Source: Colwellia sp. M166
GTDB taxonomy: Bacteria; Pseudomonadota; Gammaproteobacteria; Enterobacterales; Alteromonadaceae
Reading direction: 5' to 3'
Length of the DNA: 64,000 bases
Assembly (NCBI RefSeq): GCF_024585285.1
Contig: NZ_CP040755.1
Coordinates: 3,782,001-3,846,000 of the forward strand
Shown here one piece after another: positions 1 through 64,000 of this stretch (positions within the stretch are counted from its first letter, which is position 1; every line of letters starts with the position of its first letter). The notes beneath the pieces were generated by a model. That model was given only the letters and a program-made list of their open reading frames with translations. It was not told the DNA's origin and did not search any database. A program made the position numbers and the translations under genes.

Positions 1-1111
1 GAATTTTTTCGCCCAACTCAGCTTTGATTAATCTCATCATATAATCTGTTAATAACAAAGATTTTTTACGCAGTGCCGGCATGCCTCCGGCAAGGCTAAT
101 GGTATCAAAAGATCCGCGTACAGCAGCAAGTGAAAGTACTGGCGGATTGGATAATTGCCAACCTTCTGCGGTAGGGATGGGCTTAAAAGTATTTTCCATT
201 TTAAAGCGGCTAGATTTGTCATGACCCCACCAACCGGCGAAGCGATTAAGTTCGGTATTTTCAACATGCCTTTGGTGAACAAAACAGCCGGCGACAGAGC
301 CGGCACCGCTGTTAAGGTATTTATAGCTACACCAACAAGCAAAGTCGACTTGCCATTGGTGCAGGGATAATTCTATATTGCCAGCGGCATGAGCAAGATC
401 AAAACCAACCTTTATACCTTTGGCATGCGCAACTTCTGTAATACCAGCCATATCCAGAACTTGGCCGGTATAATACTGTACGCCAGGTAATAATATTAAG
501 GCAATTTCATCACCATGTTGCTCAATCAATTGCCAAAGGTCTTGATAGTTTAGTAACTCTTCATGTGCTCTTGGTGTCCATAACAGTAAATTGTCGTCGA
601 CACTTTTACCATGATGTTTTAGTTGCGACTCAACCGCATAATGATCTGAGGGAAAGGCATGATGCTCAATTAATATTTTCGAGCGCTTTGCTGTCGGTTG
701 ATAAAAACTCGCCATCATAAAATGTAAGTTGGCGGTGAGTGAATTCATCATCACAACTTCTTGTGGCAATGCACCAACGATTTCAGCCGCTTGTTCAGTT
801 AAAAATTCATGATAAGGCAGCCAAGGGAATTCGCCTTCAAAATGACCTTTTACGCCTCGTGTTTGCCAAGCATCAAGTAGCTCAATCACCGCGGCGCGAG
901 CGAGCTTAGGCTGCAAGCCCAACGAGTTGCCAGTGAAATAGTATTCATTGGAGCCATCCGCTTGTTTAGGGATGGAGAAATGCTCACGCATGGCGGCAAG
1001 TGGATCGTTTTGATCTAAATTCTGCGCGTAAGCTAAAGAAAATATATTTGTCTCAGCGCTTATTTCAGTGCTCATGTCAGTATGTGGTGTTGAATTAATG
1101 TCGTTGCTCAT
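1..1111 (-). CDS. kynU: Kynureninase (partial, C-terminus beyond window)
   Basis: PLP enzyme that cleaves kynurenine or 3-hydroxykynurenine to anthranilate or 3-hydroxyanthranilate plus alanine. The frame runs open from an ATG at 1111 to the window edge (about 370 codons; the family is about 410-420 aa). Visible hallmarks are NSLGLQPK near the N-terminus, GFDLAHAAGN with the cofactor-binding Asp, the Schiff-base lysine in CSYKYLN, and FAGWWGHD. An alternative in-frame ATG lies at 1075. It is the last gene of a minus-strand run with the 3-hydroxyanthranilate pathway genes, so 3-hydroxykynurenine is a plausible substrate. Identity is firm; only the 3' end is missing. Confidence 0.95.
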   Translation of the reverse strand, partial: MSNDINSTPHTDMSTEISAETNIFSLAYAQNLDQNDPLAAMREHFSIPKQADGSNEYYFTGNSLGLQPKLARAAVIELLDAWQTRGVKGHFEGEFPWLPYHEFLTEQAAEIVGALPQEVVMMNSLTANLHFMMASFYQPTAKRSKILIEHHAFPSDHYAVESQLKHHGKSVDDNLLLWTPRAHEELLNYQDLWQLIEQHGDEIALILLPGVQYYTGQVLDMAGITEVAHAKGIKVGFDLAHAAGNIELSLHQWQVDFACWCSYKYLNSGAGSVAGCFVHQRHVENTELNRFAGWWGHDKSSRFKMENTFKPIPTAEGWQLSNPPVLSLAAVRGSFDTISLAGGMPALRKKSLLLTDYMMRLIKAELGEKI

Positions 1112-1176
1112 CTTGTACTCATTTTAATTATTATTGCATCGATTTTTTAGCCCGTTCAGTGCTTCAAACTGTGTTG

Positions 1177-2019
1177 CTAACTTAATCGTTCGGCCTGATA
1201 TAACATCGGCCGACTAGGCGCTGCGTCATTTACGAAAGCCGGTATTTGTAGGCTCATAAAATAAAAACCATCGTGTAAACTGTTGTTGATATAAGCCATT
1301 TCAGTGATGGTTTTATTGATCAAACTATTGGAACTAGGTTGATGAACCCCTTCCTTCACTTGCCAAAAAATATGGTGGCAAGTCAGCAGGCCATCGTCAT
1401 TAAGTCTGTCTAACGACGGTAGGTCGAGTACTAAGTGCTCAACGCCGCGTTCGTTAAGATAAAGCACAGCGTCACGAGTGAAAAATGCCGGTTGATTAGC
1501 CTGGTTATAATTTGCCTGACATTTATCAGCGCTATTAGGTAAGGTTCTTACCACTACGCTTTGCAATTGAATATCAGGATAAGTAGCTAAACTTTGCTCA
1601 AGTTGCTGGCGACTGATCACCTTGTCGTGCACGCTAAAACTTGGGCTATATTGGTCAGTGGTGTCGCTTGCCTTTATCGGGGTAAGTGAAATTAACGCAC
1701 AGGGCATTAGTGGTGGTAATTCTAGTGCTGAAATACTTAACGCTAAGGCATTGTCTTGATCGCAAATGTGGCCGATAGTTTCGGTATGAGTGCCATTGCA
1801 ATGTGGGTTGAAGCTTAATTCAAACACATTGCAACTGCCGCCTTGAGTGGTGTCGCCAATAAAACCGCTTGCTTGCATAGGTTTTGCTAATGCAGGGGCA
1901 GCGCCAAAGTGATTTGGCTGATTTTCACTACGGTCAAAGTCTAGTGCGATGGCTAACGAATGGCCAAAGTCAGTATTGACATTATACTGTTGTTCACCAA
2001 GCGTGATGGATATTTTCAT
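1177..2019 (-). CDS. Cyclase-family metal-dependent hydrolase, possible kynurenine formamidase
   Basis: 280 aa protein of the cyclase/kynurenine formamidase (PF04199) family. The metal-binding signature appears as HCNGTHTETIGHI around residues 93-105, with Glu where KynB proteins usually have Asp. It is longer than typical KynB (about 210 aa). It lies 65 nt upstream of kynU and 37 nt after the ACMS decarboxylase gene in one minus-strand operon. That position makes N-formylkynurenine hydrolysis an attractive role, but this is inference: the family also hydrolyses other amides and lactones. No signal peptide is apparent, so it is probably cytosolic. Confidence 0.75.
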   Translation of the reverse strand: MKISITLGEQQYNVNTDFGHSLAIALDFDRSENQPNHFGAAPALAKPMQASGFIGDTTQGGSCNVFELSFNPHCNGTHTETIGHICDQDNALALSISALELPPLMPCALISLTPIKASDTTDQYSPSFSVHDKVISRQQLEQSLATYPDIQLQSVVVRTLPNSADKCQANYNQANQPAFFTRDAVLYLNERGVEHLVLDLPSLDRLNDDGLLTCHHIFWQVKEGVHQPSSNSLINKTITEMAYINNSLHDGFYFMSLQIPAFVNDAAPSRPMLYQAERLS

Positions 2020-2056
2020 TTTCCATTCCTGATATTTAATTGCGGAGCGTCGATGA

Positions 2057-3067
2057 TCATAAAAACTGCTCCTTGCTTAAACCAAGCCAATTAAGCGCAC
2101 TGCCATGTAATAGTTTGGCTTTAATATCATCGTTAAAGTGGCTATCTTCAATCAATTTACCAGGGCTAAGCTCACCTAAAGGGAAGGGGTAATCTGTGCC
2201 AAGAGCAATATTGTTTGCTCCCATTAAATCGACTAAGTATTTCAGTGCTAATGGGTCATGTACTAATGAGTCGAGATAAATTTGCTTGAGAAAATCGCGT
2301 GGGTTTATTGGGCAATCAACCGCACATAAGTCGGGGCGAACATTAAAACCATGTTCGATTCGGCCAATTGTTGCTGGAAACGAACCGCCACCATGGGCGA
2401 AGGCCACTTTTAACTTAGGTAGGCGTTGTAGTACACCGCCAAAGATCATTGAACAAATAGCTAAGCTAGACTCCGCGGGCATGCCCACTAACCAAGGTAA
2501 CCAGTATTTTGGCATTTTTTCTTTTGCCATCATGTCCCAAGGATGAACAAACACTGCGGCGCCAAGATCTTGGGCGGCCTCAAAAATAGGAAAGAGTTGC
2601 TCGTGATCTAAGTTCCAATCATTAATGTGCGACCCTATTTGCACACCAGCTAAACCAATATCATTTACACAACGCTCTAGTTCTTTTATGGCTAAATCAG
2701 GTGCTTGCATTGGTAATGTACCTAAGCCAATAAAGCGCTTGGGGTGATCGTTAACGATGCCGGCAATGTGATCATTTAAATATTTTGATAAGTCTAAGGT
2801 ATCTTTGGGTTTTGCCCAGTAATTAAACATGACAGGCACGGTAGATAACACTTGCACATCGACATTATATTGCTGACAGTCTTGTAATCGAACCTTTGGA
2901 TCCCAGCAATTGTGCTCTATTTCGCGAAAAAACTTTTCGTCAACCATCATGCGAGCACAACCGCACTTATGATGATCTAAACTGACAAAGCCACCATAAC
3001 CATATTTTTCACGTAAGTTTGGCCAAGTTTTTGGCAGAATATGGGTATGAATATCTATTTTCAGCAT
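2057..3067 (-). CDS. 2-amino-3-carboxymuconate-6-semialdehyde decarboxylase (ACMSD)
   Basis: 336 aa amidohydrolase-fold decarboxylase that converts ACMS, the ring-opened product of 3-hydroxyanthranilate, to 2-aminomuconate 6-semialdehyde. This diverts carbon from quinolinate/NAD synthesis into catabolism. Zinc ligands visible are H7 and H9 in DIHTHILP, a His in FVHPWDM, a His in AFAHGGGSFP and the Asp in LGTDYPFP. Length equals that of characterised ACMSDs (about 330-336 aa). It lies 11 nt after the dioxygenase gene, consistent with co-translation of successive pathway steps. The Pseudomonas fluorescens equivalent is NbaD. Confidence 0.93.
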   Translation of the reverse strand: MLKIDIHTHILPKTWPNLREKYGYGGFVSLDHHKCGCARMMVDEKFFREIEHNCWDPKVRLQDCQQYNVDVQVLSTVPVMFNYWAKPKDTLDLSKYLNDHIAGIVNDHPKRFIGLGTLPMQAPDLAIKELERCVNDIGLAGVQIGSHINDWNLDHEQLFPIFEAAQDLGAAVFVHPWDMMAKEKMPKYWLPWLVGMPAESSLAICSMIFGGVLQRLPKLKVAFAHGGGSFPATIGRIEHGFNVRPDLCAVDCPINPRDFLKQIYLDSLVHDPLALKYLVDLMGANNIALGTDYPFPLGELSPGKLIEDSHFNDDIKAKLLHGSALNWLGLSKEQFL

Positions 3068-3078
3068 TATGCCCCCAA

Positions 3079-3624
3079 TTATTTTTCAGCGAGATAACCG
3101 CAACTTTTACATTGGCAGTTTGCGTTATTGTCATAAAAATTACTGAACACTTTCGGTAAATCCGTTTCGATATTTTCTAAGCAGAATTTTTCAGTGTATA
3201 ACTGAGCGTTACATTGCTGACAAAACCAAAACAGTGCGTCTTGTTGGCCTTGTGCCCGTTTTTGTTCGACAACGAGACCAACGCTATTTTCAAAGCGTTG
3301 CGGAGAGTGCAGTACTTTCGGCGGTAAGAGGAATATCTCTCCGGTTTTAATCGGGATATCGCTAAAGCTTGGTGTTTGGCTACTTGCTGCTTCATTATTG
3401 ATATCTTCGTTAACAACACAGAGCACCATTTCACCTTCAAGTTGATAAAATAGCTCAGGGGTTTCGTTGTAATGATAGTCGCTGCGATTATTTGGTCCGC
3501 CCACCACCATGACGATATAATCATCTTGCTGAAATATTTGCTTGTTGCACACTGGCGGTTTAAGTTGCTCGCGGTGTTCATCAATCCATTTTTGTAAGTT
3601 AAAAGGCATAGAAAATTTGGCCAT
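3079..3624 (-). CDS. 3-hydroxyanthranilate 3,4-dioxygenase
   Basis: 181 aa cupin that opens the ring of 3-hydroxyanthranilate to ACMS using a non-haem Fe(II). The iron-binding stretch [19 protein letters not shown] supplies a His and Glu, and [12 protein letters not shown] the second His. The C-terminus carries the rubredoxin-like FCQQC and CQCKSC pairs typical of bacterial enzymes of this type (NbaC-like). The start follows the RidA-type gene by 3 nt, so translation is probably coupled. It lies directly upstream of the decarboxylase that consumes its unstable product. Confidence 0.94.
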
Positions 3625-3627
3625 GAT

Positions 3628-4080
3628 TTATGCTCCTTCTTTACCTGAGCTAGCAGGAAACGCTGCGATGCACTTTAATTCAATCGCAATGGGGGTCGGT
3701 AATTTATTGACTTCAACTGTGGTACGACAAGGCATGTTTTCAGCAAAGTACTCAGCATAAATTCGATTATAAATGACAAAGTCATCTTTCATATTGGTTA
3801 AAAAAACCGTGACATCAACCAGATCCATCCAATCAGCACCTGCTGAGGCTAATATGGTGCTGACATTTTGGAAAACACTATGACATTGGGCTTCAATGTC
3901 GTAACTGAGTACATCATTATTTTCATCAAGTACTACACCTGGAATATCCGAACTCCCCGCTTGTCGAGGCCCGACGCCGGATAAGAATAATAAATTTCCT
4001 ACCCGCCTTGCGTGCGGGTATAAACCAACCGATTTTGGTGCCTGATCGGCATTAAATACTTCTGACATAATGTTATCCAT
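3628..4080 (-). CDS. RidA/YjgF-family 2-aminomuconate deaminase
   Basis: 150 aa member of the RidA superfamily. Segments such as GLYPHARRVGNLLFLSGVGP, a central DVTVFLTNMKDDF and the C-terminal ELKCIAAFP resemble AmnD/NbaF, the 2-aminomuconate deaminases. The position between dehydrogenase and dioxygenase genes supports deamination of 2-aminomuconate to 4-oxalocrotonate rather than generic imine hydrolysis. A start at the internal ATG at 4068 (residue 5) is as plausible as 4080, because neither has a strong Shine-Dalgarno. The stop is 3 nt from the next start. A 262-nt gap separates it from the upstream dehydrogenase gene. Confidence 0.88.
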   Translation of the reverse strand: MDNIMSEVFNADQAPKSVGLYPHARRVGNLLFLSGVGPRQAGSSDIPGVVLDENNDVLSYDIEAQCHSVFQNVSTILASAGADWMDLVDVTVFLTNMKDDFVIYNRIYAEYFAENMPCRTTVEVNKLPTPIAIELKCIAAFPASSGKEGA

Positions 4081-4199
4081 TTTTTGTTTTTGTTACTTAT
4101 TTTTTGGTTAATTGCTACCGTTATACAGCGGCTGATAGCAAGTAAGTTTAGTCACTGTTATTGAGCAGAACAGTTTATTAGTGAATAAAAACTGGCTAG

Positions 4200-4314
4200 C
4201 GCACAGAGCAAGCAAATTGAAAACCTAGCGGGGAAGGATCAGGTTAAGCTCCATTTGCAGCCTAACGCGCTGGCAAATATTGCTCCTGATGATTTAAACT
4301 TTGTCCAGGTTTGA
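4200..4314 (+). pseudogene. Possible remnant of a coding region in the operon gap
   Basis: This stretch in the 262-nt gap between the dehydrogenase and deaminase genes reads on the plus strand as about 38 sense codons ending in TGA at 4312-4314. The translated composition is protein-like (for example DQVKLHLQPN and APDDLNFVQV) and the stretch is richer in G+C than its surroundings. There is no start codon, and a TAA precedes it. It could be the 3' end of a lost gene, or chance. I do not recognise the family. Confidence 0.25.
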
Positions 4315-4342
4315 TTCATAAAGCTCTCAGCTTAAGTTCACG

Positions 4343-5785
4343 CTAGTATTTAACACAGACATTTTTACTTTCAGTAAAAAATCGCATGGCTTCTACGCCA
4401 CCTTCACGGCCAAGACCAGAGTGATTCATACCGCCAAAGGGCGTGCGTAAATCTCTGAGTAACCAGCAGTTTATCCAAACAATACCGGTGTTTAAGTTTT
4501 CAGCTAGTTGATGAGCGCGGGCTAAATGATTTGTCCATACCGTTGCCGCTAGGCCGTATTGACTGTCGTTGGCTAATGTTAAGGCTTCTTGGTCGTTATC
4601 AAAGGGCTGTAGTGTGATCACTGGGCCAAATATTTCTTCTTGATTACAACGGGCACTATTAGCTAAATTTTCAATAAGGGTTGCTTGCAAAAAGTAGCCT
4701 TGTTGGCAACGTCCGCTAAGTTGTATTTGTTCGCCACCGGTTAAAACCACACCGCCTTCGCTTTTCGCAGCTGCTATGTAGCTCAGTACTTTTTGTAAGT
4801 GTGCCTTTGATACTAATGCGCCCATTTTGCTAGTTTCTAATAAAGGGTCACTTACTTGTAAAGCCTGTGCTTTAGCGATTAATGCCTGTTTAAACTTTTC
4901 ATAAATCGGGCGCTCAATATAAAGGCGCGAAGCACATAAACAAATTTGCCCTTGATTGGCAAAACTGGCGCGAAATACCTGTTCAAGTGTGCTGTCAAAA
5001 TCACAATCCGCAAAAATCAACGCGGGATTTTTTCCACCCAGCTCTAAGGATAATTTTTTAAATTTTGGTGCTAAAAGTTGTGCAATAGCGGCGCCTGTAC
5101 TGGTGCCTCCAGTAAAAGAAATAGCTTTTACTTCCTCATGTTGGCAAATGGCTTGACCGACCATTGCGCCAGTGCCATGCAAAATATTTAATACTCCGTT
5201 AGGTAAGCCGACTTTTTGGCATATTTCACCGAGTAATGCCGCCGTTTTAGGCGTGACTTCTGAAGGTTTAGCAATAACACAATTACCGGCAGCTAACGCG
5301 GGCGCTATTTTCCAAGTAAAAAGATACAGCGGTAAATTCCACGGTGAAATACAGCCAACGATGCCAACGGGTTGTCTAAGGGTATAGTTAATGGCATTGC
5401 CCGCCATCGCATGAGATTCACTGGCAAATTGTGAACAGGCGTGAGCAAAAAATTTAAAGTTGCTGGCTGCGCGCGGAATATCAACTTCGCGGGCTAATGA
5501 TATTGGCTTTCCGTTATCAATTGTTTCCGCCGTTGCTAACTCATCGATACGTCGCTCAATTTCTTGCGCAATAGCGATTAAATAGTCAGCTCTTTGCTCC
5601 AATGGCATCAATTGCCATGCAGGTAGGGCTTTTCTTGCAGCAGCAACCGCTAGCTCAACATCGTCATCTCCGCTGTCAGGTATTTGACCATACACCTGGC
5701 CTGTCGCTGGCTCGATATTATCAATATATTGTTGCTGACACGGCGCTTGATATTGACCATCAATAAAGTTTGCAATGATATCCAT
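4343..5785 (-). CDS. 2-aminomuconate 6-semialdehyde dehydrogenase (aldehyde dehydrogenase family)
   Basis: 480 aa NAD-dependent aldehyde dehydrogenase. The catalytic Glu is in LSLELGGKNPALIF and the nucleophilic Cys in FANQGQICLCASRLYI. SFTGGTSTG forms the cofactor loop and EEIFGPVITL the conserved C-terminal motif. The family is close to 2-hydroxymuconate semialdehyde dehydrogenases (AmnC, NbaE and human ALDH8A1 types). With ACMSD upstream in the pathway and the deaminase next to it, the substrate is very likely 2-aminomuconate 6-semialdehyde, giving 2-aminomuconate. It starts 11 nt after the SDR gene. Confidence 0.9.
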   Translation of the reverse strand: MDIIANFIDGQYQAPCQQQYIDNIEPATGQVYGQIPDSGDDDVELAVAAARKALPAWQLMPLEQRADYLIAIAQEIERRIDELATAETIDNGKPISLAREVDIPRAASNFKFFAHACSQFASESHAMAGNAINYTLRQPVGIVGCISPWNLPLYLFTWKIAPALAAGNCVIAKPSEVTPKTAALLGEICQKVGLPNGVLNILHGTGAMVGQAICQHEEVKAISFTGGTSTGAAIAQLLAPKFKKLSLELGGKNPALIFADCDFDSTLEQVFRASFANQGQICLCASRLYIERPIYEKFKQALIAKAQALQVSDPLLETSKMGALVSKAHLQKVLSYIAAAKSEGGVVLTGGEQIQLSGRCQQGYFLQATLIENLANSARCNQEEIFGPVITLQPFDNDQEALTLANDSQYGLAATVWTNHLARAHQLAENLNTGIVWINCWLLRDLRTPFGGMNHSGLGREGGVEAMRFFTESKNVCVKY

Positions 5786-5796
5786 CGATTATTCCT

Positions 5797-6585
5797 CTAC
5801 AAACAGCTGGTGCGACCGCCATCAACGGGTAAGTTAATTCCGGTAATATAACCGGCTGCCGGCGACGCTAAAAACGCCGCTGCGGCGGCAAATTCTTCAG
5901 GCGCTGCAAAACGGCGCATTGGGATCTGGGCCTTTTCGTTGATGATTGCTTGCTCTATCGAGATATCTTGTTTTTTCGCTTTACCAGCAATAATGGCGTC
6001 TAATCTTGCGGTTGCGGTTGCGCCAGGTAATACATTGTTGACCGTGATACCAAAAGCGCCAAGCTCATTGGCCAGTGTTTTTGACCAACTCGCCACAGCA
6101 CCACGAATAGTATTTGACACGCCTAAGCCAGGAATAGGTTGTTTCACTGAAGTAGAGATAACGTTAATGATACGACCATATTGCTTTTTCTTCATTGCTG
6201 GTAACAATGCTTGTACTAAATGATGATTGGTCACTAGGTGTAAATTAAACGCTTCAATAAAGGCGCTAACATCGCTTGTATTTGCTGGACCGGGCGCTGG
6301 ACCGCCGGTATTGTTGATCAGAATGTCATAACCACCATTTGCCGCAACATCGTCAAGAATAATGCGATTGACTTCTGTTGGCTGAAAAAAATCAGCAATA
6401 AGCACTTGGTGTTGTTGACCATGTGTTGTGCACAGTTCATTTTTCACGCTTTCTAACCTAGTAAGGTTGCGTGAAAATAACGTCACACTGGCACCCAAAT
6501 TGGCAAGCTCTATTGCACAAGCGCGCCCAATGCCTTGACTACTACCACAAACTAATGCTCTCTTAGAGGCTAAATTAATATCCAT
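5797..6585 (-). CDS. SDR-family protein with non-canonical active site, first gene of the kynurenine operon
   Basis: Short-chain dehydrogenase/reductase fold of 262 aa. The start is set at ATG 6585 because AAGG lies 7 nt upstream; an earlier in-frame ATG at 6615 lacks a ribosome site. It has the cofactor motif GSSQGIGRA, the NNTGGPAPG segment, and a C-terminus ending in PVDGGRTSCL. The canonical catalytic YxxxK is not there: the aligned segment reads PGLGVSNTIRGAVASWSK, as in a FabG-like SDR subgroup with SNxxR in that place. The substrate is unknown. Its operon position suggests a role in kynurenine breakdown, but no pathway step clearly needs it. Confidence 0.85.
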   Translation of the reverse strand: MDINLASKRALVCGSSQGIGRACAIELANLGASVTLFSRNLTRLESVKNELCTTHGQQHQVLIADFFQPTEVNRIILDDVAANGGYDILINNTGGPAPGPANTSDVSAFIEAFNLHLVTNHHLVQALLPAMKKKQYGRIINVISTSVKQPIPGLGVSNTIRGAVASWSKTLANELGAFGITVNNVLPGATATARLDAIIAGKAKKQDISIEQAIINEKAQIPMRRFAAPEEFAAAAAFLASPAAGYITGINLPVDGGRTSCL

Positions 6586-7016
6586 GACTGACCTTATTGT
6601 TTTTATTTTAGACACTTTTTTAGCATAATAGAAAATTTAATGTCAGTAAAATCTTGACAAAAATTAGCCCAATAACCTCAGTTGTTGTCAGCTTTAATTG
6701 CCGCTAATTTATTGAGCTTTATTTGTTGTTAAAAAAATCTTATCCCCGAGATTCATAAATCAATAAGTAAGCAAATAGTGCTGTAGTCGCATATTCAATA
6801 GGCGAAATGGCTATTGTACGTACTATTTGATGAAGCATTATGCAGTGAATAATCGAACTAACTATCAGCAGATATATAGTGAAACTTAAGCAAAAAATGA
6901 TCAATAATTAACGTTACTTATCGTTGAATGCATACAGACTAACGAAAACAGCAAGACATTAACGCTCAGGCTAGGTAAATTAAGTTCACCATAATAAACC
7001 ACATAAGAAGCCTGAA
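6586..7016. promoter_or_regulatory. Divergent intergenic region between the kynurenine operon and an M20 gene
   Basis: 431 nt with no credible gene. It must hold the promoter for the minus-strand kynurenine operon and the one for the plus-strand amidohydrolase. On the minus strand TTGTCA and CTGACA boxes occur near 6640-6660, upstream of AT-rich sequence, but no unambiguous -10 spacing could be fixed. No clear palindromic operator was recognised, and no Lrp/KynR-type regulator gene is adjacent. Confidence 0.4.
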
Positions 7017-8354
7017 ATGAATCGTAAAGCACTTGCTGTTTTAATTGCCTCAACGTTGGCAATATCATCGTTTATCCCGAATACCGTTTTAGCATTTGAG
7101 CAAGCTACAACAGACTATATTGCTAAAGATTATCAGCAGCATTTAGCGCCGTTATGGGATCATTTCCATCGCAATCCAGAATTATCATTAATGGAAACTA
7201 AAACGGCAAAACGTTTAGGCCAAGAACTCAAAGCGGTCGGTTTTGATGTGACTCATGGGGTTGGTGGTACCGGTGTTGTTGCAATTATGAAAAACGGCGC
7301 TGGCCCTATGGTGATGGTGCGAGCTGACATGGACGGCTTACCGGTTGTTGAGCAATCAGGCTTGGCGAATGCTTCAAAAGTTAAAATGCAAGATTGGAAT
7401 GGCGAAACCGTCGGTGTTATGCATGCTTGTGGCCATGATGTTCATATCACCAGCCTTGTAGGAACAGCTCGTTATATGGCTGAAAATAAAGATAAATGGT
7501 CAGGTACTTTAATGCTGATAGGGCAGCCAGCTGAAGAAAAAGGCCCTGGCGCTTCGGCAATGATGGCCGATAACATATGGCAACGCTTTGGCCAACCGGA
7601 TTACGCTTTTGCTTTTCACGTTAGTGCCAACTCAGAAGCAGGTAAAATTATTGTTGATGAAGGCTCGCCTTATGCTGGAGCAGATACTGTTGATATAACG
7701 GTGCACGGAATTGGCGCGCATGGCGCATCGCCGCATCAAGGCAAGGATCCTATCGTGATCGGCGCGCAAATTGTTAATAACCTGCAAACTATTATTAGTC
7801 GTGAATTAGCACCACGTTATGCCGGTGTTATTACCGTCGGTGCATTTCATGCCGGCACTAAGCATAATATTATTTCAGACCAAGCTAAATTACAGCTAAC
7901 GGTACGGAGTTTAACGCCAGCAGTGCGTGAGCAACTATTATCGGCGATAAAACGCGTTGCCATTGGCACCGCTCGTACGGCGGGTATCGCAGAAGATAAT
8001 TTGCCTGAAGTGGTGGTAAGTGAATTTTCTTTCCCTCCGACTTTCAATGATCAAAAGCTCGCTAAACGTTTAAAAGGTGTGTTGAGTGAAAAAATGGGGG
8101 CTGATGCATTACTAGAGCCCGCTGAAACCGGTATGGGCGCGGAAGACTTTGGTTTTTTCACCTCGGATCCTTATATTCCTAGCGTTTACTTTAAAGTGGG
8201 CGGCACACCAAAAGCAGACTTTGAACGTGCAGAAGCCGGTGGTGCAGCCGTGCCTAGTCACCATAGTCCACAATTTAAAATTACCCCTGAACCAGCGATT
8301 AAGTCGGGTGTTGAAGCCACGGTTCATGCTTTATTGGATGTGATGGCAAAGTGA
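7017..8354 (+). CDS. Exported M20-family amidohydrolase (aminoacylase/hippurate hydrolase type)
   Basis: 445 aa metallopeptidase-like amidohydrolase. An N-terminal signal peptide (about 26 residues, ending in VLAFEQ) predicts a periplasmic or secreted enzyme. The M20 metal motifs are visible: HACGHDVH near residues 138-145, PAEEKGPGA, and a C-terminal PSHHSPQF. The family hydrolyses N-acyl amino acids or small amides. A ribosome site AAGAAG precedes the ATG. It is transcribed divergently from the kynurenine operon, so it could feed amino acids such as tryptophan to it, but the substrate cannot be read from the sequence. Confidence 0.88.
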   Translation: MNRKALAVLIASTLAISSFIPNTVLAFEQATTDYIAKDYQQHLAPLWDHFHRNPELSLMETKTAKRLGQELKAVGFDVTHGVGGTGVVAIMKNGAGPMVMVRADMDGLPVVEQSGLANASKVKMQDWNGETVGVMHACGHDVHITSLVGTARYMAENKDKWSGTLMLIGQPAEEKGPGASAMMADNIWQRFGQPDYAFAFHVSANSEAGKIIVDEGSPYAGADTVDITVHGIGAHGASPHQGKDPIVIGAQIVNNLQTIISRELAPRYAGVITVGAFHAGTKHNIISDQAKLQLTVRSLTPAVREQLLSAIKRVAIGTARTAGIAEDNLPEVVVSEFSFPPTFNDQKLAKRLKGVLSEKMGADALLEPAETGMGAEDFGFFTSDPYIPSVYFKVGGTPKADFERAEAGGAAVPSHHSPQFKITPEPAIKSGVEATVHALLDVMAK

Positions 8355-8393
8355 AGTAAGTGAGGGATTACAAATATAAGGGCATTGTATTTA

Positions 8394-8418
8394 AGCGCGT
8401 AAACAGGTTTTACGCGCT
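8394..8418. terminator. 10-bp perfect hairpin between convergent genes
   Basis: AGCGCGTAAA and its exact complement flank a 5-nt loop (CAGGT). The hairpin lies 40 nt past the plus-strand amidohydrolase stop and 53 nt before the end of the convergent minus-strand gene. It has no T-tract on either side, so termination is inferred from position only. Confidence 0.45.
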
Positions 8419-8470
8419 GCTCTGGTGATTATTCTGTTATTTTGCTGTAAGTGTCAGGCTTGCCTGATGA

Positions 8471-9265
8471 TTAAATAAGGTTAATCATCATTGGCCGCCA
8501 TTTATTTTTAATAGCCGTAATTTCACCCCTTTGCTCTAATTTTTTCATGGCATTGATCAGGATATTGACGGTGCTTTTGTCCGTATTTAAGCTACATGCA
8601 AAGTAAAAATCTAATGCCAACTCTTTTAAAAAAAGTTGATTTTTGTATTTAGCTGCTTCGGTTGAGTTCTGCACTCTATTATTCAACAGGTCGTCATTAA
8701 GTACGACTAAATCAATCTGTCTACTGGGTATTTCGAGTAACTTTAGTAGTGAATCGTAGTTATTCATCACATAAAGATTTTTATTTTCTACAAAGCCTTT
8801 TGATAATAAGAAATGATGGCTAACATCATCCTTTATGACGGCAATTTTATAATTTTTGGCTTGTGTCAAATTGGTGACTACAATTTTGTTACTTTTTAAA
8901 GCATATAATGAAGCAGTACTTGTAGCAATATGACCAATCCATTGAAAAAGTGCTTTACGTTGTGGGATATGTGCAAGCGAATAAATACAGCTGTTTTTTT
9001 CGTGCAATGCGCTGTTATATGACAATGACCAAGGGTTAGCAGTTAAACTATAAGGAAGCTTTGCTTCTTTTAACACCGCCTTAATTATCTCGGTTGATAA
9101 GCCAGCAATGTTTTTGCCATTGACGATTTGAAAAGGGGCTAAATGCTCGGTCACAATATTTATATTTGCTGAAACCACACTGTTGCAAAAAAATATTACC
9201 GATAACACAAAACTATTGATGAGTTTATTTTTGACTGTTCTGAACAAACAAAAATCCCTTGGCAT
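8471..9265 (-). CDS. Periplasmic substrate-binding protein, amino-acid-type (SBP_bac_3)
   Basis: 264 aa protein with a signal peptide (hydrophobic stretch about residues 14-33, cleavage near VVSA-NI) and the fold of extracellular solute-binding proteins family 3. NIVTEHLAPFQIVNGKNIAGL is the usual N-terminal lobe start and RGEITAIKNKWR the usual end. A better start may be TTG at 9247, which has AAGGGA 7 nt upstream and gives a cleaner signal peptide. No ABC permease or ATPase gene is adjacent. Stand-alone proteins of this kind are common in Alteromonadales and their ligands are mostly unknown. Confidence 0.8.
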   Translation of the reverse strand: MPRDFCLFRTVKNKLINSFVLSVIFFCNSVVSANINIVTEHLAPFQIVNGKNIAGLSTEIIKAVLKEAKLPYSLTANPWSLSYNSALHEKNSCIYSLAHIPQRKALFQWIGHIATSTASLYALKSNKIVVTNLTQAKNYKIAVIKDDVSHHFLLSKGFVENKNLYVMNNYDSLLKLLEIPSRQIDLVVLNDDLLNNRVQNSTEAAKYKNQLFLKELALDFYFACSLNTDKSTVNILINAMKKLEQRGEITAIKNKWRPMMINLI

Positions 9266-9361
9266 TAAGCTTTAATAATCGTAAACGAGCAGATTATAGC
9301 GAGTTATCGTTAGAGTATTTAGCAAATACATCGTTAATCAGTACCAACAGCAGTTAATCAT

Positions 9362-9389
9362 AAAAAAAAAGCCCAGTCAAAGACTGGGC
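9362..9389 (-). terminator. Intrinsic terminator of the ibpA-type gene
   Basis: An 8-bp stem (GCCCAGTC/GACTGGGC) with a 3-nt loop is followed on the minus strand by nine T residues, about 30 nt past the heat-shock gene stop. A textbook rho-independent terminator. Confidence 0.9.
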
Positions 9390-9422
9390 AAAATAAAGGA
9401 GGGAAGTAATTACATAATAGCC

Positions 9423-9890
9423 TTAACTCTTTTGCTCTATGCCTTTTGGCTGCATAAGGCTTTTACCATTAATAGCTATTTTTCTTGGCTTTAACGCTTC
9501 CGGTATTTCTCGCTCTAAATCTATGTGTAATAAACCATGTTTTATAAAAGCCCCGATGACTTTTACATGGTCGCCTAATTGAAATCTGCGTTCAAAGTTG
9601 CGCTCGGCAATGCCTTGATGCAAAAACTTACGTTCTGTATTGTTACTATCACTCGATTTTGTACCTGTAACAATAAGGGTGTCTTGCTTTGATTCAATAT
9701 CAAGCTCTTCTTCTGCAAACCCAGCTATTGCCATGGTTATACGGTATTGATCTTCCGCGAGTAACTCAACGTTATACGGAGGATAAGAAGATTGTTTGTC
9801 TGCTCTTGAAGCTTTATCGATTAATCCAGCTAAGTGATCAAAGCCAATAAATGAGCGGTAAAGTGGGCTGAAATCTGTAGTTGTACGCAT
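9423..9890 (-). CDS. ibpA: Small heat-shock protein, Hsp20/IbpA family
   Basis: 155 aa alpha-crystallin-type holdase that binds unfolding proteins in the cytoplasm. The N-terminus (DFSPLYRSFIGFDHL) and the core (PPYNVELLAEDQYRITMAIAGF, GIAERNFERRFQLGDHV, GLLHIDLEREIPEA) are those of IbpA/IbpB; the C-terminal IAIN corresponds to the IxI-type oligomerisation motif region. It is monocistronic, with its own terminator. Upstream are a sigma32-like promoter and a hairpin that hides the ribosome-binding site (separate entries), both fitting heat induction. Confidence 0.95.
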   Translation of the reverse strand: MRTTTDFSPLYRSFIGFDHLAGLIDKASRADKQSSYPPYNVELLAEDQYRITMAIAGFAEEELDIESKQDTLIVTGTKSSDSNNTERKFLHQGIAERNFERRFQLGDHVKVIGAFIKHGLLHIDLEREIPEALKPRKIAINGKSLMQPKGIEQKS

Positions 9891-9894
9891 AATT

Positions 9895-9921
9895 CATATC
9901 CTATTAAAGTTTAGCAATATG
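9895..9921 (-). promoter_or_regulatory. ROSE-type RNA thermometer hairpin masking the ibpA ribosome site
   Basis: On the transcript strand, CAUAUUGCUA (9921-9912) pairs with UAGGAUAUG (9903-9895) across an 8-nt loop. All nine base pairs form if the G of UUGCU is bulged opposite the AGGA Shine-Dalgarno. This is the defining geometry of ROSE elements: U(U/C)GCU against the SD with a bulged G. The start codon is at 9890. The stem is AU-rich and contains a U-G pair, so it should melt easily. The pairing is seen directly; thermosensing is inferred from the family. Confidence 0.8.
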
Positions 9922-10212
9922 TTGTCTCTGTCAATAGTTCGTGATGCTAAAACCAGCTTATGCTGCGAATTAATACATCTGAAATTTATAATGCTCAGAG
10001 TGTTAAAATGCCTTTCAATATTGAACAGGCGGTTAATGTAGACCCTATTGGCGACTACACTATTAAAGATGGGATTGATGGATTTAAATTCAAGAGAAAT
10101 GCTAAAATAAATCAAATATTATTTTTAAGTTATTGTTTTTGTGAGTGTATTTTTTAGTAGTAAGAGCCAATGTTTGTATTAGCTCTTATTGTGTTATAGC
10201 AGCATTAAATAG
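9922..10212 (-). promoter_or_regulatory. ibpA 5' leader with a sigma32-type promoter
   Basis: On the minus strand, TTTCTCTTGAA (10099-10089) and CCCATCTTT (10073-10065) stand 15 nt apart, a close match to the sigma32 (RpoH) consensus CTTGAA/CCCCAT. Transcription would start near 10058 and give a leader of about 165 nt that ends in the thermometer hairpin. A plus-strand frame of 65 codons at 9960-10157 has no ribosome site and is not considered a gene. The part nearest 10212 holds an AAGAGC/GCTCTT hairpin that may mark the end of the tpx transcript. Confidence 0.75.
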
Positions 10213-10881
10213 TTAATTTAATGCTTCTATCGTTGCATCTTCAGTAGGTGCTACTAGCTGACTTAATGATTTTAATTTTGTTAAAGCGGTGTCGTAATCT
10301 GGGTGTTGAGAAATATTGCTGACTAATTCTTTATAAGCAATTTTGCCATCAGTATCTATGATAAATATTGCCCGAGTTAACAAGCCCATATCTTTAATCA
10401 GCAAGCCATAATTTTGGCCAAAACTACGCCATACGGCATCAGATAAAACTTTTATATTTTCGACTTTTTCGGTTTTACAAAATCGCTTTTGAGCAAAAGG
10501 TAGGTCGTTACTAATGGTTAGCATAACTACATCTGTGGGTAAATTTGTGACTTCTTCATTAAAGCGTTTAGTCTGAATAGAACAAACACCAGTATCTAAA
10601 CTCGGCACGACTGAAATTAATACGGCTTTATCTTTAAATTCGGCCAAAGTTACCGGAGAAAATGACTCAGTGACTACTTTAAAATTAGGTGCGATATCGC
10701 CTAAATTTACTTGATTACCAAGTAAGGTAACGAACTTATTGCCTGCCATCACTAAATTGGTGGTTTCTGTTAGCTCTTCGGCTGAAGCCGAAAACATAAA
10801 TAACGCGCTAAGTAGTATAATTGTCGGTAGTTTTGAAATATTCATCATTAGATAGTTTACTGAGGGTAAAATATTGTTCAA
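10213..10881 (-). CDS. tpx: Thiol peroxidase with N-terminal export signal (atypical 2-Cys peroxiredoxin)
   Basis: 222 aa. Residues from about 50 onward match Tpx: the peroxidatic Cys sits in SLDTGVCSIQTKRF and the resolving Cys in KRFCKTEKVENIKVLSD. It reduces hydrogen peroxide and organic peroxides, normally with thioredoxin. Unlike the usual Tpx (about 168 aa) it begins with a hydrophobic segment ending SASAEE, a probable signal peptide. The start is a TTG at 10881 with AAGG just upstream; ATGs at 10848 and 10845 are alternatives that still keep the signal. Export implies a periplasmic reductant or a lipid-peroxide role. Confidence 0.88.
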   Translation of the reverse strand: MNNILPSVNYLMMNISKLPTIILLSALFMFSASAEELTETTNLVMAGNKFVTLLGNQVNLGDIAPNFKVVTESFSPVTLAEFKDKAVLISVVPSLDTGVCSIQTKRFNEEVTNLPTDVVMLTISNDLPFAQKRFCKTEKVENIKVLSDAVWRSFGQNYGLLIKDMGLLTRAIFIIDTDGKIAYKELVSNISQHPDYDTALTKLKSLSQLVAPTEDATIEALN

Positions 10882-11053
10882 GCTTACCTTTGTGTAATAA
10901 AAAATGCGAATAAAAGGTGTTTTATTTTTAAAATGGTACTATTTTTGATTATAATAGCGCCATTACCTATCGAGCGTATGTATTGCTAAATATATCTTGC
11001 TGGGAAAATCGATTGAACACTCTTTTTACATAGCAACCTAGGGTTTTTCCTCT

Positions 11054-12196
11054 ATGCCAACAGCTTTACTCATTTGTGATGATTCCAATATGGCGCGAAA
11101 ACAAGTCGCGCGCTCACTCCCTGATGGTTGGGATGTCGAGATAACTTTTGCCAGTAATGGTGTTGAGGGAATAGCGGCAATTAAGGAAGGTAAAGGCGAT
11201 GTACTGTTGCTTGATTTAAACATGCCAGAAATGGATGGCTATCAAGTATTAGAAACAATATTGCAACAAGACTTGCCAACCTTAGTTATTGTTATATCTG
11301 GTGATATTCAGCCAGAAGCACATCAACGGGTGAAAAGTTTAGGTGCTTTAGATTTCATTAAAAAACCAGTCGATAAAAATAAGCTCACTGAAATATTAAC
11401 TACTTATGGGGTATTTAATAAAAATGATCTTATTATTCGCCAAGCCCAAGCCCAAGCCCAAGCCCAAGCTTCTGAGCTTAAAAGCATTAGTTCGGTAAAC
11501 GATGACCTTATATCGGTACTGGCCCCTGAGACGAAAGTAGAGCAGGCTAAAGATAAAATTAAGCTTGAAGAACTGGATAAGCCTGAGCAATCAACGATTA
11601 AAATTGATAGTGATATGCTTGATTGTTATCAAGAAATTGCAAATGTTGCGATGGGACGAGCCGGCGATCTACTGGCGCGTTTACTGGATGTTTTTGTTGT
11701 TCTTCCAATCCCTAATGTTAATTTTATTGAAGTTAGCGAACTAACCATGGCACTTTCAGATGTTGAAAGTAAAGAGAAAACCTCTGGTATCTGCCAAGGG
11801 TTTATCGGGGCTGGGATCTCAGGAGAGGCATTACTTATTCTTAATGATTCAAGTTTTAAAGATGTCGCATCACTAATGAAATATGATCAAGCACTTGATA
11901 ATAATATTGAATTAGAGCTACTAATGGATTTAGCTAATTTACTGATTGGTGCTTGTTTAAGTGGTATTTCTGCACAACTTGATATGTCATTTAGCCAAGG
12001 CCATCCAGTTGTATTAGGACAACATAGAAAAATTGCTGAATTAATTGCCACGAATACCAATAAGTGGAAAAAAACTCTCGCGATAGAAATTAGCTATAGT
12101 ATCGAAAATTACCCAATTAAATGTGAACTGTTATTACTCTTTACTGAAGAGTCAGTCACTACCCTTAATAATAAAATTGCTTATTTGTTGGATTAA
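11054..12196 (+). CDS. Response regulator-CheC/CheX phosphatase fusion
   Basis: 380 aa. A CheY-like receiver (residues 1-120) has the acidic pair D9/D10, phospho-acceptor D54 in LLLDLNMPEMDG and K104 in FIKKP. A Gln-Ala repeat linker follows. The C-terminal domain, from about residue 190, resembles CheC/CheX phosphatases, with helices YQEIANVAMGRAGDLLA and ELLMDLANLLIGACLSG placing the E..N catalytic pairs. Its stop is 2 nt before the diguanylate cyclase start, so the pair forms one signalling unit. The likely role is phosphate-controlled regulation of c-di-GMP output, with no cognate kinase nearby. Confidence 0.87.
   Translation: MPTALLICDDSNMARKQVARSLPDGWDVEITFASNGVEGIAAIKEGKGDVLLLDLNMPEMDGYQVLETILQQDLPTLVIVISGDIQPEAHQRVKSLGALDFIKKPVDKNKLTEILTTYGVFNKNDLIIRQAQAQAQAQASELKSISSVNDDLISVLAPETKVEQAKDKIKLEELDKPEQSTIKIDSDMLDCYQEIANVAMGRAGDLLARLLDVFVVLPIPNVNFIEVSELTMALSDVESKEKTSGICQGFIGAGISGEALLILNDSSFKDVASLMKYDQALDNNIELELLMDLANLLIGACLSGISAQLDMSFSQGHPVVLGQHRKIAELIATNTNKWKKTLAIEISYSIENYPIKCELLLLFTEESVTTLNNKIAYLLD
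11441..11470 (+). repeat. In-frame hexanucleotide repeat coding Gln-Ala x5
   Basis: Five copies of a CAAGCC unit (the last ends GCT) encode alternating Gln-Ala in the linker between receiver and CheC domain. The unit length is a multiple of three, so copy-number changes would alter linker length without breaking the frame. Confidence 0.9.
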
Positions 12197-12198
12197 TC

Positions 12199-13161
12199 AT
12201 GTCAATGCAAACAGAACAGTTAAATGAATTACATTGGTTAATGGAAATGCTCCATACCATTGATGTTGGCTTGGTCGTACTTGATCGTGATTATAGTATT
12301 CAAATATGGAATGGTTTTATGGAAAACCATAGTGGCTTGTTGCCACGTGAGGTTAAAGGCCAAGTATTATTTGATCTTTTTGATGAGATCCCTGAAGACT
12401 GGTTTCGTCGTAAAGCAGAGTCGGTCTTTTTATTAAAGAACAAAGCTTTTACTATTTGGGAACAACGCCCATATGTTTTTAAGTTTAATAACTATCGCCC
12501 GATCACCGGTACCGCTGACTTTATGTATCAGAACACCACCTTTATTCCTTTGATGTCGACAACGGGGCAAGTTTCTCACTTATGCTTGTTAGTTTACGAT
12601 GTTACAGATAATGCCACTCATAAGAAACAGTTAGAAAAAGTTAATGCTGATTTAGCTATTTTGAGCCAAACCGATGGTTTGACGCAATTGTTCAATCGTA
12701 ACCATTGGCAGCATTGCCTTGAAGCTGAGTTTAAGCGCTATGCTCGTAGCCAACACTCAAGCAGTTTAGTGATGCTAGATATTGACCACTTTAAGGCGGT
12801 TAATGATAGTTATGGCCATTTGGTAGGGGATGATGTTATACGCCATTTAGCAAAGCTTATCCGTGAACAAGTACGAGAAACTGATATCTCAGGGCGTTAT
12901 GGGGGGGAAGAGTTTGTCGTGCTATTAGCTGATACTGCTCTTGATGATGCGGTTGTCTTTGCTGAACGTCTGCGTAAAACAGTTGAAGAATCTGTGGTTA
13001 TTTATAATGATATTGAAATTAAATATACCATTAGCTTAGGTATTGCAGAGGTTGAATCATCATTTAGTACGGTATCACATTGGCTTGAACATGCTGATGA
13101 TGCTTTATATAAATCAAAAGAAAATGGCCGTAATAGGGTCACCGTACATAAAAAATCATAA
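12199..13161 (+). CDS. PAS-GGDEF diguanylate cyclase
   Basis: 320 aa. An N-terminal PAS-like domain (about residues 10-130; LVVLDRDYSIQIWNGFMENH) precedes a GGDEF domain (about 150-318). The intact active-site loop is SGRYGGEEF, and an RETD inhibitory site sits five residues before it, so product inhibition by c-di-GMP is expected. LVMLDIDHFKAVNDSYGH gives the metal-binding Asp. No transmembrane segment is visible. It is translated immediately after the response regulator-CheC gene, which likely regulates it. A terminator follows directly. Confidence 0.93.
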   Translation: MSMQTEQLNELHWLMEMLHTIDVGLVVLDRDYSIQIWNGFMENHSGLLPREVKGQVLFDLFDEIPEDWFRRKAESVFLLKNKAFTIWEQRPYVFKFNNYRPITGTADFMYQNTTFIPLMSTTGQVSHLCLLVYDVTDNATHKKQLEKVNADLAILSQTDGLTQLFNRNHWQHCLEAEFKRYARSQHSSSLVMLDIDHFKAVNDSYGHLVGDDVIRHLAKLIREQVRETDISGRYGGEEFVVLLADTALDDAVVFAERLRKTVEESVVIYNDIEIKYTISLGIAEVESSFSTVSHWLEHADDALYKSKENGRNRVTVHKKS

Positions 13162-13165
13162 AGAA

Positions 13166-13193
13166 AACAAAAAAAGCCCGTAAGGGCTTTTTA
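13166..13193. terminator. Bidirectional intrinsic terminator
   Basis: AAAAAGCCC, loop GTAA, GGGCTTTTT, five nt after the diguanylate cyclase stop. The A and T tracts would let it serve both the plus-strand pair and the convergent VanZ gene. Confidence 0.88.
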
Positions 13194-13232
13194 ATTGACT
13201 TTAAAAAATCATGTTTCATTTCAAAGACCAAT

Positions 13233-13604
13233 TTAAGCACCTTGATGCTTTGTCGGTGCCAACCACAATATGGCTTGCGCTATTATTACCGCTAAAAATA
13301 CGCCACCGGTATTTGCCAGCATATCTAACCATTCACCATAGCGATTAACATAGGGCTGAATTAACTCGATTAATCCGCTCCATAGGATAAAAAACAAGGC
13401 AAATGCTAGCCAGTATTTAGGACGACGTAATGCCGTGGGGAGCATTAAGGCGCAGTAGGCAATAAAATGATGGGTTTTGTCGCTACCGGGTGCTGCCGGC
13501 AGATGTTCGACCGGAAATAATGAGCCTACGGTGATTAATATTAAAATAATCACCGTTATTGCTTGCCAAAATTGTTTAATAAAGTTTGTTATTGAAAGCA
13601 CCAT
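13233..13604 (-). CDS. VanZ-family small membrane protein
   Basis: 123 aa integral membrane protein with about four hydrophobic segments. The central SDKTHHFIAYCALM and LIELIQPYVNRYGEWLDMLANTGG are typical of VanZ-like proteins. The function of this group is not defined in Gram-negative bacteria; the name comes from a teicoplanin-resistance accessory gene. It lies 2 nt downstream of the amidohydrolase gene and is probably co-transcribed with it. Confidence 0.82.
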   Translation of the reverse strand: MVLSITNFIKQFWQAITVIILILITVGSLFPVEHLPAAPGSDKTHHFIAYCALMLPTALRRPKYWLAFALFFILWSGLIELIQPYVNRYGEWLDMLANTGGVFLAVIIAQAILWLAPTKHQGA

Positions 13605-13606
13605 AA

Positions 13607-15268
13607 TTATTTTTTATATACTAATTTGCCATTTACCCAGGTTTTATTGACGGTAATTTTCCAAATATCCTGCTCAGGCATGGTAAATAAATTTTGCTCT
13701 AGTAAAACAAAATCTGCTTTTTTACCTGTGGCAAGACTACCAATGATTTGTTCTTGATGACCGGCATAAGCAGCATCTAAGGTAAAGCTTCTAAAAGCTT
13801 CTAGTGGTGTCATTTTTTCATCAGCAAACCATCCATCTTTCGGGCTATTACTATGATCTTGGCGAGTAATCGAAGCATGTAAGCCATAAAATGGGTTGGG
13901 TGACTCCACGGGAAAATCTGAACCTGCCGCAATAATCGCATTAGCAGCAAGCAGTTTTCTCCAAGCATAAGCACCTAGTATTCTACTTGGGCCTATTCGA
14001 TCTTGAGCCATGTTTTTATCACTAGTGGCATGTGTTGCCTGCATGGCTGCAATGACTCCAAGCTCTGAAAACCTTGGAATATCTTCTAATCGCAATACTT
14101 GTGCATGTTCAACACGGTGTCGAAGCGCTTTGGTGTCAGTTGCTTTAATTTGCGCTTCATAAGTATCGAGTACTAATTTATTTGCATTATCGCCAATGGC
14201 ATGGCTATTCACTTGAAAACCCAGCTTCATTGAGGTGTTAACTAGCTGTTGAAACTCTTTTGGTGTGTTTAGTAATAGGCCTTTATGACCCGAATGATCA
14301 GAATAATCTTCAATGAGTGCCGCGCCACGACTGCCTAGCGCACCATCAGCTTGAATTTTTACGCTGTTGAACGTGAACATATCGTCTTTACTGCGGAATT
14401 GGCCTTTTGTTAAGGTTTCTTGCCAATTAGCTGACGGTAAATACAACATGGCATTAACCCTAATACTCATGGCATTTTCTTGGCTAAGTTCTTTAAAAGC
14501 ATTTAAATTATCAGTATCAATACCGGCATCATGCACGCTCGTTAGGCCATAACTTGCCAGTGAATCCATGGCTTTGATTAATACTTGCTTTTGTTGTTTG
14601 ATACTAAGTGGAGCAATACTGTTGTCAATAAGTGCCATAGCATTATCGATGAAAACCCCCGTAGGGAGACCATTTTCATCTTTGATAATCTCACCACCTT
14701 CAGGTGATAAGGTGGCTTTATTGATGCCAGCTATCGCCATAGCTTTTGAGTTGGCCCAACCGGCATGACCATCAATACGCTTTAACCAAACCGGCTGATT
14801 TGGAAATAAAACATCTAAACTTTTGGCGCTGGGAAAAGTATTACTCGGCCATTGTGTCTGGTTCCAACCCCGGCCTTGTATCCAGGTTAATTCAGTGTTG
14901 GATTTTGCATAGCTAAAGGTTCTATTAACCGCATCTTGTTCTGAAATGCTATTAACTAAGTCTGCGCGTAGTAAGCTTAAGCCGTAGTTTAAGATATGGC
15001 CATGGGAGTCAATCAAACCAGGGAGTAAGGTTTTTCCTTGGCCATCAATAATGTTTATATTTTTACTTGTGGGTAGTGGGTCTGCCCCAGTGTAAAGCTG
15101 ATCAATTTTATCGTCAGTAAAAGTAATAGCGGTAAAGCGCTCCAAGGCATTGTTGGTGATTGTATAGCCTTGAATATTTTTAATTAAGGTGGTTTTTGCT
15201 AAAACTATTGTCGGGCTTATTGCCGCTAATAATAGTACGGCTTTTATTGCGTAGGATAAGGTTTTCAT
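13607..15268 (-). CDS. Exported YtcJ-like amidohydrolase (amidohydrolase family 3)
   Basis: About 553 aa from the chosen start. The ATG at 15268 is preferred over 15307 because it has AAGGAAG 4 nt upstream and begins directly with a signal peptide (KTLSYAIKAVLLLAAIS...). Metal-binding features are LIDSHGHILN, SHAIGDNANK, HRVEHAQVL and AAGSDFPVE. The family contains N-substituted formamide deformylases and other amide hydrolases. The substrate is unknown. Location is periplasmic or, less likely, membrane-anchored. Confidence 0.88.
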   Translation of the reverse strand: MKTLSYAIKAVLLLAAISPTIVLAKTTLIKNIQGYTITNNALERFTAITFTDDKIDQLYTGADPLPTSKNINIIDGQGKTLLPGLIDSHGHILNYGLSLLRADLVNSISEQDAVNRTFSYAKSNTELTWIQGRGWNQTQWPSNTFPSAKSLDVLFPNQPVWLKRIDGHAGWANSKAMAIAGINKATLSPEGGEIIKDENGLPTGVFIDNAMALIDNSIAPLSIKQQKQVLIKAMDSLASYGLTSVHDAGIDTDNLNAFKELSQENAMSIRVNAMLYLPSANWQETLTKGQFRSKDDMFTFNSVKIQADGALGSRGAALIEDYSDHSGHKGLLLNTPKEFQQLVNTSMKLGFQVNSHAIGDNANKLVLDTYEAQIKATDTKALRHRVEHAQVLRLEDIPRFSELGVIAAMQATHATSDKNMAQDRIGPSRILGAYAWRKLLAANAIIAAGSDFPVESPNPFYGLHASITRQDHSNSPKDGWFADEKMTPLEAFRSFTLDAAYAGHQEQIIGSLATGKKADFVLLEQNLFTMPEQDIWKITVNKTWVNGKLVYKK

Positions 15269-15352
15269 CAGGCTTCCTTTTTCTTTGAATATTAGCATGA
15301 AAAACAATGAAAACTTTAGTTTTGGTAAAAATGCGGCATGTTGTAAGGAAAA

Positions 15353-15378
15353 AATAAAAGGCCCGATAGGGCCCTTAT
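15353..15378 (-). terminator. Intrinsic terminator of the ABC export operon
   Basis: GGGCC, loop TATC, GGCCC with flanking A/T-rich arms, followed on the minus strand by TTTTATTTTTT. It begins about 18 nt past the last permease stop. Confidence 0.85.
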
Positions 15379-15395
15379 AATTTGAACGTTATTGT

Positions 15396-16616
15396 TTATA
15401 TCGTTCTGGTTGCCGTTGCTGGCGCGATCATTGCGGCTTTTCGTGCCGGATATAGCACAGCTAATTGCCCAACAATAAACAGCGTGATAACACCAAAAGC
15501 GACTAACTGAAAACTGATAGGCGATAAGTTAAAAGTGTTAACTAGCCACATATTCAGTGCAACGGCACCAAAGCAACCAATAATGATGCCAAACGTTGAA
15601 ATAATGAAGTTCTCCATCATAAAGTAGCGCATTATTTGTCCTTTGGTCGCGCCAAGAGCTCGGCGAGTACCTATTTGCTTCGTACGACGATTGATACTAA
15701 AAATAGCAAGCCCAACAATGCCAAAACCGGTAATTAAGGTTAAGGTTATCACTACCGTGGTTAAGATTTTATTAGTAGCGTTATGTTGACGATAGCTACG
15801 CTCGCGGGTGTCTTCAACCGTTGTTACCCGACGAATAATACGTTCTTTATCGTTCTCGGCTAAGGCTTTTTCAATTACTGGCATTAACTCATCACGACGT
15901 CCTGCTTCGGTGCGAATAAAATAATAACTACCTTTAGATTCGCGTTGAAAGGGCACTAACATACTACGCTCAACGCCATTCCAGCCATTCCATGGTGCTT
16001 GTAATGCCTCGATAATGCCGATAATTTGTATTGGTTGTGTTTGTGATATATAAACGGTTTTTCCAACAGCAGATTGCCAGTTATCAGGATATAAATTTTC
16101 TGCAAAAGCTTGAGTGATGATGGTTTTTGCTGGCCAAGTTGATTGTCCTTCTTTACGTAATTCAACGTCTTCTGGCGTAAAATTACTACCCGCAATCAAG
16201 GTTAAGCCCATGCTGTTAATGGCATGATCATCAACCATGTATATTGCTGTGCCTACAGCATCTTTATCTTCACCGGACTCGTGTTGTAAGGCCATCGACC
16301 AACCACTGCTACTTAAAGGGATGGCATTGATTTGGATAGCATCGACAACACCAGGGGTGTTACGAATAGTATGTAGGTCGGTTTGTAAGTGTGCTTGAAT
16401 ATTATAATTTTGACCAAAAACGGTATTGGTAAGATAAAAGCTGTTGGCTTCATCTAAACCGCTTTTGCGCTGCATTTGTTGCTGACGGTCTTGGATCATA
16501 AATATTGCATTAACCATAATGGTCATGGTTAATGCTATTTGCAACGCGATAAGCAATGCCCCGATTTTATTACGTGCTAATGCACGCAGTATCAGTCCTG
16601 TTTCTAACATAATCAT
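15396..16616 (-). CDS. MacB/FtsX-type ABC transporter permease
   Basis: 406 aa. One N-terminal transmembrane helix, a large periplasmic MacB_PCD-like domain (about residues 45-270), then three C-terminal helices of the FtsX domain (TRRALGATKGQIMRYFMMEN is the cytoplasmic coupling motif). It is the last gene of adaptor-ATPase-permease-permease. Such systems move amphipathic compounds or peptides from the inner membrane or periplasm rather than importing nutrients. The N-terminal region may begin at the second Met (residue 3). Confidence 0.9.
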   Translation of the reverse strand: MIMLETGLILRALARNKIGALLIALQIALTMTIMVNAIFMIQDRQQQMQRKSGLDEANSFYLTNTVFGQNYNIQAHLQTDLHTIRNTPGVVDAIQINAIPLSSSGWSMALQHESGEDKDAVGTAIYMVDDHAINSMGLTLIAGSNFTPEDVELRKEGQSTWPAKTIITQAFAENLYPDNWQSAVGKTVYISQTQPIQIIGIIEALQAPWNGWNGVERSMLVPFQRESKGSYYFIRTEAGRRDELMPVIEKALAENDKERIIRRVTTVEDTRERSYRQHNATNKILTTVVITLTLITGFGIVGLAIFSINRRTKQIGTRRALGATKGQIMRYFMMENFIISTFGIIIGCFGAVALNMWLVNTFNLSPISFQLVAFGVITLFIVGQLAVLYPARKAAMIAPATATRTI

Positions 16617-16637
16617 TTCCTACTTTATCTACTAAGC

Positions 16638-17948
16638 TTATTGGCTTTTCAGTTGTTGAGCGGGCTGAATATTACATGCACGCCAAGTGGGATATATGCC
16701 GGCGAATATGGTGGATATCAGTGCCAATACTACGGCAGACATGGCCATGGTAGTGTCTAGGCTTGCGAGTCCTTTCATATAATCACCATAAAGACCTTCT
16801 ACGCCTTTTAAGCCGATATAAGCGAGTATTAAACCCAGAATGCCGCCTAATATGCCTATACATGCAGATTCAATAATGTACTGGCTGAATAATGTACGCT
16901 TACTGGCGCCTAAGGCTTGTCGCAACCCTATTTCTGGTGCTTTACCTAAAAATTTTGCCAGTAATAAACCAACGGTATTAAGTAAGCAAACCAGTAAAAA
17001 CATCAATGACATCGCCATCATCATTTGCGCGTCATCAGCCACTACTTCTTGTGATTCTAGCCATTGCATTACATGACTTAAGCGATTATCAAGCGGGCGT
17101 TGAAAACGACCAAATTGTTTCTGCTCTTGTACATAAGCATTGAGAAACTGCTGGTAATCAGCTTTATCTTGTTCAGTTTTTAATTCCACCCAAAATTGTG
17201 TCCAAATACATTCGGATGCTAGAAAAGCTTGAAAGCCATCTCCGCTTGGTTTCCAACAATTGGTATTGCCTGAGCGCGATATTTTTTCGTCGGCAATTAA
17301 ATGAAAGGGCACAAAAATATCTTCAGAGTCATTAAATGCTCCGGTGGTTATGTCATAGAATCGCGGTTTGGGTTGCCAAGTATCAATGACACCCACTACT
17401 CGAAACATGTTACCTTCAAGCTTAATTGACTGACCAACCGAGTCTGTGCCACCAAAAAGTTTGTCATTGGTTTCTTTACTCAGCACTACAACCAACTCTT
17501 TACTGTCATCACTTTCGTTTGACCAACCACTGCCATAAATGAAAGGTACGTTGAACATTGGGAAAAAGTCCGCTGAATTGGCTCTGCCATTAACAATTAA
17601 TGGCAGAATTTCAGGATCGTCAGGCTCAATAACACCAAAAGCTTGAGCTTGCACATTTTGGCGAAAAGCTTGTTTCGTGCGCATCAAGTTAGTGGAGTCA
17701 GTATACGTTAGCTGATCTGGAGGGCTTAAACCGTCATTAAACGGATCGTTAACATCCCAACTGTCGAGTTGAACATAGTATAATTGCGCGCTTTTTTCTG
17801 GGATCGGATTTGCTGACATTAAATAGTTTACGGTAACAGTCGTCATGGCGGCACCAATGCCTAAACCGATGGCACAAATCATTAATAGACTTAAGCCCCA
17901 GTGTCTGAGAATACTTATCCAAGCGAGTCGTAAATAATAACTAAACAT
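16638..17948 (-). CDS. MacB/FtsX-type ABC transporter permease
   Basis: 436 aa partner permease with the same layout: helix at about 13-38, periplasmic domain, then FtsX-type helices at about 310-430 with GLRQALGASKRTLFSQYIIES as coupling motif. It ends 21 nt before the second permease. The two differ enough in sequence that a heterodimeric channel is likely. The ATPase gene is 36 nt upstream. Confidence 0.9.
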   Translation of the reverse strand: MFSYYLRLAWISILRHWGLSLLMICAIGLGIGAAMTTVTVNYLMSANPIPEKSAQLYYVQLDSWDVNDPFNDGLSPPDQLTYTDSTNLMRTKQAFRQNVQAQAFGVIEPDDPEILPLIVNGRANSADFFPMFNVPFIYGSGWSNESDDSKELVVVLSKETNDKLFGGTDSVGQSIKLEGNMFRVVGVIDTWQPKPRFYDITTGAFNDSEDIFVPFHLIADEKISRSGNTNCWKPSGDGFQAFLASECIWTQFWVELKTEQDKADYQQFLNAYVQEQKQFGRFQRPLDNRLSHVMQWLESQEVVADDAQMMMAMSLMFLLVCLLNTVGLLLAKFLGKAPEIGLRQALGASKRTLFSQYIIESACIGILGGILGLILAYIGLKGVEGLYGDYMKGLASLDTTMAMSAVVLALISTIFAGIYPTWRACNIQPAQQLKSQ

Positions 17949-17984
17949 ATGTGTCCTTTTTTTGTACGTTAGCGTTTGATTATC

Positions 17985-18686
17985 TTAAGCAATGGCTTGT
18001 TTAAGTTGTGAGTCAACGCATCCTAACTCACTGACTTTTCCGTCTTTCACTTGTATGGTTCGTTTAGCTCGTTGCGCTAATTTTGCATCATGCGTCACCA
18101 TAATGATGGTGGTACCTTGTTGATTGATGTCTTCAAGTAAACTCATGACACTTTGTGCCATCTCAGAATCTAAATTCCCTGTTGGCTCATCAGCTAATAA
18201 AAACCTTGGGTCGGTAGCTAAAGCTCGTGCAATGGCGACACGTTGTTGTTGTCCGCCTGAGAGCTGACTTGGTAAATGTTTCATACGAGATGCAAGGCCA
18301 ACACGCTCAAGGTTCTGTTCAATGCGACGCTTACGCTCTTTGGCATTAAAACCACGGTAACGTAGCGGAACATCAACATTGTCGTAAAGATTGAGGTCAG
18401 GAATTAAATTAAAACCTTGAAAGATAAAACCTATTTTTTCATTTCGCATCCGCGAACGGCCATTGTCGTTGAGTTTACCGACATCTTCGCCATCTAATAA
18501 GAACTCGCCGTTGCTATAAGTTTCTAACAATCCTGCAATGTTCAGAAAAGTTGTTTTTCCTGAGCCGGAAGGCCCAGTTACACTGACAAAGTCGCCCTCG
18601 TTGACCTGTAAACAAAAGTCGCGTAACGCATGGGTTTGAATATCTGCAGTTTGGAAAATTTTATTAATATTTTTCATGATCAACAT
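17985..18686 (-). CDS. ABC transporter ATP-binding protein (MacB/LolD type)
   Basis: 233 aa nucleotide-binding subunit. Walker A is GPSGSGKTT, the signature is [15 protein letters not shown] and Walker B is [12 protein letters not shown]; the Q-loop is [10 protein letters not shown]. The EPTGNLD form is characteristic of the LolD/MacB/FtsE branch. It powers the two following permeases. A start at the internal Met4 (18677) is also possible. Confidence 0.94.
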
Positions 18687-18784
18687 AGCTAATTCCCTTG
18701 TATCTAATGAACAGTTTTCTGTTCTATTGTTAAATTTTTATTGGCCAAGTAACGCCATTGAGATTTTGTTTACTACAGTGATAT

Positions 18785-20062
18785 TTACTCACTAAGTAAT
18801 ACTTGTTCGGCGGCATTAAAGGTGTCTGTCCCTGAAATAATGATTTGGTCGCCAACGTTAAGGCCTTGTAATATTTCAACATGGCTGAGGCTTCGCGCTC
18901 CGGTAGTTATTGGGGTTTTTACGGCTAAGCCATTAACAATTTTATAAGCAAATCGACCACCACTGCTTTCTAAAAACTGCCCACGCTGTACTTGTAAAAC
19001 GTTTTCTTTATGCTCAAGAATAATTTGGCTATTTAAACGTTGGTTTTGGCGTAGTTTTTTGGGAATATTACTAATAAAGCGCACTCGCCCAGTCACCTGA
19101 TTATTCAGTATTTCGGGGGAAATCGTGACGAGGCGAGCACGAAAAGGTTGCTGTTCAAATTGAATATTGACATCCATGCCTATGGCTAAATCATCGGCAT
19201 AACTTTCAGGAATTTCAATTTCAACTTCAAACTGTGATAAATCTACAATGGTTAAAATTGCTTGGTTTTTACTTAAAAAGGTTTTGTTATCTGCACTAAG
19301 GTTACCAACAATCCCCTTGACTGGAGATGTGATATGTAAACCATCAACCTGACGCTGTAACTCTTTAACGAGTAACGTTTGGCGTCTAATATCTAACAGT
19401 AAGGACTGACTATCAAAGTCTAAACTTTCGGTGTTTAAGGCGGCATCTTGTACGGCATGCTTATGCTGTAAGTTTGCTTGTTCGAGCTCATCCTGAGCTT
19501 TTTCATAGTCAATTTGGCTAATGGCACTTTTTTCGAAACCCAAATCAGCACGACGTTTCTCTCTGTTAGCTGTGACCAGTTTTACATTGGCTAAGTCAAC
19601 CGCCTTTTGGTCAATCAGTCGTTGTTTCTTTGCTTGAATTTTTTGCCGGTCAAAACTTGATTGTAATCCCTCTAAGCTTGCTTGCTGTTGAAATAAACGG
19701 CTATTAAGTTCAGGACTTTCGAGTTTTGCAATAACTTGCCCTTTTTTAACTTCATGCCCAGCTTCGATCATTAAGGTAATGGTGCCATCAGCAGGGCTGT
19801 AAACGGTAGGACTTACCGCAGCAACAACTCGTCCTAACACGGAAATATCGCGCGTGAAGTCTCCTTGGTTAATTGTTGCGATGCGAACTCTGTCTAATGC
19901 TATTGATTGCTCTGCTTTACTCCAACGAGATGCCGAAGGTGCCACTTGCCAGATAACACAAGCGCTTATTACTAGGATTAATGTGATGATTGCCCAGCGT
20001 TTACTGGCTGATTTTTTTATTATTACTTTACTGTCTTGTGCACTGGTATCTTTGATCGACAT
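18785..20062 (-). CDS. Periplasmic adaptor (HlyD/MacA-type membrane fusion protein)
   Basis: 425 aa from ATG 20062, chosen because GGGGGA lies 8 nt upstream; the frame can be extended to a TTG at 20098 without a ribosome site. One N-terminal membrane anchor (about 20-40) is followed by lipoyl-like halves (SPADGTITLMIEAGHEVKKG and ITSPVKGIVG), a long coiled-coil hairpin between them (about 110-215), and beta-barrel and membrane-proximal domains. It links the inner-membrane ABC pump to an outer-membrane channel, probably a TolC-type protein encoded elsewhere. First gene of the operon. Confidence 0.92.
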   Translation of the reverse strand: MSIKDTSAQDSKVIIKKSASKRWAIITLILVISACVIWQVAPSASRWSKAEQSIALDRVRIATINQGDFTRDISVLGRVVAAVSPTVYSPADGTITLMIEAGHEVKKGQVIAKLESPELNSRLFQQQASLEGLQSSFDRQKIQAKKQRLIDQKAVDLANVKLVTANREKRRADLGFEKSAISQIDYEKAQDELEQANLQHKHAVQDAALNTESLDFDSQSLLLDIRRQTLLVKELQRQVDGLHITSPVKGIVGNLSADNKTFLSKNQAILTIVDLSQFEVEIEIPESYADDLAIGMDVNIQFEQQPFRARLVTISPEILNNQVTGRVRFISNIPKKLRQNQRLNSQIILEHKENVLQVQRGQFLESSGGRFAYKIVNGLAVKTPITTGARSLSHVEILQGLNVGDQIIISGTDTFNAAEQVLLSE

Positions 20063-20364
20063 GACTTTTCCCCCGAATGTCAAATCAGCGCTTTGCAAAA
20101 CCTTTTGCTAAAGTGCACTGATATAAACTAAGTCGTGTGAAAAACGAAAAAGGTTTAAAAGCAATTAATATTATTTTTCTGGTTAGAGCAATATTTTGAA
20201 TAACTGTAGTACTCAGGTGGCAAATTTCAGGTCATTCTAAATTGTTAAGCCGGTTTAGTTTATGCAGATATCTAAGGAACTCTACGTGCTAAAAGTGATA
20301 ATGGAAGGTAGAGAGAAGCGAGGTATTCTTGTGCTTTTAATCGCGAATATTTATAGCCAAAGGC

Positions 20365-21927
20365 CTAACACTGACGACTTTTATAAAACCATTGACGCAT
20401 TAGTGCTAATACTAAAAGTAGCAAAGGAATAGTAAAATCGATAATTCGGTTGTAACTAGCATAAGGCGTTAGCCCGGTAGTGAGCGGGATCTGAACATTC
20501 AATACCGCTTCTTCAAATTGTGGTATTCGTTTGATTATTTTACCTTGGTGATCAATTGCAGCAGTGATGCCATTATTTGTTGCACGCAGAAATGGTCGAC
20601 CAAATTCTAGTGCACGCATTCTGACAATGTCTAAATGTTGATGTGGACCGTGTGAGTCACCAAACCAAGCGTCATTACTGACGGTTAACAGTAAGTCTGT
20701 TTGGTTAGAAAAGTTAGCACTAAGTTGCTCTGAAAAGGCAACTTCGAAACAAATTAATGGTAGTAAGTGATAACCATTGGCAATTAGGTTTTTTTGCACG
20801 TATGCACCACGGCTAAAAGATGACATCGGCAAATTAAAAAACGGTGCTAAGGGTCTTAACCAGTCAGCAAAGGGGACAAACTCCCCGATGGGTAGTAAGT
20901 GATGTTTACTATAACGATTCAAATTATTATATTGATAATTACCCTGTTGATCATCTGCTGAGCCTTTTCCGAGCACAATTAAATTATTGTAGTAATTTTT
21001 GCTATTGATGTTGTAATCAATAATACCGGTAATAATAGCACTGTTATTAAGCACGGCTGAACTTTGCGCTATTTGTAAAAAATCTTGTGCTTGTTTACTG
21101 GGCTCTACTGCGGTAATAGCAGACTCAGGCCAAATAATAAGATCAGCAGGGTAGTGTTGACGGGTGAGATCTAAGTAGCTTAACATCGATGACCAAGTGA
21201 GTTCTGGCGCCCATTTCATTTCCTGCTTTATATTACCTTGCACCATCATAACCTTCACTGATTTACCGGTGAGAGAAACCCAAGTGGCATTATGTAACGC
21301 TAGGTAGGTACTGCTAATCGCAATAAGTAAGGCAATGTTAACCATAACTCGACGGCGTTTAATAATATAAACCACCGCAATACTGACAATGAGAATCAAA
21401 GCACTCAGGCCTTTTTCACCAATAATTGGAGCAAAGGTTGCTAAAGGCCCATCAATTTGGCTGTAACCTAAGGTTAACCAAGGGAAGCCGGTCAGCAATA
21501 CACCACGTAAAAATTCGCTAAGCAACCAGAATGGCAGCAAAAGCCAAAGGTTGAGTTGTTTTTGATAAGAAAAACGAGCGGCTAAATAGCAGGCAAGTGC
21601 AAGAAATGATGCTAAATATAGGCATAGTAGTACCATTAATAGTAATGATACTGCTAAGGGTAAACCACCAAACTGGTCGATACTGACATGTACCCAGCTG
21701 ATACCAGCAGAAAACCAGCCAAAAGCAAAGATAAAGCCTTGCTTAGTGGCATCTTTGCTTGATTTGCCTTGCAACGAATATAACCAAGTTGGCAATATTA
21801 TCACCACTAACCAGTAATAAGAAAACGGTGCGTAACACAGAACTAATGCCAGTCCCAAGATAAAACTGAGCACATTTTCTTTATGGGTTATATTTTGATA
21901 AATTCGTTTAGCAATGTTGTTTAGCAT
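20365..21927 (-). CDS. lnt: Apolipoprotein N-acyltransferase
   Basis: 520 aa inner-membrane enzyme that adds the third acyl chain to lipoproteins. About six N-terminal helices precede a nitrilase-like domain (about residues 225-480). The catalytic triad is visible as Glu in IIWPESAIT, Lys in the HHLLPIGEFVPF neighbourhood, and Cys in LLPLICFEVAF. It lies 5 nt after corC, at the end of miaB-phoH-ybeY-corC-lnt, the standard gammaproteobacterial order. Confidence 0.96.
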   Translation of the reverse strand: MLNNIAKRIYQNITHKENVLSFILGLALVLCYAPFSYYWLVVIILPTWLYSLQGKSSKDATKQGFIFAFGWFSAGISWVHVSIDQFGGLPLAVSLLLMVLLCLYLASFLALACYLAARFSYQKQLNLWLLLPFWLLSEFLRGVLLTGFPWLTLGYSQIDGPLATFAPIIGEKGLSALILIVSIAVVYIIKRRRVMVNIALLIAISSTYLALHNATWVSLTGKSVKVMMVQGNIKQEMKWAPELTWSSMLSYLDLTRQHYPADLIIWPESAITAVEPSKQAQDFLQIAQSSAVLNNSAIITGIIDYNINSKNYYNNLIVLGKGSADDQQGNYQYNNLNRYSKHHLLPIGEFVPFADWLRPLAPFFNLPMSSFSRGAYVQKNLIANGYHLLPLICFEVAFSEQLSANFSNQTDLLLTVSNDAWFGDSHGPHQHLDIVRMRALEFGRPFLRATNNGITAAIDHQGKIIKRIPQFEEAVLNVQIPLTTGLTPYASYNRIIDFTIPLLLLVLALMRQWFYKSRQC

Positions 21928-21932
21928 AAAGT

Positions 21933-22811
21933 TTAATCAGTAACTTTGCCTGTTACAACGTGTTCTTTTGATAGTGTTATTTGCAAGGTTTGAATACGTC
22001 GTTTGTCTGCTGCAGTGACCTTAAATATAACTTTATTGATGGTGATTTTTTCGCCTTTCTTCGGCATGTGACCAAAGTGTTGTATAACAATACCACCTAT
22101 GGTGTCAGCGTCACTTTCATTAAATTGAAAATTAAAGTAACTGTTAAAATCAGCTAAGTCGGTTAAAGCCTTTACTTGATAAACTTGGCCGGCAAGGTAT
22201 TTTATATCTTCTTCCATCGCGTCATCGGTTTCGTCTTCAATTTCACCCACAATCAACTCTAAGATATCTTCTATGGTAACAACACCAGAAACGCCACCGT
22301 ATTCATCAACCACAATAGCCATATGATAACGTTGCTGACGAAACTCTTTTAATAGCGGATCAACTTTTTTACTTTCAGGCACGATAATCGCCGGACGGAT
22401 CACTTGTGCGATAGTGAATTCTTCTTCAACTTGATTAAAGCCGTATGCCAATAAATCTTTTGCTAATAGAATACCTTCAACATCGTCAATATCATCATTG
22501 ATCACTGGGAATCTTGAATGTCCCGAATCTACGATGATGGCGAGAGATTTCTCTAACGGGTCATTAATATCTAGCGTGACCATTTGTGAGCGAGGGATCA
22601 TGATATCACGTACTCGCATATCAGATACTTCGAGCACACCTTCGATCATTTGCTTAATTTCAGGATTAATAAGTTCACGGTCTTCAGCATCATTTAATGC
22701 ATCAGCGAGTTGGTCTATGCTTCTCGGTTCCCCAGTAAATACTTGCATAATTTTATCCAAGATTGACTTGTTTGAAGAACCGTTACTAGAGTGGGGTTGG
22801 TCGTCGCTCAT
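21933..22811 (-). CDS. corC: CorC-type CBS-domain protein
   Basis: 292 aa. Two CBS domains (about residues 65-195; VSDMRVRDIMIPRSQMVTLD opens the first) are followed by a CorC_HlyC transporter-associated domain (about 205-285). This is the short form without the DUF21 membrane domain, as in E. coli YbeX/CorC. Linked to magnesium/cobalt handling and, in E. coli, to ribosome-related phenotypes. Placed between ybeY and lnt as in other gammaproteobacteria. Confidence 0.94.
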   Translation of the reverse strand: MSDDQPHSSNGSSNKSILDKIMQVFTGEPRSIDQLADALNDAEDRELINPEIKQMIEGVLEVSDMRVRDIMIPRSQMVTLDINDPLEKSLAIIVDSGHSRFPVINDDIDDVEGILLAKDLLAYGFNQVEEEFTIAQVIRPAIIVPESKKVDPLLKEFRQQRYHMAIVVDEYGGVSGVVTIEDILELIVGEIEDETDDAMEEDIKYLAGQVYQVKALTDLADFNSYFNFQFNESDADTIGGIVIQHFGHMPKKGEKITINKVIFKVTAADKRRIQTLQITLSKEHVVTGKVTD

Positions 22812-22978
22812 AGAGCCTTTTTAATTCCTTGTTAGTTTAATTTAGTTGTATTTAATTATTTGGTTAGTTTGTAACCGAACAGGGTTAATTTCAAGTACTA
22901 AATTGTTGTTTACTCTCTTCAGTAAGCATTTTACTGAAGTAGATCAAATAATGCTCTGGATGATATACACATTTACGG

Positions 22979-23449
22979 CTAATTGACATCATAAGGTGCA
23001 GCAAAACCTAAAGCAGTTATTATTTTTGTTTCTAGTGCTTCCATTTCTTCTGCTTCATCATCTTCAATATGATCAAAACCTAATAAATGTAAGCAGCCAT
23101 GAACAACCATATGTGCCCAGTGTGCATTGGCGGTTTTATTTTGTTCAATGGTTTCTTGCTCTACAACGTCAACACAAATAACTAAATCACCTAATAGATC
23201 AAGCTCAATGCCATCGGGTACTTCAAATGGAAATGATAAAACATTGGTGGCTTTGTCTTTACCGCGATATTGATGATTAAGTTGGCGGCCTTCATCGTTA
23301 TTGACTAATCTAATAGTTAGCTCAAAGGGTTTTTGATAAGGCGTAAGTGCAGCCTCGGCCCAGCGCTGAAAATCATGACTTTCAGGCACGACTTTATTAT
23401 CACAAGCAACTTGTAAATCAACGGTAATAGTAGGACCGTTACTGATCAT
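22979..23449 (-). CDS. ybeY: Endoribonuclease/rRNA maturation factor YbeY
   Basis: 156 aa from ATG 23449; the frame can start at GTG 23461. The zinc-binding [11 protein letters not shown] motif and the preceding GLVI-type [15 protein letters not shown] and [14 protein letters not shown] segments identify it. It is involved in 16S rRNA 3' maturation and 70S quality control. It overlaps the 3' end of phoH by about 11 nt, implying translational coupling. Confidence 0.95.
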
Positions 23450-24515
23450 TATTACTTTCACTCGCTTGAATTAATAGCTGTGCTTGCTGCTGTTCGCGCT
23501 GTTGTTGTTTTTCTTTTTTCAAAATATTTTCTTTTTGCTCAAAAGCTTCATATGCTTCAACGATGTGTGCTACAACAGGATGACGTACGACATCTTTTGC
23601 TTGAAAAAAGTTAAAACTAACACCTGGAATATCTACCAATACTTCAATGGCATGGCGTAAGCCTGATTTTTGTCCACGTGGTAAATCAACTTGCGTAATA
23701 TCACCTGTGATCACGGCGCGTGAGTTAAAACCAATACGTGTCAAGAACATTTTCATTTGCTCTACGGTAGTATTTTGACTTTCATCAAGAATAATAAAGG
23801 CATCGTTTAGTGTTCTACCGCGCATATAGGCTAACGGTGCCACTTCAATAACATTACGTTCGATCAGTTTTTCAACTTTTTCAAAGCCAAGCATTTCAAA
23901 TAAGGCGTCGTATAGTGGGCGCAGATAAGGATCGACTTTCTGCGACAAATCACCGGGTAAAAAACCTAATTTCTCACCTGCTTCTACAGCCGGGCGAGTC
24001 AATAAAATGCGTCTAATTTCTTGACGTTCTAGGGCGTCTACGGCACAAGCAACTGCAAGGTAAGTTTTACCTGTACCGGCAACGCCAACACCGAAACTAA
24101 TATCGTTGGTAATAACATTTTGCACGTAGCTTTGCTGATTTTCGTTACGGGGCTTTATCAAGCCCCGCTTGGTTTTTATCGTCACCATGTCATCGTATTT
24201 AGCATCAATTTTACTTGGGGCGACGGCTAACACACCGGCATCAACTATAGCTAAATGTACCATTTCAGCAGAAATACTATTGCTTTTACCTTTAACGGTT
24301 TCTGTTTCAAGGTATAAGTCGATTAAGAGTTTCTTAACCGCCTGACAATGTAATATTTTGCCGGTAATTTTAAATTCATGGCCTCTATAACTGATTTCAA
24401 CGCCCATGCGGCGCTCGATAGTTTTTAAGTTGTCATCGATAGCGCCACATAAATTGGCTAATCGATTATTATCAGCCGGAGAAAGCTCAAAATTAATGTT
24501 GGTATTTTTACTCAA
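23439..24515 (-). CDS. ybeZ: PhoH-like ATPase (YbeZ)
   Basis: 358 aa. An N-terminal KH-like region precedes a PhoH ATPase domain with Walker [12 protein letters not shown] (about residue 145) and Walker [10 protein letters not shown]. YbeZ interacts with YbeY in E. coli and is thought to assist RNA processing. The C-terminus is a charged Gln/Lys-rich tail ([14 protein letters not shown]). It is the second gene after miaB and overlaps ybeY. Confidence 0.94.
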
Positions 24516-24587
24516 AAGTTATTCCTGCTGTGTGTAATATCGACTGAAAGCGGTAAATAAGTTATCCATTTACCGTTGTTATCATCG

Positions 24588-26045
24588 TTAAGGGATATAG
24601 GTGGCAACACCTAATTCATCGGCTGGTCTTTCGCCTACTGAAACTTCACCTGGCTGGTGATGGCTATTTGCTAATATATCGGCTGGAGAATGTGCTATAC
24701 GTAAACCCATTTCACTTTCTTGGCGTACTAACTCGCCACGTAGTGAATTAGCATAAACATCAGTGATTTTTACATCTACAAATTGACCAATAACGGTGTG
24801 TGGTGCAACAAAGTTTACAATGCGGTTGTTTTCAGTACGACCACGTAGCTCCATCGGATTTTTCTTTGACGGCCCTTCAACTAAAATACGTTGCTCGGTA
24901 TCGAGCATTTGACGAGCAATATGTAACGCTTGTTGGCTGATGCGGTCTTGTAATATTTGTAAACGCTGCTTTTTAACATCATCACTAATATCGTCAATCA
25001 TATCGGCCGCAGGCGTACCTGGGCGGGCACTATAAATAAAGCTAAAACTTAAATCAAAATCAACGGCTTTGATTAAGTTCATTGTTGCTTCAAAATCTGC
25101 ATCGGTTTCACCGGGGAAACCAATAATAAAGTCAGATGACATACAAATATCAGGACGTACTTTCTTCAATTTACGAATTTGAGATTTATACTCTATTGCC
25201 GTATGACCACGCTTCATTTGCGTTAAAATACGGTCAGAGCCACTTTGTACTGGCAAATGTAAATGGCTGACTAGCTCAGGCACATCGGCATAAACATCAA
25301 TGATGTCATCAGTAAACTCAATCGGATGAGAAGTGGTGTAACGAATACGGTCAATACCATCAATAGTGGCAATTAAACGTAATAACTCTGAGAAACGACA
25401 AATACTGCCGTCATGCGAATCACCACGGTAACCATTAACGTTTTGTCCCAATAGGTTGACTTCGCGAACCCCTTGTTCTGCTAATTGCGCAATTTCATAT
25501 AAAACATCATCTAGCGGGCGACTAACTTCTTCACCACGAGTGTAAGGCACTACGCAGAAGGTACAATATTTACTACAACCTTCCATAATAGAAACAAAGG
25601 CGGTTGCGCCATCGGCTTTTGGCTCAGGCAAACGGTCAAACTTTTCAATTTCTGGGAAGCTGACATCAACGACTGAACCTTTATTACCGGTCACTTGCTG
25701 GATCATTTCAGGTAAACGGTGCAAGGTTTGTGGGCCAAAAACCATATCAACATAAGGAGCACGCTTGCGAATTGCCTCGCCTTCTTGAGAGGCAACACAG
25801 CCACCAACACCGATAATAAGCTCAGGTTTGTCGTTTTTTAAGTTTTTCCAACGACCTAATTGATGAAAGACCTTTTCTTGGGCTTTTTCGCGAATAGAAC
25901 AAGTATTTAGCAAGATCACATCTGCGTCTTCAGCCTCTTCAGCCAGCTCAAACCCGTGGGTAGAGTCTAAAAGTTCAGCCATCTTCTGCGAGTCATACTC
26001 GTTCATTTGACAGCCCCAAGTTTTGATGTATAGCTTTTTACTCAT
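24588..26045 (-). CDS. miaB: tRNA-2-methylthio-N6-dimethylallyladenosine synthase
   Basis: 485 aa radical-SAM methylthiotransferase acting on A37 of tRNAs that read UNN codons. The N-terminal domain has the auxiliary cluster cysteines ([26 protein letters not shown]). The radical-SAM CxxxCxxC is CSKYCTFC, and a TRAM domain closes the protein. Slightly longer than E. coli MiaB owing to a 20-residue tail. First gene of the lnt operon. Confidence 0.96.
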
Positions 26046-26220
26046 TTATTCGCGCCTAATCTTTTCTATGAAATTGATTCTAGTTTTTGCTAGAGAATTT
26101 AAGGGGGCGTATTTTACTCTTTCTTTGCCTTTGATGCTAGCTTAGAAAATATTAGTGAAAAATATGCCGTGAGCGTTAGGTTATTGTTAGTCGATTTTTC
26201 ACTCGCTTTAATGAAGGTGT

Positions 26221-29118
26221 TTATGCTGAATTGAGAGCCATTAATGGAATAGAGATGATAATTTCACTGCCGTGCTCTTGATTATCATAAGTGTGAAATG
26301 TCGCATTAAATTTTTTCGCAACTTGACGAATATAATACATCGCCATGTCAAAATTAATTTTGCTATTAAACTGTGCAAAACTTTGCTCGTTGTCAGTTAT
26401 TTTTAACCAAACTTTATCTTTAGTTTCATTAATATGTATCGCGAAAATCCCACCATCACCATTGTTTATCGCGGCTAATATCGCTTCGTAAATAATACTA
26501 TAAATAGCGCTCTGAATTGCATAATCGATCTTTTCACAGGCAATCCCCAGTTGTACCGACACTAGCACATGATACTGCTGATGAAAGTAATCGGCTAGAT
26601 AAGGCAAGGCTACCGTTAAAGAGCTGCCAGATAGATTGCTAGGCTCAGTGTGGCTATGATGTACTTTAAGTTCCTTTAGGCAATCATTTATCAGGGTTAA
26701 TGTTTCCAGACTATGATCGCTACTTGGCTGCTTTAGCTCATTATTTATAATGGTTTGTGCTTTAATGTCTTGATCAATTAATGTTTTAATTTTCTTTAAT
26801 TTACGGCGGATGAGTGCAGTAGATTGACCATGGGTTTGTATCTCTTCATTTAATAGTTGATGGATATGACTGATTGAACGGCTACGTAGATACAATAACC
26901 AGATAATGAATAATAAACTTAAGGTAAAAAGCGTGAAGTAGATTATTCTACTATTCGGGTGCCAATACCAAGGATAAGCAACTTTTATATCGGTATAGGC
27001 TTTAAAATTACTCCATTGCCCTAAACTATTGGTTCCCATGATTTCAATGTGATAGTTACCGGAAGACAAGCCCGTTAATGTTAACTGGTTGCCATTAATA
27101 CCATGCCACTTACCGTTGTTAAGTTGATATTTAAACTGTTTTTCTTGTCCGGGTCTAAAATCTAAACTAGCAAGCTCTAATGTAACAACATCATTTGATG
27201 AATCTATTTCAATAGTGTGACTTAATAGCTGTGATTTACCTGATGCGATAGTTTTACTGATATAAATGTTAGGATTAATGGCTTCTTCTTGTAGTAAAGA
27301 AACTTCTAATACCCCGCCATAATGGGCAGCATAAACCATGTTATCCAGTAGTATGGGTTTCTTAGTGAAAGTGTATTGCTCAGTATTAGCAACCATTTTT
27401 AGTTCATAGCTATCAGGATTGAGTTGATATAAACCAGGTCGACCTGATATCCAAATTTCATCATTAATAACACTCATATAGCCAAAAATGATGTTTTTGG
27501 CAAAATGGGCCAATAGCTCACCAGATAAATTATAAACAAAAAAACCATCACCTTTAGTGGCAACATAAACTTTATTGTTATAAGCCAATAAAGATATTAC
27601 TTTGTTTTCACCTAAATTTTGTATCTTTTGACTAAGATTATTACGGGTGTTAACGATATCTATGCCGGCGGGTGTTGCAACCCATACCATGTCATTTGCT
27701 AGTGGTAGAGAATTAATCGCTTCGTTTGATCTTAAATGACTATCGGCTAGATGTTTTACGATAGTTTTTGAGCTTAAATCGTAAATATAGACGCCCTGAT
27801 TATCACTTGCTAAATAAAGTTTATTATCTTTAAAACTAAGATCAAGTAATAGCATATTGTTATCTGGAAAGTTGACTCGTGCGAGTAATTTTTTATTAAC
27901 ACTGTATTGCCATAAACCATCAAAAGTTGCGATATAGATATTATTTTTATGACTATAGAGGTCGGTAATTATTTTACCTTTAGCGCTAAAGCTCTTATTA
28001 ATATCTTTAGGTAGTACCGACTTATTTTTAATCAGTTCATGTAAACCTGTCCCGTAGCTGCCTATAAAAATTTGTTCATTGTGAGCGGTTAAAGCGAGAG
28101 AATTAATTGAAGTATTAAATATCTTACGATGATTTCTATTGAATGACGGTGTCATTCTTTTCACTCCTTGACTGGTTAAAAGCCATAAAACACCGGTATT
28201 ATCATGAAATAATTCATCAACAAAAGGTAACTTATTATTTGGGAATGCATGTGATAATTTAGTGAAATCACTTAGGGCATAATGCTCAATATAACCTAGT
28301 TCATTGATCGCGAAAATACTATTACGACTATTAGCAATAGCTAAGGTCGAAATGGGACTATCAACGGAAACCTCTTGACGATTATTCTGATCATTTATAG
28401 TTATTAGCTTACTGTTTTTGGCAATAACTACAGTATTTTCAGATGATGTAATTGCGGTAGCACTACCAGCTTCAATTAAAAACAACTTGCCATCAAGTAG
28501 CTTGTAAACACCTTTTGTTGTTGAAAAGTAGATGTTTTTTTTAGTTTTTTTTATTTTTTTTATATCAATGTTGGCTGAAAGTAATTGGGGTTTTAGTGAC
28601 CTTGAATTAACTTGATAGAGCTTATCTTTAACAGAAAGATAGTAATAACCATAGTGCTCAATCAGTTGATAAATACTATTTTCCTCAATATCTAGAGCAA
28701 TTTGCGTAGCACTGCCGTTTGAGGTGTTAAACAACCATAATTTATGGGTTTCAGTAGCGACTAATAATTTGTCATCATCAATGGGATAAATATCATTTAT
28801 CCAATTAAAGGGTAAAGGCCAATTTTTATTATTGCTATTGAAAATGATCTTATCTTCGCTGTCATAGCGAATTAATCCATTTGTTGTTGATAACCAAATA
28901 AAGCCTTTGCTATCCTGTATAATGGCATTGCTAGTGATTAAGCGCTTAGTTAGCTCTTGTGCACTTGAAACTGTTGTTAATAAACAGCATAAAACCCAAG
29001 GCAGTAGCAATGATAATTGCCACTGTCTAGGCTTAATCACTAAGGATTTACTTGTTTTATTAGGTAATACTTGCTGGCGCTTCTTTAGGCGGGTGGCGCT
29101 CTTGGCCACATGAAGCAT
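26221..29118 (-). CDS. Two-component-regulator-propeller sensor with degenerate kinase-like end
   Basis: About 965 aa from ATG 29118; GTG 29040, just past the upstream stop, would give an ideal signal peptide (IKPRQWQLSLLLPWVLCC...VSSAQE) and is a real alternative, and ATG 29244 is less likely. The periplasmic part holds many WD-like propeller strands (SKGFIWLSTTNGLIRYD, TGVLWLLTSQGVKR), a Y_Y_Y domain near FKYQLNNGKWHGINGN, one transmembrane helix (IIYFTLFTLSLLFIIWLLYL), a coiled region and a C-terminal HATPase-like fold. The N-box EAILAAINN is recognisable, but the G1 box reads ITDNEQSF without DxGxG, and no clear HisKA motif is present. It may be a pseudo-kinase sensor. Confidence 0.8.
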   Translation of the reverse strand: MLHVAKSATRLKKRQQVLPNKTSKSLVIKPRQWQLSLLLPWVLCCLLTTVSSAQELTKRLITSNAIIQDSKGFIWLSTTNGLIRYDSEDKIIFNSNNKNWPLPFNWINDIYPIDDDKLLVATETHKLWLFNTSNGSATQIALDIEENSIYQLIEHYGYYYLSVKDKLYQVNSRSLKPQLLSANIDIKKIKKTKKNIYFSTTKGVYKLLDGKLFLIEAGSATAITSSENTVVIAKNSKLITINDQNNRQEVSVDSPISTLAIANSRNSIFAINELGYIEHYALSDFTKLSHAFPNNKLPFVDELFHDNTGVLWLLTSQGVKRMTPSFNRNHRKIFNTSINSLALTAHNEQIFIGSYGTGLHELIKNKSVLPKDINKSFSAKGKIITDLYSHKNNIYIATFDGLWQYSVNKKLLARVNFPDNNMLLLDLSFKDNKLYLASDNQGVYIYDLSSKTIVKHLADSHLRSNEAINSLPLANDMVWVATPAGIDIVNTRNNLSQKIQNLGENKVISLLAYNNKVYVATKGDGFFVYNLSGELLAHFAKNIIFGYMSVINDEIWISGRPGLYQLNPDSYELKMVANTEQYTFTKKPILLDNMVYAAHYGGVLEVSLLQEEAINPNIYISKTIASGKSQLLSHTIEIDSSNDVVTLELASLDFRPGQEKQFKYQLNNGKWHGINGNQLTLTGLSSGNYHIEIMGTNSLGQWSNFKAYTDIKVAYPWYWHPNSRIIYFTLFTLSLLFIIWLLYLRSRSISHIHQLLNEEIQTHGQSTALIRRKLKKIKTLIDQDIKAQTIINNELKQPSSDHSLETLTLINDCLKELKVHHSHTEPSNLSGSSLTVALPYLADYFHQQYHVLVSVQLGIACEKIDYAIQSAIYSIIYEAILAAINNGDGGIFAIHINETKDKVWLKITDNEQSFAQFNSKINFDMAMYYIRQVAKKFNATFHTYDNQEHGSEIIISIPLMALNSA

Positions 29119-29509
29119 AGATTTTTGGTATTTTCTCAACAGATTCAGGCTTTTGTACCAACAGATAAGTAGGCTTGCGAGGGTCGCTATCATGCTGTTT
29201 ATTTGCCCATGCTTTACGCACTTTTTTCGCATGCTCTTTTCCATATTTTACTTCAAATGCCGTGGCAATTATTTCGACCCCAAAATCATCCATCACCATG
29301 ATGGCATTGTCATGGTAGCCACTTGTGCTATCAAAATCTATATCAACAGTTAAAATCTTATCGTTAGGTAATACCAGATCCGCCTTTAACTTAGCAACAA
29401 CAGCTCGATCTTGATGCGCTTTAAGTTGGCTTAAATTAGGTTTTTCCGATAAGTCATAGACTAAGTTAATATCTTTAGCAACACGTCTTTCTTTTTGTAA
29501 TGCAGACAT
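29060..29509 (-). CDS. Hypothetical protein of unknown family
   Basis: 149 aa from ATG 29509, which has AAGGGA 6 nt upstream (ATG 29515 is too close to it). I do not recognise a family. The sequence is soluble-looking and charged, without signal peptide or helix spans. The central VDIDFDSTSGYHDNAIMVMD, with many Asp residues, and the Lys-rich KYGKEHAKKVRKAWANKQ are notable. It overlaps or abuts the start of the large sensor gene, so the two are probably co-expressed. Function unknown. Confidence 0.65.
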   Translation of the reverse strand: MSALQKERRVAKDINLVYDLSEKPNLSQLKAHQDRAVVAKLKADLVLPNDKILTVDIDFDSTSGYHDNAIMVMDDFGVEIIATAFEVKYGKEHAKKVRKAWANKQHDSDPRKPTYLLVQKPESVEKIPKIYASCGQERHPPKEAPASIT

Positions 29510-29515
29510 AATCAT

Positions 29516-29874
29516 TCCCTTGTTTTAGTTGTATTTTTATATAATTTACTGTTAATGACTTTTTGATTATAACGAACAAAAGTGTTAATGCTAGTATTAA
29601 CATTATTATTAAACTATTGAGAGCCATTCATTGGCACTTGATAGCTTGTAATACCAATTTTACTAAGTTTTCTGAGTGGGAATAAACTTGGTATAAAGTA
29701 GTGTTAGATAAATTTGAACTATCTCTGGTTCGATAGGCACGCGACTAGGTTGTGTTAATATTAAATAGTTGCCAATTGCTACTATTTAGTCAATTCAAGA
29801 TATCTTTTCGCACTAAGTTTATTCGTAGCCGATAGTTGTCTAGGGTTCTGTAATGTTATTGAGGTCTGTTATTA
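29516..29874. other. Intergenic region with a short palindromic repeat
   Basis: About 360 nt without a credible gene between the divergent hypothetical gene and the oxygenase. It contains one copy of a roughly 48-nt inverted-repeat element (separate entry) and otherwise AT-rich sequence that must hold both promoters. GAGGT at about 29860 is a good ribosome site for the ATG at 29875. Confidence 0.5.
29649..29696. repeat. Short palindromic repeat, copy 1 (MITE/REP-like)
   Basis: Ends AATACCAATTTTACT and, inverted, TATACCAAGTTTATT match at 12 of 15 positions; the middle reads TCTGAGTGGGA. The same element, about 6 nt longer, occurs at 55709-55763. Both copies are intergenic. Confidence 0.75.
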
Positions 29875-29931
29875 ATGCCATGGCTTGAAAAGTTAGCAAA
29901 GAATGGTTTTGTGATATGTAATAATTTTTTA

Positions 29932-29970
29932 CCTTACAATGAAGCCTTACAATGAAGCCTTACAATTAAG
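29932..29970 (+). repeat. 13-bp tandem repeat at the oxygenase start
   Basis: CCTTACAATGAAG occurs at 29932-29944 and 29945-29957, and a third copy with one change (T for G) at 29958-29970. Removing one unit joins the frame beginning at ATG 29875 to the oxygenase frame. Each intact copy contains an ATG. Confidence 0.93.
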
Positions 29971-30541
29971 AAATGAAATTATTAAGCTTCATCATATTAA
30001 AAAATGGAATCTGTTAACCGCTCCATCTCAACCGCTTAGTCGAATAAAAAATAATATTTCTACTAAGGTAATTGATAAAAGTAAACATGTGCAAGCAATT
30101 AAAGCACTGAAGCGAAGGCGATTTTCTTTCTCATTTTATCGTTCAAGTAACAAACATCAACAGCAGCATGGTCAGTCACTTTGTCATCAAACCATTGGTA
30201 ATAAAGTTATTGAACTGCTTAAAAGCTGTGATTTAATAGCGGGGGAGCTGCAGGATTCATTTTTTGCGTTATTTAATAAAGGGCAATTTATCAGCTACCA
30301 TACTGACGGAGGTGCTGGAAAATATGCTTTTATTTATCAATTATCAATAGGATGGCAAGAGCGGTTTGGTGGCCAATTAGAACTTTATCCAAGAAAGATC
30401 AAATTCTATAAGCGAGTTATAACCCCCAAATTTAGTACCCTGACTATTTTAAAGTTATCGCACCCGATGCCGCATAGCGTCAGGTTGCTGAATAATCCAG
30501 TATATAAACATCGAATTACTATATCAGGTTGGGTAGAATGA
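29939..30541 (+). CDS. 2OG-Fe(II) oxygenase, 5' end altered by a 13-bp duplication
   Basis: 200 aa as read from ATG 29939. The iron/2-oxoglutarate motif is clear: YHTDGGAGKYAFIYQLS supplies HxD, HSVRLL the distal His and HRITISGWV the Arg, so it resembles PKHD-type/SM-20-like hydroxylases. The likely original start is ATG 29875, with a good GAGGT ribosome site, reading MPWLEKLAKNGFVICNNFL then PYNEALQ, which looks like the usual beta-strand start of this family. A 13-bp duplication now ends that frame at TGA 29953, and a repeat-encoded ATG restarts 14 nt earlier. The current protein would lack about 19 residues. UbiF follows 18 nt downstream. Confidence 0.82.
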   Translation: MKPYNEALQLRNEIIKLHHIKKWNLLTAPSQPLSRIKNNISTKVIDKSKHVQAIKALKRRRFSFSFYRSSNKHQQQHGQSLCHQTIGNKVIELLKSCDLIAGELQDSFFALFNKGQFISYHTDGGAGKYAFIYQLSIGWQERFGGQLELYPRKIKFYKRVITPKFSTLTILKLSHPMPHSVRLLNNPVYKHRITISGWVE

Positions 30542-30559
30542 CCTTATGTAAACAAGGTT

Positions 30560-31738
30560 ATGAAAATCATTATGAAGCAATTTGATTGTGTTGTTGTTGG
30601 TGCAGGAATGGTCGGGGCAGCGAGTGCTTTGTCATTGGCTGAATTAGGCCTGAAAGTTGCCGTTATCGAAAAACACACCCCCGTCGCTTTCTCTGCTGAG
30701 CAAGCATTTGATTTAAGAGTATCTGCTATTTCATTAGCTTCAGAGCAGTTATTACAGCAATTAGGTGCGTGGCAGCAACTGCAACAGTGGCGCATGTGCC
30801 CATATAAGCGTCTAGGAGTGTCGGAATGTCAGTCCAGTTATACTGAATTTGATGCTAGTGACATCGGACAAGCGCATTTAGGTCATATCATTGAGAATCG
30901 ATTGATACAGCTTTCCTTGTGGCAAAGATTACAACAACACAGCAATATAACGTTATTATGTCCTGAAAGCTTAATTAAACTTGAGCAACACGCAACTGAA
31001 GTTGAGCTAACCTTAACCTCAAAAAAATTACGGAGTAAAATTGTTATTGGCGCTGATGGTGCGAACTCCTATGTTCGTAAGTTAGCTAATATTGGTACAA
31101 CAGGTTGGGGTTATGCGCAATCAGCCATGCTAATTAATGTTCGCACTGAAAAATCACAACAAGATATTACTTGGCAGCAATTTTTCCAAACAGGTCCGCT
31201 TGCTATGTTGCCTATGCCAGGAAGTTTTGCCTCACTGGTTTGGTATCAAACTAAAGATGAGATAAAGCGTCTATCAGCATTAGCTAATAGCAGTTTAGAA
31301 CAGGAAGTCATGCAACATTTCCCTAGTAAACTGGGTCGTATTGAAGTTATTAATAAAGCCGCATTCCCATTAACTAGGCGTCACGCCAATCAATACCATA
31401 AAGGTCGTGTTTTGCTGCTTGGTGATGCCGCACATACGATAAACCCTATGGCCGGTCAAGGCGTTAATTTAGGTTTTAAAGATGTTAAAGCCTTGCAGCA
31501 TGTTATTGCACAAGCTATTGGGAACGGCGAATCATGGCAACAAGCAGATGTTTTGGCTCGTTACCAGCAAAAGAGACGGACAGATAATTTATTGATGATG
31601 ACGGCAATGGATGCATTATATTTATCATTTGGTCATGTTTCACCTTTAGTCAAGTTAGCTCGTAATGCCGGTTTGACTATGGTAAATAAGCTACCAAAGT
31701 TAAAGAACAAAGCACTGGCTTATGCTTGTGGTATTTAA
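30560..31738 (+). CDS. ubiF: Ubiquinone-biosynthesis FAD-dependent monooxygenase, UbiF-like
   Basis: 392 aa flavin hydroxylase of the UbiH/COQ6 family. The N-terminal dinucleotide motif is CVVVGAGMVGAASALSLAE, the DG motif GADGANSYVRK and the second FAD motif GDAAHTINPMAGQGVNLG. Segments DLRVSAISLASEQLLQQLG and MCPYKRLGVSE resemble E. coli UbiF, which hydroxylates C6 of the demethoxyquinone ring. Assignment within the family (UbiF rather than UbiI or UbiH) is likely, not certain. Start 30560 or 30572 cannot be decided, as the AAGG is too near the first and far from the second. Confidence 0.87.
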   Translation: MKIIMKQFDCVVVGAGMVGAASALSLAELGLKVAVIEKHTPVAFSAEQAFDLRVSAISLASEQLLQQLGAWQQLQQWRMCPYKRLGVSECQSSYTEFDASDIGQAHLGHIIENRLIQLSLWQRLQQHSNITLLCPESLIKLEQHATEVELTLTSKKLRSKIVIGADGANSYVRKLANIGTTGWGYAQSAMLINVRTEKSQQDITWQQFFQTGPLAMLPMPGSFASLVWYQTKDEIKRLSALANSSLEQEVMQHFPSKLGRIEVINKAAFPLTRRHANQYHKGRVLLLGDAAHTINPMAGQGVNLGFKDVKALQHVIAQAIGNGESWQQADVLARYQQKRRTDNLLMMTAMDALYLSFGHVSPLVKLARNAGLTMVNKLPKLKNKALAYACGI

Positions 31739-31947
31739 GTCTGCCTCATCATTTATGCTATAGAACTTCACTTTCCCCCAACTCGGGTTCAGCTACTTTA
31801 TACCAGGTCTCTTAAGTTCATATAAAATCGCATTGAAGTTAAGCATTGTTTATATGAATAAACGAAGAAAAAATAAAAAGATAATTTTTAGAGGATATTA
31901 AAAGATATTTTAATGAAGTTTAGTTATGCAGATAAAGAGATAACAAA

Positions 31948-32032
<85 letters not shown>

Positions 32033-32084
32033 ATACCAGGTAGTAATCTCATAAATAATGAGTTGTAATGTAATCAAAAGAAAG

Positions 32085-32159
32085 TGGCTGGGGTATGAGG
32101 ATTTGAACCTCAGAATGACGGGATCAAAACCCGCTGCCTTACCGCTTGGCTATACCCCA
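32085..32159 (-). tRNA. tRNA-Gln (UUG), CCA encoded
   Basis: 75 nt; anticodon loop TTTTGAT, anticodon UUG. It begins TGGGGTA like other bacterial tRNA-Gln. The sequence is the same as the copy at 32227-32301. Confidence 0.96.
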
Positions 32160-32226
32160 ACAGGATATTCTATGACAAAGTGAGTAACATTGAGGACTTT
32201 CGAATAATACAGAGAATAAAAGAAAG

Positions 32227-32301
32227 TGGCTGGGGTATGAGGATTTGAACCTCAGAATGACGGGATCAAAACCCGCTGCCTTACCGCTTGGCTATACCCC
32301 A
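32227..32301 (-). tRNA. tRNA-Gln (UUG), CCA encoded
   Basis: Second, identical 75-nt tRNA-Gln copy. Even the six bases past its 3' end (AGAAAG on the plus strand) match the other copy, pointing to tandem duplication. Confidence 0.96.
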
Positions 32302-32353
32302 GCAATGTACTTACTTTCGTAACTATTTACTTTCATAACTAGTTACATTGAAA

Positions 32354-32438
<85 letters not shown>

Positions 32439-32464
32439 ATTTCAATTCTTACTTAGAGATAGAT

Positions 32465-32541
32465 TGGTGGCTACACCGGGATTTGAACCTGGGACCCCAT
32501 CATTATGAGTGATGTGCTCTAACCAGCTGAGCTATGTAGCC
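32465..32541 (-). tRNA. Elongator tRNA-Met (CAU), CCA encoded
   Basis: 77 nt; anticodon loop TCATAAT gives CAU. The 5' end GGCTACA pairs fully with TGTAGCC, so this is the elongator type, not the initiator (no 1-72 mismatch). A tRNA-Ile2 with modified C34 is unlikely given the sequence. First gene of the operon, as metT is in E. coli metT-leuW-glnU-glnW. Confidence 0.93.
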
Positions 32542-32572
32542 TTTCCATCTCGCCTCTCAGCAAGTGGCGCGT

Positions 32573-32601
32573 ATTATGCAAATCTGATTGAGCTACGTCA
32601 A
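32573..32601 (-). promoter_or_regulatory. Sigma70 promoter of the tRNA operon with GC-rich discriminator
   Basis: On the minus strand TTGACG (-35, 32601-32596), 17 nt, CATAAT (-10, 32578-32573), then ACGCGCC. The GC-rich discriminator is typical of stringently controlled stable-RNA promoters. It lies about 31 nt upstream of the tRNA-Met 5' end. Confidence 0.85.
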
Positions 32602-32690
32602 CCGTTTTTATCAAAAAAATAAGACTTTTTGTTTGTTTGCTTATTCACTGTGCAATTTGTCGGATATCTGCACAAAAATAACCCTAAAAT

Positions 32691-32728
32691 AATAAGCTCA
32701 TTAAGGTTATCACCTAATGAGCTTATTA
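32691..32728 (-). terminator. Long hairpin after the DUF3718 gene
   Basis: A 13-bp perfect stem (AATAAGCTCATTA/TAATGAGCTTATT) is extended by GGT/ACC after one bulged base, with a TATC loop. It lies 15 nt past the gene stop. Only a short T stretch follows on the minus strand, so it could also protect an mRNA 3' end. Confidence 0.65.
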
Positions 32729-32742
32729 TTGTTGCTATGACT

Positions 32743-33096
32743 TTATTTAATTCTTTCGTTTGCTACTTTTGCTAAGTGAGCTGAGCTTGTCTTAATAGCA
32801 GCTAAATTCTCTGTTACTGTTTTTACCGGAAGTTTACCTATTAAGTATTCTCCAACATCTAGCGCATTTGAAGTGGCGGCAAATTCAAGTAAGTTGCTGC
32901 CATTACATTGAACACTGTCAAATATAGAGCGAATTTTAACTTTATTTGACTTTAAATAATTACGTAAGCGTTTTTTATCATTAATTGATACGTATTCACA
33001 GATACGTAATGACATACTTTGATCAAAAGCTAAACTTTGTGGGGCATAAAACATTGCTGTTGCAAGTACTACTGAAGCTAAAATAGTTGTTTTCAT
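32743..33096 (-). CDS. DUF3718-family exported small protein
   Basis: 117 aa with a signal peptide (cleavage near SLAFDQ). SLRICEYVSINDKKRLRNYLK, VQCNGSNLLEFAATSNA and VGEYLIGKLP agree with the DUF3718 pattern found in Alteromonadales. Two Cys residues (in ICEYV and VQCNG) could form a disulphide in the periplasm. Function unknown. It stands alone between the tRNA operon and ychF. Confidence 0.8.
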   Translation of the reverse strand: MKTTILASVVLATAMFYAPQSLAFDQSMSLRICEYVSINDKKRLRNYLKSNKVKIRSIFDSVQCNGSNLLEFAATSNALDVGEYLIGKLPVKTVTENLAAIKTSSAHLAKVANERIK

Positions 33097-33300
33097 CGTA
33101 TTCCTAAAATATTTATATTGTTGTTTTAGAAAAGTCTAACCTGAAAGGTAAACTTTGCCAGTATTATTGGTGAATGATTGTTCGTGCCGAATAAAACTGA
33201 GTGCTATTTTAAGGTAGTTAGGCTTATCAGAATAGCTTTATTACGATAATTCTCGTAGGTTAAGTTTTTATAGTCAAGGTGGGGAACAGTGCTAATAAAA

Positions 33301-33322
33301 AAGAGAGCCTTAGCTCTCTTTG
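33301..33322 (-). terminator. Intrinsic terminator after ychF
   Basis: AGAGAGC, loop TAAG, GCTCTCT on the minus strand followed by TTTTTT, about 25-45 nt past the ychF stop. Confidence 0.85.
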
Positions 33323-33346
33323 GTTTGTTGTTTTTATGTAGAAGAT

Positions 33347-34438
33347 TTAAACGTTAAATCTAAAGTGAACAACATCACCATCTTTTACGCGATATTCTTT
33401 ACCTTCTAAACGCCATTTACCAGCTTCTTTAGCGCCAGACTCACCATTAAATTCGATAAAGTCTTCATAAGCGATGACTTCAGCACGAATAAAGCCTTTC
33501 TCAAAGTCTGTATGAATAACACCGGCAGCTTGTGGTGCGGTAGCATTTTGTTTTACTGTCCACGCACGTACTTCTTTTACACCAGCGGTAAAGTAAGTTT
33601 GCAAGTGAAGTAAAGAGTAACCAGCATTGATAACACGATTTAAGCCAGGTTCTTCTAAACCAAGATCAGCCATAAACTCAACACGGTCTTCGTCATCCAT
33701 TTCAGATAACTCGCTTTCAATTTCAGCACAAACCGCAACCACGATAGCACCTTCTTCATCGGCAATTTTTTGTACAGCATCAAGATAAGGGTTATTTTCA
33801 AAGCCATCATCATTAACATTGGCAATGTACATGGTTGGTTTGAGGGTTAAAAAATTTAAGTAGTCAACGGCTGCTTTTTCTTCTTTAGTTAACGCTAAAG
33901 AACGCACCATGTGGCCATCTTCAACATGCTTTAATATTTTCTCTAATACGGGCATTTCAAATTTAGCGTCTTTATCTCCGCCTTTAGCTTTTTTAGCTAA
34001 GCGGAAAATAGCACGTTCTGCAGTATCCATATCCGACAGGGCTAATTCAGTATTGATAACATCAATATCGTCAGCAGGACTGACTTTATTAGCAACATGA
34101 ATAATATTTTCATTATCAAAACAACGCACCACATGACCAATAGCATCAGTTTCGCGAATGTTGGCTAGAAATTTATTACCTAAACCTTCACCTTTAGATG
34201 CACCGGCAACTAATCCAGCAATATCAACAAATTCCATTGTAGTTGCTAAAACGCGTTCAGGATTAACAATTTTTTCTAGCGCATCTAAGCGAGGATCCGG
34301 TACGGGTACAACACCTGTATTAGGTTCAATTGTACAAAAAGGGAAGTTAGCAGCTTCAATACCCGCTTTAGTTAGCGCGTTGAAAAGTGTTGATTTCCCG
34401 ACGTTGGGCAAGCCAACAATACCACATTTAAATCCCAT
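33347..34438 (-). CDS. ychF: Redox-regulated ATPase/GTPase YchF (OLA1 family)
   Basis: 363 aa Obg-family P-loop NTPase that prefers ATP in studied members. G1 is [10 protein letters not shown]3 [21 protein letters not shown] coiled-coil insert and a C-terminal TGS domain (about 280-363, ending [10 protein letters not shown]) follow. It binds ribosomes and modulates stress responses. It lies 32 nt after pth, the usual partner gene. Confidence 0.96.
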
Positions 34439-34470
34439 GATGTTACCCTATAATGTTGGCGCAATAGCGA

Positions 34471-35055
34471 TTATTGCGCTTTAAAAGAATGTAGACGATT
34501 TTGAGCTTTTTTAATATCGTCTTTCTGCCAAATTTCAAAACAGCGCGCAGCTTCGTCTATCGCTTGGTCAATTAAGTTTTGTTCATTGGCAGGTGCTTTA
34601 CCAAGCACATGCCCAGTGACGCGATCGCGATGACCTGGATGATCAATACCAATGCGTAACCGATAAAATTCTTTGTTATTTGCTAGACAGGAAATAATAT
34701 CGCGCAAGCCATTGTGGCCACCGTGTCCGCCACCTTGTTTGATTTTGCAAACACCAGGCAACATATCAAGCTCATCGTGAGCGACTAAAATATTTTCAAC
34801 GGGAATACGAAAAAAGTTGGCTAATGGTGCGACGGCTTTACCACTACAATTCATAAAAGTGCTTGGTATAAGAAGATGAACTAATTGTCCGGCAATTAAT
34901 CCTTTACCGTAGAGACCTGAGTATTTTTTTTCTGGCTTTAGTGAAATGTTGTAACGTGATGCAAGCTCTTGGACGAACCAATCACCGGCATTATGACGGG
35001 TTTTACTGTATTCAGCACCTGGATTACCTAAGCCGACTACTAATTGAATCGTCAT
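34471..35055 (-). CDS. pth: Peptidyl-tRNA hydrolase
   Basis: 194 aa. The N-terminal motif [23 protein letters not shown] contains the catalytic His (about residue 21), and [28 protein letters not shown] is the second signature. It recycles peptidyl-tRNA released from ribosomes. Placed between rplY and ychF. Confidence 0.97.
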
Positions 35056-35183
35056 CTAATAGTTTACTCTTGTTATACAAACTTAAGAACAATTAATCTA
35101 TTTGCTATAAATCTAAAAAGCTTAAAGGGTATGTTGTAAAAACATTGTCCCTTTAAGCTTTATCATCAGGAGTAAATTAATAC

Positions 35184-35807
35184 TTACTCGGCTGAAGCTT
35201 CTTCTGTTGCTTCTTCTGCACTGTCATCGCTTACACCTTTAGGCGCATTCAATGTAGCAACAGCTTGGTCATGGCTCTCGCCTTTTGCTAATTCGTCAGA
35301 TGTTACGCCTTTCGGTAAAGTAACGTCTGATAAATGCAATGTTTGACCAACTTCTAAGTTAGCAACATCAATTTCGATAAACTCTGGAATGTTAGCAGGT
35401 AAACATGTTACTGCAATTTCATTCACGTGGTGAGCCATAGTGCCACCTAACTTCTCTGCAACATCTTCGTTGATGAAGTGAATTGGAGCGTTAACTTGCA
35501 CAGCGTGTTTTGCATCAACACGTAAGAAATCTAAGTGCATTACAACTTGCTTGAACGGGTGACGTTGCATGTCTTTTAAAAGACATTCAACAGGCTTGCC
35601 GTCAATGTTGATCGTTAAAACGTGTGAGTAAAATGCTTCTTCTTGTTGTGCACGGAAAACATTTTTGTGCTCTAACGTTAAAGAAACAGGCTCTTGGCCT
35701 TCACCGTATAAAATCGCTGGAACTTTGTTCGCGTGACGTAGGCGGCGGCTCGCACCTTTCCCTAAATCTGTACGTACTTCAGCATCCAATGTAAATAAAT
35801 CAGTCAT
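35184..35807 (-). CDS. rplY: Ribosomal protein bL25, CTC (two-domain) form
   Basis: 207 aa from ATG 35807 (preferred over 35819 because GGA stands about 7 nt upstream). The N-terminal L25 domain (about 1-95; [20 protein letters not shown]) binds 5S rRNA, and the C-terminal TL5/CTC beta domain (about 100-190) follows. The acidic, alanine-rich tail ([14 protein letters not shown]) is common in the long form. E. coli L25 has only the first domain. Confidence 0.94.
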
Positions 35808-35838
35808 GGTAATATCCATTATTTAATAATTAAAAGTT

Positions 35839-35863
35839 GTTGTTTTTTGCGACCAAAAACAAC
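35839..35863 (-). promoter_or_regulatory. Hairpin in the rplY leader
   Basis: A 9-bp perfect stem GTTGTTTTT/AAAAACAAC with a 7-nt loop, about 32-56 nt upstream of the rplY start. Leader structures in ribosomal protein genes are often regulatory, but nothing here proves it. Confidence 0.35.
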
Positions 35864-36211
35864 CTGTTCCTATTTCTAACCGATAATAATTAGCTAAAAA
35901 AGGCGCGGCATGATAACACCCCCACTAATGGAGATCCAATATTATCGCTAAGGCTTATGACAAAATGCTAATTTAATTGTTTGTTGGCTGCTAATAAAAG
36001 CATAAAAATTGAATGTTTTTAGAGTAACGGCCTGCACCTTGGATGTGCAATAAGCCCTATTAAGGGGATTAATGATTATTGTACCTTTAACGTTGCAACC
36101 CAAGGTATTCTTTATCGTACTGAATTTTATAGTTTAATTTTTTATTTCCTTACTGGTATTAAGATTGCTTAGCCCTAGGTTCATTTTGCTCAGTTACTCA
36201 AGGAATTTTAC
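35864..36211 (+). promoter_or_regulatory. Upstream/leader region of the nitrate cluster
   Basis: No gene. Two small adjacent hairpins (TGCAC/GTGCA at 36033-36049; CCCT/AGGG at 36055-36066) and a competing long-range complement, ACCTTGG (36036-36042) with CCAAGGT (36100-36106), suggest alternative RNA structures ahead of the transporter gene. The hexaloop bases do not fit the ANTAR (NasR/NasT) two-hairpin consensus. Promoter elements could not be fixed. Confidence 0.35.
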
Positions 36212-37681
36212 ATGTCGGATCCTGCAGGGATTAAAATATTTTCATTTGTCGGTAAGATGAAAGTGCTGCACCTAAGTTGGATGGCATTTTTTATTACCTT
36301 TGCCGTGTGGTTTAACCACGCGCCATTACTTTCTGTCATAGCGGATAGCCTTAATTTATCCAGTGCTGAAATCAAAACGTTATTATTATTAAATGTCGCA
36401 TTGACCATTCCTGCGCGAGTCATTATCGGTATGCTAACTGACAAGTATGGTCCACGGCTTGTTTATGCAATATTGTTGGCATTGTGTAGCATTCCTTGTT
36501 TTATGTTTGCACTCGCTTCCGATTTTGAGCAAGCGGCGTTATCACGGTTTTTACTGGGCTTTATTGGTGCCGGTTTTGTTATCGGTATTCGCATGGTCAG
36601 TGAGTGGTTTCCAGCCAATGAACTCGGCACAGCTGAGGGGATTTATGGTGGTTGGGGCAACTTTGGTTCAGCCGCTGCAGCTATGTTACTCCCTAGTTTA
36701 GCGTTATTTTTTGGTGGTGAAGATGGATGGCGCTACGCCGTGGCATTGACGGGCGTGCTGAGTTTAGTTTTTAGTGTTATCTGGTATGTTAATGTTAGGG
36801 ATACTCCGCAAGGCTCTACTTATTTTAAGCCTAAAAGTAGTGGTGCAATGTTGGTCACTAGTCGCAATGACTTTTATCTTCTAATTTTAATGAAACTACC
36901 TATGTATGGTGCGTTAGCGCTGCTTACATGGAAGTTGTCGCCAAGTGGTGTGAGCTTACTGTCAGAGCAAAGTGCTATTTTGGTTTATTTAGCACTATTT
37001 GCTTTATTCATTATCGAGTTAATTCAAACCTATAAAGTGAATATCAAGGTTTTTGAGTCAACTATACCATCTGCGCAACAGTATAAATTTAAACAAGTTG
37101 CGGTACTGAATGTTTTATATTTTGCTACTTTTGGCTCTGAGCTTGCGGTGATTTCTATGTTGCCATTATTTTTTGCTGAAACCTTTGCTTTAGATATGGT
37201 GTTTGCCGCCATGTTGGCGTCAACTTATGCCTTTATGAATTTAATGTCACGTCCTGGTGGTGGTTGGCTAAGCGATAAATTTGGTCGCAAGAAAACCTTA
37301 TTAATTCTGACGGCGGGTTTAGCCTGTGGCTATTTTGCTATGTCGTTGATTTCAGGGGCTTGGCCACTAGCATTAGCGGTAGTAACAGCGATGCTATGTT
37401 CATTCTTTGTGCAAGCGGGTGAAGGGGCTGTTTTTGCGGCGGTACCATTAATCAAACGTAGCTTAACCGGACAAATTGCTGGCATGACTGGTGCTTATGG
37501 TAATGTTGGCGCTGTTGTCTATTTAACGGTGTTAACTTTTGTACCGTATAGCCAATTCTTTTTAGTCATTGCAGCAACCGCGGTGATAGGCTTTGTCGCT
37601 TTATTATTTATGGAAGAACCTAAAGGCAGTATTGCTGAGGTCCATGAAGATGGTACGGTAGAGCTTATTAGTGTCAGCTAG
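36212..37681 (+). CDS. Nitrate/nitrite MFS transporter (NarK/NasA type)
   Basis: 489 aa with about 12 transmembrane helices. The nitrate-porter signatures are [15 protein letters not shown] (helix 5) and [16 protein letters not shown] (helix 11), and the MFS loop reads [10 protein letters not shown]. It brings nitrate into the cell for assimilation. It is the first gene of the plus-strand cluster, and its stop overlaps the start of the phosphatase-kinase gene by 11 nt. The order transporter-kinase-nirB-nirD-nitrate reductase also occurs in Pseudomonas. Confidence 0.93.
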
Positions 37682-39527
37682 TCAAATGATGAAAAGCCCA
37701 ATAGATAATAAGCCAGTAAAAGCTAGTAGCGCAACGCAAACCAGTGTGGCGCGCTCCAAGCTACCTGTTATTTTAGCCGTTGTTATTGGCGGCGCATCTC
37801 AAGCCGGTACAAAAGCTGAAAACCAAGATGCTTTTGCTGCCTTGCAACCGAGTGTCGCTGAACGAGAGTCAAAAGGCATCGTTGTTGCGATTGCCGATGG
37901 CGTTTCAAGTGCTAGCCATGCGGCGCAAGCTGCACAATTGTCGGTCACACAGTTTATTCAAGAGTATTATGCGACAACAGCATCTTGGTCAACGAATAAA
38001 TCAGCAGCTAAAGTACTAAAAAGTTTAAACCAGTGGTTATTTTCTCAAGGAGTAACTGGGTCTGTTACTGACTCTAAATGTCACCATGAAAATACTCAAC
38101 AGCAAACTGCACAATGGTTAACCACCTTCACGGCATTAATTGTTAAATCATCTAGTGCTTATATTTTCCACGTTGGCGACACACGTGTAGGTAAATATCG
38201 TCATGGCGAATATCACGTTATTACTCGTGATCATAATCAAAAACAAGGGCTCAGTGGCAGTTTACTTACCCGAGCGTTGGGGGCTGATAGCCATTTAAAA
38301 GTGGACCAATATCAGCTCGGCGTCAATGTCGGTGATATTTTTATGTTGACCAGTGATGGTGTCCATGAACATATACCTGGACAACAACTGACCAAGATAT
38401 TATCTGCAATACCAAAGCAGCCCAATAAAGTCATGCTTGAGCAAGTGAGTTTGCAAATTGTTACACAAGCAATTGCCGCGGGTAGTGAGGACAACGTAAG
38501 TTGTGTGCTGGTTTATATTGATGCTACACCTAAGCGAGAATTAGCCGAAATTGAACAAGACTTGTTGACGAGAATAATACCTCCAGCGCTGCAAGTTGGG
38601 CAGAAACTCGATGGCTATAAGGTAAAGAAAATATTGCATGCCAGTGTGCGATCGCACTTGTATTTAGTCGAACATGCAGATCACGAACAGCCATTAGTGT
38701 TAAAAGTGCCTTCGATGAACTTTATCGACGACGCTATCTATATTCAGGGCTTTTTACGAGAAGGTTGGGTGGGGGAGCGGATAAAGCATCGTAATGTTAT
38801 GCAGGTTATTACTAACCCGAATCCTAGCAAGGCGTTATATCATGTCTGTCAGTTTATTGATGGCCAACCCTTAAGTGAATGGATGCACGATAATCCCAAA
38901 CCAACTATTGCTCAGGTACGTGATATCGTTAGTCAAATAGTGAGTGCGCTGCGGGCATTTCAGCGTCTTGATTTAGTTCATCGAGACCTAAAGCCTGACA
39001 ACATTATGATTAATGCCTCTGGGCAGATCACGCTAATTGACTACGGTACGGTTTTAATTGCCGCGCAAGATGAAGTAACAACTGGCCTGCCAGAAACGGT
39101 GCCGCAAGGTACGCTGAATTACATTGCACCTGAAACATTACTGACGATGCATGCCGACCACCAAAGTGATTTATTTTCACTTGCTGTTGTTTGTTATGAA
39201 ATGCTTTCGGGAGCATTACCTTATAAGCCGATGGCGTCGAGCCATGAAAAAGTAAAAGCCTACCCTTTATGGCAATATCGCAGTATTAAAGATTACCGTA
39301 ATGAATTACCTTTGTGGCTAGATTTAACCTTGAAAAAAGCCTTACAAGCCAATCCAAAGGATCGTTATCATGCCTTTTCTGAATTTCTCACTGATCTTAA
39401 TAAGCCTAACCTTGATGTGTTGCAAGCATATCAAAACCTACCGTTTATAAAACGTTACCCAATTCAATTTTGGCAAGCGACGACATTTATTTTGTTGATC
39501 ACACTGCTAGGCGTTATCGCTTTTTAA
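37671..39527 (+). CDS. Bifunctional PP2C phosphatase/Ser-Thr protein kinase, membrane-anchored
   Basis: 618 aa fusion. The N-terminal PP2C domain (about 30-290) shows [39 protein letters not shown] and GSEDNVSC. The kinase domain (about 310-590) has the catalytic loop [15 protein letters not shown] in place of DFG, and IAPETLL for APE; the ATP-binding Lys is in LVLKVPS. The glycine-rich loop ([14 protein letters not shown]) lacks GxGxxG. A single C-terminal helix ([13 protein letters not shown]) anchors it with both domains cytosolic. Located between nitrate transporter and nirB, so it may control nitrate uptake or reduction. Confidence 0.93.
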
Positions 39528-39810
39528 TCGTAGTACATTACTGCATCAATATAACAAGGGCGATTAACTGCACAGCAGTGGTGCGGCTGCATCATCATAC
39601 TAGTGCATTAGCACGCCATAATTGTTTGATAAATATTTTAGTTATTGTTTTTAAAGTTAAAAGTTAACTGGCACCAGCTTTGCAACTAGATCTATTAAGT
39701 TCAGCCAAGGTAAATTAAAAGCACTTAAGATAAGTGATTTTTCTTTGGCGGTCATCTGACTAAAAGTAAGTTTTTCGGTTTAACACGAGTCATAAATAAG
39801 TAGGTGTAGG

Positions 39811-42402
39811 TTGATGGATATAGATAATCAGGCAGTGGTAAAAACAAAAGTTGTTGTTGTTGGCAATGGTATGGTTGGTCATCACTTTGTTGAACAACTT
39901 GTTGAGCTAAGTAATAGCGAACAAGCGGTAGAGATAACCGTACTCTGTGCTGAATCGAGACTGGCTTACGACCGCGTACATCTGTCGGAGTATTTTGCCG
40001 GTAAATCGGCGGCAGATTTAGCCATGACAGACGAAAAAACCTATCAACAATGGCAAGTGAATTTCGCCGTTGATGCTAAGGTTAGTCATATCGACAAAGC
40101 GCAAGGCTTCGTTGAAACAGAGCAAGGAGAGCGCTATCACTATGATAAATTAGTGCTTGCTACGGGCTCGTATCCTTTTGTGCCACCTATCCCAGGTAAA
40201 GATCGCGAACATTGCTTAGTGTATCGTACCATTGATGATCTTGATGCTATTCAAGCAAGTGCCGATAAAAGTAAGGTTGGCGTTGTTATTGGTGGCGGGC
40301 TGCTTGGTTTAGAAGCTGCTAATGCTCTGAAACAATTAGGCTTAAAAACTCATGTAGTTGAATTTGCCCCACAATTGATGGGGGTGCAAGTTGATGCAGG
40401 CGGTGGACGATTACTGAAAAGTAAAATTGAACAGTTAGGTGTGCAAGTGCATACGTCAAAAGCCACCAATGAAATTGTTGATGGTGATCATTGTCGCTAC
40501 AAGCTTTGTTTTAGTGATGGCAGTGAACTAGAAACTGATTTGATTTTATTTTCAGCCGGTATCAGGCCCTTTGATAACCTCGCTCGTGACTTTGATCTCG
40601 CTATTGGTGAACGTGGCGGCATTGTTATTAATAATCAATGTCAAACTTCTGATAATAATATCTACGCTATTGGTGAGTGTGCGTTGTGGAGCAACTTTAT
40701 TTTTGGTTTAGTTGCGCCTGGTTATGCCATGGCAAAAGTAACGGCAAAACATATTCTGGGTGAAGAGCAACATTTCACCGGTGCTGATATGAGTACCAAG
40801 CTTAAGCTAATGGGGGTAGACGTTGGCTCCATTGGTGACGCCCATGCGAAAACATCAGGCTCACTCTGTTATACCTATGAAAATCAGCCGAATGGTGTTT
40901 ACAAAAAAATTGTTGTTAATGCCGAAAAAACTAAGCTACTCGGTGCGGTCCTTATTGGTGACACCAGTGAATACGACACCTTGTTACAATACATGCTCAA
41001 TGCTATTGATTTACCGGCGTCACCAGAGTCGTTGATTTTGCCGATGGCGGCTGATAAACCGGCCTTAGGGGTTGATGCTTTACCAGATAGCGCGACCATT
41101 TGTTCTTGTCATAACGTCACTAAAGGCGACATTGTCAGTGCTATTGATAACGGTGCTTGTAGTGTTGGCGATATTAAAACTTGTACCAAAGCGAGCTCGG
41201 GCTGCGGTGGTTGTACCGCGCTAGTGAAAAATGTCACCGACAGCTTACTTGAGCAACGTGGCGTTGAGGTTAAAAAAGATATCTGTGAGCACTTTGCTCA
41301 TTCACGCCGAGAGTTGTTCGATATTGTCAAAGTAGAGAAAATCACCACCTTTGAACAATTATTATCGTCACACGGTCAAGGTTTGGGCTGTGAAGTGTGT
41401 AAACCATTAACGGCATCTATTTTAGCTTCCGTTTGGAATGATTATATTTTAGAAAAGTCTCATGTCGGTCTACAAGATACCAACGATAACTATCTTGCTA
41501 ACATGCAAAAAGACGGCACTTACTCGGTTGTTCCGCGTATTGCCGGTGGTGAAATTACGCCCGATAAGTTGATAGTGTTGGGTGAGGTAGCAAAAAAATA
41601 TAATTTATATACCAAGATTACCGGTGGTCAGCGCGTTGATTTATTTGGCGCACGCGTAGAGCAGTTACCGCCTATTTGGCAAGAACTCATTGACGCCGGT
41701 TTTGAAACTGGCCATGCCTATGGCAAGTCGCTAAGAACCGTAAAGTCTTGTGTTGGCTCGAGTTGGTGTCGATACGGTGTACAAGACAGTATTGGTATGG
41801 CGATATTATTGGAAAATCGTTACAAAGGTTTACGTGCCCCACATAAAATTAAATTTGCCGTATCAGGTTGTACAAGAGAGTGCGCTGAGGCACAAAGTAA
41901 GGACATTGGCATTATTGCCACAGAGAAAGGTTGGAACCTTTATGTTTGCGGCAACGGTGGTATGAAACCGCGTCATGGTGATTTATTTACCACAGATTTA
42001 GATGACGAAACATTGATTAAATATATCGACCGAATTTTGATGTTTTATGTTAATACCGGTGACAGGTTGCAACGTACCTCTGTGTGGATGGATAACTTAG
42101 AAGGCGGGTTGAGTTATTTACAAAATGTTGTTATTGACGACAGTTTGCAAATTGCTGATGAACTTGAAAAACAAATGCAGCTTATCGTCGGTAGCTATCA
42201 ATGTGAGTGGAAAACGACATTGGCTGATCCGCAAGCCTTAAAACGTTTTAAACCTTTTGTAAATTCTGACAAGCCGGATACAAATATTCAATTTGTTGAG
42301 GAGCGTCAACAAATTAGACCAGCTTATCAGCACGAACGTATCGCAGTGAAAATGTCTGAAAGTTCAGCAACACAAAGCCCTAAAATTGTTGAACCTGCAT
42401 AA
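39811..42402 (+). CDS. nirB: Assimilatory nitrite reductase NAD(P)H large subunit
   Basis: 863 aa cytosolic enzyme reducing nitrite to ammonium. FAD/NAD-binding domains come first (VVVGNGMVGHHF; GVVIGGGLLGLEAANALK), then a BFD-type [2Fe-2S] region (CSCHNVTKGD...CTKASSGCGGC), then the sirohaem domain with cluster ligands CVGSSWC and CTREC. Length equals known NirB (about 850 aa). NirD follows, with the usual small overlap or adjacency. A ribosome site AGGTGTAGG precedes the ATG. Confidence 0.96.
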   Translation: MMDIDNQAVVKTKVVVVGNGMVGHHFVEQLVELSNSEQAVEITVLCAESRLAYDRVHLSEYFAGKSAADLAMTDEKTYQQWQVNFAVDAKVSHIDKAQGFVETEQGERYHYDKLVLATGSYPFVPPIPGKDREHCLVYRTIDDLDAIQASADKSKVGVVIGGGLLGLEAANALKQLGLKTHVVEFAPQLMGVQVDAGGGRLLKSKIEQLGVQVHTSKATNEIVDGDHCRYKLCFSDGSELETDLILFSAGIRPFDNLARDFDLAIGERGGIVINNQCQTSDNNIYAIGECALWSNFIFGLVAPGYAMAKVTAKHILGEEQHFTGADMSTKLKLMGVDVGSIGDAHAKTSGSLCYTYENQPNGVYKKIVVNAEKTKLLGAVLIGDTSEYDTLLQYMLNAIDLPASPESLILPMAADKPALGVDALPDSATICSCHNVTKGDIVSAIDNGACSVGDIKTCTKASSGCGGCTALVKNVTDSLLEQRGVEVKKDICEHFAHSRRELFDIVKVEKITTFEQLLSSHGQGLGCEVCKPLTASILASVWNDYILEKSHVGLQDTNDNYLANMQKDGTYSVVPRIAGGEITPDKLIVLGEVAKKYNLYTKITGGQRVDLFGARVEQLPPIWQELIDAGFETGHAYGKSLRTVKSCVGSSWCRYGVQDSIGMAILLENRYKGLRAPHKIKFAVSGCTRECAEAQSKDIGIIATEKGWNLYVCGNGGMKPRHGDLFTTDLDDETLIKYIDRILMFYVNTGDRLQRTSVWMDNLEGGLSYLQNVVIDDSLQIADELEKQMQLIVGSYQCEWKTTLADPQALKRFKPFVNSDKPDTNIQFVEERQQIRPAYQHERIAVKMSESSATQSPKIVEPA

Positions 42403-42412
42403 GGAGAAATAT

Positions 42413-42802
42413 ATGTCGTTAAAAACAGCAACTCAATGGTCGAATTCAGCAGAAGGTCAGCAATGGCAAACGGTTTGTCAGATGGCAGACTTGATTACCA
42501 ACTCCGGCGTTTGTGCGCTTATTGAGCAAAGTGATAAAGCAATCGTTGATGAACAGGTGGCTATTTTTCATTTGCCGAATACTGAGCAACAAGTCTATGC
42601 TATTGGTAATTATGACCCTATTGGCAAAGCTAATGTGCTTTATCGCGGTATTGTTGGCAGCATTGGTGAGCATCTTGTTGTCGCCTCACCATTGTTTAAA
42701 CAGCATTTTTCACTGCAAACTGGCCAGTGTTTACAGCAAGATATCAGTGTAAAGCATTACCCCGTAAGGATTATGGAACAGCAAGTACAGTTGTTGGTTT
42801 GA
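42413..42802 (+). CDS. nirD: Nitrite reductase small subunit
   Basis: 129 aa Rieske-like subunit. ATG 42413 is preferred because AAGGAGA stands directly upstream; the longer frame from 42386 overlaps nirB. It has the NirD fold segments FHLPNTEQQVYAIGNYDPIGKANVLYRG and an absence of the Rieske Cys/His ligands, which is normal for NirD. Confidence 0.94.
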   Translation: MSLKTATQWSNSAEGQQWQTVCQMADLITNSGVCALIEQSDKAIVDEQVAIFHLPNTEQQVYAIGNYDPIGKANVLYRGIVGSIGEHLVVASPLFKQHFSLQTGQCLQQDISVKHYPVRIMEQQVQLLV

Positions 42803-42902
42803 GTTTATTAACAAGCTTTCTAAGTAGCGCTGGTTAAGCGCAGTCATGTAATTCATAGGTAAGCAGGCATTGTGAAAGCACAATGCCTTTTAGGGGATAG
42901 TA

Positions 42903-45659
42903 GTGCAAGCTGAGCAAATCATCGAAAGTACCTGTGCTTATTGTGGCGTCGGTTGTGGCATTGATATTACTAAGCAAGGCGAAAAAGCTAAGAAGCTGCA
43001 AGCCAGCGCAGATCATCCAGCAAATTTTGGTCGGCTTTGTGTTAAAGGTAGTAATCTACTCAATACGATCAGCGAGAGCGGGCGCTTACTTGTGCCTGAG
43101 ATAAATGGTCAACAAGTGCCTTGGTCTGATGCTATTGAGCAAGTTGCCAGAGGTTTTGCTGACACCATTAAAAAGTACGGTAAAAACTCAGTGGCGTTTT
43201 ATGTCTCAGGGCAATTATTAACCGAAGATTATTATCTCGCCAATAAACTCATGAAAGGTTATATCGGCTCGGGCAATATTGACACTAATTCACGGCTTTG
43301 TATGTCATCTGCGGTTGCTGCTTATAAACGCAGCTTTGGCGAAGATGTTGTGCCGTGTAATTATCGTGATTTAGAAACTACTGAGCTGCTATTAATCACC
43401 GGTTCAAATGCCGCGTGGACACATCCTGTTTTATTTCAACGTATTGAGCGAGCGAGAAAAATTAACCCTAATATGAAATTAGTGGTTATTGACCCGCGTG
43501 CTACAGCAACCAGTGGCGCGGCAGATTATCATCTTGCTATTAAACCCGGCACCGACGCGGCATTTTTTAATGGTTTATTATCTTACTTATCTCAGCATGG
43601 CGGCGTAGATCAAAACTATTTAGCTGATCATACTGAAGGCTTTGATGATGCCCTAGCTCAAGCATCATTATGGCCGGTAGAGCGTGTTGCTCGTTATTGT
43701 GATATTAAGCAAAGTCAGCTTGTGCAGGTTTATCAATTATTTGTTGACAGTTATTCGGCTATCACGCTGTATTCAATGGGTATTAACCAATCCAGTAGCG
43801 GGGTTGATAAATGCCAGAGTATTATTAATTGTCATTTAGCCAGTGGAAAAATAGCCAAACCGGGCTGTGGGCCATTTTCTATTACTGGCCAGCCCAATGC
43901 CATGGGCGGTCGAGAGGTTGGCGGCTTAGCTAACCAGTTAACGGCACACCTTGATATTGACAATAAAGCTCATCGTGACCATGTGCAAAGCTATTGGCAA
44001 TCGCCGACCATGGTGACCTCGGCAGGTAAAAGTGCAGTCGCGATGTTTGATGCAATCGAACAAGGTGAAATCAAGGCCGTCTGGATCATGGCGACAAATC
44101 CTATGGTGAGCTTACCAGAGCGTGATAAAATCAAGCGCGCGCTAAGCCAATGTCCATTGGTGGTAGTTTCTGATTGTGTTAGTGATAATGACACGTTAGC
44201 ACTTGCTGATATTAAATTACCAGCCACGCCTTGGTTAGAAAAAAATGGCACTGTGACTAACTCCGAGCGTCGTATTTCTCGACAAAGATCGGTGCAAGCA
44301 CCGAAGGGTCAAGCTCGCCATGATTGGCAAATTATAGCTGATGTTGCAAAGAGTATGGGATTTTCAGGCTTTGACTATCAGCATGTTAGCGATGTATTCA
44401 CTGAGTTTGCCGGCCTAACTGCCGTCAATCAACAGTCAAATCGTATTTTTGATATTTCCGGCTTAGCGAGTTTATCTCCTGAGGCATACGATAAGCTCAG
44501 ACCGATGCAATGGCCAATCAATCGTGACTATCCAGCAGGGTGTTCACAAGTGTTTGAAAATGGATGTTTTGCTACTAAGAGCCAAAAAGCACAGCTCTTT
44601 GCTGTTACGCCCCAATTCTCCGCACTAGCAACCGATAAAGACTTCCCTTTTAGCTTAAATAGCGGTCGTTTACGAGATCACTGGCATAGTATGACGCGCA
44701 CAGGTTTAGCATCAGAATTAACTCAACATACCACTAAGCCGTATTTATACCTTAACCCACGTGATCTCACCGCACTTGATGTCATGGAAAATGACATCGT
44801 AGCGATACACTCAGTTTGCTCTGGAAATGAACCTGTTTTACTGCAAATTCAGGCGGATGAGGGCATACGTGATAACGAGTGTTTTATGCCGATCCATTGG
44901 AATGAACAATTTGCTTCTCATGCTAATGCTAGCCGTTTGTATCCAAGTATTGTTGACGCTATATCTGGGCAACCGGAAAGTAAACAAGTGCCGATAGCAA
45001 TTAAGAGCACTCAGTTCAAGCAGTTTATTGAATGTCATCTTGATGATGCACTTTTAGCTCAGGTTGATGTTAAGTCAAGATTGCACAATATGGATTTCTG
45101 GCTAAAAAATAAGACCAATTATGGTATGCAATTAAGCCTGGCGAATAAGGCCCCAATAACTGATTTAATGTTATGGTGTCAGCAATTGATTAGCGAGAAA
45201 ATTGACGGTAAAACAGCTACGACAAAAGCCGCGGCGCCGACATTGTCGTTAAATCTAGAGTGGTTGAGTTTTGGTGATGCCGCAACCCAGTACATTATTT
45301 TGTTAGCGGATAAAAAATTGCTATTTGCTTGTTATGTTTCAACGCAATGGCCTGAATTTGAAAATGCTTGGTTTCAGCACTTGTTTAGCAAAGAGACTTT
45401 AGATTTTAGTGATATACAGGCGTTGTTGATTGGTCAAGCAAGCAGTGAGTTTAGTCTAGGTAAGCAAGTTTGTTCCTGCTTTAATGTTGCACAAAACACC
45501 ATTGTTGACGCGATAAAGGCAGGAGCGACGACCGTTGAACAATTGGGGGAAAGCTTAAAATGTGGTACTAATTGTGGCTCTTGTAAGCCTGAACTTGCTA
45601 ATATGATAACGCAGCATAGTCGTCATGCTGGACTTGAGATAGCAACAATGTTGCAGTAA
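42903..45659 (+). CDS. nasA: Assimilatory nitrate reductase catalytic subunit
   Basis: 918 aa Mo-bis-MGD enzyme reducing nitrate to nitrite in the cytosol. The N-terminal [4Fe-4S] motif is CAYCGVGCGID plus a Cys in RLCVKGSN. Molybdopterin oxidoreductase domains fill residues 60-700, including the Cys region near NSRLCMSSAV. A C-terminal BFD-type [2Fe-2S] domain (CSCFNVAQNTIVDAIKAG...CGTNCGSCKPE) accepts electrons, as in Klebsiella-type NasA. No separate NasB/NasC electron-donor gene is adjacent. A terminator closes the cluster. Confidence 0.95.
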   Translation: MQAEQIIESTCAYCGVGCGIDITKQGEKAKKLQASADHPANFGRLCVKGSNLLNTISESGRLLVPEINGQQVPWSDAIEQVARGFADTIKKYGKNSVAFYVSGQLLTEDYYLANKLMKGYIGSGNIDTNSRLCMSSAVAAYKRSFGEDVVPCNYRDLETTELLLITGSNAAWTHPVLFQRIERARKINPNMKLVVIDPRATATSGAADYHLAIKPGTDAAFFNGLLSYLSQHGGVDQNYLADHTEGFDDALAQASLWPVERVARYCDIKQSQLVQVYQLFVDSYSAITLYSMGINQSSSGVDKCQSIINCHLASGKIAKPGCGPFSITGQPNAMGGREVGGLANQLTAHLDIDNKAHRDHVQSYWQSPTMVTSAGKSAVAMFDAIEQGEIKAVWIMATNPMVSLPERDKIKRALSQCPLVVVSDCVSDNDTLALADIKLPATPWLEKNGTVTNSERRISRQRSVQAPKGQARHDWQIIADVAKSMGFSGFDYQHVSDVFTEFAGLTAVNQQSNRIFDISGLASLSPEAYDKLRPMQWPINRDYPAGCSQVFENGCFATKSQKAQLFAVTPQFSALATDKDFPFSLNSGRLRDHWHSMTRTGLASELTQHTTKPYLYLNPRDLTALDVMENDIVAIHSVCSGNEPVLLQIQADEGIRDNECFMPIHWNEQFASHANASRLYPSIVDAISGQPESKQVPIAIKSTQFKQFIECHLDDALLAQVDVKSRLHNMDFWLKNKTNYGMQLSLANKAPITDLMLWCQQLISEKIDGKTATTKAAAPTLSLNLEWLSFGDAATQYIILLADKKLLFACYVSTQWPEFENAWFQHLFSKETLDFSDIQALLIGQASSEFSLGKQVCSCFNVAQNTIVDAIKAGATTVEQLGESLKCGTNCGSCKPELANMITQHSRHAGLEIATMLQ

Positions 45660-45716
45660 TTTAACTGACACTACATTGGTGTCATCAGCTGTATGATGAC
45701 AAAATATGTGGGTAAT

Positions 45717-45742
45717 AAAAAAGCACCCTAGGGTGCTTTTTT
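45717..45742. terminator. Bidirectional intrinsic terminator between nasA and prs
   Basis: AAAAAAGCACCC and GGGTGCTTTTTT form a strong stem with A/T tracts on both sides, suitable for both convergent transcripts. Confidence 0.92.
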
Positions 45743-45771
45743 CATGCTGTGCAGAAATTTGCTAAATTTGA

Positions 45772-46746
45772 TTAGGCATCAAACATGGCAGAAATTGATT
45801 CTTCGTTACAAACACGACGAATCGCTTCTGACAACATGCCACTTAAGGTAAGTTGACGAACTTTCCCTAGTGCTTTAATTTCATCAGATAATGGAATTGA
45901 GTCAGTGACTACCACTTCATCAATAACTGAGTTTTTCAAGTTTTCAGCAGCATTACCAGAAAGGACCGGATGAGTAGCATAAGCAAATACGCGTTTAGCA
46001 CCGTGTTCTTTTAAAGCTTCAGCAGCTTTTGCCAACGTGCCACCGGTATCAATCATGTCATCAACGATGAAACAGTCGCGACCTTTAACATCACCAATAA
46101 TATGCATAACTTGAGCTACGTTCGCTTTAGGGCGACGTTTATCGATAATCGCAAGGTCAGCATCATCTAATAATTTAGCGACGGCACGCGCACGTACAAC
46201 ACCACCAATATCAGGAGAAACCACCACAGGATTTTCAATGTTACGCTCTAACATATCTTCAAGTAAGATAGGTGTACCAAAAACGTTATCTACTGGTACA
46301 TCAAAAAAGCCTTGAATTTGCTCTGCGTGTAAATCAACCGTTAAGACACGGTCAACACCTACACTTGATAAGAAGTCAGCAACAACCTTCGCAGTGATTG
46401 GCACACGAGCGCTGCGTACACGACGGTCTTGACGCGCATAACCAAAATAAGGCATAACGGCAGTAATACGTCCGGCTGATGCACGACGTAGCGCATCAAT
46501 CATCACGATTAGTTCCATTAAATTATCGTTAGTAGGGGCACAGGTTGATTGAATAATAAAAACATCGGCACCACGCACGTTTTCAGTAATTTCAACACTA
46601 ATTTCACCATCACTAAAACTACCAATTTTGGCTTCGCCTAAGGTGATGTATAAGCGATTAGCTATTTGTTTGGCCAGTTCAGGGGTGGCGTTACCCGCAA
46701 AAATCTTCATGTCAGGCACTGTCAGTTCCTCAGAAATTTTTGACAT
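45772..46746 (-). CDS. prs: Ribose-phosphate pyrophosphokinase
   Basis: 324 aa. It makes PRPP from ribose 5-phosphate and ATP. The PRPP loop is [15 protein letters not shown] and the flexible-loop region [18 protein letters not shown]. The start may be the internal Met at 46716 ([13 protein letters not shown]), which matches typical Prs N-termini; the 10 extra residues are unusual. It follows ispE on the minus strand. Confidence 0.96.
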
Positions 46747-46843
46747 CTAAATTACGATACTGAATTAAACGGTAAGTTAAATATCAGCAAATTATTTTAT
46801 TTTTGCCAGTTTTAATGGCATATATATGAAATTTCATCCGAAC

Positions 46844-47704
46844 TTAATTTTCGTTTACTGCCGCAATTGCAGCATGTAAGGGCGATTGATTGAGTCCTTC
46901 TGCTACGAATGACTCTATGCCGTTTGGCAGTAAAGATTGTACGTAGCACGCGTCTTGTTTAGAGCTAAAACGTGAAAATATGCACGCACCAGTTCCAGTC
47001 ATTTGGGACGGCGCGTATTCTACCAACCAAGCCAGTAGTTTGGCAACCTCGGGGTAGTGTTTTATTACCCAAGTTTGACAATCATTATGATAATTTTCGA
47101 TATCGGCATCGTTGTAACGTATAGCGGGTGTGTCACGGGTTAAATCTTTGGCAGTGAAAACATTTTGTGTAGAAATACTGCAATTAGGTTTAGCAACTAA
47201 ATACCAATAAGTTTTTGGTGAAGCCGGGGTAAGTTGTTCGCCAATTCCTTGAGCAAAGGCAGCAAAACCATGGACAAAAATAGGTACGTCAGCACCTAAG
47301 GTAATGCCTAGCTCTGCAAGCTCAACAACCGTAAGTTGGGTCTGCCAAAGTGCATTGAGTGCTAATAATATTGTTGCAGCATTTGATGAACCGCCACCTA
47401 AGCCACCACCCATAGGGAGTAATTTTTCTAGCTTAATTTCTACGCCTTGCTGACATTGGCTATGGTCTTGTAAAAGTAAGGCCGCTTTGACGATTAAATT
47501 ATCGCTATTCTCGACCCCCGGGATTGGCGTTAATAACGTTATTGTTTTATCTTTGGTGACTTTTAAATCTAGGGTGTCATGATAGTCAAGAAATTGAAAA
47601 ACGGTTTCTAGCTGGTGGTAACCATTGTCCATTCTACCAACGATATGTAAGAACAAGTTCAGTTTTGCTGGTGAAGGAAATGAATGAAATACGTGTTTAT
47701 TCAA
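46844..47704 (-). CDS. ispE: 4-diphosphocytidyl-2-C-methyl-D-erythritol kinase
   Basis: 286 aa GHMP kinase of the MEP isoprenoid pathway. The ATP-binding motif is PMGGGLGGGSSNAA, the N-terminal signature SPAKLNLFLHIVGR, and the C-terminal motif MTGTGACIF. It lies 10 nt after lolB in the usual lolB-ispE-prs order. Confidence 0.96.
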   Translation of the reverse strand: MNKHVFHSFPSPAKLNLFLHIVGRMDNGYHQLETVFQFLDYHDTLDLKVTKDKTITLLTPIPGVENSDNLIVKAALLLQDHSQCQQGVEIKLEKLLPMGGGLGGGSSNAATILLALNALWQTQLTVVELAELGITLGADVPIFVHGFAAFAQGIGEQLTPASPKTYWYLVAKPNCSISTQNVFTAKDLTRDTPAIRYNDADIENYHNDCQTWVIKHYPEVAKLLAWLVEYAPSQMTGTGACIFSRFSSKQDACYVQSLLPNGIESFVAEGLNQSPLHAAIAAVNEN

Positions 47705-47714
47705 AACGGCCTCG

Positions 47715-48329
47715 TTAAATTTTCCATGAATGAATGGCTATTTTTATCCGTAAATCGCCTTGCGTGATCGTCAGTTGCTTAGCCAATTGATATTGACCAA
47801 TATGGTGATATTTACTGTATTTAATTAGCCATTCTTTATTGTTATAGAAACTGGTTAAAGACTCAGGTAGTTGAGTGGTTTTATGATATGTCAGTTGATC
47901 GGTCGGTAAAAATGCAATGCCTTTTAACCAATGGCTCATCGCACGTGTCGGTAAATCCAAGCCGGTTAATGAATAGATCAAATAGTCTAAGTCTTGAGTC
48001 TGGTAATGTTCGCCATCAACTTCTAAGGTGAAGTTGTCTTGTTGTTGGTTAAGTTCTAAAACTTTAATACCAAACAAGGTGGATAAATTTAATGATTCTG
48101 TTTTTTTAGCTTCGTTTTTTTGCCAATGCAGTGTTGCACTTTGGCGTGCTTGATTATTGATAAAAGCGATTTTGCCATTAATGGTCCAGCGCGTAAGTAG
48201 TGATATTTGTTTATTACGGCTGTCAATATCTTGTTTTGCTTTATTGTTTTCTACTGGCCTGTCGCTAATGCTACTACAAGCACTTAGTATACTGGCAAAA
48301 AATAGAACAATGAGAGACTTGCTGAGCAT
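47715..48329 (-). CDS. lolB: Outer-membrane lipoprotein insertion protein LolB
   Basis: 204 aa lipoprotein; lipobox LSAC with the acylated Cys at residue 18. WTINGKIAF and the hydrophobic cradle segments are LolB-like, and WLKGIAFLPTD matches the family's lipid-site region. It receives lipoproteins from LolA at the outer membrane. Divergent from hemA across 278 nt, as in E. coli. Confidence 0.92.
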   Translation of the reverse strand: MLSKSLIVLFFASILSACSSISDRPVENNKAKQDIDSRNKQISLLTRWTINGKIAFINNQARQSATLHWQKNEAKKTESLNLSTLFGIKVLELNQQQDNFTLEVDGEHYQTQDLDYLIYSLTGLDLPTRAMSHWLKGIAFLPTDQLTYHKTTQLPESLTSFYNNKEWLIKYSKYHHIGQYQLAKQLTITQGDLRIKIAIHSWKI

Positions 48330-48607
48330 AGCATTCCTGAGTAATTACATTAAAAAGCTGACTTCACGAATGAAAATAATAACAAATAACCAAAACATAT
48401 AGCTAATCATTCACTCGGCGCTTTCAATTTAATGTGATATTTCGTAAAATTATCGCGATTTTTTGTCACAGATCATAGGTTTTTTTCATTGTCTGGCTGA
48501 TAATAGAGCTAACCCGTCATTAACTGCGTATAATATACGTAAATAAACTGGGTTATTCGCAGCAGACTTTGCCTGCCATTTAAATTTTTTGGATTTAATA
48601 TACTCAT

Positions 48608-49876
48608 ATGTCAATAGTTGCAGTAGGTATCAATCATAAAACCGCTCCGGTTGCCGTTAGGGAAAAAATATCTTTTAACCCTGATAACCTGAGTATGGCT
48701 TTGCAAGAGCTATTAGATTCAGCCGACTGCAAAGAAGCCGCGATTTTATCTACCTGTAATAGAACCGAACTTTATATAGTGCAAGAAGGCGATGTAAGGT
48801 TAACGCAAGAGCGTGTCGTGCGTTGGTTAGAGCAGCATCATAATGTACCTGCATCAATCATTACCCCAAGTTTATATTGGCATCAAGATCAACAAGCAGT
48901 AAATCACATGATGCGTGTGGCTTGTGGCCTAGATTCATTAGTACTTGGCGAGCCGCAAATTCTAGGACAAATGAAGCAAGCTTATAATCAAGCAAAAGCG
49001 GCTGGTTCTATGGCCTTGGTGATGGATCGACTTTTTCAACGAACTTTTGGTGTTGCTAAACAAGTTAGAACCGATACCGAAATAGGTGCAAGTGCTGTTT
49101 CAGTTGCTTTCGCAGCCGTTAATCTTGCAAAACATATTTTCGCCAGTTTGGATAAAGCCCGCGTTCTACTCGTTGGAGCAGGAGAAACTATTGAGTTGGT
49201 TGCTAAACATTTATACGAAAATAATGTTGGTCATATTACTGTCGCTAACCGTACTATAAGTCGTGCGGAGAATATGGCGAAGCAATTTGGTGCTGATGTT
49301 ATCACTCTAGCGCAAATTCCAGAAATGATGGCTAATGCCGACATCGTGATCAGCTCGACCGGTAGTACTTTGCCTATTATCGGCAAAGGTATGGTGGAGA
49401 AAGCCTTAACGAAAAGAAAGCATCGCCCAATGTTTATGGTTGATTTAGCGGTTCCGCGAGATATTGAAGAGCAAGTTTCTGATCTTGAAGATGTTTTTCT
49501 ATATACCGTTGATGACCTGCAAAACATTATTGCCAAAAATCTCGATAATCGTCGTAAAGAAGCGGTATTAGCTGAAGGCATCGTTTCTGAGCAATCAACG
49601 AGTTTTATGTCATGGCTACGAGGCTTAAATACTCAGGATACGGTGATTTCTTACCGTAAACAGTGTCTAGAAAATCGTGATTTATTGCTCGAAAAAGCGA
49701 TGCAACAATTAGCAGCAAATAAAAAGCCTGAAGCTGTCATCGCTGAACTTGCTACTAAATTAACCAATAAATTTATGCATGCCCCGACCAGTGCCATTCA
49801 ATCAGCGGCACAAGGTGGTCAGTTAGATAGACTCGTTTACTTGCGTGATATTTTCGACATTGATCACCAAGCATAG
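48608..49876 (+). CDS. hemA: Glutamyl-tRNA reductase
   Basis: 422 aa; first committed step of C5 haem synthesis. GINHKTAPVAVREK opens the protein; the nucleophilic Cys is in LSTCNRTELY, and the NADPH-binding region is VLLVGAGETIELVAKHL. It begins the hemA-prfA-prmC-sirB2-sirB1-kdsA run. A TATAAT box lies about 76 nt upstream. Confidence 0.97.
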   Translation: MSIVAVGINHKTAPVAVREKISFNPDNLSMALQELLDSADCKEAAILSTCNRTELYIVQEGDVRLTQERVVRWLEQHHNVPASIITPSLYWHQDQQAVNHMMRVACGLDSLVLGEPQILGQMKQAYNQAKAAGSMALVMDRLFQRTFGVAKQVRTDTEIGASAVSVAFAAVNLAKHIFASLDKARVLLVGAGETIELVAKHLYENNVGHITVANRTISRAENMAKQFGADVITLAQIPEMMANADIVISSTGSTLPIIGKGMVEKALTKRKHRPMFMVDLAVPRDIEEQVSDLEDVFLYTVDDLQNIIAKNLDNRRKEAVLAEGIVSEQSTSFMSWLRGLNTQDTVISYRKQCLENRDLLLEKAMQQLAANKKPEAVIAELATKLTNKFMHAPTSAIQSAAQGGQLDRLVYLRDIFDIDHQA

Positions 49877-50168
49877 TGAGGATAAAAATTAACCATCTGT
49901 ATCAATAACTCTTCCGTTTTATCAAGCCTGTATATGGATCTGCCTAGCTAACCAGCCGTCCTTAACCTGTCCATGACTTGTCTATCTTGCGGTTATTTAA
50001 TGTTGTTCCGCACGACTTTAGAGGCATGAATCTACGTCTCTAAAGCTTTTAATTTGCCTGCTGTGAGTAATTATTTATTCCATTTGCTATAAACTACTGC
50101 TAATTATCAGCCGAGTCGAATATAATGCGCGGGTAATTCATCAATTATTGACTATATAAGATCATTTA

Positions 50169-51257
50169 ATGAATAAATCTGTTTACCAAAAACTTGAAAT
50201 ACTTGTCGAACGCTTTGAAGAAGTGCAAGCGTTGCTTTCTGATCCTGAAACCATTTCTGATCAAGAAAAGTTCCAAGCTTTATCGAAAGAATTCTCACAA
50301 TTAGAAGTGGTCACTTCAGCCTTTCATGCTTATCAAGAAGCTGAAAGTGATTTTGCTACCGCTGAAGAAATGCTTAAAGATGATGATCCTGATATGCGTG
50401 AAATGGCGCAAGAAGAATTCAAAGAAGCCAAAAAAGCCGTAGAGAATATGACTGCAGAGCTACAGATATTGCTCTTGCCTCGTGATCCGAAAGACGATAA
50501 TAACTGTTTCGTTGAAATTCGTGCTGGTGCTGGCGGTGATGAAGCGGCTATTTTTGCTGGTGATTTATTCCGTATGTATAGCCGTTATGCTGAAAAGCAA
50601 GGTTGGAAAATTGAATTGATGAATTCCAATGAGAGTGAGCAGGGCGGTTTTAAAGAGATAGTTGCTAAAATTAACGGTGCGGGTGTTTATGGTCAGATGA
50701 AATATGAGTCTGGCGGTCATCGAGTACAACGTGTACCAGAAACTGAATCACAAGGGCGAGTTCATACCTCAGCTTGTACTGTGGTTGTTATGCCTGAAAT
50801 TCCAGAATCACAAGCCATCGAAATTAATAAAGCGGATTTAAAAGTGGATACTTTCCGTGCTTCAGGCGCTGGTGGTCAGCATGTTAACAAAACTGATTCC
50901 GCCATTCGTATTACTCATATCCCAAGTGGTGTGGTGGTTGAATGTCAAGATCAGCGTTCGCAACATAAGAACCGTGCACAAGCGATGTCAGTATTGCAAG
51001 CACGCTTACAACAAGCTGAAGATGAAAAGCGTCGAAGTGCTGAAGAGTCTTCACGACGTAATTTGGTGGCTAGTGGTGATCGCTCTGAGCGTATTCGTAC
51101 CTATAATTTCCCACAAGGACGGATGAGTGATCATCGTATTAACTTAACGCTTTATCGTTTGAATGAAATTATGGAAGGTAATTTACATTTGGTACTTGAG
51201 CCTATTATGCAAGAGAGTCAGGCTGATTTATTAGCAGAGTTATCTGAGCAACATTAG
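50169..51257 (+). CDS. prfA: Peptide chain release factor 1
   Basis: 362 aa. The peptidyl-hydrolysis GGQ is in [19 protein letters not shown], and the stop-codon reading loop region contains PxT as VPETESQ. It recognises UAA and UAG. Its TAG stop overlaps the GTG start of prmC by one base, so the substrate and its methylase are co-translated. The 292 nt before it contain no other gene. Confidence 0.97.
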
Positions 51258-52147
51258 TGTCTGAACCTGCCGTAACACCATTACTATCATTTGAAAAATT
51301 ATCATCGCTGACCATTGCTAAGTTAATTGCTTTTGGTCAGCAATTTCTGCTGCCTCATTCTGACAGCGCGAAGTTAGACACTGAAATTTTACTTTGCTTT
51401 GTGATGAATAAGTCAGCAAGTTTCTTATTAACTTGGCCAGAGCATAAGTTAACACCGCAGCAATCACAGCAATTTTCGGCGTTAATACAACGCCGAGCTC
51501 AAGGCGAACCCATTGCTTACATCGTCAAAATACGTGAGTTTTGGTCATTGCCACTGCAAGTTTCACCTGCTACCTTAATTCCGCGTCCAGATACTGAAGT
51601 ATTAGTTGAACTGGTATTAAGTCATCATCAAGATCAGATTATTCGCTGTTTAGATTTAGGTACCGGCACAGGCGCTATTGCTTTGGCGTTAGCGTCTGAA
51701 CATCCTCAATGGCAGATAGAGGCGGTAGATTATAGTCATGAGGCGGTAGCGCTTGCCAAGCGCAATGCTGATAACTTGAATTTAACTCAGGTGAATATTT
51801 ATCAAAGTGATTGGTTTAGTCAAGTATCTGGTGAAAAATGCTTTGATGTTATTGTCAGTAACCCACCGTATATCGATGAAAATGATCATCACCTTAATGA
51901 GGGCGATGTTCAGTTTGAGCCAAAAACGGCTCTGGTTGCACTCGATAATGGTTTAGCTGATATTAAAATAATTGCCCGCCAGGCGCTTAAATTTTTAAAG
52001 CTCGGTGGATTCTTGTATATTGAGCACGGTTTTGAACAAAGTCATGCTGTGCAAGCCATTTTAACCGATTTAGCTTATAGCGAAATTCAAACAATAAAAG
52101 ATTATAGTGATAACGACCGAGTTACTTGGGCTTGTTATTCAATTTAA
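51257..52147 (+). CDS. prmC: Release factor glutamine methyltransferase
   Basis: 296 aa SAM-dependent enzyme that methylates the Gln of GGQ in RF1 and RF2. The catalytic NPPY motif is in VIVSNPPYIDEN and the SAM motif LDLGTGTGAIALALA. GTG start overlapping the prfA stop. Confidence 0.96.
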   Translation: MSEPAVTPLLSFEKLSSLTIAKLIAFGQQFLLPHSDSAKLDTEILLCFVMNKSASFLLTWPEHKLTPQQSQQFSALIQRRAQGEPIAYIVKIREFWSLPLQVSPATLIPRPDTEVLVELVLSHHQDQIIRCLDLGTGTGAIALALASEHPQWQIEAVDYSHEAVALAKRNADNLNLTQVNIYQSDWFSQVSGEKCFDVIVSNPPYIDENDHHLNEGDVQFEPKTALVALDNGLADIKIIARQALKFLKLGGFLYIEHGFEQSHAVQAILTDLAYSEIQTIKDYSDNDRVTWACYSI

Positions 52148-52185
52148 ATAACCGTAATACCAATAATAATTTAATGGAGTTTATC

Positions 52186-52560
52186 GTGCTTAAACATTTA
52201 CACATGACCGTTGCTGCGATCAGTATTTTGCTTTTTACTTTTCGTTTTGCTTTAACTTTAGTTAATTCAGAAAAATTAACATTGAAATGGTTGAAAATTG
52301 CCCCACATATTGTCGATACCTTATTGCTTGGCCTTGGTATTGCTTTATCGATTAAGTTAGCGATAAACCCTGCTGAGCAATTATGGCTAGCTGAAAAATT
52401 ATTTGCTGTTGTTGCGTATATTTTCACCGGTTATTACACCTTGAAATTAGCGCGTAACCGTACCATGCAAATTATTGGCTTTTTGGGTGCTATGGGCTGG
52501 ATCATGTTAATTGTCCGTATCGCTATGAGTAAAGAAACGGTATTTTTTGCCGGTTTGTAG
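52186..52560 (+). CDS. sirB2: SirB2-family membrane protein
   Basis: 124 aa from GTG 52186, chosen because GGAG stands 7 nt upstream; the open frame extends to 52126 but overlaps prmC. Four transmembrane helices. SirB2 is conserved next to hemA-prfA-prmC; its biochemical role is undefined. Confidence 0.87.
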   Translation: MLKHLHMTVAAISILLFTFRFALTLVNSEKLTLKWLKIAPHIVDTLLLGLGIALSIKLAINPAEQLWLAEKLFAVVAYIFTGYYTLKLARNRTMQIIGFLGAMGWIMLIVRIAMSKETVFFAGL

Positions 52561-52594
52561 TAGAAATTAAAGATTTAATATTAATAGAGTATTC

Positions 52595-53395
52595 ATGAAC
52601 GATCTGTTGTTGTCAGAAATAAAGTCTGAAAAAAATGAGTTATTACAAACTTTTTTATTAGTAGAAGAGTATATTTTTGGTAAAGCAACCGATACCCAAA
52701 GTGAACTGGACGATCTGGTGGCATATTGCCAAGCTGAAACTGACGAAGTTCCAGAGCCTGTAGAACGCGCAGAAGTGTTAATTAATGCTTTGTTTATTGA
52801 TCAGTTATTTATCGATAAACAGCAGCAAAATTGGCCAGTTATTTCACATCAAGTATCGTCAGCATTAGCGCATAAGTTAATTTCACCGACCTTAAAAGCA
52901 GTGTTGATTGCTTATGTAGCTAACGCCTGTGATTGTCAGGCAGATATTGTTTTTGTGCCAGAAAAAGCCATGTTAAGAATTGTTTGCGACGAAAATTACG
53001 CCATTATTTTTGATCCCGTCACCGGTGAATCGTTGAATTGGCACGAGTTAGATAGTCGTATGAATGAAATGTCTGGCGATCCGTTTGAAATAACCTTAGA
53101 TACGATGAATCAAGAAAGCCTAGTGCTTGAGCATATCACTAGTCTAAAAACGGCATTTATACAAGAACAAGCATACGATAATGCGTTAAAATGTGTTGAT
53201 ATGCTACTGGCATTAAACCCCAATGATCCGTTTGAACGCCGTGACCGTGGCTTTTTATTACATCAGCTTGATTGTTTTAAAGTGGCTTATGATGACTATC
53301 AATATTTTGTTGAGCAATGCCCAAAAGATCCCGCAGCACAGTTATTAAAGTTACAATTAGATAAAATTTCAATTGCAGATACGGTATTACATTAA
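52595..53395 (+). CDS. sirB1: SirB1-family protein (transglutaminase-like plus TPR)
   Basis: 266 aa. The N-terminal two-thirds resemble the SirB1/YchA transglutaminase-like domain, and the C-terminus has TPR-like helices (QEQAYDNALKCVDMLLALNPNDPFERRDRGFLL). The catalytic Cys-His of true transglutaminases is not evident. It follows sirB2 by 34 nt. Function unknown. Confidence 0.85.
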   Translation: MNDLLLSEIKSEKNELLQTFLLVEEYIFGKATDTQSELDDLVAYCQAETDEVPEPVERAEVLINALFIDQLFIDKQQQNWPVISHQVSSALAHKLISPTLKAVLIAYVANACDCQADIVFVPEKAMLRIVCDENYAIIFDPVTGESLNWHELDSRMNEMSGDPFEITLDTMNQESLVLEHITSLKTAFIQEQAYDNALKCVDMLLALNPNDPFERRDRGFLLHQLDCFKVAYDDYQYFVEQCPKDPAAQLLKLQLDKISIADTVLH

Positions 53396-53479
53396 TAAAA
53401 ATTGAGTAAACGAAATACCACAAATAGTTTTAAAAATTATAAAAATAATAAATAAGTTTGAGAATTAAAAGGATAAATA

Positions 53480-54742
53480 ATGCAAGATTCTGTTATGGCT
53501 AGCGTGCCATTGATCACTAACGATGCAACTGTACTCGGTATTTTAGCACTAATTTTAGGTTTAGTATTTTATACCTCTAATAGCAGTAATGCTGCCTGTC
53601 GTTCGTTTTATAAATATGTGCCTGCACTACTTATGTGTTACTTACTACCATCACTGTTAAACACTTTTGGTATTGTTAGTGCAGAAGTTAGCCACGTTGA
53701 TGAAGTTGCAAAGTATTATTTGTTACCTGCCTGTTTGGTTTTATTAACCTTAAGTATTGACATCAAAGCGATTGCTGGGCTTGGTAGTAAAGCCGTTATT
53801 ATGTTTTTAACCGGTACCGCGGGTGTTATCATCGGTGGGCCATTAGCGCTACTTATCGTTTCAGCTATTTGGCCTGAGTTAATTGGTGTCTCTGGTCCTG
53901 ATGCCGTATGGCGTGGTATGGCCGCTCTTGCGGGGAGCTGGATTGGCGGTGGCGCTAATATGTTAGCGATGAAAGAAATCTATGGTGCTGATGGTAAAAT
54001 ATTTACCATCATGGTGACGGTTGATATTGTAGTGGCAAATATTTGGATGGCTGCTTTGCTTTATATGGCGGCAAATCATAAACGTATTGATGCCAAAAAT
54101 GGTGCTGATACCACGAGTATCGATCGACTGGTTGAAAAGGTAGAAGCGGAAAGCCGCGCGAACTCAAAACAGCCTGAGCTAAAAGACTATATGCTTATTT
54201 TAGCTGTTGGCTTAGGTGCTGCAGGTATGGCACATTTAGCCGCTGATTATTTAGTACCATTCTTTCAAAATAACTATCCTGACTTAAAGAAATTTAGTTT
54301 ACACAGCAAACTCTTTTGGATTATTGTGCTTGTTACTACTATAGGCTTAGCACTTTCTTTCACAAAAGTAAGAAAGCTAGAAGCGGTTGGTGCCTCTAAA
54401 GTGGGTAGTAGTTTCCTTTATGTGTTAGTAGCGACTATTGGTTTGCATATGGATATTACGCAAATTGTTGAAGCGCCTAAATATATGGTTATTGGTTTAA
54501 TTTGGATGGCAGTACATGTCATCTTACTCTTTGCTGTTGGCAAATTTATCAAGGCGCCGGTATTTTATTTAGCAGTGGGCAGTAAAGCTAATATTGGTGG
54601 TGCAGCATCTGCTCCTGTTATTGCTTCAGCATTTCATCCGTCACTTGCTCCTGTTGGCGTTTTATTGGCGGTATTTGGTTATGCGCTTGGCACTTACATG
54701 GCATGGTTATGTGGGCAGTTATTGAGAATTGTAGGTAGCTAA
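53480..54742 (+). CDS. DUF819-family membrane protein
   Basis: 420 aa with about 10-11 predicted helices. GMAALAGSWIGGGANMLAMKE and AVGSKANIGGAASAPVIASAF are the paired Gly-rich motifs of DUF819 (YjcL-like), probably a transporter fold with inverted repeats. The substrate is unknown. It lies between sirB1 and kdsA, which are often neighbours, so it appears to have been added to the operon. It has a ribosome site AAAAGGAT. Confidence 0.87.
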   Translation: MQDSVMASVPLITNDATVLGILALILGLVFYTSNSSNAACRSFYKYVPALLMCYLLPSLLNTFGIVSAEVSHVDEVAKYYLLPACLVLLTLSIDIKAIAGLGSKAVIMFLTGTAGVIIGGPLALLIVSAIWPELIGVSGPDAVWRGMAALAGSWIGGGANMLAMKEIYGADGKIFTIMVTVDIVVANIWMAALLYMAANHKRIDAKNGADTTSIDRLVEKVEAESRANSKQPELKDYMLILAVGLGAAGMAHLAADYLVPFFQNNYPDLKKFSLHSKLFWIIVLVTTIGLALSFTKVRKLEAVGASKVGSSFLYVLVATIGLHMDITQIVEAPKYMVIGLIWMAVHVILLFAVGKFIKAPVFYLAVGSKANIGGAASAPVIASAFHPSLAPVGVLLAVFGYALGTYMAWLCGQLLRIVGS

Positions 54743-54750
54743 AGCGATAA

Positions 54751-55617
<867 letters not shown>

Positions 55618-55649
55618 CATAAAAACGTGTTATATGATAACGGATTAAT

Positions 55650-55676
55650 AAAAAGGCGCTAATTAGCGCCTTTTTT
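55650..55676. terminator. Intrinsic terminator after kdsA
   Basis: AAAAGGCGCT, loop AATT, AGCGCCTTTTTT, about 33 nt past the kdsA stop. Confidence 0.92.
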
Positions 55677-55708
55677 GTTATTACTATTTGTTTTAAATAT
55701 CGGAAAAC

Positions 55709-55763
55709 TAATACCAATTTTACTAAGCTCTGAGTGGGATCAAACTTAATAAACTTGGTATAA
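55709..55763. repeat. Short palindromic repeat, copy 2 (MITE/REP-like)
   Basis: It has the same left half as the copy at 29649 (AATACCAATTTTACTAAG, then CTGAGTGGGA) and the same right end AAACTTGGTATAA. It differs by a short duplication, AAACTTAATAAACTT, before the right end. Confidence 0.75.
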
Positions 55764-55846
55764 CGGTTTAGATATCCATCATTAAATACAAACCTTTGAG
55801 AGATATTGAAAGTATTTGATAGAGCTAGAGAGGGGATTATGGTACA

Positions 55847-55875
55847 TGCCGTATTGTTAATGAAACAATACGGCA
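55847..55875 (-). terminator. 12-bp perfect hairpin after the symporter gene
   Basis: TGCCGTATTGTT pairs fully with AACAATACGGCA across a 5-nt loop, 12 nt beyond the symporter stop. There is no T-tract after it on the minus strand, so it may be a 3'-end stabiliser or a weak terminator. Confidence 0.6.
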
Positions 55876-55886
55876 CATTATCGTTA

Positions 55887-57227
55887 TTATTGTTTGTTTA
55901 AATGATGGAAGTCGATATCTTCGATATTTTTACCGGCGTTAGGATCGTTAAATACGGCTTCGTCAAACTGCTGTTCAGACTTACCAACAATCACGGTGAC
56001 CATGCTATCACCAGTAACATTTACTGCTGTTCGGGTCATATCTAATAAACGGTCAACACCAATAATCAAGGCAATGCCCTCGACAGGTAAACCAACTTGT
56101 TCTAACACCATCGCTAACATTATTAAGCCAACACCCGGTACTCCGGCGGTGCCAATGGAAGCTAACGTTGCCGTAAGAATTACCATTAAATAATCAGCGA
56201 GTGTTAAGTCTTGACTAAATACTTGTGCGATAAAAACCGTAGCAACACCCTGCATTATTGCGGTTCCATCCATGTTGATGGTGGCACCTAATGGTACGGT
56301 AAATGAGGCGATAGAATTTTTCACCCCCATTTTTTTCGTCGTAGTTTCCATGGTGATAGGTAATGTTGCATTACTGCTTGAGGTTGAAAAAGCAAAAATG
56401 GCGGTATCACGCATTTTCTTTAAGAAGATTATTGGGTTTAAGCCGGTTAATAATTTAAGTAATACCGGGTAAGTAACAAAAGCATGTAGTAATAAGGCAA
56501 ATACCACAACAAAAAAATATTTTAATAAATTGCCAAAAGTGCTGAGAGAAACGTCAGTAAATAAACCCGCTAATAAACAAAATACGCCATAAGGTGCAAT
56601 GTTCATTAATATTGTTACAAGGCGCATAATAACTTCGCTTAAATCTTCGAATAATGAAGCAATACGCTCACCCGCTTTACCTGAAAGCGCGATAGCGATG
56701 CCAAACAATAAAGCGAAAATAATGACTTGTAGCATATTACCTTTAGCGAAAGCGGCAAATGGGTTACTTGGAAACATTTGAATAAGCACTTGTGCAAGTG
56801 ACGGTGCTTCACGGCTAGTAAATGTAGTGCCGGCAACCATATCTACCCCTTCACCAGGGCTGATCAGTAAAGCCAGTGACATGGCAAAGCTAATGGCAAT
56901 TGCGGTTGTTAATAGATATAACCCAATGGCTTTTCCGCCTATTCTGCCAAGCTTAGTGGTATCTTTTAACGAGCAGGTACCACAAATTAATGAAACAAAG
57001 ACCAGAGGCACAACTAACATTTGTAAACTGGAGATAAATACTTGCCCACCAACCTCAAAAACACCATCAACTAAAAAACCACGTAATGAAAGGTCAAAGA
57101 GATATAAAGGAATGACGGCATCAGAGCCGTCGGGCATTAACCACTGTAAAATGGCACCAACGAGAATACCTGCAACCATACCGGTAACAATTCTGGTGGT
57201 TAAACTTGCTTGCTTTTTTTCAGTCAT
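55887..57227 (-). CDS. Dicarboxylate/amino-acid:cation symporter (DAACS family)
   Basis: 446 aa membrane protein with about eight helices and two re-entrant loops. The serine-rich hairpin is FAFSTSSSNATLPITMETT, and the substrate/cation motifs are MDGTAIMQGVATVFIAQ and GVDRLLDMTRTAVNVTGD. It imports glutamate, aspartate or C4-dicarboxylates with sodium or protons. Exact specificity cannot be read. Monocistronic. Confidence 0.93.
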   Translation of the reverse strand: MTEKKQASLTTRIVTGMVAGILVGAILQWLMPDGSDAVIPLYLFDLSLRGFLVDGVFEVGGQVFISSLQMLVVPLVFVSLICGTCSLKDTTKLGRIGGKAIGLYLLTTAIAISFAMSLALLISPGEGVDMVAGTTFTSREAPSLAQVLIQMFPSNPFAAFAKGNMLQVIIFALLFGIAIALSGKAGERIASLFEDLSEVIMRLVTILMNIAPYGVFCLLAGLFTDVSLSTFGNLLKYFFVVVFALLLHAFVTYPVLLKLLTGLNPIIFLKKMRDTAIFAFSTSSSNATLPITMETTTKKMGVKNSIASFTVPLGATINMDGTAIMQGVATVFIAQVFSQDLTLADYLMVILTATLASIGTAGVPGVGLIMLAMVLEQVGLPVEGIALIIGVDRLLDMTRTAVNVTGDSMVTVIVGKSEQQFDEAVFNDPNAGKNIEDIDFHHLNKQ

Positions 57228-57519
57228 ATTATTCTAGTTTTATTAAACGATGACTTATTATGTTGTTGCTAGGAGTATAAATCAAATGATTAAGGGCTTG
57301 GGATTGTTGATTTTAGAGATTATTTTACCAAGGTTTATTTTATAGTCAGGCAAGATTGATAATATGTCATGATTATATGTTAAATGAATACTATCGTTAC
57401 TTAGCTTTAAACTGGGTTTTATTTTTCATTACGCTGGGTGATGTGATGGACGCTCCCAATTACGGCGTCAATGCGCCAAACTGGTTAAAAACAATCAGTT
57501 AATTTAAGGAACGTCCGTC

Positions 57520-58545
57520 ATGAAAGTTAGCACAATATCAATTGATTTAGCAAAAAACGTTTTTCAACTCATGGGGTTTACTGAGGCTAATAAAGGCGTT
57601 TTTAATAAGCGCTTGAACCGCGCTCAACTGAAGCATTTTATGCAAATGCAACCCCCATGTCGTGTTGTGATGGAGGCCTGTTATTCTTCTCATTATTGGG
57701 GCCGGTTGTTTGAATCCATCGGTCACACTGTGCACTTAATTCCTGCGCAACACGTGACACCTTTTGTGCGAGGAAACAAGAATGACAGTAACGATACACT
57801 GGCCATATTCGAAGCAAGTAGGCGACCTTTCATTCGGTTTGTCCCCATCAAAACCCAAACTCAGCAAGAAACGTTAATGCTACATCGCTTGCGAGAAAGG
57901 TTACTTAAAACACGTACAGCGGTCACTAATCAACTACGTGGTTTATTAGCTGACATTGGCCTTGTTTTCCCGTTAGGCATACCTGCTTTTAATGAAAGTA
58001 TGCAAGCATTATCACTTGATACCACGTTATCGGTATCAGTTCAGTGGCTAGTTAACGATGTTTATCAAGAATTCAAAACCTTAAACCTACGTATTAAAGC
58101 GATTGAAAAACAATTAAAAACTGACATTGAAGCCAATTCATTAGGGCAAATACTATTGAGTATCCCTGGCATTGGTTACCTCAATGCTTCTGCCTTTATT
58201 GCCTCTATAGGCAGTGGACAAGCCTTCACCAGTGCACGCGACTTTGCTGTTTGGCTAGGCATTACACCCAAACAATTTGCCTCAGGCAATAAAAGCGTGA
58301 TGGGCGGCATCAGTAAACGTGGAGACCAATACCTGCGTAAACAGCTTATCCATGGTGCGCGTGCCATCATCGTTCATGCCAGAAAGAAACACGATGCATT
58401 GAGTGTGTGGATAACCCAGTTAAGTGCACGAAAACCGTTCAATTGTACCGCGGTTGCCACTGCGCACAAGTTAGCACGCATCATGTGGACATTGTTACAA
58501 AAGCAATGCCATTACACGCCTCAACCGGTTAAGGTAATCACATGA
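57520..58545 (+). CDS. IS110/IS1111-family transposase (DEDD recombinase)
   Basis: 341 aa, intact. The N-terminal RuvC-like DEDD domain has the first Asp in SIDLAKNVF, a Glu in VVMEACYSSHYWGR and the Asp pair in GNKNDSNDTLAI. The C-terminal Tnp_20 domain contains SIPGIGYLNASAFIASIG and GGISKRGDQYLRKQLIHGARAI, where the catalytic Ser lies. AAGGAA stands 8 nt before the ATG. These enzymes work with an element-encoded guide RNA. Confidence 0.95.
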   Translation: MKVSTISIDLAKNVFQLMGFTEANKGVFNKRLNRAQLKHFMQMQPPCRVVMEACYSSHYWGRLFESIGHTVHLIPAQHVTPFVRGNKNDSNDTLAIFEASRRPFIRFVPIKTQTQQETLMLHRLRERLLKTRTAVTNQLRGLLADIGLVFPLGIPAFNESMQALSLDTTLSVSVQWLVNDVYQEFKTLNLRIKAIEKQLKTDIEANSLGQILLSIPGIGYLNASAFIASIGSGQAFTSARDFAVWLGITPKQFASGNKSVMGGISKRGDQYLRKQLIHGARAIIVHARKKHDALSVWITQLSARKPFNCTAVATAHKLARIMWTLLQKQCHYTPQPVKVIT

Positions 58546-58561
58546 TTGACGACCCGTTTTA

Positions 58562-58710
58562 CCCTCTAGTAAGCCTGTGCAGGACAAAGGCCATGAGTCT
58601 GTGTGGGTGTTTAGGCTGCTAGAGGGGACTTAATTTATCCAGAAAACTTTTCAAGACTGTTGTTGATAAGATGAAAAAAAAAGGCACTAGCCAACTAGAA
58701 CAAAGCCTGT
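58562..58710 (+). ncRNA. Candidate guide RNA (seekRNA/bridge RNA) of the IS1111-like element
   Basis: Seventeen nt after the transposase stop, CCCTCTAG (58562-58569) pairs with CTAGAGGG (58619-58626), and AGCCT (58572-58576) with AGGCT (58613-58617), enclosing a 36-nt internal loop. A second stem (AGGC 58682-58685 with GCCT 58705-58708, containing CTAG/CTAG) follows. In the IS1111 group the guide RNA is known to come from this 3' non-coding region. The RNA ends are guesses, and no target match could be established. Confidence 0.55.
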
Positions 58711-59147
58711 GAGAGGACAAGTGTATCTATCACGTTTGGGTGAACAATGTTTTAAGGTATTTCTAGTTCGCAACTTATCTGGAGCATGGATAACAAACCA
58801 TAGCTCGAATATATGTCAGTACAGTTTGCTTTAAGCAAGCGAAAGCGCCTGTCATCATGAACAAAAGTATGAAAAGAGTAATGCTCAGTAATCAAAAACA
58901 TAAGCCCGTTTTGTTATGTTTTCGTATTCACTTGGGTTGACATCAAGGAAGCGTCCATATATGTCCCGTAAAGGTTTGAAACACTTGCGATTGTGATTAA
59001 AATCACTAAGTTTTAAATAAATTATCCTGCTGAAAAATAACCGTTATCAAGCAAAGTATGTTTTTTTTCTTAATCACTGACCTTTTCTGAAAAATTCGGT
59101 TAAGATGAGATAAGTTGATGATAAAAATTACCAGGGAGATGCTTTTT
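58711..59147 (+). other. IS right end and leader of the lipoprotein gene
   Basis: No gene. The IS right part continues to about 58965 without clear coding. Beyond it about 180 nt of AT-rich DNA precede the lipoprotein gene, with a GGGAG ribosome site at about 59134. Confidence 0.5.
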
Positions 59148-61670
59148 ATGGCGCTACTTCAACGCTTTAGTTTTATTTTACTGTTTGCAACTTTGACCGG
59201 TTGTGGCGGTAGTAGTGGTGGCTTTGATGAAACCCCAGATGAGGGTGAAGGTACACCTGAACCAGTTACAATAACTTTATCAATATCAAATGTTAATGTG
59301 GAAAAAGCAGTTCCTGCTACTTTAACGGCAACTGTTATGCAAGGAACAACGCCATTATCAGGTAAATTGGTCACTTTTTCTATTGATAAGGCTGAACTTG
59401 CAAACTTTGAAACAGATGTAAGTTCAAGTGCTACAAATACTGACGGCCAAGCTGAAATAATATTATTAGCGGGCTTAAGTAGTGGTTCGGGTAGTATTAC
59501 TGCAACCGTGGACGGTATAGATTCAAATGCTGTTACCTTTACGAGCGCAGGTGATGGTGATGATGGTAGCTCTAATCAAGTTACACTTAATTTGGCAATA
59601 TCGAATATTGATGTAGCACGAGCAACACCAGCAACTTTAGTTTTAACTTTGATGCAAGGAAGTACTCCTGTACCAGGTGTACTTGTTACATTCTCTATTG
59701 ATAATGAGGATTTAGCTAGCTTTGCAACAGATATCAGTACAAGCATAACCGACGTAGAAGGTAAAGCGAGTATTGGTTTGTTGGCAGGCTCTAGTAGTGG
59801 TGCAGGTCAGGTTTCTGCGACTATCAATAATACTAATTTTGTTTTTGTTAACTTTAATAGTGCCGGTGATGGTGGTGACGTTGGAGAGCCTACTGCAGCA
59901 GCGATAAGTTTATTTGCCAGTAGCCAACAAATTGCATCAAGTGGCAGTGATACTGTTAATTTGACGACTATTGCTAAAGATAAAAACAATAACCTTGTTG
60001 AAGGGGTTACAATCACCTTTAGTGCTACATCCGGACAGATAGAAGTTGTTAATGCTGTAACTGGTGCTGATGGTCAAGCAACGGCAGTATTAAAAACAAA
60101 TAATGAGCCGACAAATCGGACTATTTCAGTTACCTCAATTAGTGGGGAAATTAACGATACGGTTGATGTTCAGGTAATAGGTACATCAATTAACCTTACT
60201 GGCTCGTCGTCATTAGCCATTAATGATGCTAATAACTTTTTTATTCAAGTGCTTAACTCTGACGGTGTAGGTATTTCTAATGCAACTGTTGATTTGACGT
60301 TGTCACCTCCTACGACAGGTACCGCGGCCGCTCTTACTATTGTAAGCTCAGTTGTAACTGATATGACCGGTCAAGCAAACTTCACTGTAACAGGGACCAG
60401 TGGTGGTTCTAATACATTGATTGCAACGGCAGTGGGAGTTTCCTCTGAACATCCAATGACAGTTCAAGCCGATTCGTTTTTATTCAGTCGCTTTAATAAT
60501 GGAAGTGGACAGGGGGATGTCGTTCCTGACTCTACATTACCAGATGTCTTTTTATCCGATTCTGCAACTATAGAGTTAACTTGGACGCAATCCAATACAC
60601 CGATTGCTGATGGTACTATTGTCAGCTTTACCTCAACACGCGGAACAGTGGTCCAAGACTCTAACACCACCCAAGATGGGAAAATAACGGCCACTATTAG
60701 TTCTTCTAATGCAGGTAAAGCATTGGTGACAGTGACGGGGAATGATAATGGAGTGACATTAAGTAATCAGCTAGAGTTTGAGTTTATTGCTGAGGACGTT
60801 GCTACGATAGATGCACAAGCATCACCAAGCTCAATTGCGCCTAACGGTGATACCTCAACTATTTCCGTTATTGTTAAAGATGTAAATGGTAATCTAGTGA
60901 AAGGAAAAACAATTGATTTTTCTTTAACTGGCACTAGTGGCGGTGATATTTTGCCAGCAAGTGCTGTAACAGACAGTAATGGTAGTGCCAGTACGGTTTA
61001 TACCTCTAATACCGTGTCATCTCAAAATGGTATATCTATTACTGCAACAGTAAAAGAAGAGCCATCTATTTCTGATACTGTGACATTAACGGTTGCAGAT
61101 CGAGATTTATTTATTACTTTAGGAACAGGAAACGAGTTAATAGAAGTAGATAGCACAACGTTTAATAAGCAATATGTGGCATTTGTTACTGATGTTGACT
61201 CTGCATCTCCTGCAAAGAATACTGTATTAACTATCTCGGCAGTACCTCAGGGATATAGAAAAGGAGTTTGGAGCCAGGCACTAGATGAAAATGGTAGTTT
61301 CGAAAGTTGGTTTACCAATGTAACTGCTACATGCGGTAACGAAGATTTAAACGTTGATGGTGTGTTAGACGTAGGTGAAGACACTAACGGTGATAGTCAA
61401 TTAACTCCAGGGAATGTAGCTGCTGTGATTGGCGAAGTTACTACTGATGATCAAGGTAGTGCATTAATAGACATTAAATATCCACAAAATTTTGGTGGGT
61501 GGATAAACATCAATTTGGTTGTTAGCGCGAAAGTAGGCGGAACAGAAAGCTTAAGACAGACGACTTTTATACTACCTGCGCTATTGGAGGATGTATTAAA
61601 TGAGGATGCGCCACCGCCTCAAGGTTTAAGCCCATTTGGATTTTCAAATGACTGTACTGATGTAAATTAG
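59148..61670 (+). CDS. Large lipoprotein with repeated Ig-like (Big_1/invasin-type) domains
   Basis: 841 aa from ATG 59148 (GGGAG 9 nt upstream; the frame opens at 59115). The lipobox is LTGC with Cys at about residue 18, followed by a Gly/Ser and acidic linker. Two close tandem repeats of about 100 residues come first (ITLSISNVNVEKAVPATL and LNLAISNIDVARATPATL begin them), then about four more diverged bacterial Ig-like domains with the TDGQA...ITATV pattern. Near the C-terminus an EF-hand-like acidic stretch (DLNVDGVLDVGEDTNGDS) could bind calcium. Likely outer-membrane or surface exposed. The role, perhaps adhesion, is inferred from family. Confidence 0.87.
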   Translation: MALLQRFSFILLFATLTGCGGSSGGFDETPDEGEGTPEPVTITLSISNVNVEKAVPATLTATVMQGTTPLSGKLVTFSIDKAELANFETDVSSSATNTDGQAEIILLAGLSSGSGSITATVDGIDSNAVTFTSAGDGDDGSSNQVTLNLAISNIDVARATPATLVLTLMQGSTPVPGVLVTFSIDNEDLASFATDISTSITDVEGKASIGLLAGSSSGAGQVSATINNTNFVFVNFNSAGDGGDVGEPTAAAISLFASSQQIASSGSDTVNLTTIAKDKNNNLVEGVTITFSATSGQIEVVNAVTGADGQATAVLKTNNEPTNRTISVTSISGEINDTVDVQVIGTSINLTGSSSLAINDANNFFIQVLNSDGVGISNATVDLTLSPPTTGTAAALTIVSSVVTDMTGQANFTVTGTSGGSNTLIATAVGVSSEHPMTVQADSFLFSRFNNGSGQGDVVPDSTLPDVFLSDSATIELTWTQSNTPIADGTIVSFTSTRGTVVQDSNTTQDGKITATISSSNAGKALVTVTGNDNGVTLSNQLEFEFIAEDVATIDAQASPSSIAPNGDTSTISVIVKDVNGNLVKGKTIDFSLTGTSGGDILPASAVTDSNGSASTVYTSNTVSSQNGISITATVKEEPSISDTVTLTVADRDLFITLGTGNELIEVDSTTFNKQYVAFVTDVDSASPAKNTVLTISAVPQGYRKGVWSQALDENGSFESWFTNVTATCGNEDLNVDGVLDVGEDTNGDSQLTPGNVAAVIGEVTTDDQGSALIDIKYPQNFGGWININLVVSAKVGGTESLRQTTFILPALLEDVLNEDAPPPQGLSPFGFSNDCTDVN

Positions 61671-61687
61671 TTGTCAAATTGCAGAAT

Positions 61688-61716
61688 AAAAAAGCCGCAA
61701 AATTAGCGGCTTTTTT
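61688..61716. terminator. Bidirectional intrinsic terminator
   Basis: AAAAAAGCCGC, 7-nt loop, GCGGCTTTTTT, between the convergent lipoprotein and arginase-family genes. Confidence 0.92.
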
Positions 61717-61788
61717 GTTTTCGGCTATTGCCACATGCTAGGATGGATCATATATACTACACTGTAGGCTAAATCGTATATTCTTATA

Positions 61789-62895
61789 TTACTTATTCAT
61801 TTCTTTAATTAAGAATGCTGAAATTTCAGCGCCAGCCGCTAACGTTCTGTCACGGCTAACTTCACCTAAACCAGTGCTGTCAGTAAATGGGGCTATTTCC
61901 ATCATGTCGGCACCTGTGATCGGACATTGAGTTGCAACAGCACGTAGTATTTGCATTGCTTCATCTGGTGACAAACCGTCAGGCTCTGGCGTACCTGTTG
62001 CCGAAGCATAAGTTTCGTCAAGTGCGTCAATATCAAAGCTGACATAAACTTCATCAATATTATCAGCCTTTAACTGAGTAATAATTTTTTTAATAACCGC
62101 TTCAACACCTTGCTCTTTAACTTCATGAGCCCAATGTTGTTTAACTCCAAAGGTGCTTTCCCAATGTGACTTAGGCTTGCCGCTTGAGCGAATTCCAACT
62201 TGAATCAAATCACGATGCTCAGTTAAATCATCTAAAATGTGTGTACACCAAGAGCCAAAGCAAAGATCGATACCTAAACGTTCGACGAGCAAATCAGTAT
62301 GAGCGTCAAAATGAACAATTGCGGCACGTACGCCTTGCTTTTTCTTTGCCTGTAAATAGGCTTTTGTTAATGGGTAACTTACCGAATGATCACCGCCAAT
62401 ACCAAAAATACCTTTGTTTGGAAATTCAGCATAAAAGTCGTGTAAAACGTCTTCTGTTATCGTTAAAGGGCTAACCGCGAATTTACTATTCTCATCTTGG
62501 TAGAGTGCTTTACGACAATTGGCAATAGTGGCCTCATTTAAATACTTATCGTGTAATAAATGCGGAATAACGCGTACGTCACCTAAATCAAAGGCGGTTA
62601 AATCAGGATACTGCTCTAGCAATGTCGAGCGAACAAATAACGGTCCCCAGTTTGCGCCACGTAAAATACCACCACCACAATCTGAAGCAACACCTAGAAT
62701 AACCGCATTAGTCGATTCTGGCAGCTTTTCAATACTTTGCTGCCATAGGGCTTCAATATTATCTGATTGGCCAAATAACGCTTGGTGCAAACGCTCTTTA
62801 CGTTCTTTTGCGGTGTTAACGGTAAAAACTCCGTTGCCTGGTGGACATAAGCACTGGCTGATTTTATTTTTAAATGTTGACCATGAGATTGTCAT
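61789..62895 (-). CDS. Arginase/agmatinase-family ureohydrolase
   Basis: 368 aa binuclear manganese hydrolase. Metal ligands are visible in GIGGDHSVSYP (His), IVHFDAHTDLL (Asp, His, Asp) and VYVSFDIDALD (two Asp). The N-terminal 60 residues are longer than in typical agmatinase (about 305 aa). Agmatine, guanidino acids or formiminoglutamate are all possible substrates; no neighbouring polyamine, arginine or histidine gene decides among them. Confidence 0.9.
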   Translation of the reverse strand: MTISWSTFKNKISQCLCPPGNGVFTVNTAKERKERLHQALFGQSDNIEALWQQSIEKLPESTNAVILGVASDCGGGILRGANWGPLFVRSTLLEQYPDLTAFDLGDVRVIPHLLHDKYLNEATIANCRKALYQDENSKFAVSPLTITEDVLHDFYAEFPNKGIFGIGGDHSVSYPLTKAYLQAKKKQGVRAAIVHFDAHTDLLVERLGIDLCFGSWCTHILDDLTEHRDLIQVGIRSSGKPKSHWESTFGVKQHWAHEVKEQGVEAVIKKIITQLKADNIDEVYVSFDIDALDETYASATGTPEPDGLSPDEAMQILRAVATQCPITGADMMEIAPFTDSTGLGEVSRDRTLAAGAEISAFLIKEMNK

Positions 62896-63295
62896 GTATA
62901 TTCTCTTCCTATTAAAAGGTATTGAAATTCACTTAAATGAACGCAAACTACCTGGAGTGATGGTAATAAATTGTTATTACTGATGATAAACTGAAGTTAT
63001 TTCGGTCTCAGCCCTTAAGTTTTATCATAAAGTCGATTATGATGGCGCCGAAAAATTCGCATCATTATAGCTAAAAGTTGTAAAAAGGCACATATATAAA
63101 AATTTTTTGCTTGTCAGCTTGCTAATTTACAGATATATCTAATAGTAATTTTAGTCTCAAATTTAATTTTAAGTCTCAGTTTTATTGATACATACAATTT
63201 TTACTTAATATTTTGCTCGCGCAATATCAAGTAATTCAGCGCAACTAACTGTGACGAAACTGGCAATAGTCAGCTTAGTAGGAATATAAAATAAT
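62896..63295. promoter_or_regulatory. Divergent intergenic region before topA
   Basis: 400 nt of AT-rich sequence with no credible gene. It must carry the topA promoter(s) and that of the ureohydrolase gene. I see no clear operator, repeat or RNA. Confidence 0.4.
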
Positions 63296-64000
63296 ATGGC
63301 AAAATCTCTGGTAATTGTGGAATCGCCAGCCAAAGCGAAAACAATTAACAAGTACCTTGGTAAAGATTTTATTGTAAAATCGAGTGTTGGTCACGTACGT
63401 GATCTACCCCATGGCAGTACCGGTAAAAAAGTGGCAGCTAAATCTCCTGCTGAAGTGAGAAAAATGGCACCTGCGGCGAAAGCCAAATATAAGCAGAAGC
63501 GCGATAAGCTTGCACTGGTTAACCGTATGGGAATCGATCCTGATAATAATTGGGAAGCGAATTATCAAATATTACCCGGCAAAGAAAAAGTGGTTAGTGA
63601 ATTAACCAAGCTTGCTAGTACCGCCGACACCATCTATCTCGCAACCGATTTGGATAGAGAGGGAGAGGCGATAGCTTGGCATTTAAAAGAGATCATCGGT
63701 GGTGATGACGCGAAATTTAAACGTGTTGTTTTCAATGAAATCACTGAAAATGCAATTCAACAGGCCTTCTCTTCACCCGGTGAATTGAGTATGCCAGGGG
63801 TTAATGCTCAGCAAGCACGACGCTTTCTTGACCGTGTTGTTGGTTTTATGGTTAGCCCATTGTTATGGAAAAAAGTTGCCAGAGGTTTATCTGCAGGTCG
63901 AGTACAATCGGTTGCGGTAAAACTTGTGGTTGAAAAAGAACGTGAAATTAAAGCCTTTGATCCGAAAGAGTATTGGGAAGTTAGTGCCGATACACACACT
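63296..64000 (+). CDS. topA: DNA topoisomerase I (partial, N-terminal 235 residues)
   Basis: Type IA topoisomerase that relaxes negative supercoils. The TOPRIM domain opens with [19 protein letters not shown] and holds the acidic [12 protein letters not shown]. The region [20 protein letters not shown] follows. The ATG at 63296 has AGGA about 13 nt upstream. The frame continues past the window edge, so the active-site Tyr and zinc domains are not seen. Confidence 0.96.

Follow-up and report, generated by a model that had tools for sequence, protein, structure and literature searches.

One bacterial PHD2/EGLN1-like prolyl hydroxylase, PPHD of Pseudomonas putida, is reported to act on EF-Tu (PMC7864055). 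A survey of Mycobacterium tuberculosis reports that frameshift microduplications and short indels at repeats give rise to null alleles or 'frameshift scars' (PMC8339072). Here we describe, in a 64,000-nt stretch (hereafter the window; positions 3,782,001-3,846,000) of the single-contig Colwellia sp. M166 genome, a gene predicted to encode a PHD2-like 2OG-Fe(II) oxygenase, the 5' part of which carries a 13-bp tandem duplication. We consider it very likely that this duplication is recent and of the replication-slippage (microhomology) type, and that it produced a null or strongly hypomorphic allele of a dispensable accessory gene. As a type of mutation, a short slippage duplication that disrupts an accessory gene is ordinary.

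The unit CCTTACAATGAAG is present on the forward strand as two identical tandem copies (29932-29944 and 29945-29957), followed at 29958-29970 by a third copy, CCTTACAATTAAG, which agrees with it at 12 of 13 positions. The array as a whole (29932-29970) is 13 nt longer than the corresponding stretch of the intact form and obtained the top score (71) among the 27 rows of the Tandem Repeats Finder (TRF) output for the window. The oxygenase gene is split in two. The ATG at 29875, which lies 9 nt downstream of a ribosome-binding-like GAGGT (29861-29865), opens a frame of 26 codons (MPWLEKLAKNGFVICNNFLPYNEALQ) that corresponds to the native N-terminus of the gene and ends at the TGA at 29953-29955. 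The ATG at 29939 opens a forward-strand frame of 200 codons that extends to 30541, matches 2OG-FeII_Oxy_4/_3 (PF13661/PF13640) and encodes an N-terminally truncated oxygenase. This second ATG is located within the duplicated unit, 14 nt ahead of the upstream stop; like the tandem copies, the 26-codon frame and the GAGGT, it was found where the initial annotation of this DNA had placed it. Inspection of the sequence upstream of ATG 29939 (AATAATTTTTTACCTTACA) revealed no Shine-Dalgarno-like motif; to reinitiate there, a ribosome that has reached the upstream stop would therefore have to move back 14 nt.

An intact form of the protein can be found among the 71 proteins recovered by a protein search. 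This protein, P0003, is 217 aa long, shares 99% identity with the window protein and begins MPWLEKLAKNGFVICNNFLPYNEALQLRNE. Its residues 1-26 match the upstream frame of the window at 100% and its residues 20-217 match the downstream frame at 99% (196 of 198 residues, with two differences), the two matches overlapping by seven residues. Because both frames are joined in P0003, the proposal of the initial annotation that one unit fewer would restore a normal protein is borne out, as is its expectation of a normal-looking joined N-terminus, which is contiguous and equivalent in 11 of 12 genus orthologues that do not carry the array. Judging by this level of identity, P0003 is presumably conspecific with the window strain. 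Both P0003 and a second close match, P0064, were compared as protein records. The 90% cluster of P0003 has 12 members, distributed over 30 contigs, and some of these members possibly represent the window's own form.

An orthologue of the oxygenase is present in 13 of 17 genus genomes (including G000, the genome of the window itself), and the 12 relatives are 65-82% identical. In the species collection, Cognaticolwellia aestuarii KCTC 12480 was found to be 82% identical at this protein, and the window strain is most likely a Cognaticolwellia. Comparison of the N-termini, together with an alignment in which each of the 12 relatives has a 13-nt gap where the window has its extra unit, showed that the array is absent from every one of them. 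The converse situation, in which all relatives carry three units and homologues start at the equivalent of 29939, was not seen, since 11 of the 12 start at the native N-terminus. Most proteins in the search (65 of 71) are 215-241 aa long. We also observed three late-starting homologues, P0035 (167 aa), P0056 (196 aa) and P0065 (167 aa), whose late starts may reflect additional broken alleles, the ends of contigs or wrongly called starts.

The imperfect copy at 29958-29970 had initially been taken for an older repeat unit and, by extension, for a sign that the array has been changing. Neither point survives comparison with the relatives, which have the same codons at this position. In the 11 intact relatives, neighbouring 13-mers at the equivalent codons share only 4-8 of 13 positions, compared with 12 of 13 in the window. 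The third copy is therefore ordinary ancestral coding sequence (LQLR) whose likeness to the unit arose by drift.

The second three-unit sequence, P0064, is a 135-aa protein encoded on a contig of 17,905 bases. It starts MKPYNEALQ, which requires three units, as the two-unit form gives MKPYN and a stop from the same ATG. P0064 has an additional 4-nt deletion, with four equivalent placements within window positions 30255-30261; among deletions of 1-15 nt starting at 30189-30358, only this size reproduced the protein. Combined with its three-unit start, the deletion means that the P0064 copy has two disabling changes, although the second frameshift may be a sequencing error, and P0064 may represent the window strain in a different assembly. 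Both three-unit sequences carry L where P0003 has R (IIKLHH versus IIKRHH). The window and P0064 probably share a genuine extra unit. A second search with P0064 as the query returned 15 proteins, among which there was no further near-identical or conspecific form.

We scanned 1,264,000 bases for tandem duplications (the window and sixty 20-kb stretches, equivalent to 26% of the 4,844,971 bases of the genome), taking exact copies only and filtering out simple repeats. The scan recovered 123 duplications with units of 7-60, of which 93 had a unit length that is not a multiple of three. Nineteen of these 93 had a unit of 10-60, and a shorter array would lengthen a frame (at least 120 aa) at just one of them, the array at 29932. 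The same test was passed by four of the 74 with units of 7-9 (L084:9708, L102:9733, L118:7870 and L124:2868). The largest gain, at L118:7870, was rejected as a gene-breaking array as it marks the boundary of two separate genes, which indicates that the longer-frame test yields false joins. The 29932 duplication exceeds chance expectation, and the scanned 26% of the genome showed no family of gene-breaking switch arrays with units of at least 10. A search for plasmid spread (near mode) found no near match to the locus among 72,556 plasmid records.

The oxygenase has a predicted double-stranded beta-helix fold of the PHD type. Across 72 sequences, residues H138, D140, H196 and R209 of P0003 each reach at least 90% conservation, and the window frame retains all four; we take the first three to be the HxD...H metal triad and R209 to be the 2OG-binding arginine. 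The AlphaFold model of P0003, residue 1 of which aligns with PHD2 196, contains a confident helix (residues 2-10) and strand (residues 12-16; block pLDDT 85 and 92, respectively), and a product initiated at ATG 29939 would be expected from this model to be without both. At position 183, 69 of the 70 aligned proteins with a residue there have N, and only the window protein has S. Since 51 of 198 columns are at least 97% conserved, approximately one random change in four lands in such a column, and N183S is thus only a weak sign of relaxed constraint. P0003 had no match in NCBIfam.

These observations suggest how the allele could have arisen. In the two-unit form, codons 20-28 would hold CCTTACAAT GAAG CCTTACAAT TAAG, in which a 9-bp sequence is directly repeated at a spacing of 13 bp; slippage between the two repeats would have duplicated one 13-bp unit. 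Translation from the native start would then end after 26 codons, and any oxygenase would have to come from weak reinitiation at ATG 29939, without the first helix and strand; with an early stop and only a weak, N-truncated product, the allele would be null or a strong hypomorph. Intact orthologues with the frames joined, namely P0003 and 11 of the 12 relatives, the latter without the array, make a fresh mutation the better of the two options that the initial annotation had offered. Two observations speak against inactivation: the catalytic residues are intact in a downstream frame that still matches P0003 at 196 of 198 residues, and the remaining frame is open, with an ATG inside the duplicated unit. 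Such limited decay is expected of an allele that is either very young or still useful. Reversion by dropping one unit is physically possible, and nothing indicates that the array is kept for that purpose. An automatic annotation pipeline would probably record an intact 200-aa oxygenase starting at 29939 and overlook the frameshift.

The window allele fits a pattern in which this dispensable gene has been lost repeatedly in the genus. In G007 (L008, G007:C1:619234-619827), the orthologue is missing 1 nt at about codons 20-22 and its frame is broken there, which may be a sequencing error. The position of this break nearly coincides with the site of the 13-bp insertion in the window, and the two are independent events. 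Programmed frameshifting common to the window and G007 was considered and rejected, because +13 (+1 mod 3) and -1 need opposite corrections. In four of the 17 genus genomes (G011-G014), only a 3' relic of the oxygenase gene was found (AHKHRI.ISGWVE*), situated right before the gene for a UbiF-like hydroxylase; these four may reflect one ancestral loss event. Across the family, 15 of 196 sampled genomes have the oxygenase gene at E <= 1e-15, eight of them in the window's genus, and the match starts at residue 18 in G000, at residue 20 in G007 and at residues 1 to 7 in the other 13. By all appearances in these genomes, loss of the oxygenase gene recurs in the genus and the gene is dispensable and accessory. 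A single genus thus displays the gene intact, hit once, apparently hit twice and reduced to relics, and illustrates how decay begins.

The next gene on the same strand, which encodes an FAD hydroxylase of the UbiH/UbiF family, lies at 30572-31738, 30 nt past the oxygenase stop (one search on it used 30575-31738). It is present in 17 of 17 genus genomes and adjoins the oxygenase gene in all 13 that have one. A 36-nt block at the oxygenase 3' end (30506-30541, forward strand) is conserved as DNA in the genus and kept where the gene is lost, and represents a candidate promoter or regulatory element. In 12 genus sequences (the window and L008 included; L013 left out for a one-codon insertion), synonymous-codon identity is 0.92 over the 13 sense codons that precede the stop (30500-30538) and 0.51 over the remainder of the gene from about codon 40; for the UbiF-like gene in 13 genomes, the best 13-codon window reaches 0.69 and the mean is 0.49. 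Between pairs of relic genomes (L035, L037, L038 and L039) the block is 0.95-0.97 identical, whereas the 150 aligned columns upstream of it, with gaps counted as differences, are 0.34-0.54 identical in five of six pairs and 0.90 in the closest (L037/L038). The DNA from the block to the UbiF-like start is likewise kept (0.87-1.00), so that the conserved stretch continues to that gene.

Within three mismatches, the block occurs once in each of eight genus genomes and in none of other genera in a scan of 196 family genomes, a set to which G011-G014 do not belong. In seven oxygenase loci of other genera, the tail is similar in L067 and L069, where the UbiF-like gene is within about 30 nt, and less similar in L071-L073 (UbiF-like gene some 80-110 nt away) and in L068 and L070 (UbiF-like gene not found in the flank), a pattern that is confounded by relatedness. 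TAGAAT can be found at 30534-30539, with TCGAAT 17 nt upstream. A sigma-70 scan of 29500-30700 gave five sites against 4.7 expected from shuffles, none of them on the forward strand at 30511-30539, and a promoter reading is consequently without consensus support. An RNA element search gave two matches, both below gathering scores and within the UbiF-like gene. The simplest reading is that the UbiF-like gene possibly has its promoter or a regulatory site in this block. Here a stretch of coding sequence persists after the rest of its gene has gone and perhaps serves the next one, which makes the locus a testable example of a promoter lying within coding DNA. On the upstream side, a 1007-aa beta-propeller sensor-like ORF (26221-29244, reverse strand) overlaps at its 5' end by 185 nt with a 151-aa ORF (29060-29515, reverse strand) that has no Pfam match at E <= 0.1; the true start of the longer ORF is probably further in.

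The other option in the initial annotation was a phase-variable contingency locus, in which high-rate changes in unit number toggle the oxygenase between full-length and truncated or off states and the switch itself is selected. The unit length, not being a multiple of three, suits such a switch. Among proteins, the joined form (P0003) exists alongside the three-unit form (the window and P0064); in G007, another member of the genus, the frame is interrupted at almost this codon; and frameshift-and-restore silencing has been reported in another bacterium (PMC8339072). However, only two and three unit equivalents were seen, the longer form consisting of two exact copies and one 12/13 copy and not of a long array. 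The baseline is two imperfect copies, and none of the 12 genus relatives has the array. The scanned part of the genome holds no other gene-breaking candidate with a unit of at least 10, and the unrelated second frameshift of P0064 would not be undone by a change in unit number. Typical targets of contingency loci are surface structures, whereas the product here is a predicted hydroxylase. A literature search on Colwellia phase variation by tandem repeats gave nothing on topic, its sole match concerning Azospirillum two-component systems. Searches for work on the reversibility of short duplications turned up mainly papers on other subjects, apart from PMC8339072. Given the imperfect baseline copies, the array-free relatives and P0064, we regard a contingency locus as unlikely. 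It is distinctly improbable, too, that the N-terminal end of the gene repeatedly serves as an on/off site through which an oxygen-linked modification is silenced reversibly, with the 3' end staying constant as the neighbour's promoter. This idea draws on two species whose frames broke independently within a few codons of each other (the 13-bp gain in the window and the 1-nt loss in G007) and on the coexistence of intact and broken forms in apparently one species; if true, a PHD-like oxygen-dependent hydroxylase would be reversibly silenced with the promoter of a ubiquinone-biosynthesis neighbour preserved in its tail.

Reinitiation at 29939 could instead make a shortened yet useful oxygenase, as the position of this start codon in the duplicated unit, the open frame with intact HxD...H...R residues and the recorded start of P0056 (56% identity) at about the same residue, with those of P0035 and P0065 later, might suggest. 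We give this functional new allele very little credence, because no ribosome-binding-like site precedes 29939, the product would be without the initial helix and strand of the P0003 model, and the late starts of the few homologues shorter than 215-241 aa may be start calls, contig ends or broken alleles. That the extra unit is an assembly or sequencing error is extremely improbable. The joined form P0003 exists and P0064 could derive from another assembly of the same strain, but P0064 starts, on its own 17.9-kb contig, with a peptide requiring three units, and sequencing platforms of any kind rarely err by inserting a clean 13-nt unit into a short unique context. A young inactivating duplication remains our preferred explanation.

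Compared with PPHD and PHD2, the window gene is distinguished by its UbiF-like neighbour and by being frameshifted, and a PDB sequence search gave no match at E <= 0.01. The locus is like familiar repeat-mediated contingency loci in having a unit that is not a multiple of three near the coding 5' end and two length forms at the protein level, and unlike them in its baseline of two imperfect units, its lack of a long array, the absence of the array from all 12 relatives and its atypical target gene. Unlike the M. tuberculosis survey, ours is a single case from a marine gammaproteobacterium in which no reversion or scar was seen; it resembles the frameshift scars reported there in that a short indel, not a multiple of three in length, disrupts a gene in part of a species and could in principle revert (PMC8339072).
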